64,000 nt of DNA from Cochliopodium minus (lineage: Eukaryota; Discosea; Himatismenida; Cochliopodiidae). Every line of letters starts with the position of its first letter. The stretch's first letter is position 1. A program made the position numbers and the translations under genes. Shown here piece by piece: positions 1-64,000 of this stretch. The notes under the pieces were generated by a model. The model saw only the letters and a list, made by a program, of their open reading frames with translations, had not been told where the DNA came from and did no database searches. The stretch spans positions 102,098 through 166,097 of the forward strand of contig JAMYWO010000074.1 in assembly GCA_024220525.1 (NCBI GenBank). The letters are read 5' to 3'.

Positions 1-727
1 GATCATATTGACAATCAAATCAAAGAGTATCAAAAGTAAAAACACCTTAATTTTTTTGTTTCATTAAAAACTTTTCAAAGAAATTGGAAAACTGTTTTGG
101 AAGAAAAAGGATGTCCCAAAGCATTGGGTAATTCATAAAATATTGTTATTTAAATATTTATTCAATAATAATAGATGTTAAAAACATGGAACATTGTTTG
201 AGGGTAAAATTTTAATTAAAATTTAAAAAAAAATTTTAAATTTTTTTTTAATAATTAAAATTTAGCATAGATATAAAGAAAATGAGAAAGAAGAAAAAAT
301 TTGCGTATTGATAAAAAGTTGGGGTATCGGATTTTTTCTATTAAAAGTATGGAGGAGCATTTTGACTAAGTGTAAAAAAATAAAAATGATAAAAAATTTG
401 AAAATTATTTAAAAAAAAGGGAAATTTGTTCATAAAGAAACAAATGTGGATTTTTTGATAAATGTTGAAAAACAAAAACAAATCTTATTTGAATCTTTCA
501 TCAACAATATTGAAAAAATGTATGGTTGGAAATACAATGAAGAGAGCTGGAACCAACACAAAGAATTCATCAAACGAAATGAGTGGATAAATGAATACTT
601 GTCTGAAATCAAGTTAAGTTTGAAGATTATCATTGTTAACAAACTTTTGACTTTCAAGAAAATGGACGAAGAAAAATGCAATGAAACATATGAAAAAATC
701 TTCCTCACTTTTGAAAATATTTTTTAA
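1..727 (+). CDS. 3' end of an unrecognised multi-exon gene
   Basis: Several short coding stretches separated by T-rich introns precede a final exon that ends at the TAA near 727. Plausible exons lie at about 1-35, 86-126, 174-211, 268-367 and 435-727. The last exon gives roughly 95 residues, is Lys/Glu/Asn-rich and predicted helical, with no motif I recognise. The exon near 268-367 reads in one frame with the local sequence KICVLIKSWGIGFF. Splice phases between the last two exons could not be reconciled confidently. The 5' end lies outside the window. No function is proposed. Confidence 0.45.
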
Positions 728-786
728 CAAATAAATTTTTTTTTTTCAATATTTATTAAACTTTACTCTCAAAAATAAAAAAAAAT

Positions 787-2837
787 TTATAATGTAATAT
801 GAGGTGTTACGACATGTTGGTAAGTATATTCAATTCCCAAAACTGTAAAATTTAAATTTAAAAGAAAAGAAAAAACAGAGTTGTTCCTGTCAAAATAACA
901 TTCCAAATTTTGTGTTACGAATTGTCCAAAAAGAGGAGGGATCGTTTTGGAAGAAACATTACAAAGTTCCTCCCAAAGTATTCTTCTGGAAAGCGACCAT
1001 GACATTCAAATCTTCGACAGTAAAATGAGAAAAATTTCCATATTGAAGTTGAACAAATATTTTTTCTTTGTTGAATTCCTCTTTTTTAATTTCAAAACTT
1101 AATGTTGTAGAAATGCATGAATAAATGAAAATTGGCTTGTTGAGGATGTATTTTTCTTTTGCTTTTCCAATAACAAGAGGATTGATAAGGCCCAAAGAAA
1201 AATCAATTTGAGAAATGATTTCGGGATGAAGATTCCTAGATAAAATAGTGTTATGATCTCCAATGAAACTGTTAACAAGAAAATCGTAAAAGGGAGAAAT
1301 TCTAGCGTGAGATTTTATTTTAGAAAGAAATGAAGAAGAGATGTTGCTATTTTTAGTATCTTTTACATTTTTTGGATCGAAAAAAAAAGAAAAAGAAGAA
1401 CATAAAGTCTGAAAGAAAGAAAGTTCTTCAGAACTACTTTTAGAAAGTAAAAACGCAACAGAAATCATTTGTAATACAATAGATCCCAATGTCAACAATT
1501 CTCTTTGGGAATCAAACTTTTGTCCAAAAATCTTTTCGTTCACTTTTTTCAAAACAAAATGAAATTTTTCCAAGAAAAAATTGCACAAATCATTTTCAGT
1601 AACAATTTGCAAAACTAGATTGAAATGATGAGAAAGATCCAAAAAAGAATTCTGCTTTGAAAAAAAATCAATGAAATATTCCAAAAAGGGGACGAATTCC
1701 TTCGAAAAAGAAGAATTAGAAACCAAAATAACAAGTGATCTTATTATTTTTTTTTTTTTGGGGTAATCTTCTTTTTGTTTAAAAAGCATTTCAAAATAAC
1801 CAGAAATCATGTCCTTGAAACTTTCTTTGTTCTTCCTGGTTATACATGAAAAGGCGATCAAGCTTTTCATTGTGATGTGATGATTTGATTTCTCCGTAAA
1901 TATTCTGTATAAATAACTCGGGAAATATTCATAAGCTTGAGGTATCTTTAATTTTAATATTATAAAATAAAATTAATTTAAAAATAATATTTAAAAAAAT
2001 TTGTGAATTTTTATTATTATAAGTTTATTTTTTAAAGAAAAGGTCACTTTCAAGTTGGAGAGGAGAGTCAAAGAAGATTTTACTTCATAATCTTTGTTCG
2101 ACATCAAACCTCTCAAGATAGAAGAAGTGATTAGTATTTTATAATCTGGGTTGGATTTTTCAAGCATTAGCTCCATCAATACTACTTTGTAAATGTCAAA
2201 CACTTCATCTTTCTCATGCAAAAGCAGTTTGATGCATGGCATTGTAAAAAATTTGTCATAATCACATTTTATAGAATCTGATCTAGAATTAATTGTTTAA
2301 AACAATGTTGAATGATGAATTCCTTCTGTTTTCTTTTCTTTTTTGAAAATTATTTTTTTATTTATTTTTACTCGTTGACATAATGAATCATCTTTTTGAT
2401 ATTCTCAAGTACATTCACTTTATTCTCGATTTCCATTGTTGTTTTTTTTACCTCCTCCATCGATACTATATTTGAAATTTAAAAAAATGATGTGTATATT
2501 TACTTTTTAAATAATTTTTACTTTTATCTTTCAAGATTGAGTATATGGAGGGATTTTCCATCTTATATATTTCATATTTCATCTCTCCCTTTATTATTAC
2601 ATTCCCACAAATATTATATAGCTTCTTGCATGTCCTCATAATATTCCATCTCATCCTATATTCAACCATACTCTTATTGGACAATAAAATTATCTTTATG
2701 AGCAGATGATTTGAAAGATTCAATAGATGGCTTTCTTTTTGGGGCAATATGTCAGTAAATACCTTATTCTTTTCAATCAGAGGTGTTATATCAATTTCAT
2801 ATTCTCCCAATTTCTTTATGAACACTTTTTCTTCCAT
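787..2837 (-). CDS. F-box protein with C-terminal helical-repeat region
   Basis: Minus-strand gene starting at ATG 2837. The first exon carries an F-box-like segment at about residues 38-75 (LSNHLLIKIILL, then CKKLYNICG), the Skp1-binding motif of SCF ubiquitin ligases. A short intron ending near 2466, an intron of about 55-70 nt near 2380-2310, one near 2047-1946 with an unusual GTGACC donor, and a last intron near 958-883 all join in frame. The result is about 560-590 residues ending TPHITL. The C-terminal 400 residues look like HEAT/ARM-type helices followed by a beta-rich tail. That order loosely recalls large adaptor subunits such as AP-5 beta, but this is a weak impression. It could instead be two adjacent genes, with the second starting at one of the ATGs near 2460-2434. 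The gene structure is well supported by phase; function is uncertain. Confidence 0.5.
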
Positions 2838-2880
2838 TCCTTTTTTTTCTCACAAATTGAAAAAGGTAATTCTTGAATAA

Positions 2881-3096
2881 TTGCTATCCATTATTTTCAT
2901 TAAAGAAAAGAGGGTTGTAAAATTCAAAAAACAATTTAAAATCCTTCAACATATTCTTGCAAAACTAAAAGATTCTACTTTTACTTTTAAAGATTTGACA
3001 AAAACAGTTTTCAACGTGGATCATTGCGAATCAAGTAGTTTTAAGATCATTTTTGAACTGATTATATTCTTAAATCCCATTAATTTCTGTTTATAA
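2881..3096 (+). CDS. short possible ORF, 5' of the F-box gene
   Basis: An open frame of about 60-70 codons lies divergently upstream of the F-box gene. Its composition (KFKKQFKILQHILAKLKDS) is more protein-like than the flanking spacer, with charged and hydrophobic residues alternating as in a helix. There is no ATG at the annotated left end, no recognisable domain and no clear splice partner. It may be a small gene, an exon or chance. Confidence 0.2.
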   Translation: MLSIIFIKEKRVVKFKKQFKILQHILAKLKDSTFTFKDLTKTVFNVDHCESSSFKIIFELIIFLNPINFCL

Positions 3097-3410
3097 TTAG
3101 TTTCGTTTGAATTTAGTTAAAGTTAAACAAAAATGGTGATTTTATTTGTTGATCTTATCCATAAATCCAATTTAGTTAGTTAAAAAAATATAAAAACTAT
3201 ATTTTTTGTTATTAGCTGAATAACTTCCAATAATTTAGTGCTAATATGAACGAAATGACAGCATTTTTTAATTTGAAAAAAAAAAGATAATATCGAAAAA
3301 CAAAACAAAAATCAAATCAAAAAGGGAAAAAATTTAATCAATCAAAAAAATACAACTCATTCAAAAAAAAAATGTGAAGAATCAAAATAATTTTTCTTTT
3401 CCTTTCAAAA
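3097..3410. other. AT-rich intergenic spacer
   Basis: Very AT-rich sequence with A runs and stops in all frames. No coding or RNA feature is visible. Confidence 0.6.
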
Positions 3411-3958
3411 TTATCCTCTTTTGATATAGATGGATACAGGAGACAAAAATTCCTTCTTTTTATTTTCAAGTTCATTTATCTCTTCGTTGGTGGTGCAATC
3501 AGCCAAATCCCTTTCGAGCTTTTGGAGGTATCTATAAGGCCATTTTCTGTTGGTGGTTTCCTTGAATTTTTTGCACAACATGCTTTCACTGATCCCCAAT
3601 TTTGCAGCAGCGATTTTTTGTGGCAAGGATAAAAGATCCGTTATATCAATACGAACCAGATTTTCGACCTGGCTATTATTAAAAGAAAGTTCCACTCTTC
3701 TTTCTATCCTCTTTTTCTCATTGTTATTTATTGTTATTTCTATTTAGTTTAAAAAAGGAGGGATTAATTAAATTTGAAGATTTATACTCTTTTTGAAATC
3801 TTACTTTGTGTATATGACATTTCATTCAATTTTCTTTTATTCATGTTTATTTTTTGTGAATTATTATTCAGAAAGGATATGACCTGATATTTTTTTTGGA
3901 ACATCTCTTGCTCTTCCTTTTCGCTCATTGGATTCAAAAGTGATTGTATACTCATCAT
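3411..3958 (-). CDS. RWP-RK domain protein, copy 1
   Basis: Two exons, ATG at 3958, separated by a 65-nt GT-AG intron at 3740-3804, coding about 160 residues. Exon 1 starts with MMSIQSLLNPMSEKEEQ. Exon 2 holds an RWP-RK DNA-binding domain: helix LSLPQKIAAAKLGISESMLC, then NRKWPYRYLQKLERD, where KWPYR corresponds to the family's RWP-RK signature. The C-terminus is KKEFLSPVSIYIKRG. RWP-RK proteins are putative transcription factors known in plants, algae and some amoebae (NLP, RKD, MID families). It lacks PB1 or GAF regions, so it is a short RKD-like form. The second exon has no in-frame ATG, so the upstream exon is needed. Two further paralogues follow on the same strand and share both terminal motifs. 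Confidence 0.85.
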
Positions 3959-4961
3959 TTTTAAAAAATTTAAAAATTTGTGTTGTTTGGGAAAAGTTTG
4001 CTTGGTGGATGGAAAAATGATTTTTTTTATTATTTTTTTATTATTTTTATATTTTTAAATTTATATTTTCATACAGTATGATTTTAAAATTAGAATTTTG
4101 AAAAAAAAAAAATAAATTGTTTGTTTTACTTTTTTTAAAGTCTTTTTTTACACAAATTCAACCAAAATTTTCTTTCAATAAATTTATTGCTTAATTTTCT
4201 TAATCTTTGAGGATATTTTGCTTTTAATAAAATTTTGATCAAAAGAGGATATTTTTTTTTTATTTTCTTTAAACAGAGGGAATCAATTAAGAGAAAAAGA
4301 TAAAAAATTTAATATTTATTTTTAATCTTTATTGAAAAAAAATTAAAATTAAAATTATGCATTAATATTCGCGCAAATCATTCCAAAAACACCTCCTAAT
4401 TAATTAGTTCAAGTCCTTTTTGTTTTTTTATTTTTTTTTTTTTTAAAAGAGTGGAATAAAAAAACGGAAATTATTTTCTCTGAAATTTTTTCCCTCTTTG
4501 TAAATTTTTTATTGGACTCAAAATTTGAATGCTACAAATACTTGATCTAATGGGAATCATTTGAACATTTTATTAACTTAATTTTTCTCAAATTTCTTTG
4601 TATTGGATTTCTCCTCAAAAATATAAAAAAATTCATAATATTAAATTAAGAAAAGGTTATCATATTTTTGAATTTTTGTTGCAATCATTGTCAATCAAAT
4701 CCAAATTCGACTTTCATTTATCTTTTCAAAAAATATTTAATTGAATTTTGAAAGGGAGAAAATTATTAGAATCTGATATTGAAATCTCTATTTATAATTT
4801 TTTTTTATTATTTAAAATTAGAGAAATTGATTGGAAAATTCAAATTTAAAAAATTACAAATAAAATAAAATATTTTTTTTTTGGATTTTAATATATCAAG
4901 GTTATAATATTACAAAAAACAAAATTTGTGGTGTACACTTTCATATTTAAAGAATCAAAAA
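3959..4961. other. AT-rich spacer between RWP-RK paralogues
   Basis: About 1 kb of very AT-rich DNA with long A and T runs and no plausible exon. It presumably contains the promoter of copy 1 and the 3' flank of copy 2, but no specific element can be named. Confidence 0.6.
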
Positions 4962-5581
4962 TTAATTGTTTATCATGATATTTTGGTTTGAGTATTCGAT
5001 GGGATTTATTTTTTTGATGTAGATGGATACAGGAGCCAAAAATTCTTTTTTGAGTTGCAACATCTTTTCTAATTCTTGCTTATCTTTGCATAAAGAGATA
5101 TCCCTCTCCAATTTACTTAAGTATCTATAAGGCCATTTTCTATTTGTGATTTCCTTGAATTTTTTGCACAACATGCTTTCGCTGATTCCCAAAGAGGCCG
5201 CTGCTATTTTTTGTGGCAAAGTCAATAAATCAGTTATATCAGTCAAAACATCAATTTTCTTTTTATTGCAAGCATTTAACGACAATCCACTTTTTTGTTG
5301 AGACCTGTCTTGGAACCTGGCGTTCTCTGAGGAACGGATATGGCTCATTTTGATTTTCTTGGTTCCATTTTGGCCCTCTTCTATTTATTTTTTAAATATT
5401 GAAATAAATTAATAAATATCATAAAAATAAATAAATAAATTTTACCAAAATTTTCTCCTCTTTTTTTGTTCCAATTTTGTTGTGTTGATTCCTCACAATA
5501 ATTTTTATCATCGTACAATATTTGTTTCTCTTCTTCCTCGGTCATAGGATTCAACAAAAATTTTATGCTAATGATGCTCAT
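4962..5581 (-). CDS. RWP-RK domain protein, copy 2
   Basis: Two exons, ATG at 5581, joined in frame across a 65-nt intron at 5381-5445, about 185 residues. The N-terminus carries FLLNPMTEEEEKQIL, matching the LLNPM(S/T)E motif of its neighbours. The RWP-RK domain reads LTLPQKIAAASLGISESMLC then NRKWPYRYLSKLERD. The C-terminal FLAPVSIYIKK is again conserved, followed by a short Asn-rich tail. This copy has a longer basic linker between the N-terminal motif and the DNA-binding domain. Identical intron length and position relative to the coding sequence support tandem duplication. Confidence 0.87.
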
Positions 5582-6330
5582 TTTTTAATGAATTTTCAAA
5601 TTCTTATTTTCCAAAAAAAATAAAAAAAATTTCTTAATTATATTTTTTAAGAGAAAATAAATAATTTAATTTCAATTATTTTGTATGTTTTCATTCGTTC
5701 TACTAATTCACTTGTTTCAAAATAAGTTTTCACGCTCCGATTGGTTATCAACAATTTCGACATTTACAATTGAAAAATTCGAATGTATTTCACTATTTTT
5801 TATTTTATAATTAAATAAATAAATATAATAATTAAAAATAAAAATATTAAGAAAAGAGAAAAATTATATTCAGTTTCGCTTTCCCTCTAAAATTAAGAAA
5901 TTTTATTATTAACAAAATTTTGCTTAAAACTTGTTTGATTTTGTCTAATTAATTGTCAATTTATTTATTTATTTGATTTAGAAAAGGATAAATTTTGAAA
6001 TCAACTATTTTTTTTTTTTTTTCCAACAAAGATCCTTAAATTAAAATTCAAACAAAATAAAAAATTAATAAAGTTATTTGGAAATTGCGTATAATCTATT
6101 TTTTTTTTCAATATGAAGTTTCATTTAAGAAGGTAAGGTTGATTATGAAATTAAACTAAAAAATTTTTAATTTTTTTAAATAATTTAAAGTATAAACAAA
6201 AAAGATCATTTTTTTTTTTTTTTCTTTTGAAAAAGATGAAACTATAGAGCGGAGATCTAGGAGAAATATATGAAAAAAATATGAAATACTAGTCCCATTT
6301 CATATTTTGTTCTCATTAAAGAAGATTATC
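5582..6330. other. AT-rich spacer between RWP-RK paralogues
   Basis: About 750 bp of AT-rich spacer with poly-T runs near 6011 and 6211. No coding or RNA feature was found. Confidence 0.6.
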
Positions 6331-6882
6331 TTATTTTGAGGGCATTCTTTTGATGTAGATAGATACAGGAGCCAAAAATTCTTTTCTCTGTTTCTGCATC
6401 TTTTCTAGCTCTTGTTGATCATTACATAAAGCAATATCCCTTTCCAACTTTTGAAGGTATCTGTATGGCCATTTTCTATTGGTGATTTCTTTATATTTTC
6501 TACACAACATACTTTCTGTTATACCCAGATGTGCAGCTGCTATTTTTTGAGGCAATACCAACAGTGAAGTGATATCTGTCAATACATTGATCTTCTTGAT
6601 ATTGGGCAATATATTAATCTTAACATGGTTTCTCTCTTTTCTTTGAACTCTATGATTCTCTATTTTGAAGTTATATTTGATTGAATCAATATTTCCAAGT
6701 TCATTTTGAATATATGGATCTTTGGGATAGGATTTTAAAAAATATTTTGTAAAAAAAAAAACAAAAATAATTTTTCAAAAAAAAAAACCATTAATTTTTG
6801 AAAAATTGTTGTTAGATCTCTCATTGAATTCATTATTGAATTCTTCTTCAGACATTGGGTTTAGTAAATAGTGTATTTGCAT
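6331..6882 (-). CDS. RWP-RK domain protein, copy 3
   Basis: Two exons, ATG at 6882, joined across a 69-nt intron at 6720-6788. Its donor GTTTTT is weaker than in the sister genes, but the phase is correct (G|AT gives Asp). The N-terminus MQIHYLLNPMSEEEF repeats the shared motif. The DNA-binding domain reads LVLPQKIAAAHLGITESMLC and NRKWPYRYLQKLERD. The C-terminus is FLAPVSIYIKRMPSK. Length is about 160 residues. This is the outermost of three same-strand paralogues. Differences lie mostly in the linker, while the recognition region is nearly invariant, so DNA specificity is probably shared. Confidence 0.85.
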
Positions 6883-7530
6883 AATATATTTTTGCAATTT
6901 TTCTTTTTTAAATTTTTTTTTTTTTTATATTTTAATTTTTTTTATTGATTTATGAAATATTTTATTTTATTTTTTATTATTCAAATATTCAAATCAAATC
7001 TTTGTTTTTGATTTCCAACTTTCTTTTTAATTTCTAATTTTGTTCCAACATACGTTGATTCTCTTTGCTGTTTATAAAAATTAATTTTAAAAATTGTAAA
7101 GAGAAGCCCCTTTTGATTAATTCAATTTTTTTGTTATATTTCAGTTGATTAAATTTTTTTTTTTTTGTTTTTATTTTTCATTCTTTCATTTATTCAATTA
7201 GATATGTGAAATATTTAATCCACTTTAAAAAATAATTTTCCTCTGTATAAAAAAAAAAATAAAATTTAAAAAAAATATCAGAAATTCCAAAATTTGCAAT
7301 TTGAAAGGAATTATATTCCGATCTATTCCCGATAATTAAAATGTAAACAAACCACCTCAATTTTGAACTGTATTCAAAGGTACTGTTTGAAACAAGTTTT
7401 TATTTTTGAAGATAAAAAATTGAATTTAAGAACTTAAAATAATCTCCCTCTAAATAAAAAAAAAAAAAAATTGGTTACATTAAAATTTTTTCTTTACACA
7501 TAAACAAATATTTTGTTTTATTTCTTTGGG
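6883..7530. other. AT-rich divergent intergenic region
   Basis: AT-rich region between RWP-RK copy 3 (minus) and the oxygenase gene (plus), so it should contain two divergent promoters. No recognisable element is visible. Confidence 0.55.
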
Positions 7531-8890
7531 ATGTGGGATAATGTATTTGGATCAAAGGATGAAAAAGTTGAATATCCTTTTCCTTCAATTAAATTAGAAA
7601 GCAAAAAATTGATAGAAAAAGATAAAGCTGAATTAAGTATATTGAAGCAAAGTATGTTTACCATTCAGATTCATTGTTCATGAAAAAACAATAAAATTTT
7701 TTTATTGTGTAGGATTGAGAAAGGATGGATATGTAGTGATAAAATTAGATAGTAAAACAATAGAATTGGTAAAGAAATTCAGAAAAGAGAGTTATGAATT
7801 TTTCTCCAAACCAGTATCCTTCAAGAAAAATTATTCACCAAAATTGGAAGAAGTGAATAAGAGAAGGAATATAGGATGGATACCAGTGGGAGGGAAAAAA
7901 GAATTTATTAAATTGAGAAAGGGATTTGTTGAGGAATTTCCTGAATCATTTTCAAACGCTTATCTTTCACTCGAGAAGTTCTTTTTAGGTAAATTTGAAA
8001 TTTTGATTCAATAATAAAATTATAAAAATATAATTCAAGATAATGATAAATCTCTTTTCTTTCTATCCCAAAATCAATTTATATTATTTATAATTAATTC
8101 ATAAAAGAAACTTTGAAAAAAATTTCAACCAAATTTAATGAAAAAATAAAATATTTGAAGAAAAATTTCCTTTTTAATTTACAACATATTTTCACAATAG
8201 AAATTTCAGAAACATGTTTTGAAAGTATTGCAAAAACAAAATGTAAATCAACAGGTAAACCTCTGATAGATGCAAAACTCCACGAAGCATTGGTGGATCA
8301 ACACAGAAATTTCTCTTACCTAACTGCCGTGAAGTACCCAAGTGTTGAAGATCTCCAAAATAACGAAAATCAATTTCCTTCCCTTCATTATCCCTCTAGG
8401 ACTCATTGCGACATGGGAATAGTAAAGCAACAAAAAATAAAAATCTTGATTAGATTAAAAGTTTTAAATTATATTTAATTTAAAACTTTTAATCTTTATT
8501 TTTTTTTTTCTAAAATAAAAGATTGATCAATTTTATTTTTCTTTTCTAAAATATTCTTTTTGGTTGTCAGCTCTCTTTCATTATTTGCTCCGAAGTCCCT
8601 GGCCTTCAGCTAAATGTAAGTCGAGATCCCAACAGAGAAGTCTACGAAGATGTTGAAAAATTTTTGGATCCTATTACTGAAATGGTAAACCCAAAAAAAA
8701 AAAGGGATTTTTTGCTTAATATTTTTTTATTTTAAAACCCATTTTTTTTTAAAAAAAGATTATTATTCCTGGAAAAAAATTGGAAATTTTATCGAATGAG
8801 GAAATCTACTACAAGGCCACCCTTCATAGAGTTTGTTTACCCACTAATGTTACCAGATATTCCACAATCTACTTTTGTGATGTGCCTTAA
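7531..8890 (+). CDS. 2-oxoglutarate/Fe(II)-dependent oxygenase (IPNS-like)
   Basis: Five exons join in frame (7531-7651, 7713-7988, 8108-8421, 8571-8684, 8759-8890), giving about 320 residues. The catalytic facial triad is visible: the H-x-D pair in THCDMGI, split from exon 4 by an intron, and the distal His in TLHRV. The 2OG-binding R-x-S follows as RYSTIYF. The N-terminal exon resembles the DIOX_N region (KDGYVVIKLDS). The likely role is oxidation of a small metabolite in the cytosol; the substrate cannot be told. The protein ends quickly after RYS compared with plant and bacterial relatives, so a further small exon near 9039-9094 may exist. The Fe and 2OG ligands are intact, so the enzyme is probably active. 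Confidence 0.85.
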
Positions 8891-9578
8891 TTATTTTTTG
8901 GAAGTGTTGAATAAAATAAAAAAAAAAAAATTAAAAAATGAAAGAATAAAAAGAATGAAGCTTACAGAACGTATATTTTTTTTATATTCAATTATCCATC
9001 CCTTAGTTAATCAACCCAACTATTTTTTTTTTTTTAGAGACTGGCAAATTTATCATCAAGAATGTATCCAGAGTACCAATAAGATCTTCAAGTAAAATAG
9101 AAAATAAATTCTTTTATCATCAATCTAGGCTTATATCTTCATTTACTCCATAATTATACAAAGAACTTAATATAAAACATTATGAAAATTTTTTTGTAAG
9201 AATTTAATATGCTCAATATAATTTGGATCAATTTTTATATTTCAACATATGATAGTATATAAATTGATCATTGATTGAATATGATCATATTATCCTTTGT
9301 ATATGTTGATTGATATTGATCCATTCTTTGATATATTTACTAACAAATTTTCGATATCGATATCTTCATTTCTGACAAACATTTTTATTTGGTATAATTT
9401 GCTATATCAAATTGAAATTATCTTTTCAAGAAATATTATGAATATATTTTGATTTAAAATTGAACTTTAGATGCTTTGTGTCACTCAATTTAAAGATCTA
9501 GAAATACTTTTTAATATATTTCTTTACAAATTTTGTTTCAAAAAATTTTCTTATTACCAACCCAACATTTAAATAGGA
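8891..9578. other. intergenic region, possible extra oxygenase exon
   Basis: Mostly AT-rich sequence. A T-rich tract ending in AG near 9036-9038 is followed by an open stretch reading DWQIYHQECIQSTNKIFK and a TAA at about 9095. This could be an alternative last exon of the oxygenase, but no strong donor connects it. The remainder (9100-9570) shows nothing coding. Confidence 0.3.
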
Positions 9579-10290
9579 ATGAAAAATGGGAACAATTCGG
9601 CGATATTAGATTTTATCAAAAGCAATAAAAAAGAACAAGAATCACTTAGATTCATCTCCTTGGAAAATGAAAACTACAACGAGATAGCGATGAAGGGAAA
9701 TTACGGCGAATACAAATGATGAAAGTTATAATGAAATGGAGTTGTCTCCCTTTAAGAGAAATATTCGAAAAAGAGAAAACTCAACTCTGTGAGGTTCAAG
9801 AAAGTTAATCTATTCCTACTTTTTGAGGAATTAAGCCTAAAACTTGTGAATAATGAAGAGATATCTATTGGTCCTTTATTTTATCTTTTTTTTTTTTGAA
9901 TGTATTATTCAATTTTTATTTTGATTACAAACTTTTTAATTTATTTTTGTTCGATTTATTTTAGTTTTAAATTTTTTATTTTAAATTTATTTTTTATTTT
10001 ATTTTTTATTTTAAATTTTTATTTTATTTTATTCATTTAATTTTATTTCATTTCTGATTTATTGTAATTTTAATTTAAATTTTTAACGTTTAATTTTTAT
10101 AGATAAATATGTACTAGAATGTTCTTTGAATAACTACACTGCAGTAGTAGCTCCGTCAATATTTCCCAAACGTCATTTTTGTGGCGTCTGTGGGTTTGAG
10201 GCTGTTTATTGTTGTAACAAATGTTCGATTTGTAGTTCTGAATGTGATGAGAATCACAAACAAACAAGATGTTTAAAATTTATCAAATAA
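9579..10290 (+). CDS. ZNHIT1: ZNHIT1/Vps71-like HIT zinc-finger protein, frame disrupted
   Basis: The last exon (10103-10290) encodes a HIT-type zinc finger: HFCGVCGF, CCNKCSICSSEC, HKQTRCLKF. It ends almost exactly like ZNHIT1 (RCLKW-). ZNHIT1/Vps71 is a subunit of the SWR1/SRCAP remodeller that deposits H2A.Z in the nucleus. The upstream exon (about 9579-9870) has the family's basic segment KKRKLNSVRFKK and FLLFEELSLKL, and an N-terminus like RFISLENENY. However, the upstream exon is open only if the frame changes twice, at about 9694-9716 and about 9755-9790, with the second at an A5 run. The outer parts are in the same frame, so the shifts compensate. Sequencing indels or a decayed copy are the two explanations. 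The final finger is intact. Confidence 0.7.
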
Positions 10291-10349
10291 AAAACACCAA
10301 AAAGAAATTTTAATTTTTCAGCTAATAAATAAATAAAAATAAAAAAAAA

Positions 10350-11471
10350 ATGAACAAAAAATTAAAGATTTTATGTTTGCATGGATTTACGCAGAACAAA
10401 AAAGTATTCACCAAAATGTGCACACCTCTTCTCAGTAAGATTATTATTTAATAATTTCCTCTAAAAATTTTTGGGATTCAAATTTTCCCCAACTTCAAGA
10501 TAAATTGAACAATGATCCAAAAATCGATTTTGAATTCGATTTTTACGATGCACCAATATCATTGCCAAAGGATACTGTTGAATCATTTTTGGGTGAAGGA
10601 ACATATACAGGTAAATTCATTTATCTTTTGTAAGATTGGAGAAATGGGGTTAGGAATAGTGGAATAGAATTAATCCCGCCAAAATTAAAAAAATTTAAAA
10701 AATTCAATTTCAAAATATTAAAAAAAAAATTTATTTTTTAGCATTTATGTTCATTTTTATTCGAATTTTTCAATTTATTTAATTAAGGTGAACAATACTC
10801 TTGGTGGAGATCCAACAACGAAATTGAAGATCCTACATATGAAGGGTTTGAAAAGTCTTTGGAATATGTAGAAAATATTTGTGAAAAGTATGGTCCATTT
10901 GATGGTTAAGATTCCAATTTCTCATTTTAAAATGATTCAAATAAAAAAATATTTCTAGGGTTATTTGCGTAAAAAAATCTTTTTTGAAAAAAAAAAAAAT
11001 ATTTTAATAAAAATTAATTTTAGTTATTCCCAAGGAGCCGCCTTTTCATCTATTCTTACTTCTATAAATGAAAGAAACATTAACAAATTTATAAAATTTG
11101 AGGTAAAAAAAAAAAGTTTTTTTTTAAAAAATTTTTAATTTTTGCCTTTTTAGTTTTATATTTTGTTGAGTGGATTTAGACCCAGAGATCCTAGATTGAT
11201 AGAAAAATATTTTGAGAAAAATAAAAAACTAACAAAACCTTCTCTACATATTTTGGGACAAAAGGAATATAAGGATGCTTTTGATATTTTGTAAGCTTTT
11301 TTTTTTCTTTTGATATCAATAAAATTTATCTTTTTTTTTTAAAGAAAAAGTTTGTATGCCAACACAGAAGAAATTATCCATCCCAATGGTCATATCGTTC
11401 CCAAAGATGAAGAATCTATTTTAAAAATTTCTCAGTGGATCTCAAAAGTTTCATTAAAATCAAATTTTTGA
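10350..11471 (+). CDS. FSH1/OVCA2-family serine hydrolase
   Basis: Seven exons join in frame to about 235 residues of an alpha/beta hydrolase. It starts MNKKLKILCLHGFTQN, typical of the FSH1 (DUF341) family with its oxyanion-side HGF. The nucleophile elbow reads YSQGA with the catalytic Ser; the acid is likely the Asp in KDAFD; the catalytic His lies in HPNGH. The elbow is reached only by including a 10-nt exon (10959-10968), giving FDGLFAYSQGAAF. Exons: 10350-10434, 10501-10610, 10788-10904, 10959-10968, 11024-11102, 11154-11290, 11345-11471. Family members hydrolyse short acyl esters; the physiological substrate is not evident. The length matches yeast Fsh1. Confidence 0.87.
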
Positions 11472-11766
11472 AATAAAATGACAATTAAGTTTTAAATTGA
11501 AATAGATCTGATAAATTAACTCAATTTAAAACTTTTCAACTTTGCAATCTTTCAAAATAAACAAGACTAAATATTGTTCAAACCAGATGTTCTAGGAATT
11601 CAAAAAAAAAAAACAAGAGAAGAAAATTTGAATGTATGCTACTTATGAAAGCAACAAAATAATTTCTCCCAAAATGAAATTATTCATTTTTCATTTCAGG
11701 TTATTCAATTTTGAAATTAATCAAATAAATAAAAAAATTTGTTTTGTAATTTTCATTGAAAAAATA

Positions 11767-12884
11767 ATGGATAATGATCAATATCCTGGACAAGGAGAGC
11801 AAAAAAAGTATCAAATAAATTCGATTATAATTATAATTCTTTAAATCAACCCCAATTTAATATTCATAATTAATCAAAGAGAAGTATATGACATGAATAA
11901 TCAAGGATATCAGGGATATGGAAGCAATAATTTTGGAGATTATCAACCCAATTTTCCTCCACCAAACTATAATCAAAATTTGAAAGAGAATGAGCATCTC
12001 CCCAGAGAATATCTTTCCAACAACAATAGCAATCCCAACAATACCAATGAGAATACTAATATCTCTAATGGTTCTTATCCTGGCCAAGAATATCAGAGAC
12101 AAAATGATATGGGTTATCAAATCCCTCAAGAACAACATTATCATCCTCATCAAGGTTATCAAAACCAACATTCCTATCAATGTAAGTGAAAAATTTGCAT
12201 AAAAAATAAAATACTGATAATTAGGACAAATCACAGTTTAATTATTCAAATTATGAAATGATAATATTATAAATGGAGAAATCAACATATCCATCTTCAA
12301 TCTTTAAATTATAATCAATACCAAATGATTATAAAAGATATTATCTTTATTAAAAATTTTTTTCAGCTAAATTATTTTTTTATTATTCTAATTTCTTTCA
12401 ATAAAAGCAAATCAGATTAGATATGGCGGAGATATGATAATGGTCTGGCCAAATCATTCAGTGAATACATATTGTGTATGTTGCCAAAGACAAGTACACA
12501 CTCAAACAGTCCAAAAGTAAACAAATTTGAAAATTTTTGGATCTTTCTTTGACAAAAAAAAAAAATTAAAAACCAAATTAGGGCAAGTTCTATGGCGTGG
12601 GCTCTTTGCATCTTAATGATCATTTTTGGATGTAAGAAATTTTTCAGTTTTATTGTTGAAACTTTAATGTTTTTCTATTAAAGGTTGGTTGGGATGTTGT
12701 TTAAGTAAAAAAAAAAATTTTGAAAAATTTTTTGTAATATTATTTTTTAAATTATTTTTTTCAATTCAACACTTTCCTTCTTGAAGTTCCCTTTTGTTTG
12801 GAAGGGTTTCAGGAGACACAACATTCATGCCCTCATTGTTTTAGCTTTATGGGAAGATCAGGGCATCAGATGTATCTAGTATAA
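11767..12884 (+). CDS. LITAF-domain membrane-associated protein
   Basis: Six exons join in frame. The N-terminal 110 residues are Gln/Asn/Pro/Tyr-rich (GYQGYG, NFPPPNYNQN), as in many LITAF proteins. The C-terminal LITAF domain has a paired zinc ribbon: CVCC at the start and CPHC at the end, flanking a hydrophobic helix (WALCILMIIFGCWLGCCLIPFC). That helix dips into the cytosolic face of late endosome/lysosome membranes. A 21-nt exon (12684-12704) encodes part of it. Exons: 11767-11807, 11880-12181, 12408-12516, 12582-12631, 12684-12704, 12787-12884. The open frame extends upstream to an ATG at 11632, so a longer N-terminus is possible. Likely role: endosomal trafficking adaptor. Confidence 0.85.
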
Positions 12885-12985
12885 CATACAGAGTTTTTGA
12901 AATTTTTGATTAAAAATTAACTTTTTTTCTGTTCATTTTTTCATTTTTATCTTCAACTGACCTTCATAAAAAAAAAATTCAAAAA

Positions 12986-13432
12986 ATGAAAGCTGAAAAA
13001 GTTCTTAACACTTACATTTCTATCGAAAAAGAAAATTTTTTGAATCTCAATGTAAATTCTAATGTGACAAAAAATATTTCATACACCATAGTTGAAAGAG
13101 ATAAAATTGTTTTGGAAAGTGGAGGAAAAAGGATATTGGATTGTTTGGATGAATTAGGTGTGAACTACAAACTTATTGATAATGAAGAAGAAATAAAACT
13201 CCAATTCAAAAAAGAGAAAGATTTCATTCATCTTTTGGCAAATACTCCCAGAAAATTAGCTCCCAGGAATCTCATTCAGGTTGATGATCAATATTTTGGT
13301 TGGGTGCTTTCCAATAAAGCAAAGATTGCCTTTGCGTTGTGGTTATCTTTTGAAGATAAAGGAGTTCAGAAGTGGATTAATTCAGGATTTCCTTTACCTC
13401 AACAATTTCTTCTTTTCAAGAAAACCATTTGA
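12986..13432 (+). CDS. unrecognised 148-residue protein
   Basis: A single-exon ORF with a good ATG context, MKAEKVLNTYISIEKE. Composition is balanced, unlike the flanking spacers. It shows alternating beta/helix-like patterns and a C-terminal FGWVLSNKAKIAFALWLSFEDKG region. There is no signal peptide, membrane segment or motif I can assign. It lies 100 bp downstream of the LITAF gene on the same strand. Confidence 0.65.
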   Translation: MKAEKVLNTYISIEKENFLNLNVNSNVTKNISYTIVERDKIVLESGGKRILDCLDELGVNYKLIDNEEEIKLQFKKEKDFIHLLANTPRKLAPRNLIQVDDQYFGWVLSNKAKIAFALWLSFEDKGVQKWINSGFPLPQQFLLFKKTI

Positions 13433-13818
13433 TTTATTTTTCACCTTCAACTCAGTTCTTAAAATTAAATTTAAAAATTTTTTTTCATGAAATTCCCTCT
13501 TCGAGATTGTTTTCAAGATCAACAAAAAAATTAAATTTCTTATCACCAAAAAATTAAACAAAGAAAAAAGTAAAAAAAGCTCAAATTTCTTACATTAATT
13601 CTTCATCTTCCTTTTGTTGGTTAAATTGTTTGATTTTGTGTTTGTTAACAGGGTTTTTAAATTTATAAAAATAAATTAAATTTATAAAAAAAATATTGTG
13701 CAGATTCTTATAATTTAAAAGCCTCAATAAACGAGACTGACCATTCCACAAAGAAAGATTAAAAAAAACACAGCATATCAAAATAATTTTATATTTGCTG
13801 ATAAAAAATAACCATTAG
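13433..13818. other. intergenic region
   Basis: AT-rich spacer with short chance ORFs on the minus strand. It precedes the transcription factor gene. No specific element can be supported. Confidence 0.55.
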
Positions 13819-16330
13819 ATGGATCCATCAAGAATAATAATAGATAACAAATTTATGATGAATGATAAGATTAGTAATTTTAATAACAATACGATCATTC
13901 ATCCAATTCATAATAATAATAATCTTCACAATAATAAAATATTCATCAAAAAAATGGAAGCAGTCAAAAAAATACCCATCAATAATAATCCCAAGAAAAG
14001 AAGGATTGTGGTGAAGGAATTGGCTAAAAAAGCTTGCTATCATTGTAAAAGAGGACACAGTAATAAAAAATAAAAAATTTAATTTTAATTTTTTTTTTTC
14101 CTTCACTATTGTTTTATTTATTCTATTCACAACTCTAACATCTCTTCAAAATCTAGGAAAATGTGATGATGAAAGACCCTGTAATAACTGCAAGAAATCC
14201 AAAAAAGGTAAAATTATTGTTTTTGGAAAATTATATAACATAAAAATAATCGATTTTTCATTAATTTTTATAAATATTTCTTTTTTTATTATTCGCTTAA
14301 ATATATATTTTTTTATTTTTGGAAAGAATGTTTTGATGTGGTTGGAGAAAACAAGAGAAACAAGCTGGATGCAAAAGAAGATTTGAGCAATTTTCAAGTA
14401 TCTGGAGATATATTCTTCGATGCGATGTTGGAGGACAAGATAAATCAAGAGAACGAGAAATTAAAGAAGGAGAACGAGAATTTAAGGAGAGAGATAGAAA
14501 AGCTGAAGAACAGTCATTTTTTATATAATCAAAGTCAGAATTTTTATGATAACCTCTCGCATTCTACTCCATCTGAAGATTGTTGTTCAGATAATTTATG
14601 TCATGATCATGGGGATCTTAATAATAAGCAGAGGATAAATGAGAATGGCTTCATTTTTGAAGAGTATCCACTGAAGAATAATTTGATAAATTCCAAAAAT
14701 AGAAATCTCTTTGACAATTTCTTCAATAATAATAATATTGACCTCACGAACAACAATATCAAGGAGGAATCTTCAACCTCTATTTATACCAAGGTCGAAT
14801 ATAACAGCAATATCAATTATAACAAAACCCTCAACAATAAAAATAAAAATAAATTGGGAGGGAAGGATGGCATACCTTTAGATAACAATCATCAGTTTGA
14901 TCAAACCTCCTCTATGAAATTCGAGCAAGTATACAACGATAATATCAGCGATAACACCATATTCAACAATTTCAATCATCTCAACACGAGTAACGTATCC
15001 AATTTCAATCATCTCTTCAATGAGAACAATGAAGGAGGATTCAACCTCAATCATTCCGAGAATAAAGATAATCTGTCCAAATCCAACAAGAACAACAAGA
15101 ACAATACTTATCAGAAGGTGATAGACACCAACATCCAATCCAATGTGGTCTATAACAATCATATCAATATCATCCCTTCCAACGATAAAAACCTGAGGAG
15201 CTATCTCAATAAATACAGTCATGTAGGTAATGATGCTCCTGATTATCTCTTCCAGACATGCAATACTACAATGAGTCATAATTTCATTAAGAAAGAATTC
15301 CTGGATGATCCTCCATGCGACTCCAATAACCTCGATGATGGTGAGAAATCTTTGTTTGGCATTGATGAGGGCCATTTCAACATCTTTGGTGAGAATCAAT
15401 CGAATCATGATTTCAAAGTAGATCTCCATAATGTCAATGAAGAAGATAATATCATCAATTATTACAACAATAGAAATAGCGGCATCATCAACGAGACATC
15501 CAACAAGAATTTTGCCAATAATAATTTTTATGATCCCAATCTTGTGGTCAATGCTCCCACCAGTAATAATATCTGCACCAATACCAACAATACCACCTTC
15601 AATTCTCTATTGAACAGCTTCAATAATAATAATAATAATATCTGCAAGGTTACCAATGAGGTATATAGAACCAATGAGGATCCCAAAGCACCCAAGATCG
15701 ATCCTATCGAGTATTTCAACGATCATAAATATTTCCCCACCTCTTTCCTCCCATCGCAAAGCAGAAAAAGCAGCTACATCATCTCCAACTTCATCCAGAC
15801 CTCTTCTTCCAAGAATTATCATCCCAAATACATGATCATCATGATGTCCAGCGAGATCATGTCCATGTTGTTGGGTTATCGTCCCGATGATCTTTATAAG
15901 ATTCCTTTGGGTAAAAAAAAAAAAAAAAAGAAATATCTAAGAAATTTAAATATTTTTTTATTTGTAAATTAGGAAGTATACATGCTAACATTAGATTGGA
16001 AAAATCTGAATTTATATCCGAGGTAATAAAATGAAATAAATATAAATAAAATGAAATGAAAATTAATTTTTTTTATCTTAGTTAATGATCAAGAAAATGT
16101 CCACCACACCAATGATTAATGTGAGAATTAGGGACTATTTTAAAGAGAAGTCTGGGAAAATAATAGAGTTTTACTTCAACATCACTGTTTTCAACGGACA
16201 CAACGATTTTCCTGCTTTTTCTTTCGCTTTTGCCACTAATTACAAGATTTTGGAAAATCCCACTTATGATAAACAAGGTTTCTTGGATGTGGATCCTACC
16301 ATCGAGTTTCTCGAAGATCCTTTTTTATAA
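13819..16330 (+). CDS. Zn2Cys6 transcription factor with coiled coil and PAS domain
   Basis: Five exons (13819-14059, 14157-14207, 14327-15910, 15973-16022, 16082-16330) join in frame to about 720 residues. A binuclear zinc cluster is assembled across exons 1-3: CYHC, KRGHRKC, DDERPC, NNC, KKSKKEC. This gives the exact spacing C-x2-C-x6-C-x5-C-x2-C-x6-C. Exon 3 continues with a dimerising coiled coil (EKLKKENENLRREIEKLK), a long Asn-rich linker and the start of a PAS domain (SSEIMSMLLGYRPDDL). The PAS finishes in exon 5 (KIIEFYFNITVFNGH). Zn2Cys6 followed by PAS is the layout of fungal gluconeogenesis regulators (ERT1/acuK/Rds2), so a nuclear metabolic regulator is plausible by analogy. Much of exon 3 uses more C-ending codons (AAC, ATC, CTC) than neighbouring genes. 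Confidence 0.87.
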
Positions 16331-16528
16331 ACACAAAAAAAAAATTTTCATTTTTTTCTCTTTTTTCTTATACTTTTGACATGTATTAATAAATTAAAAT
16401 TACTTTTTACTTGCTTCAAAATTTAAAAATATTAATTAATTTAAATATCAATTACTTTCAATATAATATTTTTTAATTTGATAAAAACAACTCTCTTTGA
16501 CAAAAGAAAAAAAAAATAAATGAAAAAA

Positions 16529-19500
16529 TCATTTGACATCCTTCTTCTCATCACCACTTTCCCCTTCACCTTCATCATGTTTTACAGCATAAACACCATC
16601 ATTGTTGATGTTATCAAAGTAGCTGGCAAGTTTTTTCTGAGCCTTACCCATGCCTCGCAAGAAGGTGGAGTTACCCTTCACGTACACGAGGTTGGTGTTT
16701 TCCCCTTCTTCTCCGTCATCCCCGTTAAGTTTGATGAGATCTTTGTTGGCTTGTTGTGGTTCCATGTTTGTTCTTTCTTGAATAAAAGTCTAAAGAGAAA
16801 TGAAAATAAAAATAAATAAAAAAATTTACAAACAAAATTAAAATAAAATTAAAATCAAACAAGAAATTTTAAATTTTTTTTTTACTTTATTATTGAACTT
16901 TATGGATCCTCCAAAGGTGGACAACAATTTTTCGGGAGAGATGTGTGTTTTCAATTCTTCTAAAGTTACTACTCTGCTTTGTTCCAACAGGCGTTTGTTC
17001 ATGATTGATGACAAGTTGGTCCAAATACCTTTTAAAATAAATGATAATAATATTAAAATAAAATGTGAAAAGAAAATAAATAAAAAAAAAAATAAATATG
17101 AAAAAAAAAAATAGAATTAAAATAATAAAATTAAATAATTTAATAAAATAAATAATTTAATAAAAAAAAAAATAAAAAAAAATAATTAGTTTACTTTTAA
17201 AAGAATTGGGAGGCTCGACGAAGAGAATGGAATCGAGGCGCATAGGAATGGAGGATTGAAGGTGATTGAAGAGAATGAAGATGAAGGTACGGGTGAGACT
17301 TTCCCACTTGAAGTCTCTGCAGTCGAACACCAATGTTGCCCCATAATATTGATTTTGAATTCTTTTTTTAAAAAAATTAACAAAATTATAAAAATTAGTA
17401 TAAAAATAAATGAAAAAAATATAAAAAAATAATAAAAATAAAAATAAAAAATTTGAAATTTGAATAAAAATAAAAATTTAAAATGAAAAATTAAATAAAA
17501 AAAAAAATAAAAAAAAAAAATAAAAAAAAAATAAAAAAAAATAAAAAAAATAAATAAAAAAATAAAAAATTATTACCTTCTCCATGTCTCTTGTCTTGGC
17601 TCCATTCACCAGTATAAACAAAACTTTTGTCCTTTCCCAACAAAATTCCTTTTCCGTGTCTCATGCCTCCCTTCCAAGCTCCTTGGTACTCTGATCCGTC
17701 TAAATAAGTTAATCGACCTGCCAAATAGATTTTTTGTTAAATATAATCTTTATTTTTTTAATTTTCTTTTTATTTTTAAAAATTTCATTTAATTTTAATA
17801 ATTTATTTTCTTTTTTTAATTTTATCAATAATGATACTTAATTTATGTTTATTAGTTTTTTGATATCTAATATTTTGATTTTTATTTTCTTATTTTTTAT
17901 TTCAAATTATTTTTATTTTTGATTTTTTATTTTTCAATTTAATTTAATTTTGAATGTTTATTTTTAATTTTCTTTTTATTTTTATTTTTGATTTTTTATT
18001 TTTCAATTTAATTTAATTTTTCATTTAATTTTATGGATTTTTATTTCATCAATAATGATATTTATTTTTATTTTTATTTTATTTTATTTTTTGTGTTTTT
18101 TTTACCAGCACCATCGAATTTGTTGTCTTTCCATTGACCAATGAAAACCATTCCGCATTTATATCTCATTTCTCCTTTACCATGTTTTTTGCCTCCTGCC
18201 AATTTTCCTGTATAAACATCTCCGTTTGCATTTGTGAATTTTCCATCTAATAAAAATAAAAATAAAAATAAACAAAATAAAAAAATAAAAATATAAAAAT
18301 ATAAAAAAATAAAAAAATAAAAAAATAAAAAAATAAAAAAATAAAAAAATAAAAAAATAAAAAAAATAAAAATATAAAAATATAAAACATAAAAAAATAA
18401 AAAAATAAAAAATAAAAATACATAGAAAAATATTTAAAAAAAAAGAAAAATAAAAAATAAATCGAAATAAAAATAAAAAAATAAAAATAAATTATAAATT
18501 GTTAATTGTTTATTTAAAAAATGAAAATAAATTATAATTTATAAATAAAAATAAAAGATTAAAATATAATTATTAAAAAATAAAAAATGAAAAATGAAAA
18601 ATGAAAATAAAAATAAAAATAATATTTTTTAAATTTACCTTCACCATGCATATAGTTATTCAACCAAGGACCTTCGTAAGAGGCACCAGTGTTAAAGATT
18701 TGCTTTCCATTTCCATTTCTCATGTCTTCTGACCACTGCCCTTCGTAAACGTTGCCTTTGAGGGAGTAGGTTCCACTTCCCCATTTTTTGCCATCTTTCC
18801 AATCTCCTGTATAACTTCCTACAAAACAAAAAAAATAATTCAAAAATTTAACAAAAGAAAGTTAATGTGAAAAATAAAAAAAAAATTTTAAATGAAAAAA
18901 ATAAAAAAATTTTCTCAATAAAAAAATATTCAAAAACAAATTTTTCTATAAATAAAAAATAAAAAAATTCAGAAAAAAAAAATAAAAAATATAATGAAAA
19001 AATAAACAAAAAATAAAAATTAAATTTTTTAATAAATAAAAAATAAAAAAATTCAGAAAATAAAAATAAAAAATATAATGAAAAAAAGAAACTAAAAGAA
19101 AATTTATCAATAAAAAGCCCAAAAATCCAAAAAATGATGATTTTGGTGGAGAGATCATNAATAAAAAATAAAAAATAAAAAATAAAAAATAAAAAATAAA
19201 AAATAAAAAATAAAAAATAAAAAATAAAATAAAAAAATGAAAAATAAAAAATAAAATATAAAATAAAAATAAAAAATAAAAATAAAAATAAAAATAAAAA
19301 TAAAAATAAATTGAATAAAAATAATCAATAAAAAATGATAAAAATAAGAAAATAAAAATATAAAAAATGATAAAAAAAAGAAAATAAAAATTGTCCACCA
19401 TTATAACGTCTCAAAGAATCTTTAGAATCACTCTGCTGGCGACCATCAAATATTAAGTAGTGCAAGTTCTGTAAAAGCTTGGCCTGACTCATGATGTTCA

Positions 19501-22500
19501 TGTCCTTCACTCTCACCCCTACATCAAGGATGTCAATGAAGGAGAGCACTTGAGGCTGCTCCGGCCCGAAGGAGTGGCTTTGTCGGAGTTCTTTCAATCT
19601 GTATTCTGACAGCTTCAGTCCCGTCATCTCTATTATTCTCAGTAATATGTACAGTTGTCCTTTTTTAAAAGATATATAATTTGTTTTAAATAAAATTTTA
19701 AAAAATAAAAATTATTATTTAAAAAATTTCTTTTAAAAATGAAAAATAAAAAATAAAAAATAAAAAATAAAAAATAAAAAATAAAAAATAAAAAATAAAA
19801 AATTTGAAATAAAAAAATAAAAAATAAAAAAATAAAAATAAAAAATGAAAAATAAAAATAAAAAATTTGAAATAAAAAATTTGAAATAAAAAATTTGAAA
19901 TAAAAAATAAAAAAATAAAAAAATTGAAAAACAGATTATAGTTACCAGAAATTACAGTCCCACCAGGTCTTTTTTAAATAAAAATTTTAATTTAGATTTT
20001 CTCAAAAAAAAGTTATTTTTTTTTTACCTCGAAACTTTAATTCCGCTGACCTTTTTTCTTAAGTCTTGGGGCAAGATGTCGGTGGTAAATCTGAACAACA
20101 TCAACTCTTGTGGAATGATCACTTCCCAATAGTTCTTTGTCTTTTCGCTGGCAGTTCTGCTACCTTAAAATAATAAAGAAAAAATAAAAATAAAATAATA
20201 AAATAATAATAATTTGGAATAAAAAAATAATCAAATAAAAATCATAAAAATATAAATTTTTATATTCGAAATATGAAAAATAAAAAATGTTTAAACAAAA
20301 AATAATGGAATAAAAATAAAAAATTTCAAAAAAAAAATTTAAAAAATAAAACATAAAATTGGAATAAAAATTTTAAATAATCAAATAATCTTAAATAAAA
20401 TAAAATAGAAGTATGAATATAAATATTCAAAAAATAAATAGAAATAAAATATTTAAGTAAAAAAATTTTGAAAAAATAAAAATTATTACCTGTCAAAATA
20501 GCATTAAGTTCGTTTGCTACAATTTTTCTGAAGGGAGCTTCGACTGTTGTTTTCACTTTAATTAGAGTTTCTCTCATTATGAGACGAAGTCTGTTTTTGC
20601 AGACACGAGCAATCGCCTCAATGAGAGCCAAATCAGAAAGATCTGGGTTTTTAGATTCGGATTTTGTACAAATTATTCCAAGGTATCTAATTTCATAAAA
20701 AAATATTAATTTTTTTAATTTTTTTTTAATTATTTTTTAATCAATTTTTTTAATTTTTTTCTAATTTTTGATTTATTTTATTTAATTTTTTTTTCAATTT
20801 AATTTTTTAATAATTTTAATTCTAATTGATTTTTTTCTATTTTTTTTATTTTATTTTAATTTTTTTAATTTTAATTTTATTATTTATTTTTAATTTTATT
20901 ATTTATTTTATTTCTATTTTTAGTTTTATTTTTAATTTTATTATTTACTTTTCTATTTTTAGTTTATTATTTTATTTTTTATTAATTTTATATTTATTTT
21001 TAATTTTTGTTAATTATTTTTTTAACCTCATATTTATTCCGTGCATGTGAAGGGCTTTGGTGAGAGGAAAAAAGAAGCTTTTTCTGCCCTCAAGATTTTG
21101 GAAGAGAAACTCGTTGTATTTGTTTGCGATCTCATCTATTTTTACAGGGATGAACTCTGTAAGAAAATACTTTGTGGCTTCTTTCAACTCATCATTTATT
21201 TTTCTGAAAAAAAAAGAAAATTATAATAATATAAAATAAAATAATTAAAAATAAAAATCAAAAAAAATAAAATAAAAAATATCTAATAAAATAAAAAAAA
21301 AATTTAAAAAAATCATAGAAATAAATGATACAAAAAAATAAAATAATAAATAATAAATAATAAATAAAAATTAAAAAATAAAAAATAAAAAATAAAAAAT
21401 AAATAATAAGAAAATAAAAAAATAAAATAAAAATTTAATAAAAAAATTAAATAAAAATTAAAAAAAAAAATAAAAATAAAAAATTTTACGCTCTATCTCT
21501 CGATATAAAAGGACTTAAAGAATCAGAACACAAATTAGGACCAGTGTACTCTTGGAGAAACTCAGAACGAAACATTCTAAAGTAATGCTGACTGACGAGA
21601 GCAGTGGGGCCAAGGTTGTTGGCATTGTAATAAGTGGGAGGCATCGTTCTAGAAAAATCAACAAGATATTTTCTCCCATCTTTTCCTTCATGGCCTTCCA
21701 AGTCCATCGGGCACCACAATTCTTCATCTGGAAATAATTCTTCGTCTCTTTCCCCTATTAAAAATTAAAGAATCAAAAAAATTTGAGTTTTATTTGAGTT
21801 TTTGGAAAATTAAAATTTTTTTTTAAAATTTTTCTAATTTTTTTATTCTTTAATTTTTTTTTTTTTGATTTCCTTAATAATAATTTGAGTATTAATCTTA
21901 ATTTCTAAATTAAAATTTCTAAACTTTCAATTAGAATAATTAAATAGCTAGTTGATTTCTTTATTTAAAAAAATTATTTAAATAATTTTAATAAGAATTT
22001 TTTTCATAGTTTAATTAACAAAAAACTTGAATCTCAATTAAATTTTATTGTTATCTATTTTTTAGTTTTGAACTTACCGCAATAGTGAGGTCTCAACTTC
22101 ATCTTAATACAAGCTTTGGTGACCAACCGGTGAAACTCACTTTCTTTGTGAACAGTCCATGGTCTTTGACCCGCATCAGAACAACCATACCTCATAGACC
22201 CCGATCCAATAGGAAGTTTTGTCATCGCAATCAAACGAAAGCCTTTATAATCTATCAAAGCCATCTAAATAAATAAATAAATAAATAAATAAAAAATAAA
22301 ATAAACAAAAATAAAATGAAAAAATGAAAAATAATAATAAATAAATAAAAAATAAAAAATAAAAAATAAAAAATAAAAAATAAAAAATAAAAAATAAAAA
22401 ATAAAAAATAAAAAATAAAAAATTTACTAGTGGATAACACAATCCATCTTCTCCTTGTTTGAAAAAATTCAAACATCCTTTTAATTCGTGTCCTGCCACC

Positions 22501-23230
22501 TTGTTTGCTGCCCATGTTGGGTCGTATTGGTTTTGATGTGAGAACACTCCGGCTTTGTCACGTGCGAATTTAAAAATAATGTTCTTCACAACATATTTAC
22601 TTTGAAAAATAAAAAATAAATTGGATATTTTAAATGAGATAGTTGTTTTGAAACTTTTTATTTCATTTTTGGATTATAAAAGGATTTGACCTTCAAAATT
22701 TTTTGATTGTATTGAAAATAAAGATATTGTGATTGATCAATATGATAATTTGATTTATTATTCTTAAAATCATCGATATAAACAGATCGATGCTAAGAAA
22801 TTTCAATCAAGATTTTTGAAATTTGTTAAAAATATCGTATCAAACAGACCGATTCTTTATTGAATAAAATTTGTATTATATTTTCCAAAAATTTGATTTA
22901 TTTTTACTCTCCACCTAATTGTCCTCCCATATTACTATCACATTTTATGATTCTGTCATTATTATCAAGAGCACATTCAGATATAATCAATCTCCCATAT
23001 GTTTCTGCAGTAAATACAAAATCCTGTGCCAATTGAAATAATATTCCATTGATAGACAATTTGGTTTGCTCTATATTCTTTGAATCTTCTATCTCATTCT
23101 TATTCTTTCTCAATTCAAGCAATTCTTGAAATCTATCGTTGAAACCAGAATAGATATCGCATTTTCCACCCACAACTTCATTTCCTGAGCATTCATCATC
23201 AAAATCATCAAACTCTTTAGATGTCTTCAT
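16529..23230 (-). CDS. CLU-MORN-CRAL/TRIO multidomain protein
   Basis: Starting at ATG 23230, about 15 minus-strand exons can be chained by phase. The N-terminal part (22908-23230, 22428-22599, 22078-22264, 21490-21754) is a CLU domain: GRLIISE, AGHELKG, ALIDYKGFRLIA, LEGHEGKDGRKYLVDFSRTMPP. Exons near 21205-21025, 20690-20492 and 20150-20028 give the CLU central (eIF3_p135-like) region: LHMHGINMRYLG, IARVCKNRLRLIMRE. After a 23-nt exon (19946-19968) and an exon ending near 19401 come MORN repeats (YTGDWKDGKKWGSGTY; YEGQWSEDMRNGNGK; YQGAWKGGMRHGKG). The last exons form the second half of a CRAL-TRIO lipid-binding domain (ATLVFDCRDFKW; FVEPPNSF; ISPEKLLSTFGGS) and an acidic tail. CLU proteins act in mRNA binding and mitochondrial distribution. 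MORN and SEC14 parts suggest phosphoinositide/membrane binding (inference). The MORN/CRAL-TRIO join is off by one base, so two genes are possible. Confidence 0.7.
18298..18375. repeat. 8-bp simple tandem repeat in intron
   Basis: A run of T-plus-seven-A units on the + strand lies within an intron of the CLU-MORN gene (T-rich in the sense direction). Confidence 0.85.
19159..19240. repeat. 7-bp A-rich tandem repeat next to an ambiguous base
   Basis: The base at 19159 is N, the only ambiguous base I noticed. It is followed by about ten copies of a T-plus-six-A unit. It lies in an intron of the CLU-MORN gene. The true repeat length here is probably not resolved in the assembly. Confidence 0.85.
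22340..22425. repeat. 7-bp A-rich tandem repeat in intron
   Basis: About ten copies of the same T-plus-six-A unit seen at 19160 lie in the intron between the second and third exons of the CLU gene. A further run occurs at 19745-19800. The same unit in several introns suggests replication slippage of T-rich intron sequence. Confidence 0.8.
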
Positions 23231-23446
23231 TTGAAAGACAATAATTCAATTTTTATTTTATATTTTTTTTTTGTTGAATAAAAAACAAGAAACAAAGATG
23301 TATTTGGAAGAATAAGCAAGTAAATCCATAAAAAAGCATATCAAATTTGATTTTTAATTTATTTTACAGCAATTATTTAAAAAAAAAACAGGATAAATAT
23401 TAAATTATCGTTTCCTTTCTCTTCTATTTTCAAAGATGATCAATTC

Positions 23447-24028
23447 AGTATTCCATGTTTAGATGATCAGTGCATGTTTTTTTTGATCTGTCCAAAAATA
23501 TTTCATCTTCTTCTATTTTCCTTTTGATTTTATTTGCATAAAGCATATTCTTTGGAGGTGATAATATAATTTCAGTTGTCCTATCGCTCAAATTGGATTT
23601 TCCAATCAGCATAGACTCTGGATTAGTATATATTTCCTATTGATAAATAAATAACAGTTTAATTTATCATTTTTTTCATAAAATTTATATTTATGAGGGA
23701 GTATAATAAAATGTATTACGTTTTTATCTATTATTTGATCATTCGCTTCATTCACTTCATATAATTTCAATTTCAGCATCACAATATTATCTTCATTTGA
23801 TTTCCATATCTCGATAATCTTTACATTATATGGTTTGAAATAGGATGTTGATCGCATTAAAGCAAAATCACCAATAGAATATGTTATCCCATTTTTGATG
23901 AACTTCTCATAGTAACAGTTAGGGAAGATTTCTTGTATCTAAATGTATTTCATATTAGATCAATATAAAATTTAAAATATAAAAAATCTTACAAAGCCAA
24001 TCAAACTGATTTTATCAGAATATTCCAT
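23447..24028 (-). CDS. BAH-like domain protein
   Basis: Three exons (24028-23993, 23938-23720, 23636-23447) join in phase to about 148 residues, MEYSDKISLIGF at the start. The central region (ITYSIGDFALMRS, then VKIIEIWKSN and VMLKLKLY) fits a bromo-adjacent homology (BAH) fold, a chromatin-reading beta barrel. The tail is basic (ANKIKRKIEEDE). There is no accompanying PHD or bromodomain. Small stand-alone BAH proteins probably bind histones in the nucleus; that is inference from the fold. Confidence in the gene is higher than in the domain name. Confidence 0.6.
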
Positions 24029-24235
24029 TTTTCTTTTTAATTTTTTCAATTTTTTTTTATTTTTTTTTATTTTTTTTATATTTTTTAATGCCAAGAAAAT
24101 TTTTCATTTTTAGAATATAAAAATAAAATCAAGATCAAAAATTTAAAAATTAATTAGATGTTATAAACGACATAATCCATAACTTAAATTTTATTTACAA
24201 CCAAAAAAAGAATAATATAAAGCAATGACTAATTT

Positions 24236-25275
24236 TCAGAGCTCATGCTTATTATTTTTCATATGTTTCATAATGTTAATCTTTCCTATTTCATCAAAAG
24301 CAGTTCTCAAAAGATTCAACCAATGACTGCGTTCACTCTGGTAAGCAACACTGGTTTGAATATGAGATATTTTGGTAAGATCATTGTAATAAGTAAATTC
24401 AACAATACCAAAATGACTTTCCAGTCTAATTTTCTCTGCTTTTGTTTGAATCTTTTAAAGAAAAATGATTAAAAATTAAGAAATTGGAATTTAAAAAAAA
24501 ATCTGTTTTTGTTTTACTGTTGATGTAAACTCAATATTGAATGACGCTTTGTTGCCTTTACTCACCAATTTTTCAAACTTTTCAATAGAAAAAGATACGT
24601 CATACCAAATTTTGTACATTGTTTTTATTAACTAGATGAGGAATTAAGAAAAAAAAATTAACAAAATAGAGAAATGTTCACAGAAAAAGACTTACAATTT
24701 CCAATTCATTCTTTTCATTGAATACGAACCCTATTGGTCCTTTCTTTAATAACTTTTTATCTTCTTCTGTAAAGCTGATTGATGGTTTTCCTAGCTGCCA
24801 ATAGAACTTATCTTCGAAATGTTGAAAGAATGATTCTCCATGCAGTTTGATGTTTTGATGTTTTACTATTTTGGTGATATTGTTGAATAAAGAAGCCATT
24901 AATTGCTTTTCTTTCACTTCTCTATCATATCTGAAATTATCCATCACAAATTTTTCTATAGATTTGCCCTATACATCGAATATATTATATATTATTTCAA
25001 TAAAGATGTGATATATTGAAAATTGTCTCTCAATTTTTAATGATTAACTTATTTTACATATCCATTCTGATCATTTGAATAATGTAATTCTATAAAAGAT
25101 ATATTACCTTCATCCTCTTCATAAAATCGTCTATCGTATCTTGATCTGCTCTCTTTATATTCTTCCTTGCCTCCTTTATTTTTTCTTCCAAATCATCCAT
25201 AGAGACACATAATACGTGAATAAGAAATGCGATGAGAAAAATAAAGATCATATGGTTGTGTTTGATGGAAAACAT
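24236..25275 (-). CDS. predicted ER-luminal protein (signal peptide, C-terminal KHEL)
   Basis: Four exons, all joined at phase 0, give about 250 residues. The N-terminus has a short polar start then a hydrophobic core (MIFIFLIAFLIHVLCVS), a convincing signal peptide. The mature part begins with charged helical sequence (DDLEEKIKEARKNIKRAD). The C-terminus is KNNKHEL followed by TGA. KHEL fits the K/H-D/x-E-L class of ER retrieval signals recognised by KDEL receptors. No catalytic motif or cysteine pattern is recognised. Together the signals imply a soluble resident of the ER lumen, possibly a chaperone accessory factor (inference). The intergenic gap to the next gene, on the opposite strand, is only about 85 bp. 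Confidence 0.72.
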
Positions 25276-25361
25276 TTAATAAAATAAATTTTTTTATATT
25301 TTTTTAATATTTAAAAAAATTCAAAGCAATATACCCATCTATAGTCACATTATAGATATAT

Positions 25362-26866
25362 ATGAATAAAAGCCTTTTGTCTGATTCTGAAAATGATCAA
25401 TTGATAAACTCTGATACTGATGTGAGTAGAACATTGAAGCATCCCAAAGGGAAATGTGCCAAATTGTCCACCACAAAGAAAGTATTCATAATCATCTTGA
25501 TCATTGAAACATTGGCTCTCATTGCTTTTGAAATACAACTATATACCTTTGAAAAAAATATAAATTTGAGAGGAACTGTCATCATTGCAATGATATTATC
25601 TGTGGGTGTGACAATGTTGGCTATAGATTCGGTAATTAAAAATAATCAAATTGTTTCAATCCAAATTGAGGGGAATATATCAATTTCATTTTATAAAGGA
25701 TAAAATTAACATCTGATATCCATTTATATCAGTGATCATCCTCATCTATATTTTAACTTTTAAAAAGAATATATAAAATATCTAAGAAGAAATTGTTTCA
25801 GAAAATTTCACAAAATGAAAAATGCGGGAAAAAATGAAATTTCTTTTAAGAATTAATTAGATTTTAAAAAAGAATCAAAGTTATTATTTTAATTATCAAT
25901 TTCATGAAAAAGATTGGCTCATTTATTTAAAATTTTATATTATTAAATTATTTTTAATTTTTCTACTTTAATAATTTATTTTTAAAAACCAGCTATTTTT
26001 GTTCTTATTTTCCCTTTAAATTTTTTTTGAAAAAAAAAAAAAAGGTTCTCGTAGAAAACAAATTCGAATTCGCAGTGTTTCTGGTAACATCAACACTAGT
26101 GATGGGATATTCAGGATTCCAATTCTACACAATGGGGTCAGATAGACTCACTGCAGTACCTCTAGCAAGATTCATCGTCTCCATTTGCTTTGGCGTTATT
26201 AATTACATCTTGGGTTACATCGTTTACCAAGATTTTGGTTGGAGAATGTATCGTAAGATTGGTGCTGATTTTAATTTGGTCAGCATGTATAAGAATTACC
26301 AAATTTTCGTTTCTTTGTTAAAAATGGGTAAAAAAAAAAATATTTTAAATTTTTTTATTTTATTTTATTTGAAAATAATTTTTTAATTACAAATTTCTTT
26401 TTTTTTCAAAAAGATTTCTTGTTTAATATTGTGGGAGTTTGTTCATTCGGTTTATTTCTTTTTGAAGACTGGGAATGGATAATCCTCATAGTCTCACTCT
26501 TAGTGACATTTGGGTGGATCATTTTGGGATGGTTGGGTTCAAGGAAAGAAAATAAACTCGCGTTCATCTTTTTCTTCTTGTTTTCTTTGGTAGAACCTGT
26601 CTACATCATCTCTAGAGCTGCTTATGTCATTATCAAACATCAGTCCAATAAAAGAGAGACTTGGCCTTCTCTAATAGCAATTGGTATTTTCTTTTTTTAA
26701 ACATTTAATTGTTTATTTTAATTTTTTATTTATAAAAGTTGTCTGCTCCTTGATTGTTCGTTCACTTTTGATTATTTATGCCATTTTTGTTAGATTACAC
26801 TTTGGTGGAGGATTAAAGGAAGACATTTTTGACAAAGAAGATCGTTTACCTTTCTTCACTGCTTAA
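25362..26866 (+). CDS. multipass membrane protein of unknown function
   Basis: Four exons (25362-25632, about 26044-26327, 26414-26683, 26739-26866) join in frame to about 320 residues. A hydrophilic N-terminus (MNKSLLSDSENDQL) precedes about eight hydrophobic segments, for example VFIIILIIETLALIAFE, TVIIAMILSVGVTMLAI, WIILIVSLLVTFGWIILGW and VVCSLIVRSLLIIYAIFV. The C-terminus is acidic and soluble (KEDIFDKEDRLPFFTA). The first intron is about 410 nt, unusually long for this window. I do not recognise the family. An integral endomembrane or plasma-membrane protein is the safe description. Confidence 0.75.
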
Positions 26867-27095
26867 AAATGATTTTTTTAAAAAATAAAAAAATAAAAAA
26901 TAAAAATAAAAATATATAAAATTGTTTTTAAAAATGTCAAAAAGAATTTCCAAAAGATCGACGTTTAGAATAGAGATATCTTAAAGTCTTACAATTAATG
27001 AATTTAAAGTTGTGAAATAAGAAAAATGGAGAAAATTGAATTATTTTTGTATAAAATATTTATTTGATTGAAAACAAATTAAAGTGATGCTATTT

Positions 27096-27994
27096 TTAGT
27101 TTTCTTTTGGTGCTTCTTCTTTATTTCTTCCGAGAATAACTCCTTCAAATTTTTGTTCAAACCAATTCATGCATTCATCACGGGTTACTCTGTGTTGTAC
27201 TCCAACTCTGTTGGTAGCACGTCTTCTTCTAGATACACGGTTTCCAGGTCTATTCAATACAATATAAAAGTCCATACCATAAATACCGATTTTAGGGTCA
27301 TATTTTAAACCCAAATCGATATGCTCATCAATACCGAATCCAAAGTTTCCAGAATCACAAAAGTTAACTTGTTTAAGTTCAAATTCTTTTACTTTCAATG
27401 CTTTTTCGAGAAGTTCCATAGCCTTTTCTCCACGAACAGTGCAGTGAACAGAGATATTTTCATTTCTTCTGATACCGAAAGATCTAACAGTATAACGAGC
27501 TATAATAAATAAAATTTAATATCAAACTAAATGTCTCATTATTTTCTTTAAATATGTATTACCTGCTGATACAATTGGTTTTTGTTTAGTGAGAGCCTCC
27601 AAAACTTTACCTGCTCTGGTCAATTTATCACCAGATTCTCCAACACAAATATTAAGACAAAGCTTTTCGATAGACACAGTTCTCATAATGTTAGTTTTCA
27701 TTCTTTCCAATCTTGTTGGTTTAGTAGGCTTATTCTCAGTTTTGCTCTATGATTTTGAAATAATTTTTTTATTATAAGAGCTCATGAAAATTATACAATA
27801 TATTCTTTATAAAAAGATGATGTTTTCATTATAATATTTGTTTAAATGATGATTATAAGCTTTAATATATCAAAATTTATTTTTTCTTCAAAAATTTATG
27901 AATTTTAATAAAGAATATTGATTGTATATATTGTTAATTTTTTGGGATTATAAATTGAAAAATATTTAAATAGTGATGAAATTCTCTATACCAT
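27096..27994 (-). CDS. RPL11: 60S ribosomal protein L11 (uL5)
   Basis: Two clear exons (27746-27563 and 27499-27096) encode a complete uL5/RPL11. Recognisable segments are [54 protein letters not shown] and SRRRRA. It binds 5S rRNA in the large subunit central protuberance. The first of these exons follows directly on an AG with an in-frame TAG, so the initiator must come from upstream. An ATG followed at once by GTATAG (27994-27992) is the best candidate for a start-codon-only exon, giving M-SKTENK. The C-terminus is extended (NKEEAPKEN). Confidence 0.93.
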
Positions 27995-28229
27995 ATTGTT
28001 ATACTGCCAATAAATAAATATCTTTTTTTTTATTATTTAAATGATTAAATTATTTAATAAATTAAAAAAAATTGTAAATGTATTAAAAGGTAGAATGCAA
28101 AAAATAATAAAATAATAAAAAATTTAAAAAAAAAAAATTGATAGATATTAAAAATTCTGAAGCGTATAATCCTTCTTGATAAAAGGAAAATACAAATTGA
28201 AAAGAATAAACAAATAGGAATTGATCCTG

Positions 28230-29314
28230 ATGAAAGAAAATGGTGTAAATAAAAATAATGGAGATATGATCAAATTAAATTTTGGAGGGATGAAATTTAT
28301 TACATCAAAACAAACATTATTATTAGAAAATTCAAAGAAAGAAAGCTTTTTTTCTTCTTTGATAGAAGGAAACATACCATCATCAAAGGATGAACAAGGA
28401 TATTATTTCATAGATAGAAATGGAAAGGTAATATAAATAATATTCTTCCTTAGATTTTCTATTATATAAATATATCTTTTTAATTATACCCTATTTTAGT
28501 ATTTTGAACCGATATTGGATTATCTTCGGACAGGAATCTTTCATATTCCATTAGAAATGAATAGAAAATTGGTAGAGGAATTAGCCAATTTCTTGATAAT
28601 AGATCTTCCATTCCCAATTATGAAAAATATATCAGGTAAATCAAAATTGAACCAAATTTATTTGAAATTTACCAAATTTATTTAAAATTATTCTGTATTA
28701 GTTACACAAGAAGAATTGCTACATTATGTAAACGGGATGGGTTCGAATGGACTCCAACTTCCTTGTTACAATTTAGAAAAATTATCTTTTTCGAGATTGA
28801 ATCTTTCTGGTTCCAACTTTGCAGCTTCAAATCTAATGGGTGCCAATTTTGTTCGTACATCATTAGGTAATAAATTCAAGGAATAAAATTATTTGTTTTA
28901 TCCTTTCAATTTATCAAAAAATTGTGTTTTTCATTTAAAATAATTCCATTACTTTTTTATCAAGCAAAAGCAAACTTTCATGATTCAAACTTACAATTCA
29001 GTGATTTTTCCTTCGCCAACTTGCAATACGCCAACTTGATCAACGCCAACCTAAAATCTTCGAATTTCAGCAACACTTGTCTCGACTTTGCTTCCCTAAG
29101 AAACGCTGACTTGAGAAACACAAATTTGTCAAATGCTACTCTCGCTAGTGCCAGTATCTCTGGTGCTATGCTAACTGGTGCTAATATCACTGATTTAAAT
29201 ATCAATTCTTTGTATTGTACTTGTTGTCACAAGAAAGTTCAGCCTTCCAAGTGCGTTGAATGTGAGAATTGTAAGGACCAACAGAAGTACGAAGTTATTG
29301 CCTACAATTTATAA
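28230..29314 (+). CDS. KCTD9-like BTB/T1 and pentapeptide-repeat protein
   Basis: Four exons (28230-28427, 28500-28635, 28702-28866, 28965-29314) join in frame to about 280 residues. The N-terminal BTB/T1 tetramerisation domain reads IKLNFGGMKFITSKQTL and YFEPILDYLRTG, as in KCTD proteins that recruit cullin-3. Residues about 130-240 are a run of A(D/N)LxxAN-type pentapeptides forming a right-handed beta helix. The C-terminus has a Cys pair cluster (CTCCHKK, CVECENC) that may bind zinc. Human KCTD9 has the same BTB plus pentapeptide order. The C-terminal Cys-rich piece is an addition. Likely a substrate adaptor for a CUL3 ligase. Confidence 0.87.
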
Positions 29315-29464
29315 ATTAGTTTTTTTTTGTAATATATCTTTTTCAAAGCCTTTATTTATTAAAAGTAAGAAACAATTTTTTGCATCAAATACAACTATCT
29401 TTGAAGATTTTTCTTTATGTTATCTTTATCGAGTGTAAAATTGAATAAAAAATCAAAAAAAAAT

Positions 29465-30485
29465 ATGAAGAATAAAAAAAGGCCTCAAGATTTTATTGAT
29501 ATCAAGGAAAATGAATCCAAAATTATAAGGGGTGATGATTGTTTGAATGAAGATGATATTATTGAGTTGATGTTCAATTTGCATTTTGGGATTGGAATGA
29601 AGGTAGATGAAGAAAGGGCGAAAAAGATTTGTTTGGATCTTTGTGATAAAAAAAATTTGATAGCCCTGGGAACAAGAGATAGCTTCGAATTGGGAGATTC
29701 TAATCATAAAAAAAAATGTTACAAATATTTCAAGGAATTTTATAATCAGAATAAAAAGAATGTGAATGATAATAATCGAAAATCGATCAAACATTGTTTG
29801 CACATGATGTATTATTGTTATGAAAGTAGATGCTGTGTAAAACAAGATGTTAAAAAATCGATTAAATATTTGAAGAAAAGTATTGAATTGGGATCAAGCA
29901 TCGCAATGATAAGGTCAGATTTCAAATAAAATTTTTTAAATATTTTGTTTTATCTCTGAAAATCATTTTAGTTTAGGGTATTTATATGATAATGGAGAAA
30001 TGGTAGAACAAAATCCTGAACTTGCAAAGAAATATTTTGAAAAAGCTGTAGAATTGGACAACTGCGAAGCAATGTACGCATTGGCACATTTCCACGAAGA
30101 AGGAAAATATAAAGATATAAATAAAGCAGAAGAGTTACACATGAGAGCTTATGTAAAGGGGAAAACAGAGAGTCTGAAAGAAGCTTATAAATTATTTAAA
30201 AGAGGAAATGATGAAAAAGAAGCACATTATCTTTTCCTTCTTTATTCATCTGAGAAGAATGATCACTGGGAATCTTGTTTGAAACAAGTTCTTTCGAAAG
30301 GAAAAGTTGAATGGAGGACTCACTATTATCCCTTTTGGACTTTTTTGGGAAATTCTGACAAAACTGTCATATTGTTGTTTTTAATTTTCAAATCTAAAAA
30401 AGATTCCACTTTTAACCTTTCTTTTTTGGTGAAGGGTGTTTTGATGAGCATTATCAAATACTTTTGTTCTCTTCAATTAAAATAG
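29465..30485 (+). CDS. Sel1-like repeat protein, copy A (one intron)
   Basis: Two exons (29465-29913, 29972-30485) join in frame to about 320 residues. The first half contains FGIGMKVDEERAKKICLDLC and a region of Cys/Tyr-rich helices. The Sel1/TPR-like repeats read SLGYLYDNGEMVEQNPELAKKYFEKA and ALAHFHEEGKYKDINKAEEL. The C-terminus is hydrophobic (VILLFLIF, then LSFLVKGVLMSIIKYF) and may associate with membranes. It is a tandem paralogue of the next gene. Sel1 repeats mediate protein-protein contacts; the partner is unknown. Confidence 0.8.
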
Positions 30486-30687
30486 ATCAAGAAATTGATT
30501 AAATAATTTTGTTAATTTGAAAATGAATGAAAACTTTAGTTGATTTAATCAATTTTGATTGATAATGAAAAATGAGGATATGAAATTGAAAGAGTTTTGA
30601 TTCTTGTTTATTTTTTTTTAATATAAATCTCATTTGAAAGTGTTTATATTAAAGGCAAAATTAAAATTATCTTCACAAAAATAAAAA

Positions 30688-31527
30688 ATGAAGAATAACA
30701 AAAGACCCTTTGATTTAATGGAGAGTGAATTAATTTTATTAAAGGAAGGTAATTTGAATCAAGATGAGAGTGTTGATTTGATGTTTAATTTGTATTTTGG
30801 GATTGGAATACACGGGGATAAAGAAAGGGCCAAAAGAATATGTTTGGATCTTTGCGAGAAAGAAAATTTGATAGCAATGGGAACGAGAGATAGCCTCGGA
30901 TGGGGAAATCAGAAAAATAAAAATTATTTTCACTATTTCAGAGAATTCTATAATAACAATAAAAAGAATTTAACTGAAAAAAATGAAAAATCATTTAAAC
31001 ACTGTTTGTACATGATGGCCAATTGCTACAAAGATGGACGAAGCATTGAAAGGGATCTTAGAAAAGCTAAAAAATATTATGGGCAAGCTGCAGAACTGAA
31101 TAATGGCGAAGCAATGTACACATTGGGTAATTTGTATAGAAAGGGAGTGGATGAAGATATAAATAAAGCAGAGGAATTATTTCTAAGAGCTATTGAATTA
31201 GGAGAAAAAAAAAGTCTTGTGACCTTGTATCATTTATTCAAGTACGAAGATGGTAAGGATGAAAAGAGAGCTCTCTATCTATTCCAACTTTATTCCTCTC
31301 AAAAGGGATCTAATCGGGTTTCTAGATTGAAAGATGTTCTGTCTCTGAGAAAGGTTGAATGGAGTACAAATTATCATCCTTTTTGGAATTTGCCTCTTCT
31401 TTTTAACAGAAAAATTATCTTTTTGTTTTTGGTTAGTAAACACAAAAGGGAATCCACTCTTAACCTTTCTTTTTTGGTGAAGGGAATATTGATGATGATC
31501 ATCAAATACTTTTGTACTTTGTCATAA
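30688..31527 (+). CDS. Sel1-like repeat protein, copy B (intronless)
   Basis: A single 279-residue exon, closely related to copy A throughout: start MKNNKRPFDLMESE, core FGIGIHGDKERAKRICLDLC, repeats MYTLGNLYRKGVDEDINKAEEL, and the same C-terminal NLSFLVKGILMMIIKYF. Where copy A has an intron (after IAMI), copy B is continuous (EAMYTLGNLY). Same-strand tandem arrangement 200 bp apart indicates local duplication. Confidence 0.85.
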   Translation: MKNNKRPFDLMESELILLKEGNLNQDESVDLMFNLYFGIGIHGDKERAKRICLDLCEKENLIAMGTRDSLGWGNQKNKNYFHYFREFYNNNKKNLTEKNEKSFKHCLYMMANCYKDGRSIERDLRKAKKYYGQAAELNNGEAMYTLGNLYRKGVDEDINKAEELFLRAIELGEKKSLVTLYHLFKYEDGKDEKRALYLFQLYSSQKGSNRVSRLKDVLSLRKVEWSTNYHPFWNLPLLFNRKIIFLFLVSKHKRESTLNLSFLVKGILMMIIKYFCTLS

Positions 31528-31751
31528 ACTGCAAAAGAATTAAACTATTGTGTGATTTCTTTTGTAAAACAATTCAAATTAATCTTACAATCTGAATAGG
31601 CTCAGATAATTAACTATATTCACCTTATTTTTGATTTATTGTTTATTTTTTGAATCCTTGTTCTCTGCAAATAAAATTTAAAGTGAAAAAAAAAATAAAA
31701 AAAATATTGTTGAAAGAAACCTTCAATTTTATCAATCAAAGTATTTTAGAA

Positions 31752-33059
31752 ATGAGCAGATGGGAAGGAGTTATAGGTATAAAAAGATTTTCTTTTGATT
31801 TTTTTTTTTTCAAATTATTTTCCCTCTTGTGTATAAATATAGACCAAGTAACAATGATTAGAGATGAATGTTTGGGTAAACAAAAAGAAGATGATAAAGA
31901 TTCAGAATTAGATGCATTTACAAGACAAAAGAAGAAAATTGGAGGAAAAATCAAGAAAATAAGAGAGGTAAAGGATATAAGACAATATTAAACAATTAAT
32001 TATAATAATACCTGCATATATTTTTTTAAATTTAACAGAAATATAAATTATTTTTTAAAAATTGATTTATATATGAATAACATCACCTTAATTTACTTGT
32101 CAATGCTTTATTATTTATCCATATTCCATTATAAAGGTCATTGGAAAAAGAGATAATTTTATAAAGAGTAATATGCAGATAGAAGCCATTAAATATTCCA
32201 ATATAGCTCGTATTCAAATCGCAGATGTATATGAAGATGCAGAACATTTGAAACAAATACATGAAAAAGATGAACAAAAACACAGAGTAAAATAAATTTA
32301 AATAACCAAGAATACTTTATATAGAACAATCTTCAAATAATAAAACTTAATATATCCAAATTATATCTTGAATAATTATGCATTTATTTATATAATATAT
32401 GAAATATTTAAATACAAAGTTAAAATAGTTAATTGATTGGAATGATAATTAAATTAAATAATACTCATTTCAATCAATTATCCAACAAGAAAAAAGCACA
32501 AGAAGATGAGGGATTCAGACAGTTACTTACTAATAGATCGGATATAATCAGATTGACCTTTGCGCACATCCAAGAATGTGAGATGTTGGAATCACAAAGA
32601 GAACAACAAGCCGAAAAGCAGAGCAAACAAAAAAGAAAACTCTTCGAGCTCAAAGAAAGGCCCAAAAAGCAAAACAACGACGATAATTCCTACGGTATCG
32701 TCAAACTTCCTGACATCGACAAGATTCCGGATATTTCTGTACAAGAGGGGTTCGATAAACAAGATGAGAACGACAAAAAGATTGATGGTCTTTTGGACGA
32801 TGTTTTGAAAGGTGTCGTCGATTTGAAAGAGTATGCTAATACTATGAGCAATCGTATCGAGATTTCCAATACCATGATAGATGATATCTCTGTCAATGTT
32901 GACCAAGCTAATGAACAACTTCGTGATATCAATTTGCAGCTCAAAAAGACTTTGAAGAAGATCCGTTCTCCCAAGAAAATCTGTTTTGATATCTGTCTCT
33001 GTCTTTTGTTTTTGGGCCTCATCGCTCTTATCATCAAGGTCATTTATGATAGAAGATAA
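31752..33059 (+). CDS. SYP7-like Qc-SNARE
   Basis: Four exons (31752-31776, 31843-31967, 32138-32286, 32490-33059) join in frame to about 288 residues. The N-terminal helical region (VTMIRDECLGKQKEDD) resembles plant SYP7 proteins. The SNARE helix spans about 215-265 (LKEYANTMSNRIEIS, NTMIDDISVNVDQ) and is followed by a C-terminal anchor (FDICLCLLFLGLIALIIKVIY) and YDRR. SYP7-type Qc-SNAREs act at the ER/plasma membrane in fusion. Aligning heptads puts Ser (32875-32877) where the zero layer normally has Gln. The middle third is highly charged. Confidence 0.8.
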
Positions 33060-33401
33060 TTATTTGTTTGTTTATTCTCTTGGGCAGAGTTTTTTTTATC
33101 TTTTATTATTTATACCAGTGTAAAAAAAATAATATTAAAAACAAAAAAAATAAATTTGTTTCAGTTTTAAAATACATTTCTTTCTTTCAAAATTAATTTT
33201 CAAAATATTTCTTCTCAATTTTTTTAATTTGTGAAAATGGAAAACCAGATAATTGTTTTTGAATATTTTATACCCAAAAAATGTTTAAAAAGTTGAAAAA
33301 ATTGAAGATTAGTTTTGGTTTTTATTTTTAACAAAGTATAAATATTTTTGAAAAAAAAATAATTTTCTTTTGGTGTTTTCGATAATACAAATCACCATCT
33401 C
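33060..33401. other. convergent intergenic region
   Basis: AT-rich 3'/3' spacer between the SNARE and PLRG1 genes. Nothing coding. Confidence 0.6.
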
Positions 33402-35297
33402 TTTTTGTGTTTTGGTTTCCAACTTAAAGGATGAGACTCGGGAGTTGCACTTTCACTATTTTATAAGATAAATAAAAAATAAATAAAAATAAAAAATAAA
33501 TAAAAATAAAAAATAAATAAAAATAAAATAATAAATAATTTTACTCTTCTTTCCATATTTTGATAGTTTTATCAGCTTCACAAGTGAACAAACGACTTCC
33601 AGATTGATCAAAACAAGAAGCATAAATACCTGCCTCGGAATTCAAAGAACCAGGCTGGACCCTAGCTTGATCTGTTTGAAAACAATGACCAGTTTTCCAA
33701 TCCCAAAATCTGTAAATAATAAAATAAAAAATTAAAATTGAACATTTAAAATAAAAAAAAATAAAATTAAAACAAAAAATTTACCTCATACTTCCATTAT
33801 CCCCTCCAGAAAACATAACACCATCTTGATTAAGAGACAAAGTGTTGACAATAGCATTGTGCCCTTCAAAATTCTCTACGAAGCGGCCTTCTGGTAACTT
33901 CCACTTTTTGATGTTGTCGGTGGAAGCAGAGGCAAAGGTGAACTCTGTAGGATGAGCCACTAATGCACGAACTCCTTTTTTGTGGTTGGTGAGTGTGGTC
34001 ATCACTTTCCCTGCTACCAAATCCCACAGTTTTACTGTTCCATCTGAATTTCCTATTATTTTTTTTTTTTTTTGATTGAAAAAAAAAAATTTAATAAAAG
34101 TTTAATTTTAAAACTAAAATAATTAATTGATTAGTTTATTAAAGTTTAATTTGAAATAAAAAAAAAAACAAAAACAAATAAATAAAATTTAAATTTACAG
34201 ATATCCAATAAAATAAAATTGAAAACAAAATATGAAAATGAAAATTAAAAAAATGAAAAAAATAATCAAAAAAAATAAATTTCTCATTCAAAAAAATTAA
34301 TATTAAATAAAAATAAACAAAAAACTGAAATAATATATATATATTATTACCTGAAATAATCTGAGGATCTACGTTTTGACACATCAAAGAGAAGGTGGTT
34401 CCTTTGTGTCCTTCCAAAACGTGAACCTGTTTTTTGGTTCTTATGTCCCACACTCTGCAGACTGCATCTCTACCTCCTGTCACGATGACGTCCAAAGTAG
34501 GATGTTGTGCAAGACAGTAAATACCACTCAAATGTCCATGGTAATGTCTAATTACTAATTAAAAAAAAAAAGAAAAATTAATTTATGAGATAAGATATTT
34601 TGAACATTATAGAAATATGAGATAAAGCTTTAATAAATTTTTAGAAAATATTTTTTAATTTAAAATAGTTTTTTTTTTTTTTTGATATTTTTTATTTAAA
34701 AATATTTCTTAAAAAACAGATTAAAACTGAAATAAATGATATCTTCAAAGTTTAAATAAGAATTAAATAAAAAATTTTGAAGTAATAAAACAAAAAAATT
34801 TAATTAAAAACAAAGATTTGTTCTAAAAAATAAAAAAAAATTAACTTTATAAATTAAATTTATAAATTAAATTTATATTCAAAAAAATTTGTTTTTAAAA
34901 TTAAAAGTTTACCTTTATTTTGTTCCAAATCCCAACACTTGACCATCTTGTCCTCACCAGCCGAAAAAAGGTAAGGATGCCTGTGGCTGACAGACAAACC
35001 ACGAATGGTGCTGATGTGGCCAGTAAGAGTGAGCTTCAAGGTACCAGAAGCCAAATCCCAGATCTTGATGCATCTATCCGAAGCACCTGTCACAAACCAT
35101 TCGTTGGAGACGTCTACGGAGATAGATCTTACGTGTCCGGTGTGGCCGGAGATCACTCTGAAGAGCTTCCATGGGGCGTGCCATTCTGGCTTCTCGAGGT
35201 TGGTTTTGCTCTTTTTGGGGAGGGGGATCAGCGAGTTTTCTGATCTTTGTTGTGTGTTTTGGTTTCCTGTGTTTGGATCGTATTTCATCAATTCCAT
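33402..35297 (-). CDS. PLRG1: PLRG1/PRL1/Prp46 WD40 spliceosome protein
   Basis: Minus-strand exons encode a seven-bladed WD40 propeller: [97 protein letters not shown]. The C-terminal ESATPESHP, spliced from a small last exon at 33402-33461, is diagnostic for the PLRG1/PRL1 family. This is a core subunit of the NineTeen complex in catalytic spliceosomes. The N-terminus is short (about 50 residues before the first blade), much shorter than human PLRG1, so an upstream exon may be missing or the ortholog is truncated. The first exon begins [12 protein letters not shown]. Confidence 0.92.
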
Positions 35298-35591
35298 TTT
35301 CTTTTTTTTTTTTTAAATGAGGAGATTTGGTTGATTAGATTTTAATGATGTTTAAATTAATTTGAATTGATTGTTTATATTGAATGGATTAAGAAATGCA
35401 AGGTTTAATGGTAAATAGTTTTGATGATATTTCCAAAATTTCAGGAATGATTGCTTAATGTAAAGAATATTTTCTTGGGTATTCTGTTTATTCATTCAAA
35501 ATAAACAATCCATTCAATATAAACAATCAAAATATGTTTGTAAAAATGATAAAATGATATTTTGGATCTCATTAATCAAAAATATAGTATC

Positions 35592-36017
35592 TTAGGATGG
35601 ATATATTTGCCAAAATAGAATATGGGAAAATTTTACACTGTTATCTGTTCTATTATTACTTATTTTCTCATTTTGTCTCTTTTGAGTTGTTTGAATAACT
35701 TCTCTAATACCAATTTGATCCTCATCTTCTTCTTCATCATCATCCTCAATGGTTGCTTCTGTTTTATTTTCAGTTGGTGTATTTTTGGAAGGAATATTAT
35801 TATTCTTTTGTACATTTGTTCTTGATGTCGAAAATAAGATAGGAGCTTCATCTGCTCCTCTATATTCTTGTGATATTTTTGTGCTTATTTTTATATTTAA
35901 GGATTGGGGATCTTTGGAAGGAATGTATGATAGGGGATTAGGGAAATATTGAGTTGATTGTATCAAACTATCAAATATCTTTCTTTTCAGATTCAAATTA
36001 TTGTTTTCAATCATCAT
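35592..36017 (-). CDS. unrecognised acidic protein, about 141 residues
   Basis: A minus-strand ORF with its first ATGs at about 36017 (MMIENNNLNLKRKIFDSL). Its middle is disordered, followed by an acidic block (EDDDEEEDEDQ) and a short hydrophobic end (ILFWQIYPS). The open frame continues upstream without ATG, so the N-terminus is uncertain. No domain is recognised. It may be a nuclear or scaffold protein; that is only a composition-based guess. Confidence 0.5.
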   Translation of the reverse strand: MMIENNNLNLKRKIFDSLIQSTQYFPNPLSYIPSKDPQSLNIKISTKISQEYRGADEAPILFSTSRTNVQKNNNIPSKNTPTENKTEATIEDDDEEEDEDQIGIREVIQTTQKRQNEKISNNRTDNSVKFSHILFWQIYPS

Positions 36018-36196
36018 CCGTTGTATGGTTTTTTCAATTGATGAAATCAATTTTTTTTTATTTTTTTATTTTATATTTTTTTAGAAATGTTAATAAAATT
36101 TCTTTTCAAAATTTAATTTTAGATACCATCATTTTTTTTTTTGACAATCTAATTACAAAAATTTCAAGATGTTATTGAAAACAAATCTTTTTTTTT

Positions 36197-37659
36197 TTAA
36201 TTGTCTTCAAAAAAATCTTCATAGTTATCTTCTCCTTCCTCTGCATATTTAGGTTCTTTTGGTTCTTTTAAAAAATGAAAAGAATTTAAAATCAGACATT
36301 ATTCAATAAATAATAAAAAAAAAAATAAAAAAAAAATTACCTAGATCTTCCCCGTATTGCATAACGAAATCAACTTGACTCAATAAATATCTTACTGACT
36401 CGGTTCTGTCCTTATTTAAACCAACATATTTTACAAGTGAAAAATCTTTTACGATCCCTGAAATGGTTTTGGTTAAGTTATAGAATTTATCTTCTTTGTC
36501 GTCACTTTTCAAATCATTTTCTAAAGTGTCCAATTCACATTCCAAAAATCTTTAAAATGAAAGTTAATAAAAAATAAAAAAATAAAAAATAAAAATAAAT
36601 AAAAATTAAAAAATAAAAATGAATCTTTTTTTACTTGTCAACTTCATGATTAAACTCACATTCATCATCATCCCCTCTGTTTACAATTTCAGGATTATCT
36701 TTTTCGTACAAATCCATTTTAGAAATGACATTGATGTGAGGAAGACCCAAGTTAACCATCATGGACAAACACATCAAAGATGCGGAAATGAACAAAGAGG
36801 GTTCCATCATGAAATGGCTGTCTAAAAGCGAAACTGCACAAATTCTGTACCCAATGTTCTCCAATTTTTGTGTTATTTTTTTGAAATGGTCAAAGTGGGT
36901 ATATAATTCAACTATTGATGAGTAAAAATGGATTAATATTATGGTAAAAATTAAAGGATCATTATAAATTTTGAAATCAAATTTTTGGTGGTAATAAAGA
37001 ATCAATATTGATCAATAGATAAAATATGATAATATGGATCTCTTTGATCAGTATCTTATGCTTCTCAAAATTTTAAAATCTGTTGAATGTTATTTGGATC
37101 AATTTATATTCTCAGAGAAATATCGACCATTAAAAAATAAATATTTGAAAATTCTATTTTCCAATTTTCTATTTCCAATAAAGGGTAATTATTTTTCTTA
37201 CTTTGTCCAGGACAATCTATTAACAAGTAATCTTCTTCAAAATCTCCTATCTGTTCCTCGAACCAATCGAAATGATCCAATAAATATTGGATGCAAAGGA
37301 TCAATCCACCATTAGGACCACATTCAAATTCATCCATGAATTCATCCACTGTAATCAATTCTCTTATATCTTTGATTGGGGAAGGATATATTCGGTTTAT
37401 TTTCTCAAAAAAAAAAAAAATTTAAATAATTTTAATTTACCTATGGTTATAGGGTAATCAAAGTTTTCTGCTGCAGGATCAAGATTAACACAACTTATTC
37501 TTCTTCCTTCATTTTCACAATATTCGTTGATAGTGGAACAATATGTTGATTTTCCTTTGATATTTTAACGAAATAAGCTTCATATATCATTAATGAAAAA
37601 AGATAAAATTTTATACCAGAACCAGCAGGACCCAAAATCAATTGACAAAATTTTCCCAT
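36197..37659 (-). CDS. GPN3: GPN-loop GTPase 3
   Basis: Minus-strand exons, ATG at 37659, reconstruct a full GPN3 of about 280 residues. G1 is GPAGSG|KST, with the intron inside the P-loop. Also present are [13 protein letters not shown], the defining loop [12 protein letters not shown], the G3 stretch [14 protein letters not shown], and the G4-like ISKMDLY. The C-terminal [21 protein letters not shown] matches the family's acidic tail. GPN3 works with GPN1 in assembly and nuclear import of RNA polymerase II. The intron after CPGQ and that in the P-loop both splice in frame. Confidence 0.93.
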
Positions 37660-37749
37660 TGTTTAAATTCAAACCAATTTTTTTTATTTATATATTGAAT
37701 GAAAATATTCAAAAATATAAAAAAAAATTTGTGGTTTTTACTCAATAAG

Positions 37750-40700
37750 ATGCAAACAATCAAGAAATTATTCCAGAATGATGAAAAGATATTGAATTCT
37801 TTTGATTGTTGCTACAGCAAGAATGATAATCTTGTTTCGGGGAATATCTACATAACCAAAACCTCTGTATTTTTCACATCAAATTCAATTGATGAGATAA
37901 AGGTAAAATTGAATCTTTAAATCTTGAATCAGTTATGGTTTAAAACATGAAATTTATAAAGGAAATTTTGTGTCAATTTAATCAAATATATTTCTATTAT
38001 AAAGTTCAATTCCTTTAATAATACCTTAAAAATCATTTTAATGCATATATATTTTCTTTATGCTATCCCACATAGATCATATAATTTCTGACCAAATTTA
38101 TCGGATATAGGCCCATATCAAATTCAATGATGTGATAGAAATAAAGATAGGCACATCCAATCAGATACAGACCAATCCAATTTTGATAATAACAAAGAAT
38201 GAAGTATTTTGCTTCTGCCAATTATTCAGATTCAATGAAACCTACTGCTTGTTGCAAGCGATATGGAATAAAAAGAGCATATTGGAAGAAGATAAAGTTC
38301 TTCAAATAGCAGAGGAACAAAGAAAAATAACATCACAAAAAATAGATTTGATAGTGGGAACATTAAAACTCCCGTTGAATGAGACTATACAATATGGTAA
38401 ATAGAAATTTCTATAGAATTTTTTTTTCTTCAATAAAAATAAAAATTTAAATTAATTAAATTAAATTTAAATCAATAAATAATTTTCAAATTCAATCATT
38501 CAATTAGAAAATAACTGCTCATATTGGGATCAAAACACCAAATTGTCTTATCAGGGAAAGATTTATGTAAGCGATAACTTTGTGACCTTCTATTCAAAGG
38601 TGTTGATGGTTGAAAAGCTAGTAGAACCCATATCATTTAAATCTATAATATCAATCGAAAAAAAATCAAATGCGTTACATGTACAAAATTTTTTTAAATT
38701 TTTTTTAAATTTTTTTTAATTTTTATAATTTTATTTACATTAGATCCAAAATTCTATAGAAATTTCAACTTTAAACAACTCTTTTTTTTTCTCCAATTTT
38801 GTCCAAAGAAACAAATTTTATGAGTATCTCATTAACATCTGGGAAGAAGTCAAAGAGAAACAGAATAATTCTTCGAATATTTTGACTTCTTGTGATTTAT
38901 TTGAACTAACAGCAAATGTAAAAAAAATGAAAATGAAAAAATAAAAATAAAGATAACAAAAGAAATAAAAATAATGAAATAAAAGATGAAAAAAAATTAA
39001 TGATAAAATAAAAATAAAAAATAAAAAAATAAAAAATAAAAAATAAAAATAAAATAAAAAAAAATAAAATTAAAATTAAAATTAAAAATTAAAATTAAAA
39101 TTAAAATTAAAATAATTAATTTTTTAAAACAGTTTTTGATCACTATGCTTGAAAAAGATAACACTGAGAAAACACTTAGTATGATCAATAAAAACGTTAT
39201 GGATCTTAACAACTTTGATAGTGATAAGTCCCCTGGTTCCTTTGAGAGTAAGGGTTTTGATGATTATGGATTTAAACTTGGTGATGAGGATATTGAATCC
39301 TTCCTTAGATTCAAAGAAATCAAAGAATCAGTCATTTTGAAGCAAGAAAGAAATTGGAACAAATATTTAGATAGGTTTAAGTAAAAAAAAAAAAAATTTT
39401 TTATTTAAAATATCTAAACTTTTTAATAATCTTAATTCTTCTTTTAATTTATTAAATTATTAAACTTTTTGATAATTTTAATTTTAAATTATTAATTCTT
39501 ATAATTTAATTTAATGAACTGGTTCAGATTTTTTTACATCATCATTTTATTTGTTCTAAAGTTTAATAGTTTAATTTATTGAATTTTTTATTAAATTTAC
39601 TCGTAATTAATTTTTATTTCATTGTTTTTTTTTTTTAAAGATTCAATGAAATGTCAAAATCCACATTACTAAAGTTAGTAAAGAAAGGAATACCACAGAA
39701 GATGAGAAATGATTTGTGGTTCAAAATAAGTAACGCAGAAGAAAGCAGGAAAGAAACAATGAAAAACTATTATAACAAATTGTTGGAGTTGAACCCCAAC
39801 CAAGAAAGTGAGGAGACCATAGAAAAAGATATTTATAGGACTTTTCCTGATAATTATTTTTTTCACAACAGAAAAACTGGGTTTACTGATTCTTTGAGGG
39901 TAAAAAAAATTTTTGAAATAAAATTTGTTTATAAAATTTAATAAATAAATAAAATTTTAATTAAAAATAAATGAAAATTTAAAAATTTAAATGAAATTTA
40001 ATAAATAAATAGACTTTTTTTTAAAAAATTTAAATTTGTTTAAAATTATAATTAAAATTAAAACTAAAAATTTAAATAATAAAATATAAAAAATAAAGTG
40101 ATTTAAAGAAAAAATGTTATTAAATGTACAGTGTCATTTTTTATCAATTTTACTTTAAAGAGAGTTTTGAGGGCTTATGCTGTTAGGAATCCTGCACTTG
40201 GCTATTGCCAAGGAATGAATTTTATTGTTGCGAGTCTATTGTTGAACATGCAGAATGAACAAAATGCATTTTGGGTGTTGGTGAGAATCGTGGATGTATT
40301 ATTAGAAGGATATTTCAGTAGAGGTAAAATAAAAAATAAAGTAAAATAAAAAATAAAAAAATAAAAATAAAAAATAAAAAAATAAAAAAATAAAAAAATA
40401 AAAAATTAAAAATTAAAAATTAAAAATTATTTCTAAAAGATATGTTGGGATCTCTTGTTGATCAACAAGTTCTCATTTATTTGGTCAAAACTAAATTTCC
40501 TAAGCTCCACACTCACTTTCAAAAAATCAATTTGACCTACGAAGCTTTGTTCACAAAATGGTTCATGCTTATGTTTGTAACTGTTTTAAATTCTGAGTAT
40601 TCTTTCAGAGTGTTGGACTGTGTTTTACTAAGGTTAAAAGTTTTATTTTGATTTTAATTTGATTTTATATTTTATTTTGTTTTTAATATTTATTCGTTTA

Positions 40701-41986
40701 TTTTTATTTTATTATTTTTATTTGAATATTTTATTTATCAAATTTATTTTGTTTATTTAAATTTTTCATTATTTATTTTCATTTGGATTTATATCTTTTT
40801 TTTTTGTTTTAGTTTTTTTATCTTTTTTTTTAATTGCATTTCAATTTTTGTTTTAATTTTTTTTAAATATTTTTTTTTATTTTCAAAATTTTACTTTTAA
40901 AATTTTATCCTCAGGGGAAGCAGTTGTGTTTTAGAAATTTCATTAAGTATATTGAAACTTTTGGAAAACAGAATCCTTAAAATAGACAACGAACAAAAGA
41001 TAAACGCTTTCGTGACCGATTTTTGCGCAAATTGTTACGACAACGCTGTTTTTGACATGGTGGGTTCTTTTGACGACAATTTTTTGCTCGGATTGAGACT
41101 TGGAATAACAAAAGATGTCGAAGAAAGAATATCGAAACTGGACGGGCTTAGAGATATTATTTTCTTGACAAAATATACTCAATGTAAAATTTTTTTTTTC
41201 AATTAAATTATTTATTTTTTTCTTAGTTTTTATTTTTTACTATTTATTTACTTTATTTGTTTTTATTCATTTACTTTATTTTTAAAGTTTTTATTTGTTT
41301 TTATTTATTTTATTTTTAAAGTTTTATTTATTTTTTCTTAAATTTTTTGTTAGTTTTTAATTATTTTTTAGTTTTATTTATTTTTATTTTTTAAAGTTAA
41401 TCAGGAAGAACTCAGGGAATTACAAAACATCTACGAATTTTTGATGCGGGACAGTTTTTCTAAAGATGGGCTGGATTTCGATGCCTTCATAAAAATAATG
41501 AACCTAGTTTTTCCTTTGTGGATTAACAACGAAATATTCTTCAAACACCTCTTCAACGCCTTTGACAAAAAGAGAGACAAATGTATTAAATTTAAAGACT
41601 TGTCATTTGGAATATCATCTCTTTGCAAAGGAACAGTAAAAAATATTTATAATTTTTTATTTTAATTTAATGTTAGTTTTTTATTTTATTTTATTTAAAA
41701 TTAAAAACATTTTTTTATTTTCATTTTTTTTTTTCAGTTAGAAGAAAAATTGGCTATTTTCTTCAGATTTTTTGATGATAAGACTGTTGCTTTTATTTCT
41801 TATGAAAAATATGAGAAGATCTTGCAATTATTGTCGGATGCTTATCTCGGAGTTACGAGAAAATCAAAGGAGAACATCTCCAAGAACCTCAACTTTGAGA
41901 GTTTTTGTGAATTGGTTAAATCCAATGATCTTTTGGTCAAGAAAATTGAAGAAAACATCATTCCTTATTTTTCAAATAAAAATTAA
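37750..41986 (+). CDS. TBC1D8/9-type RabGAP (GRAM-GRAM-TBC-EF hand)
   Basis: About eleven exons on the plus strand. Two GRAM-like domains come first (ITKTSVFFTSNSIDEIK and YQGKIYVSDNFVTFYSK), each a PH-fold lipid-binding module. The TBC domain follows: LVKKGIPQKMRNDLWFKIS, the catalytic arginine finger IEKDIYRTFPDN and glutamine finger GYCQGMNFIVA, then FWVLVRIVDVLL. After it are EF-hand-like helices (FNAFDKKRDKCIKFKDL). This order is that of TBC1D8/TBC1D9. Both catalytic fingers are present, so it should accelerate GTP hydrolysis by a Rab, probably on endosomes. The stop is at 41984-41986. An in-frame extension upstream of the chosen ATG exists. Confidence 0.9.
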
Positions 41987-42272
41987 ATTTTTCATTCTTT
42001 TTTCTTTTTTTTTTTCCGCTAAATATTCAATAGGAAATTCCTTGATCAAAGATTCCACAGTATTTTGGAGCATTTGACAAATATTTTATCTTTATTTTGA
42101 TCAATTAAAAAGGAAAAATAAAATATAAAAATAATTAAATATTCAAATTTAAAAATTAAATTAAAAAATTGAAATAATCAGTTTCAAATAAACTCTTTAA
42201 CTGCACATATCAAATCAAACCAAATTTTAATATTTTTCTATTGCTCAATAGATAAGTATTTTAACAAATTGT

Positions 42273-45127
42273 ATGGAAACAAAGGATAGGAGTCTCACCA
42301 ACATTGGAAATTTAAATACCTTCAAAGATATTTTGAATGAAAATGATCCCCAAATCATGGAGAAGAAGAAAATAGGATTGAGAGGGTAAAGAATAAGCAT
42401 ATGATCTTAATTTAAAAATATTTTATTATTTGGGACTAATAAATAATTTTTAGGATTGTATCCAAAAAGAAAAAGAGATTCAATAATGAAAAATATGATC
42501 TTGATCTTGCATGTAAACTTCAAAAATATAAATCATAAAAAAATAATTTTTTAAATAAATACCAACATATAAACCTTTATCCATGAAGATATCACAGATA
42601 GAATTATTGCGATGGTAATGAGGATTAAAATTTAATTAATTTTTCCAATTTATCCTAAATTATTTTGATAAAAAAAAAGGGATTTCCATCAAAGAAGATT
42701 GAAGGGATTTATAGAAATCCAATGAAGCAAGTTCAAAATTTCATGGAGGAATATCATGAAGATAATTATAAAGTAAAGAGGAAGTTTTTGAAAAATATAA
42801 ATATAATAAATAATTAATAATATAAAAAAAAAATCAATTTAAATTATTAATTCCTTTATTAAATTAGATATACAATCTTTGTTCTGAAAGAACTTATGAT
42901 CATTCAAAATTTAAAAATAGAGTATCACACTATCCATTCGACGATCACAAGTAAACTTTTTTTTGAAAATCATTATTTGCTCAACTTATTGTCAAAACAA
43001 TTGTTTTTTTAAAGTCCTCCTAAATTTGAATTGTTCAAATCCATTTTTGAAGATATAGACAAGCATTTTGAAACAGATGAGAAAAGCATTGTGGCAATAC
43101 ATTGGTAACTTTCTTTTTCTACTTTTTTTTTTTACTCTTTTTAACTAAATCTTTAATCAATAGCAAAGTAATATACTTCATTTAAAAAAAAACCCCCTTT
43201 CTAAAATTATTTTTAAAAAGGCAGGAAAAGGTATGTTTCAAAACTTATAATAGATTATAACTCATTTTTAATTCACACTTTTTTTTTATTTAGGGAGAAC
43301 AGGTACAGTGATAGCGGGATACTTTTTATATAGATATAAATCCATGGGTGTTTCAGCTCAAGAATCTCTTGATTTCTTTTCAGAAAGGAGAACACAAGAT
43401 GGAAAAGGAGTTGTAAACTTTTTTTAAAAAATAAAAATAATTTCAAAAGTTAACTTTTCATTTTATTTTTTTTAAAAAAAAAAGACTATAAAGAGCCAAA
43501 AGAGATATGTATTTTACTTAGAAAAAATTTTGGAAATGCATGGCACCATTCCTAAAGTAATTTCCTCACCTAGAATCCTCAAAAAAATATCAATTTGCGG
43601 AACAATGGGATACGTCGCCAAAAAGGAAGAGAGTTTTCCTTCCTTTGATATCATTTGCCCTTACTATGATTTGAAGTTTGAATCCAAGAAAGAAACTGTT
43701 CACAATCTGAATAATGCAGATGACTACAATATTCTCACTTTCACCCTTGATTTGGAAGTAAACAAGGATATCATTTTTCAGTTTTATTACGATAAAAAAA
43801 GGACAGAAAAAATGTGCAGGTAAAAAATTTTCAATTAAAATTTTAAATTTTTTTTTCAAATTTTGTATTTATTTATTCCTTTGCATAAAAAAACTTCCTT
43901 GTATTTATTTTTTTTATTTTCATTTTTTTTTTTAACAGTTTCTGGCTTAACAGTTTCTTCGTTGGAGCAACTGAATCATTGGGATTAGAAGATCTAGATG
44001 GAGTTAAAAAAACTATGAACAAGTTCCCCAAAAATTTCAAAATAATGGTTTATTTCAAGGAATCATCGCAAGAACAAAAATTAGAAATGTCCTCTCCTAA
44101 TCCCACAAAAGAAGGAAATAACAATAACGGAGGAAGTAAACCTATCAACATTAACAATTCCAACAGTTCTCCTCTCAACAACCGTTTGAAGAGCTCTTCT
44201 CCTCTTTCACCTCCATCCAAGACAAGTTACATGAATAGCGGAAATATTTCTGGCACTTCTCCTCTTTCACCTCAATCCAAAACAAGTTACATGAGAAATC
44301 CAAATTGTAGATTAGCTTTTTTTTTTGATTTCTTATTCTCTTAATTATTTTTTCTTACTTTTTTGTAGCTCCAACGGAGAATGAAGTGATGGAAAGAGAA
44401 TCTAAATTCAGTCCAACTGTAACTTCGATGATTTGTCATTCTTGCAATACTCCAGTAAGTTCAAATGCAGTCAAAGCGAATAATTCCTACTTCCATAAAA
44501 CTTGTTTCTTGTGTTCAGTTTGCAATGTAACAGCTTTTTTTTATTTCAGATAAAATATTTAGAATAAATTAATTTTTTTTTATTCATAAGATGTACATGA
44601 AATCTGCTTATTTTGTTAAAGGAAAGCTTTTCTGTGAAGAACATTCCCCAAACAATGTAACATGTAACAAATGTGGCAAAAAGATCATCAAAGATTATTT
44701 CACCTTCCAAGGTGAAAAGATCCACGTGGACTGCCTCAAATGCCACAAGTGCACAACCATCCTTGACCCCAAAAATTTTTACACCGTGCTAGAACAACCA
44801 TTTTGTGAGAAATGCAGTCTAAACGTTGATGAAGAAGAACTCAAGATGGAAATAAAAAAAGAAAAACTTCTTAAGAGTTCTTCTCGTGAGAGTGTCAGTC
44901 CTAATCTTTCTCGTGTTACTTCTAATAAACCTAACTTCAATCATTTACCTCGTGCTTTTTCTCTTTACAATTACACTGCTAAGAACAAAGACGAGCTTTC
45001 TTTTAAGAAGGGTGATGTTATTGTTGTTGTCAAGGATTCTGTTGATAAGGGATGGAAAGTTGGTTTTTTGGAAAGTGATCCAAAGGCTCTTATGGGAAAT
45101 TTCCCTTCCAATTATGTTAAATATTAA
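42273..45127 (+). CDS. PTEN phosphatase fused to two LIM domains and SH3
   Basis: Exons from ATG 42273 give a PTEN catalytic domain: IVSKKKKRF, DLDLA|YITDRIIAMGFP, IYNLCSERTYD, YPFDDHNPP, and the signature HCKAGKGRTGT. This is followed by a C2 domain (FYYDKKRTEKMC, FWLNSFFVG). A Ser/Asn/Pro-rich linker leads to LIM1 (CHSC, HKTC, CSVC, FCEEH), LIM2 (CNKC, HVDC, CHKC, FCEKC) and a C-terminal SH3 domain (AFSLYNYTAKNKDELSF, GNFPSNYVKY). All joins are in phase. The catalytic Cys codon is split, with a 4-nt exon at 43164-43167 and a 10-nt exon at 43221-43230. PTEN dephosphorylates PI(3,4,5)P3 at the 3 position. LIM and SH3 parts should tether it to the actin cytoskeleton (inference). Confidence 0.9.
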
Positions 45128-45275
45128 AAATAAACTTCCTTGTTTTTTTATGTTTGATTAAAAAAAAAAACTTTTTAAGAGAAAATTAAATTCACTTTTT
45201 TTTGTATTTTTTAAATAAAAAAATTTATAAAAAAAAAAATAAGAGGTATTTGTAAATATTAAAACACATTTAAGA

Positions 45276-45553
45276 ATGATCCTTTCACTTTCTGATTTGA
45301 TATTGGCTATCACTGTTAATATATTTCCATTTTTTTAACCATTTCTTTATAACAAAATTTATTTTTGTTCTTCATTTAGTTATTTGTAAATGCTGGTGCT
45401 GTATTGAATCTTAAATTAAGCAAAGATAATGATGGATTTGAAGAACCAACAGTAAGACATAAAATTGCAGTGATTTATGATAAATTGAAATATTTGAGAA
45501 TTATGATTGGTTTATGGAACGTGTTTGTTATATTTCTGATGATGATATTTTAG
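45276..45553 (+). CDS. SMIM7: SMIM7-like small integral membrane protein
   Basis: Two exons (45276-45314, 45380-45553) give about 70 residues: MILSLSDLILAIT joined to LFVNAGAVLNLKLSK. The NAGAVLN segment and the second hydrophobic helix (RIMIGLWNVFVIFLMMIF) match human SMIM7 in order and length. The donor is GTTAAT. Function of the family is poorly known; it is a two-pass endomembrane protein. Too small and split to be seen as a single ORF. Confidence 0.85.
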
Positions 45554-45759
45554 AAATGAATCAAAAAATAAAAGAGTGCATTAAATTATTTATAATTGAA
45601 AAAAAGGATTGAATAAATTTTTTTTCATTAATGATAAAAGAATAGATTGTTGAATATGCAAATATCATCAAATTCAAAATAAAAAGATATGGAAGTTTTA
45701 GAAAACATTTTTAATAAACAGACACTTTTTTTTTTTTGAAAAAATATACAAACTACCAA

Positions 45760-48700
45760 TCAATTACTTAAACGTAAATTGACAGTAGAATCGGTTCTCA
45801 AGAGGACATTGTCATAATTCTCAGGAGAAAGTTTGGTGGGAGACAAAATACTCTTTTCATCGTTTCTCTTAAGAGAATCCTCAATAGATCTCCGCTTAGA
45901 AATCAAGTTTTCTTTGTCCAAATTTACAAGATTGAGCATCTTATTGAAGTTTTCATGAAACATGTTGTTCATGGTAACAACACTGCTCTGAAGGCTCTCA
46001 ATCTGAGAAATCATCTTGAGATTCTGCTGCTCCAAAAGCAAACGCTTGCTCCTCTCCTCCTCAAGTAGTTGTTGCAAAGTAGAGATTTTATCACTCAACA
46101 AATCAAAAACCTGAAGAGGAGAAAAATGTGGTTGGTTATGTGTAGAAAAAGAAGAAGTGTTATCTCCATTCAAATCCTTATGATTATTATTTTCGTTTTT
46201 GTTATTTTCATTTTTGTTATTTTCGTTGTAATTGTTGTTTTGGTTTTGTTGGAGGGCGTTTCGGAGGTGATCTAACCCCACTTTGTCTAGGTTGACGTTT
46301 TTGAGGAAGTGGTCCTCGCTTTGTGATTCTGTTTCGTTGATCACAGTCGAACCTGACCTCTCCTTTGTTTCTTCATGAGTATTGAACGAATCTTTCGAAT
46401 ATAAAAAAAGTGTTTAGTTTTAAAAATAAAAAACTTTTTAATAATTATAAATAAAATCCAAAAAAATTAAAAATGAAAAAAATAAAAATAAAAAAAAATA
46501 AAAATTGAAATGAAAAAAAAATAAAAATAATAAATTAAAAAAAAAAGAATAAAAATAAAATAAAACCAATAAAATGAAAAAAAGTACCATGTGTATCCAT
46601 ATTAGATGAGGTATTCAAATTTAGATTGATGTTACTAGTATTGAGATTGGGGCTAGGAATAGGTAGATTCTTGGACTTTTTGTGGTTTTTATTGAAAAGA
46701 TATTGCTTGTTTGGTTTGTGAACCTGCTGAAACTTGTCGGTATTAAAACTCGAAGAAAACTCATTGAAATTAATATCCTCCTCAGAAACATCATTGAAAT
46801 TGAGTGTTTTTTGTGATTTTTGAATTTTTTCTCCAACAAAAATGCTGGCCATGTCGATTTCTATTTCCTCTTCTTCCTTCTTGTCTCCTTCCACCTTTTT
46901 GTTCTTCAACAATGTCACTAATCTTTCCAAAATGCATCCTCCATCTTTCGAATTTTTTGTGAAATTGTGCTAAAATAAAAAAGAAAAAGAAGATTTTAGT
47001 TTATTCAAATTTTTTGTAAATCAAAAAATATTTAAAAAACTGAAAAAATATATATTCAATGATCAAAATTTTGTACTTTTAAAAATAAATTAATAACTTT
47101 ATATTTAAAATTAAAATATGTATTTAAATCAAAAATTATGAGTAAATCTAAAGTTGAAAATATTTGATGATTAAAATATACTTTAATAATAAAAAAAAAA
47201 ATTGAAAATGAAAAAATTTTAAAATTTAAAAGTAACATTATTAATTTTAAAACAAAAATAAAAAATAATTAAAATTTAATCTAAACGAAATCAAAATTTT
47301 TCTTTTTTAAAAAAATGGTTACATTTAATAAATCAGTAGCTGAAGACCTTTTGTTAGGATCAACTATTAAACACTTTGAAATAAAATCATTCATCTCAGT
47401 GGGCCAATCATGAGGATCCCTGAGACAAGGAGGGGGAGAGTTGGTGACAGATTTCATCGCTCTGAGCGGAGGGAGGTCCGCTTTCGGAGGGACAGTCTCC
47501 GCCATTTCAATTACAGTGATCGCCAATGACCAAATGTCACATTTAAAGTCATATGTTTTTCCCAAGCATACTTCTGGTGCCATCCAATACTTTTTTTTCA
47601 ATCAAAATAAAATTAAAAGTTTTTTTAAAAGAAAAATATTCCAAGAATATAATTTGATTAAAAAATTATTGATTTATTATATTTAAATATTTATTTAATT
47701 AGAGATGTTCAAAATTTTAAAACAGTTTTAAATTTGTTAGTAAGAATTTTATATCCGCTAACAAGTTGTAAATTTTGGACATGTCTATTTATTTAATTAT
47801 ATCTTTATAATTATAATGTTATCTTGATTTTTTATCTCAAGGAGGATAATTATTCACTTTAAAAAAAGCAAAGAAAAAATTGTTTTACAGGTGATCCTAT
47901 CGTTTCTTTGCTCTTCCCCAAAATATCTGATACACCAAAATCTGCTATTTTAATTATTGCTTGTTCATCCAGCAAAATATTAGCTGATTTTTTTTGGAAT
48001 TGAATTAAAAATTTAATTTTAGGTGAAAAATTCTAATTTATATTTTTTTTTTTTTAATTTGCCTGCTTTGATATCTCGATGTATTATTTTTCTCTCGTGA
48101 AGATATTCCAATCCATTCAAGGCTCCTTTTGTGATATATGCGATTTGATCTGAATCCAAAGATTTGTTATCACATTTGACGATGAGATCTCTGACACTCC
48201 CCAATTTACAAAATTCCATAAGAATCTAGATTTCATAGAAGAGTAAATAAGGTGATGAGAATTAAAAAAAAAGAAGTGAATAATCAATGAGATGTCCAAT
48301 AAAATAAAATATTTAAATTTGTATTGTCGTTCCTCTATTGTTGAATGTTTTTGTTTGATGAATTTATGATTTTAAATTTTATAGGTATGTATTTTTTGGG
48401 TACATTGATTTCTTATTTAGAAAATATCAATAAGAGTTAAAAGTTTAAATGATTGGTGAATCTCTTTTTAAGGAAAAATGATAAGATAAATTTGAGAAAA
48501 ATTCAATAATTAAAAAAAGAGAAAATATTATCAATATTTCCTTCGTATATTTTACCCAAAGATTCTGATTCATTGTACATGTTCCATAATATGTCACTAT
48601 ATTAGTATGTTTACATTGTTTCAATATATCTATTTCCTTTTGTATTTCGGGTTGATCTTCTCGTGTATGAAAATTTAATTCTTTTATAGCTAAACATTTT

Positions 48701-49332
48701 CCAGTATCAGTTTGTTTTCCAATATATACACTTTGAAAAATTTGATGTTTATAAATTTATTAATAGATTTTTGAATGGTAATTGTTAGGATAGTTTTGAT
48801 ATTGTCTTTAAATCTTCTTTAAAAAAAAGTTCTTACGTTCCAAATCCCCTATAAATTTATTTTCAAAAAAAAAAATATTTTTGTTAAATGATGATTGTTC
48901 ATATGAGATATATCCCATTTGATAAGGATTAAATATCATTGAATATAAAAAAAATTTTCTTTATTCAATTACCCTTCCCCAATCTTGTTTACAATTTCAA
49001 AAATATTCTCTCCGGTCCATGTCAATTCTTCATCCACATGCAATATATGCAATACATTTCTTGGTAAAGATATTGTATTGTTTCTTGATTTTGTGGGTGT
49101 TTCAATAGCTAAATGATATTATAAATTATTATTAATTTTCATTTTTGTATTTGAATTCTCATATTCTACCTTCATTTGTTTTGATTTCTCTCCTTTCTGA
49201 TTTCCTTTTTGATTTGAAAAATGATACATTATTGAAAAGACCTGATAAAAATGATTCTCTTTTTCCCCTTTTGGAAGGGGATGAAGATAATATAGTGCTA
49301 TTATTATCTTTGTTTTGCTTCTTATTATTCAT
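45760..49332 (-). CDS. PAK/STE20-family kinase with CRIB-like motif and C-terminal coiled coil
   Basis: Exons run on the minus strand from ATG 49332. After a basic/Ser-rich N-terminus comes a CRIB-like motif, ISLPRNVLHILHV, a few residues before the kinase domain. The glycine-rich loop GEGGFGTVYIG is completed by a 12-nt exon (48837-48848). Catalytic elements: CLAIKEL, HRDIKAANILL, ADFGVSD, GSPYWMAPEVC, DIWSLAITVIEMA. The HRDIKAAN element requires a GC-AG intron (47984-48062). The C-terminal half (about 46930-45760) is disordered, Asn-rich and ends in a coiled coil (LQQLLEEERSKRLLLEQQN). All catalytic residues are present. By family, it is activated by Rac/Cdc42 and acts on cytoskeleton or MAPK targets. 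Confidence 0.88.
47704..47783. repeat. ~80-bp terminal-inverted-repeat element, copy 1
   Basis: It lies in the kinase intron before the YWMAPE exon. The left end reads ATGTTCAAAATTTTAAAAC and the right end is nearly its reverse complement (GTTGTAAATTTTGGACAT). The internal motif TATCCGCTAACAA is shared with copy 2 at 56394-56473. It has no coding capacity; MITE-like. Confidence 0.7.
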
Positions 49333-49803
49333 CTTTCCCTTATAGAAATTTGAATATCAATTCAAATTCTAATTTTTTATTTATTTATTTTTTCAAAAGT
49401 TTGTAAAGCTATAAAAAAATAAAAGTTTGGTTGATGCAATTAGTTCATTTATAAAGGATTTATATATGCTTTGATTATGATATCTAATTCATTTTTAATT
49501 TCCATATTTGGATTTTTTTTATATTTTACATAACAAATAGATAGAGGATTATAATTATGATGGATGATTATGAAGGTTTCAAACGAATTCATGTTATAAA
49601 TTTTTGATTTGATTGATAAAAAAGGAAAATATTTATTATCTCAAAAGAACTATAAAATTCAAATAATAATAAATATTCATCTTACATTCCTTCCATTAAT
49701 TCCAATTGAATTTTTCAAAATGTGATATTTTAACCAATTCTAAAATTTTGCTTCATTTTTTAGAAAAGAAAAAAAAAATAAAAAAAATCGCTTTTGTAAC
49801 AAA
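49333..49803. other. divergent intergenic region
   Basis: AT-rich spacer between the start of the kinase gene (minus) and the start of the BAR gene (plus), so it should hold both promoters. No specific motif can be supported. Confidence 0.5.
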
Positions 49804-50976
49804 ATGAGTTTCAATTACTTTCAATTTGAGGAAGATAACACCAATCAAAATAAAAATCCAAATTACATAACACCAATTAATGAAAATAATAACAGAAAAG
49901 ACCCAAATCCTGAAAATACTACCTTCAATCAAAAAAATAACAATTCTTTGATAAATTTTAATGAATATAACAATAATGATCAACAGAATTATTCATTCCA
50001 ACAAATGGTAATAAATGAAAAATCTGTATATGACAATAAAAGTACAATTTCGGAGAATACAAGATTATCATTGGAGAGTAATGAAAGTCAAGAAAATTAC
50101 AACAAAAACGAAGAGTTATCCAATCTAAATGAAAAAAAGACAGATGTATACAGCCAAGTGATGAATATAGCTTCTGAATTGATCTACAATATCAAAATAA
50201 CAAAAGACAATTTGATGGACAAATTTTTTGGAAAGGTAAAAATCAAATTTTGTTTGTGGATACGTGTTAAGTAATTTTAAATTAATAATAAAAAGGGTAA
50301 TACAATTGATAATGAAGAAGTGAATAAAATAAGAGAAAAAACGAAACAATTTTCGATCGATAATGATTATGTACTCAAAATACATCAAAATATAAAGAAA
50401 GATTTAGAGAATGTAGCTAAATTGCAAAAGCAGATGGGAGATTCGCTTTATAAGATGGGATTGCAACATAAAGATGAAAGCATCAATTTTGCGGAGACTC
50501 TCACCGATTTCGGGCAACTCAATAGAAAGTTATCCAGAGAAACATCTGATCTCAATGATAAATTGGAGCCATTGTTGCCTCTTAATCAGATATATCTCAA
50601 AGAAATCGATCTATCCTACAAGACCATCCTCGATCACAAATATTCATTCGATCAATCTGTCAATTCTTACAACCATCTGGTCAAAAACAAGAAAGATACT
50701 TCCAAGGCAGAAGAATGCATGAAAGCCAACAAGATCAAATATGATCTTTCTCAAAAGACTTACATTGAAAAGTACAATTTACTCAATCAAAAGAGAATCA
50801 AAGATAGTCACAAAAACATCTCCAAATATCTTAACTCTTACAATCTCTTTTTTGTTGATTCTGAAAAGTTATTGTCTTGCCAAAAACAACATGAGAAGAA
50901 AAATACCAATGATTTCAGTAAGTTGCTTGGTTTGAACGATAATTTGGAAGAAAAAAACGATATTTATTCAAATTGA
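49804..50976 (+). CDS. BAR-like coiled-coil membrane-curvature protein
   Basis: Two exons (49804-50235, 50296-50976) join at phase 0 to about 370 residues. The first 120 residues are Asn/Gln/Ser-rich and disordered. The rest is long amphipathic helix (ENVAKLQKQMGDSLYKMG, NFAETLTDFGQLNRKLS, NSYNHLVKNKKDTSKAEEC) with the spacing of a three-helix BAR domain, arfaptin/ICA69-like. No PH, PX or SH3 is attached. By the fold it should dimerise and sense or shape curved membranes. Assignment rests on pattern and not on a signature motif, so a plain coiled-coil protein is the alternative. Confidence 0.65.
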
Positions 50977-51088
50977 ATCAAGCTTTTTAATTTTGATTGT
51001 TTATTTTATTTTTGCCTTTATTTATTGAAATTAAAATTTCTTACACATGTTTATCAACTTTCGAAATTTCTTTGTTTAATTTGAAAAA

Positions 51089-54000
51089 ATGATAAAAAAA
51101 AAAAAATTGGTGAAGAAATTAGCTCTAATAATGAAATTTTCTTCATCATCTTGTTTCTCCAATCATACTTTTAATTATTATGGTTAGTATCAATTTAATT
51201 TTGCTTTGATAAAAATTTTATATTTAATTACAATTAGGAAATGGTGATATTAAAGTACTTGGGAAAAATGAATTTGGAGAATTAGGATTGGGACATACAA
51301 ATGAGGTTGAATCAGAAACATTTTTGATGAATAATCCCGAAATAGTTTGTATATCTCTTGGTTATGGATATTCACTCTTATTGGAAAGTAAAAATATGGA
51401 TATATTATTTTATTGGTTGTACTAATTTCAATAAGGAAAGGGAGATCTTTATGGATGTGGGTAATAACTGAAGAATATTCTTTTTTCCTCAGTATTATAA
51501 TTATAAATAAAGGAACAATGAACATGGGCAATTGGGAACAGGAAATAGTTTGAATACATCGAAATTTATCTTTTTAAAGAGTGATATAAAAATGATGTAT
51601 TGCGGATATTATCACACTATAATTCAAAACCGTAAAAAGAATTCCAAATTCAATAATTTTAATTATTTAATTCCCTCACAGTGGACGGTTCCATTTATTC
51701 AATGGGAAAAAATTTTAAAGGGCAGCTTGGACTGAACATCTTGGGTAGAAATGACTATCCACAAATGATCTTATTACAACATAATGTAATAAACGTGGCT
51801 TGTGGCAAAAACCACAGTATATTTTACAAGAGTAAAAATTTGAATCAATTTTTGAAGACAGTAAAATAATTTTCATTTAGGTAATGGTGATTTGTTTGTT
51901 TGTGGTAAATAACGGAATTATTTTTCTTTCTTTTTTTTTTTTTCTAAAAATTCGCGTAAAGGATCTAATAAGTATGGACAACTTGGTTTACCTAAAAGTT
52001 CACAAGGCGTTCAGACGAAACCAGTTTGGTTATTAAATAACAAAAATATCAAAAGCATTTCTTGTGGATATCATCATAGTGTGATAGCAGAGAGTAATTA
52101 TTCAAAAATGCTTCTTTTTTAAAAATAAATTGATTTTTCTTTTCGTAGAAAAATTACTTTTTGGTTTCGGAAGAAATGACAAAGGACAAGTAATTTTCTT
52201 TTTAATAATCATTAGTTTTAAAATTTTTTTAAAAACGAAATAGCTAGGGCTAGATAACAAAAGCAGTTTCATACAGACTACGATCATCAAAGATTTGAGT
52301 GTATCTATAAAATCTTTGCACTGTTCTGCTCACCATTCAATAGTATTATTTAGTAATGTTATTAAATTAATTTTAAATGTTTTAATTTATTATTTTTTTA
52401 GAAAATGGAAATTTGTTTTCTAGCGGAGCAAATGAGAATGGACAGCTAATGAATGGAAACAAAGAAAATCAATCTTCATTTAAGTTGGTTCTCCAAAATG
52501 TTATTTCATGTACTACTAATTTGGATCATACAACATGTTTGATCAGTAACTTCATTAAATCTTAACTTTATGTTTGTTTTTTTTATTTAAATTTTAAAAA
52601 AGTTTGCGAGGACAATTCTCGTAAAGTTATATGCTCAGATAAAAATTTTAAAGAAAATTCAGATAATTCTATCCGTTTTCTGCAAAATCTATATTTTTCT
52701 AAAGTTGTAATTATTTTTAAATTTTTTTAAAAATTTTTAAAATCACAAAATTCTAGAAAATATTCCTCTCGATCACTTTGGTAAATACTTTCAAAATTAT
52801 TTTCTTTTACAAATTTAATTTTTTAAAAAAAAGCAAAGAAGAGATGAAGAAGAAGTCAAAATCGTGAAGGAGAAATTTTATGTATGGTACAATGAACAAA
52901 TTGAAAATTGCTCCAAAAAAATTTCAGTAAAACTTCAAGATAAGCTATTTTTGAATTATTATCAACTAGAAGAAGTAAAAATTGTAAAAGCAAAGGTAGA
53001 TGGGAAGGAAATTCATTTCAAGAATCATCTAGTGAGGTTTTTTTTCAAAAAATGTTTTAAAAAATCTGATGATTTCAAAAGACAAGTTTTAGAAACAGAG
53101 GAGAGTCATTTGGAGTTGGTGATTAAGGTTCCCAATTCTGGTGTAATAAAAATTTTTGAAGACAAAGAGGAGTTTACATTCAAAGGAACATTCGAGAAGG
53201 GAAAACCAAAAGAAGGAGAGAAATATGACAAAAACAATATTCTTTTGTTTAGCGGAGTTTTTAAAAATGGTACTGAGTGGACAGGAGAGGGTAGAAGCAA
53301 ATATTCAAAAAACTTCAAACAAATTAAATAAACTTAAAAATTTTGATAAAAGGAAAAATAATTTGGAAAGAAAATGAACACACAGCTTATGAATATATTG
53401 GTAAATTTCTTTTTTAAAAATTTTTTTTTTTTGAAAAGATTAAAAATTTATAGGAACTATTGTTGAGGGAAAACCTCATGGAGAAGGAAGTAAGATAGAG
53501 TTGGATAATAATGATATGAGAAACACCATTATGAAAAAGAGAAAAATATTTAGAATGGAAATGAAGAGAAGAGAGTTTAAAGATCTTTTGAAGGGTGAGT
53601 GGAAAGATGTAATAAAAGAAGTGAACAAAGTAAGTGAGAGAATAATTTGGAAAGGGTTGTGGTTGAATGGTAAAGAACTTCTTTTATTTTTCTTTTATTT
53701 TAAATTTTTATTTATTTTTATTTATTTATTTTTTTTAATTTATTTTATTTATTTATTTTTTATTATTTTTTATTTTTTTTATTATTTTTTTTTTTTTTAT
53801 TTTTTTATTTTATTTATATTTCTAATCAGGGAAGGAATGGACCGGAAAAGGATATACTGTTTTCATTGACGAAGAAATTAATGAATGGTAAACAAAAAAT
53901 TGATTAATTAAATTGTGTTTTATTCTTTTTTCTAAAGGCTTTATTTTGGAGAATTGTTTGAAGGAAAGCCAAAAGATGGAAGTGTTTTTTTAAAGAATCT

Positions 54001-57000
54001 AAACAAAGATCAGGTTTAATTTTATTCATTTAAAAATCAAAATAAATAATAATTTTTCTTTAGAAAATAAAATGTGTTTTTAAAAATGGGAAGAAATTCG
54101 GTAAAGGAATATTGAAAGAAAATGGAACAGAATATGCAATAGAATTTGACATAAATGGAAAAGAAATTTATGAAAAGAGAATAAGGACATACAATGCCAC
54201 AAGATTAATGTTTGGTAAGTAAAAAAAAAGTTTCTCTTTTTGAAATTCTTCATTTATTTTTAATTTCAGTTGGATGCAAGAATGTTGGAAAAACATGCCT
54301 CAGAATTAGATTAATGGGCAGTGAAAAAGACAATCTTAAAGCTTATAAACAAGTTCAAACAGAAAAAAAAGATGAGGAAATAACACATGGTGTTGAGATT
54401 TTTCATTGGGAAGAAGGTGATTCTCTTTACTCTGTTTGGGATTTTGCTGGTCATGAAGAATACCATGTAAAACTTTATCAAAAAAAAAAAAATTCTTTTC
54501 AATTAAAAAAACATTTCTTTGATATGAAAGGTTGCACACTCCTTTTTCTTCAGCTCTGGTTGTGTATATATTCTGGTGTTCGATTGTTCAATTCAAATTG
54601 AGGAATTAGTGAGTAACAAAAAAAAATTTATAAAAGTTTTTATTTACATAAAATTTTTAAATTTTTAGCTAAAAATAAACTTTTGTATTGGTTTCATTTC
54701 CTTCAAACTCAAATTGGTGACGATTCTCCTATCATTCTTGTTGGATCTAAATTAGATTTGTTGGAAAAAAAGATACAAACATCCATTTTCAGAGATAAAA
54801 ACAAAAATATTCTAAATGAAAAACTGAGTTTAATCAATGAAGGTAAACCAAAAAAAAAGATTTCTCTTTAATAATTTTAAAAAACTTTGTTGAAACGAAG
54901 AAATTACAAAGACAATAGAACAAAATGATATCAAACTAAAGTTTCTTACTTTTCATTCAAATATATTGAACGAAAAACCTTTTTATTTCACTTCTATGAG
55001 ATCTAGGGACTATGACACAAAACTTTCTGGGTTGGATACTCTTGTAAAGACATTAAAATCAGAATATGAAAATCTTAAAAATGGAGTGGTAGCAAATTTG
55101 AAACATAAAATAGGTTTTATCTTTTTTTTTTTTTTTTTTCTGAAGATAAATTTTTTTTTTTATTCGATTAGTTTATGAGCAAATCCAAAAAATAGTTAAA
55201 GAAAATACAAATAAGGATAACACTTCAAATCTCATGGACAACGAGAAGATTTTCATAGAAGTTTCTTTCCTCAAAAAGGTTTTGCTTGAATACAAGAAAG
55301 AAGAATCTCTCGAGGCAGCAAAAAACATCGAAAAAGTGCTTGTAGATCTCCACAAACTTGGTCTAATCGTCTATTTAAATAACAATAACCTAAAAGATCT
55401 GATAGTTACAAATCCTAAATGGTTCAACAATGTATTCAAAAAGATATTAGGTAGATTTTGTTTTAATTATCTTTTGTTTTAATTATTTTTTTTGTATTTT
55501 TTTATTTTTTTTTCAATTTTTTTATGGTAGATTTTGGTAAAATGAGAATTGCAAATATTCTTGAACTTATCCAGAAAAACATCGAAGAGATGATCGAAGA
55601 AAAGGAAATGAACTTTCTGAGTTCGAGCATAAACAGCAAGACTCTAATTGAAGATGCTCTTATTTGGCTGAAAGCAAAGGCAAATTTAAAACTTTCCATC
55701 AAAGATATTTGGGAAAATGAATCTGAAAAGAAAAAATCTGTTTTGGAAAAAATTAGCTTTCACAAATTATTGAAGAAACTTGACAAAATTCAACAGAAAA
55801 TCCATGAGGAAGGGAATGACAAAGCCATAGAATCTGTCAAGAAAACCTTCAACTTACCTTTGTATTATGATCTTTGCCAGATGTTCCACAGTATAAACGA
55901 ACAAGATCTGATTGTGTTGGTGAAACAAATGATCGGTTCTCCAAAATTTTATTTCACAGAAGAAGACATGAAAGGTTTTTTATTTTAAATATTTCTTTTT
56001 TTTAATTTTTTTTTTATAATAAATTTTTTTTTTTTTTTAATTGTTTTTTTGATTATTTTTATTTTTCATTCATTTTTTTTTTTAAAAAGCTTATTTAGAA
56101 AAAATGAATTTCACCAAAAAAATCTTGAGTAATTTTGACTTAATTTTCCCTAAAAAGAGAATTCAATTGGGAGATGTTAACAAGAATGATCTTCCCAAAC
56201 AAAGCTACAGTGTTCCTTTCTTGTTTCCAATCAACAAGCCAAAACACATCTATCTCCAAGGAAAAAAGAGATTAGGAGAAATAAACAGGAGTAAAGAGTG
56301 GAAAATAAATTACTACTTCAATTTCAAACCATCCTCAATGTGGAAAATTTTGTTCTTGAGGTTCAAAAAAAAAATTATATCATTTCATTCATAGATGTTC
56401 AAAATTTTACAACAATTCAAATTTTTTTAGCAATTAATTTATATCCGCTAACAAAATTGTAATTTTGGATTTAATATTATTATTTTTATATTTTATATTA
56501 AAAATTTTATGTGTTTTATTTTTATTTTTTAATTTATTTTTATTATTTAAAATTAAATTTTTTTATTGTTTATTTTAATTATTTTTTTTTGATTTTTTAG
56601 AATTAGGAAAGCTTGTTTAGGGAACAACGAGAAATGTATAATTATTGATGAAATATATTGGATTGATGGATTTGTGTTTTCTTTTTCGGAAATTGATGAA
56701 AATCTGTCAATTGTACAAATGGAAACATTCGAGCTTGACAAAAATAAGCCATCAAGAAATGTAACCAAAAATGTTTAAAAATAAATTATTTTTGTTAATA
56801 AAAATTATGATTTTTTTTTATTTTTTTATTTTTATTATTTTTTTTTATTTTTCTTTTTTATTTTTATATTTTTAATTTTTATTTTAAATATAATTCAATT
56901 TTTTTCTTAGAGAAGCAGTGTCAATGAATCAGAAAATAGATCTTTCAAACATATCATGCAAATAAAAATTAAAACAGATTATGACATCCACTTCCTTTTC

Positions 57001-58690
57001 AATTCAATACACTTGTCGATGAAAGAGTTTGTATCCAACTGGCTAGTTTCTTCTTTGTCAAACGAAATCCACTTTGAAGTGATCAAAAGATCTATCAAAA
57101 CAGAACAAGAAACTTCCGTCCCTCTTAACACTTTTATCGCAAGTGACTACAACAACCAAGAAAGTGAACAATTTTTTATTTTTTTTATTTAAAAATTTGT
57201 TATTTTGATATTTTTTTTATTTTTTATTTTTTATTTTTTATCATTTGTTATTTATCATTTATTATTTTTAAGTTTTTAATTTTAAAGTTTTTATTTAAAT
57301 TTTTATTTTATTTTTTATTAATTTTTTATTTTTTATTTTTTATTTTATTTTTTATTTTTAAATTATTAATATTTTTTATTACAAAATAGTCATTTGCTCT
57401 TATTGTGGAAGTTCTTTTATTTTTGACAAACTCAAAACTAAAAATTGCGTGAATTGTACATCTGAGAATTTCTTGATCGAAAACAAATTTGGTAACATTT
57501 AGATATTCAATAAAGTTTCAATTAACGTCAAATAAAAAAAATTCCTTTAAATTTAAAAAATAGCTTTGTTGGGTTTGGTAGAACAAGGAGGTTTTGGAAG
57601 AGTTTATAAAGCGTAAATGCAATCGAATCTTTATTTTAAAAATTAATTTAATTTTTTTTAAAAAAACAATACATAACGAAATTTTTGATTTAAAAGGTTA
57701 TATCTTGAAACAAATACGATAGTTGCCATAAAGGAAAGAATAAGCGAAAAAGAAGAATACATCAAAGCATGGAAAAAGGAAGCAGAATCATTAAAACTCA
57801 TAGAAGAATTACTACCAAACTTGATAACTTACAAGCTTATTTGTGTTTTGGACGATACACTCAGAAAACTCGAACAAAAATATTTGGTGATAGAATGGAT
57901 AGAGGGAGGAAGTTTACATCATTTGTGCAAAAATTACTCCAAATTCAAAATTTTCAATAACGAAAAAGATTTTTTGAGGATGACTTTCATGATTATGGAT
58001 CAGCTTCTTCAGTTGCACCAATTTAATCTTATTCACAGAGATATCAAGCCAGAAAACATTATGTTTTTTAAACATAACAACCTTTATTTTTTTTGTTTGA
58101 TAGATTTCGCGAGCTGTTTCACTCTTGGAAGTTTACAAGAAAAGGTTCGTTGTTTTTCAGAGAAATTCAGCCCACCCGAACAAAACTCTGACAGAGAAAC
58201 TTCCAAAAGTGATGTTTATTCTCTCTCTATTTCCCTTTCTAATGTATTAAACTCTATTAAAGTGGAGGTTGATGAAGATTTTCTTTCTATTTTAAATAAC
58301 ATGAAAGAAAAAGAAATTGATAAAAGGCCAACTCTTCAAAATTGCATTCATTATTTAACTTTATATTGCCAAAAAAAGTTTGGAGAGATTTCTTTTTTGA
58401 CACAAAATTATCCTCCTTCTCTTCCCATCTTCACTAAAAACCTTGATGCTTTAAAAAGTAAATTTATTTTTAATTCACCAATTAAATCTGACCATGTAAC
58501 ATCCAATGACCAAAACAATCACATTCCTGACAATCTTAACATCGTTGAAAAAGATAAATTAATTTTGGAAAAAGAAAAAACTATTACTAAACTTGAAGAG
58601 AAAAACTTGTTTCTTGAAAATAAGCTCCTTGAAAGTAATCAAAAGATCGAGATTTTGCTCCTTGAAATCGAAAAATTAAAAAATAAATAA
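51089..58690 (+). CDS. RCC1-MORN-Roc-COR-kinase (Roco family) protein
   Basis: More than 20 exons can be chained. Exons from 51089 to about 52550 encode RCC1 blades (GKNEFGELGLGH, GNNEHGQLGTG, SNKYGQLGLP, HSIVLF). Next come MORN-like repeats (FKGTFEKGKPKEGEKY, NGTEWTGEGKIIW, GKPHGEGSKIE). The Roc GTPase has its P-loop in GCKNVGKTC, switch VWDFAGHEEYH|VAHSFFFSSG, and G4-like VGSKLDL. A COR region (about 55170-57180) follows, including NPKWFNNVFKKIL. A CxxC..CxxC ribbon (ICSYCGSS, CVNC) precedes a kinase: EQGGFGRVYKA, VAIKER, HRDIKPENIMF, LIDFASCF, SPPEQ. The end is a coiled coil (LILEKEKTITKLEEKN). Roco proteins couple GTP-dependent dimerisation to kinase output. The DFG Gly is replaced by Ala. 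Confidence 0.85.
56394..56473. repeat. ~80-bp terminal-inverted-repeat element, copy 2
   Basis: Second copy of the element at 47704-47783, in an intron of the Roco gene. It shares GATGTTCAAAATTTTA at the left, TATCCGCTAACAA inside and TGTAATTTTGGA at the right. Middle sequence differs in several places, so the copies are not recent. Confidence 0.7.
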
Positions 58691-58742
58691 AAAAAATCGA
58701 TTTTGAAATTTGGAATATTCTATTTATTTATACTGATCATAA

Positions 58743-59037
58743 ATGAAAATAAGAACAGGTGGAATACTTATAACATGGTATATATTTTTGAAAATCCTTT
58801 GAAAATAAATACATTTTTTAATTTATATTCATCAATAGTGATCCTGCTATTAGACAATTCCTTATATACAAGAATAAAGAGCTGGGATTTATTATGGATC
58901 AATTGGATAATGAGCATCTTCTCATCTTGGAAAATAAAAGGAATGAAGTGATGAGATTGGTGGATGAACATCATAATAATCTAACCTGGAAAGATAAAGA
59001 ATTGGAAAAGGAAAAGAAGAAGAAAGGGGATTATTGA
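58743..59037 (+). CDS. GTF2H5: TFIIH subunit TFB5/GTF2H5 (TTDA)
   Basis: Two exons (58743-58777, 58839-59037) join in frame to 77 residues. The start MKIRTGGILITCDPAI and RQFLIYKNKELGF match the TFB5 hallmark G-V-L-I-x-C-D-P-A-x-x-Q-F-L. The continuation FIMDQLDNEHLLILENK fits the family's second strand and helix. TFB5 dimerises with TFB2/p52 and stimulates XPB in nucleotide-excision repair and transcription. The C-terminus is lysine-rich (KDKELEKEKKKKGDY) beyond the usual end. It starts only 53 bp after the Roco stop codon on the same strand. Confidence 0.88.
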
Positions 59038-60083
59038 AGCTGAAAAATTCCCTTTGTATATTTTCTATAAAAAAAAATTAAATATTTTCTGTGAAAAAAT
59101 AATGGAAATCATTTTTATAAATCATTTCTTGATTACTTTTTGTGGAGATAAAATGATATAAAAAAACATCTCCACAAAGTAGTTAGTAAAGAAATGAAGT
59201 TAGATGTTTTTGATTGTCTAGTTAATAGAAATAAAAATTGAAGATTGTATTTAAACATATTAAGTTTTGGAAAGAAAGATTGATTTAAATCAAACAAAAA
59301 ATTGTCTATTTGGAAAAAAGTTTAATAAAAGAAAAAAGAGAATGTGATGAATGTATTGAAGAGATGAGACAAGGTGAATTAAAATTTGTTTAATCTGTTG
59401 ATTTTTTAAGTAATATGAAAACAAACAAGTTCATGGATGGACAATTGATTTTGATGACTTGTATGGAAGAAATAGATATTCAAAAAACAAGAAATTGAAG
59501 AAGCAGAAAATAGGATGGAAAGTAGCAGAGAATTCATAAAAATCTTTACTATACAGTTTTGGGAAAAGAGCAGTTGGATTGTAAATGAAAAGAGACAAGC
59601 AATAAAAAAGAGAAGAGATTACCCATAAAATATTACAGGAATATTAAAATAATCATTCTATATTATCAAATATAGGTTAATTTAATGTAATAAATTTATC
59701 ATAAGATGTTCATATATTGTCATTTTTATAGAATGTAATTACATTATAATATTATTCTTTTATAACTTTCTTTTTAACTACTTCTAGACTTGTTTTAACA
59801 TCTTCACTTGAATCATCTTCTGACTCTTTTTTATCTAATATTTCAATCATCTTGTAATGTCTTGCACAATAATATATATTGTCTGTATGCTTTTTTTTAG
59901 AATAAATATGACAAGTTTCACCTTTTTTATAATTATAATATGTAACAAATAAGTTTTTAAAATTTAGAATGAAGAATAATTACTTTTAATGTCAGCTGAC
60001 TATATCCCAGCTACTGAAGACTTGCGCCCAATAAAAATGAATTTGTTAATCAAGCATCTTGTGAAACTGCAGTTCTAAATAAG
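59038..60083. other. gene-poor interval with hairpin and a Cys/His-rich ORF fragment
   Basis: No complete gene. A strong hairpin lies at 59123-59196. On the minus strand at about 59985-59748 an open stretch without ATG reads YKKGETCHIYSKKKH and YYCARHYKMIEILD, followed by an acidic/basic tail. It looks like a small zinc-binding motif. Between 59290 and 59640 the plus strand has broken, protein-like stretches with several stops. The region may be decayed. Confidence 0.4.
59123..59196. repeat. two-block inverted repeat (hairpin)
   Basis: The inner stem TTTGTGGAGAT (59139-59149) pairs perfectly with ATCTCCACAAA (59168-59178) around an 18-nt loop. The outer stem CATTTCTT (59123-59130) pairs with AAGAAATG (59189-59196). 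ACT/AGT sequences between the blocks extend the pairing with small bulges. Confidence 0.7.
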
Positions 60084-60565
60084 TTCAATAACGAAAAAAG
60101 ATTTTTTGAGGATGACTTTCATGATTATGGATCAGCTTCTTCAGTTGAACCAATTTAATCATATTCACAGAGATATCAAGCCAGAAAACATTATGTTTTT
60201 TAAACAACCTTTATTTTTTTTGTTTGGTAAATTTCGCGAGCTGTTTCACTCTTGGAAGTTTACAAGAAAAGGTTCGTTGTTTTTCAGAGAAATTCAGCCC
60301 ACCCGAACAAAACTCTGACAGAGAAACTTCCAAAAGTATCTTTGAAAAAGATAAATTAATTTTGGAAAAAGAAAAAACTATTACTAAACTTGAAGAGAAA
60401 AACTTGTTTCTTGAAAATAAGCTCCTTGAAAGTAATCAAAAGATCGAGATTTTGCTTCTTGAAATGGAAAGATTAAAAATAAATAAAAAAAGTAAAAAAA
60501 ATCGATTTTGAATCTTGGAATATTCTATTTATTTATACTGATCATAAATGAAAATAAGAACAGGC
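60084..60565 (+). pseudogene. truncated duplicate of the Roco kinase 3' end and TFB5 start
   Basis: Nearly identical to 57952-58758 but damaged. An extra A in the run after AACGA shifts the frame. AATAACAACC is reduced near MFFK, and GATAGATTT has become GGTAAATTT. An internal deletion removes the kinase C-lobe (from after ETSKS to the coiled coil). The coiled coil LILEKEKTITKLEEKN is retained. Beyond the stop, the duplicate continues through the 3' flank into the first 18 bases of the TFB5 gene (ATGAAAATAAGAACAGG), then diverges. No functional kinase is possible. Confidence 0.9.
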
Positions 60566-60677
60566 CCCCTATTTTTTTACGGTAATTATTTCAAATTTAA
60601 TTTTTGTTGTTAATTTTTCTGTAAAATAGAGTTGTAATTGAATTGTCTTTATAAATCTTTTTGTCTTTGAAGATAAA

Positions 60678-60768
60678 AAAATATTGATAAATTACGGGAT
60701 AAATTACGATTAAAAACCTGATAAATTACTGATAAATTACGAATAAATTAAGGATAAATTAGGGAGAT
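60678..60768. repeat. degenerate GATAAATTA tandem repeat
   Basis: About seven imperfect copies of a unit like (G)GATAAATTACG with 9-13 bp spacing, directly downstream of the kinase pseudogene and upstream of the Asn-rich gene. Confidence 0.7.
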
Positions 60769-60832
60769 ATTACTGACCAAGAACTTGAAAAAGATATATT
60801 TTTTATATTTTTTATTTTCAAAAAAAAAAAAA

Positions 60833-62759
60833 ATGCAATCTAATTATGAAGAACATGTATCTGAAGAAGACACAAAGACAATATTCAATAAAAGAAAAAA
60901 ACCAATTATTCTTAAAATTTTCGAATTTTTAAGCCCTGTAGAAAATAATAACAATCAAACCAAAGATAATAATGCAGATACTCAATTTGAAAGGGTTGAG
61001 ATTGTTGAAAGCAATATAAACAAAGATATTATTGATACCAATAACAATAATACAAACAACAGAGATAATTCAAACAATTGAGCCAATCGAGAGAATAGAA
61101 ACAACAGAGATAATCAAAACAATGGAAACAATGAAGACAATCCAATAAATCCAATCAATGGAGAGAATGTTTTCAACCGAGAGAATTCAAACAACGGAAA
61201 CAATGGAGATAATCCAAACAATGGAGAACATAGAGAGAATACAAACAACAGAGACAATTCAAACCTGAATGGAAATAATATAAATCCAAAAACAAATATA
61301 AATCCTAATAATCCAATTAATAACAACAATAATTCCAACAATAATTTATTTACTACTCCAAGTAATTATATTTCCAGTAATAATAATAATAACAACAATA
61401 ACATTTCAACTAATTTAAACAATAGAAACAATAATATTTCCAATAATAATAATAATAATAATGAAAATAATAATTATAACTTTAATAACATTTCAAGCAA
61501 TAATTTAAACGATATTATTACAATTTCGAGAAATAGTAATAACTTAATAATTAATTCATCAGGTCCTAATTCTAATGGAAGTTTTCAATTTTATTTTGAT
61601 AATAATGGAAATGCTGGCGATACAGAAAGATCAGGTAATGTACAAATTTTGGAAAACAGTGTTTTATTCTCCCCTCTTGATAATAGTAGAACAAATATAT
61701 ATAATGAACCCTTTAATTATAATCTTGACTTCCCCAATTTTAGTGCAATTCGTAATAATAATAATAATAATAACAACAACAATAGTAACAACATCAATAA
61801 TAATAACAACAACAACAATAGTAACAACATCAATAATAATAACAACAACAACAACAGTAACAACATCAATAATAATAACAATATCATTGAGAACATAAAT
61901 CAAATTTTATACAAAAACATAAAAAAGAAATATACTGAAATTCAAAACAAAATCAATAATGATTCAAGCTTGATAAATGAAAATATTGCGATAATTGAGA
62001 ATTTTTATGGAAAAACATTTTTTAAAAGATTCAAAGAAAATGCAGAAGAACTTTATTTATTAAAGGAAATATTGAAAATTTCTTTTGTCGAGTCAGTTAA
62101 AGATATATATTCAATCAAAAATAAATCAGAATATGAAAGCATTTTTCTTAGTGTATATCCACCTCTAGCATCATTATTTTCCAAAGTGATCGATGGTGAT
62201 AATAAAAATAAAAAAAAGAGAAAATATAAAGATATTGGAAAAACTAAAAATTGCCCAAATGTTTTCCAGAGAAAGACAAATGATTCTGTTCCCCTAACTG
62301 GAAAAAAAAAATTTTGTTTCAATTTTGACAATATAAATAACCAAATATTTCGTGTGAAGGTAAAAAATTATCAATTTGATTTAGACTGTGTCAAACTGAA
62401 AAGTTTTCACAAAACCAAATGGAGGGGCCAACTTGAACAATTATTTCAGGGATTTTTTGGAAATGATTTTTATAACAAAGTTGAATGCAATACTCACAAA
62501 AAAATTCAAAAAAAATGATAATGACAATATTATAAAAATTGATCAAGAATTTTTAGTTCAACTCCAAAAATATATTTTGCTTCATAAATGTGATAAATAT
62601 CTAACTTCAGAGCTTAAAAAAACAGATAAACACATTACTGACACAGAGATGACCACTCGAAAGATTCCCATTAAAATCTTATCTACTTTAATTGATCTAT
62701 TAATCAAAGAAAAAAAAAGCAAAGCCAAATCAAACCAAAGAACCAATATTTTTGATTAA
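60833..62759 (+). CDS. Asn-rich protein gene with premature TGA and frameshift
   Basis: ATG at 60833, MQSNYEEHVSEEDT. A single frame stays open to 62518 apart from one TGA at 61079-61081, within an NN/RENxNNRDN repeat region. Residues about 80-360 are dominated by Asn tracts. After these comes a folded-looking part (NFYGKTFFKRFKENAEEL, FLSVYPPLASLFSKV, FHKTKWRGQLEQLFQGFF). Near 62508-62518, in A runs, the frame must move by one to continue into KNDNDNIIKIDQ and on to the stop at 62759. Either two sequencing errors, a polymorphic null allele or a decaying gene. No known domain is recognised. Confidence 0.6.
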
Positions 62760-63153
62760 AATGATATTCTATTCAAACTTATTTTATTTATTGTCAGGCC
62801 TTCCAAATTCATAAGTATTTTAGTTTTTGAATAGTATTTTTTTCGGAAGGTTGTTCATTGTAAAAATGAAAATAAGAATTAAAATTTTACCACTCACAAA
62901 TTAAAATTAAATATCAAATTTTTATGAAGATTCAACAAATACACAACACAAATTTTTCCGAGCTTTTTTTCCGCAAAAGAAAAATCACAATAAATAAAAA
63001 AAATAAAAATAAAATAAATAAATAAATAAATCAAATTTAATTTACAATCAGTTAAAACAAAACAAAAAAAAATAATTTCTTTTAAATAAAAACAAAAACT
63101 TCCAATCATCTTCCCAATATTTTTCAAAAATCACATGATCAAAAAAAAGAAAT
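62760..63153. other. convergent intergenic region
   Basis: AT-rich 3'/3' spacer with simple A-rich runs near 62990-63080. Nothing coding is evident. Confidence 0.6.
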
Positions 63154-64000
63154 TCAATCGAAATTAGTTTTTTGAAAACCAGCATTTTTGAGTTCAGAAT
63201 AATGTGTGATTAAAGTCTCCGCATTTTCTATCAACCCATTTTCAATGTGAAGATTTGTACACCGAGACAGGGTGTCTATCCATTGATTAAACTCTCTTTC
63301 CGTTTCTGCTTTTAACACGTAAATTCTTTTCTTTGTTATCACTTCGAAGGAAAGTGGATCGTTTTCATCGCTTGTGTACTTTATCGGATTGAAAATAAAT
63401 TGATGATAAGATTTGTTAGTATAAATAGTTACAAATTCAATTTAAATTCAAAAGAAAATTCTTTGATTGTTATTTTATACCTTTCATTATAAATTATTTT
63501 GGAATGGATCAATGTTATATGAAGACAAAGATATATTCTTTATCATATGGTATATTAATTTATTTTATTATAAAAGCCATTCTTATTTTTATTATGTCAT
63601 TAAACGAATAAACAAGATATATTGAATATATTTGTTTCCTTGAGATAAAGATGATGAAAGATTTTTTATAATCTTACTATTTTGATCAATGCTTCTCTCA
63701 ATGGAATGAATCCCAAAACCTTATTCTTAGTATCTTCTGATTTGCAATAAGATAATTGATTATCAGAGATAACACAAAACCTCTTTCTCCATGATGTATT
63801 AAATATGCCTTCAAAGAATGAAAATATGTAAATAGAAATTTAAAAGAGATCAAATATAATTGTTAAATAAGATAAGATTGATAGGATTGATTTACCTTGT
63901 TTCATTAGATAACCCTTTTAAATAAAGAATACATAAAAGATATGTAACAAATTAATTATATTTGGGAAAATAAGAAACCTCCAACATATTTGTTTTTTCA
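63154..64000 (-). CDS. PH-domain protein (5' part outside window)
   Basis: Minus-strand exons reconstruct a pleckstrin homology domain: EGYLMKQGIFNTSWRKRFCVIS, then LSYCKSEDTKNKVLGFIPL, NDPLSFEVITKKRIYVLKA and ETEREFNQWIDTLSRC. The Trp of the C-terminal helix is present. A 19-nt exon (63896-63914) encodes the GYLMKQ turn and is needed for the frame. A short helical tail ends QKTNFD at the stop (63154-63156). The gene continues beyond 64000, so other domains are unknown. The basic beta1-beta2 region (KQ..WRKR) suggests phosphoinositide binding. Confidence 0.83.

Follow-up and report, generated by a model that had tools for sequence, protein, structure and literature searches.

Very small exons have been described in both plants and animals. 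In Arabidopsis a 1-nt exon has been reported in APC11, and its flanking introns have been proposed to be removed in turn (PMC4674806). In plants, 45 conserved microexon clusters of 1-15 nt are described, including a 4-nt phase-2 exon in RECQ3 (PMC8831610). In C. elegans, smaller flanking introns free microexons from dependence on PRP-40 (PMC8378409).

The locus considered here lies in a window of 64,000 nucleotides, the whole stretch of DNA that was analysed. This is bases 102098-166097 of contig C74, in an assembly of 44.65 Mb and 598 contigs, and its G+C content ranges from 20.5 to 29.0% in 4-kb steps. The window holds a PTEN-type gene (also called C74 below) on the forward strand at 42273-45127, in which 13 exons and 12 GT-AG introns give a single open frame of 664 aa. 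The order of domains is phosphatase, C2, LIM domains and SH3. Exons 1, 12 and 13 and the end of exon 11 were placed by eye, and the other exons come from spliced alignment. The features, all on the forward strand (+), are as follows.

42273..42385 (+): exon 1, with the ATG at 42273; by eye, outside the range of the aligner; frame open after joining
42454..42512 (+): exon 2, start of the phosphatase domain; spliced alignment to human PTEN (aligned from 42455), joined frame
42589..42614 (+): exon 3, 26 nt; spliced alignment, joined frame
42680..42772 (+): exon 4; spliced alignment, joined frame
42868..42950 (+): exon 5; spliced alignment, joined frame
43015..43104 (+): exon 6, ending CAT TG (His and the first two bases of the Cys codon); sequence, spliced alignment, joined frame
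43105..43163 (+): intron of 59 nt, phase 2, GTAACT...AATAG; position common to C69 only; spliced alignment
43164..43167 (+): exon 7, CAAA, the 4-nt microexon (third base of the Cys codon, then the Lys codon); alignment, shuffles, C69 homologue
43168..43220 (+): intron of 53 nt, phase 0, GTAATA...AAAAAG; position common to C69, C299 and C38; spliced alignment
43221..43230 (+): exon 8, the 10-nt microexon GCAGGAAAAG (Ala-Gly-Lys and the first base of Gly); spliced alignment
43231..43293 (+): intron of 63 nt, phase 1, GTATGT...TTTAG; spliced alignment
43294..43412 (+): exon 9, GRTGT...GKGV; spliced alignment, joined frame
43485..43819 (+): exon 10, end of the phosphatase and start of the C2 domain; spliced alignment, joined frame
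43939..44306 (+): exon 11, end of the C2 domain and linker; start by spliced alignment, end by eye; open frame
44369..44526 (+): exon 12, start of the LIM region; by eye, Pfam LIM on the joined protein, open frame
44591..45127 (+): exon 13, remaining LIM region, SH3 and stop; sequence, Pfam, joined frame

Judged by its sequence, the gene is a PTEN relative and a predicted phosphatase. The identification as PTEN in the preliminary description is borne out by the top PDB matches of the protein, which are human PTEN entries (7jvx and 1d5r; E about 1e-64; query residues 9-296 and 11-322). PTEN_C2 (PF10409) scores 46.5 bits over a cut-off of 27.1, and LIM (two stretches, best 456-504) and SH3 exceed their Pfam cut-offs, as do the PTP-SAK, Tc-R-P and Y_phosphatase models. 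DSPc is marginally below its own (33.4 vs 33.5). The P-loop signature of the spliced gene, HCKAGKGR, is that of human PTEN.

Elsewhere in the window, three adjacent open frames on the minus strand (3411-6774) match RWP-RK with 28.5, 27.0 and 23.2 bits, all below the Pfam cut-off of 29.3; they are apparently a tandem family. An open frame at 54209-54601 (+) matches the Roc GTPase domain (PF08477, 29.9 bits, cut-off 27). After a protein kinase gene at 57689-58690 comes, at 60149-60511, a shorter sequence that nearly copies part of the gene, with stretches near-identical to it and no Pfam match.

The sequence argues, with a probability of about 0.9, that CAAA is a genuine and probably constitutive spliceosomal 4-nt microexon of this PTEN-type phosphatase gene. 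It is an internal exon between two GT-AG introns that match the genome consensus, and both the frame and the conserved protein require it. The DNA structure, its fit to the splice consensus of the genome, its coding necessity and the presence of the same structure in a distant paralogue are all established.

One line of evidence is alignment. Human PTEN was compared with 2 kb of the window by a custom program for local alignment of protein to DNA, in which GT-AG introns of all three phases are permitted, the exon positions not being supplied. Its optimum (score 498) has exons of 90, 4, 10 and 119 nt, at the very coordinates proposed in the preliminary description. The boundaries given there (43104, 43164-43167, 43221-43230 and 43294) are all correct on the sequence, the spliced alignment and the joined frame; the three pairs of intron ends were also read correctly as GTAACT...AATAG, GTAATA...AAAAAG and GTATGT...TTTAG. 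The catalytic Cys codon is indeed split by an intron, TG/C (a slash marks a splice boundary), as both sequence and alignment confirm. For a shuffle test the region was reduced to 398 bases, and the interior of the intron pair was given 2000 dinucleotide shuffles. The true alignment scored 167.0 and the shuffles 131.7 on average and 163.25 at most, so none of the 2000 equalled it; AG/CAA[AG]/GT arose at a usable place in none of them. The string AGCAARGTAA occurs once on the two strands of the 64-kb window, at 43162. This is weak evidence alone, because 17 of 100 shuffles have at least one copy (mean 0.21).

The splice sites were ranked, leaving one out, against 107 introns selected by the identity filter alone (C282 left out), the tested introns being among the 107. 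The 59-nt intron has its donor at the 54th percentile and its acceptor at the 52nd, and the 53-nt intron at the 20th and 96th. The microexon's own donor (AAA/GTAATA, the one at the 20th percentile) is weakish, and the sites around the 4-nt exon all fall inside the range of the 107.

The decisive line of evidence is a second gene with the same structure. In C69 (locus L014, minus strand) the aligner optimum reads CATTG, a 65-nt intron, CAAG, a 67-nt intron and GCAGGAAAAGG, with the 4-nt exon at the same place and in the same phases (2 and 0) as in C74. Its true score is 193.5 and none of 2000 shuffles is at or above that, the best being 191.75; AG/CAAR/GT appeared in place in 2 of the 2000. In both genes the top shuffle scores come near the true ones (163.25 vs 167.0 and 191.75 vs 193.5), and this counts against the microexon. 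The four splice sites around the C69 exon stand at the 34th to 92nd percentile of the same 107 introns, again leaving one out. The phosphatase domains of the two proteins are 47% identical, and the intron pairs align no better than shuffled sequence (480/500 and 246/500 shuffles at or above the true score); the shared exon is therefore no recent copy. Recent gene conversion between C74 and C69 is rejected for the same reason, the introns not aligning. Since a distant sister gene has the same 4-nt exon, the exon in C74 is very probably real.

A genome search with CAYTGGTN{35,65}AGCAARGT gave 11 matches (4 on the forward and 7 on the reverse strand, against 0 and 2 for the reversed pattern as control). 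A GTAA donor is present in two of them alone, C74 and C69, each of which also has a TAG acceptor. In collections that hold no relatives of the source genome, seven stretches of viral contigs matched a pattern, with no relative by tblastn, and among genome contigs there were 69 matches, again with no relative. Further support for the protein reading of C74 comes from C50, a gene 74% identical to it that groups as its sister in the tree with support 99/97; in C50, HCKAGKGRT is uninterrupted within one exon. In human PTEN, too, the signature lies within a single exon.

It had been claimed that HCKAGKGRTG can be read only with the 4-nt and 10-nt exons, and this stands: of seven alternative outcomes, six are predicted to reach a stop (leaving out either microexon or both, and retaining any one of the three introns) and one breaks the signature. 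Skipping the 4-nt exon, for example, would give HWQEKGEQVQ and then a stop. What if the microexon is real and its use is under regulation, such that skipping yields a truncated, inactive PTEN, in other words an off switch? The premature stop in six of the seven outcomes would suit this idea. However, such stops are expected of any exon with a length not divisible by three, and the C74 and C69 introns have no similarity above that of shuffled sequence. Regulated inclusion is unlikely.

The seventh outcome deserves a closer look. If the first intron of the pair were spliced to the AG 5 nt downstream, after 43168, the exon would be 43169-43230 and 16 residues, NILHLKKNPLSKIIFK, would enter the P loop with the Cys and the frame kept. 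The microexon would then be illusory, or this would be a second, inactive isoform. It is the only in-frame outcome of the seven, and it becomes the top alignment once the microexon acceptor is disabled. Nevertheless, it scores 130.5 against 167.0, 36.5 points below the microexon alignment, and it would break a motif that human PTEN and, within its exon, C50 have in identical form. Moreover, the corresponding acceptor in C69 leads to CAT TGG TAA, a stop. This alternative is thus very unlikely. That the gene, seen in a single assembly, is a pseudogene or mis-assembled, with the 4-nt match due to chance, is scarcely credible, given that 13 exons form one open 664-aa frame, that LIM, PTEN_C2 and SH3 exceed their Pfam cut-offs and that the same 4-nt exon is present again in C69.

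Granted a genuine microexon in C74, how old is the intron pair? An initial protein search found 29 matches, spread over the window contig and ten further contigs. Spliced alignment at all ten further places shows nine to be PTEN-like and one (L018, on C180) not to be; the latter scored only 98.5 and enters neither the tree nor the intron table nor the survey. The PTEN-family set thus has ten members, the window gene and nine others (L009-L017), with C282 (L017) included in the tree, the exon survey and the intron table. A search with PF22785 gave 21 matches, 5 at places already covered and 16 outside the modelled set. The intron pair is absent in eight of the ten genes, including C50, the nearest relative of C74. 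The phase-2 intron in the Cys codon occurs in two of the ten, and the phase-0 intron after HCK in four (C74, C69, C299 and C38). C299 and C38 have only this downstream intron and none in the Cys codon, and C528 has its Cys codon split at phase 1. In C38 (L016, 1893-1952) the intron after HCK apparently begins with GC (AAG/GCAAAA) instead of GT.

The tree leaves C69, C299, C38 and human PTEN without resolution against C74 plus C50. With the pair absent in eight of ten genes, common descent of the Cys-codon intron is therefore unproven. Either two separate gains or several losses may account for its distribution. The phase-0 intron after HCK would most simply be ancestral to the group.

In human PTEN numbering, the 53 introns of the ten genes occupy 41 positions, and residues 123-132 hold 14 of the 53 introns and 9 of the 41 positions. 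Each of the ten (L009-L017 and window 43015-43412) has one or more introns inside HCKAGKGRTG, and together they use 9 distinct positions there. If placement were uniform, the scan probability of such clustering of the 41 positions would be 0.019 with the choice of scan window allowed for, a post hoc figure from genes that are not independent. HCKAGKGRTG is possibly an intron hot spot in PTEN-family genes. A bolder proposal is that the Cys-codon intron pair predates the C74/C69 split and has been kept as a cell-controlled PTEN off switch acting through failed splicing, the active-site loops of phosphatases and myosins of this genome being hot spots for intron pairs and microexons. This is unlikely.

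Are tiny exons common in this genome? The survey covered 155 internal exons in 15 myosin places, the PTEN gene of the window, the nine other PTEN-like genes and a portion of PLRG1. The 15 myosin places were aligned with the long open frames of three other, little-interrupted myosins (901, 903 and 392 aa); myosins were preferred over polymerase, and the loci for PRP8 (match inside a 1653-aa open frame) and RNA-polymerase subunits were excluded. An exon passed the filter if both its introns were at least 45 nt and at least 3 of 8 residues were identical on each side, as was so for 57 of the 155. The genes sampled are rich in small exons: twelve of the 57 are of 27 nt or less, a rate that is not genome-wide because the surveyed genes were chosen as intron-rich. 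Four are of 15 nt or less, namely both 4-nt exons, that of 10 nt and one of 13 nt in a myosin. Another 16 exons of 30 nt or less failed the filter, including one of 17 nt in C299 and several, 3-8 nt long, that are mostly untrustworthy. The aligned part of PLRG1, in the window, has ordinary exons (310, 204 and 266 nt). The 107 introns have a median length of 68 nt (34-471), with AG/GTAAA the commonest donor bases. Two small exons lie at the myosin P loop: a 13-nt exon coding GESG (L043, C182, 763-775 of the reverse complement) and a 22-nt exon ending GE ahead of SGAGKT (L046, C55, 734-755).

With introns so short and tiny exons so many, it is probably the intron rather than the exon that is recognised. 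The 4-nt exon exists because two introns lie only four bases apart in the codons of the catalytic Cys and of the Lys that follows. Its flanking introns are short (59 and 53 nt in C74, 65 and 67 nt in C69), and the splicing machinery can therefore recognise introns instead of exons, so that each intron, not the exon, would be the unit recognised. The two introns need not be bound simultaneously; most likely they are removed sequentially, and each removal would leave a longer exon beside the remaining intron. Under intron definition a 4-nt exon would then be no obstacle, provided that both introns are removed in turn. We infer that splicing of the 4-nt exon occurs, and that it is constitutive and stepwise. 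Two FF-domain matches occur in the genome, both at a single place on C128, in keeping with a putative PRP40-like protein.

There are practical consequences. Gene finders that bar such tiny exons would lose the active site of C74 and call the gene broken. The combination of short introns, many tiny exons and one such exon common to divergent paralogues offers a natural test of whether exon size has any floor under intron definition. Among the matches listed from the open-access literature (titles and the starts of abstracts), no comparable PTEN or catalytic-cysteine microexon was found.

How does the C74 exon compare with known cases? It had been placed near the lower limit of what spliceosomes are known to define, but that limit is not at 4 nt: Arabidopsis APC11 reportedly has a 1-nt exon (PMC4674806), and plant RECQ3 has a 4-nt one (PMC8831610). 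Four nucleotides is no size record, since plants have both 1-nt and conserved 4-nt exons. Like the ultra-short microexons of plants, it is a tiny internal coding exon between two introns, its loss disturbs coding, and some gene copies keep it while others hold the bases within a larger exon. The plant exons are supported by RNA data and the C74 and C69 exon by DNA sequence; in contrast to them, the C74 exon sits in a phosphatase active-site codon and adjoins a second microexon of 10 nt. Animal neuronal microexons (27 nt or less) resemble it in that their shortness challenges the splicing machinery (PMC8378409). However, the PRP-40-dependent ones are alternatively spliced and flanked by introns of conventional size, whereas the introns here are 53-67 nt and use of the exon is probably constitutive. 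As to the protein, C74 is like human PTEN in its phosphatase domain (54% identical), its identical HCKAGKGRTG and its matching C2 domain, and unlike it in having C-terminal LIM and SH3 domains. What is unusual in C74 is the position of the exon at the catalytic Cys and Lys codons, the adjoining 10-nt exon and the occurrence in two divergent paralogues of one genome.
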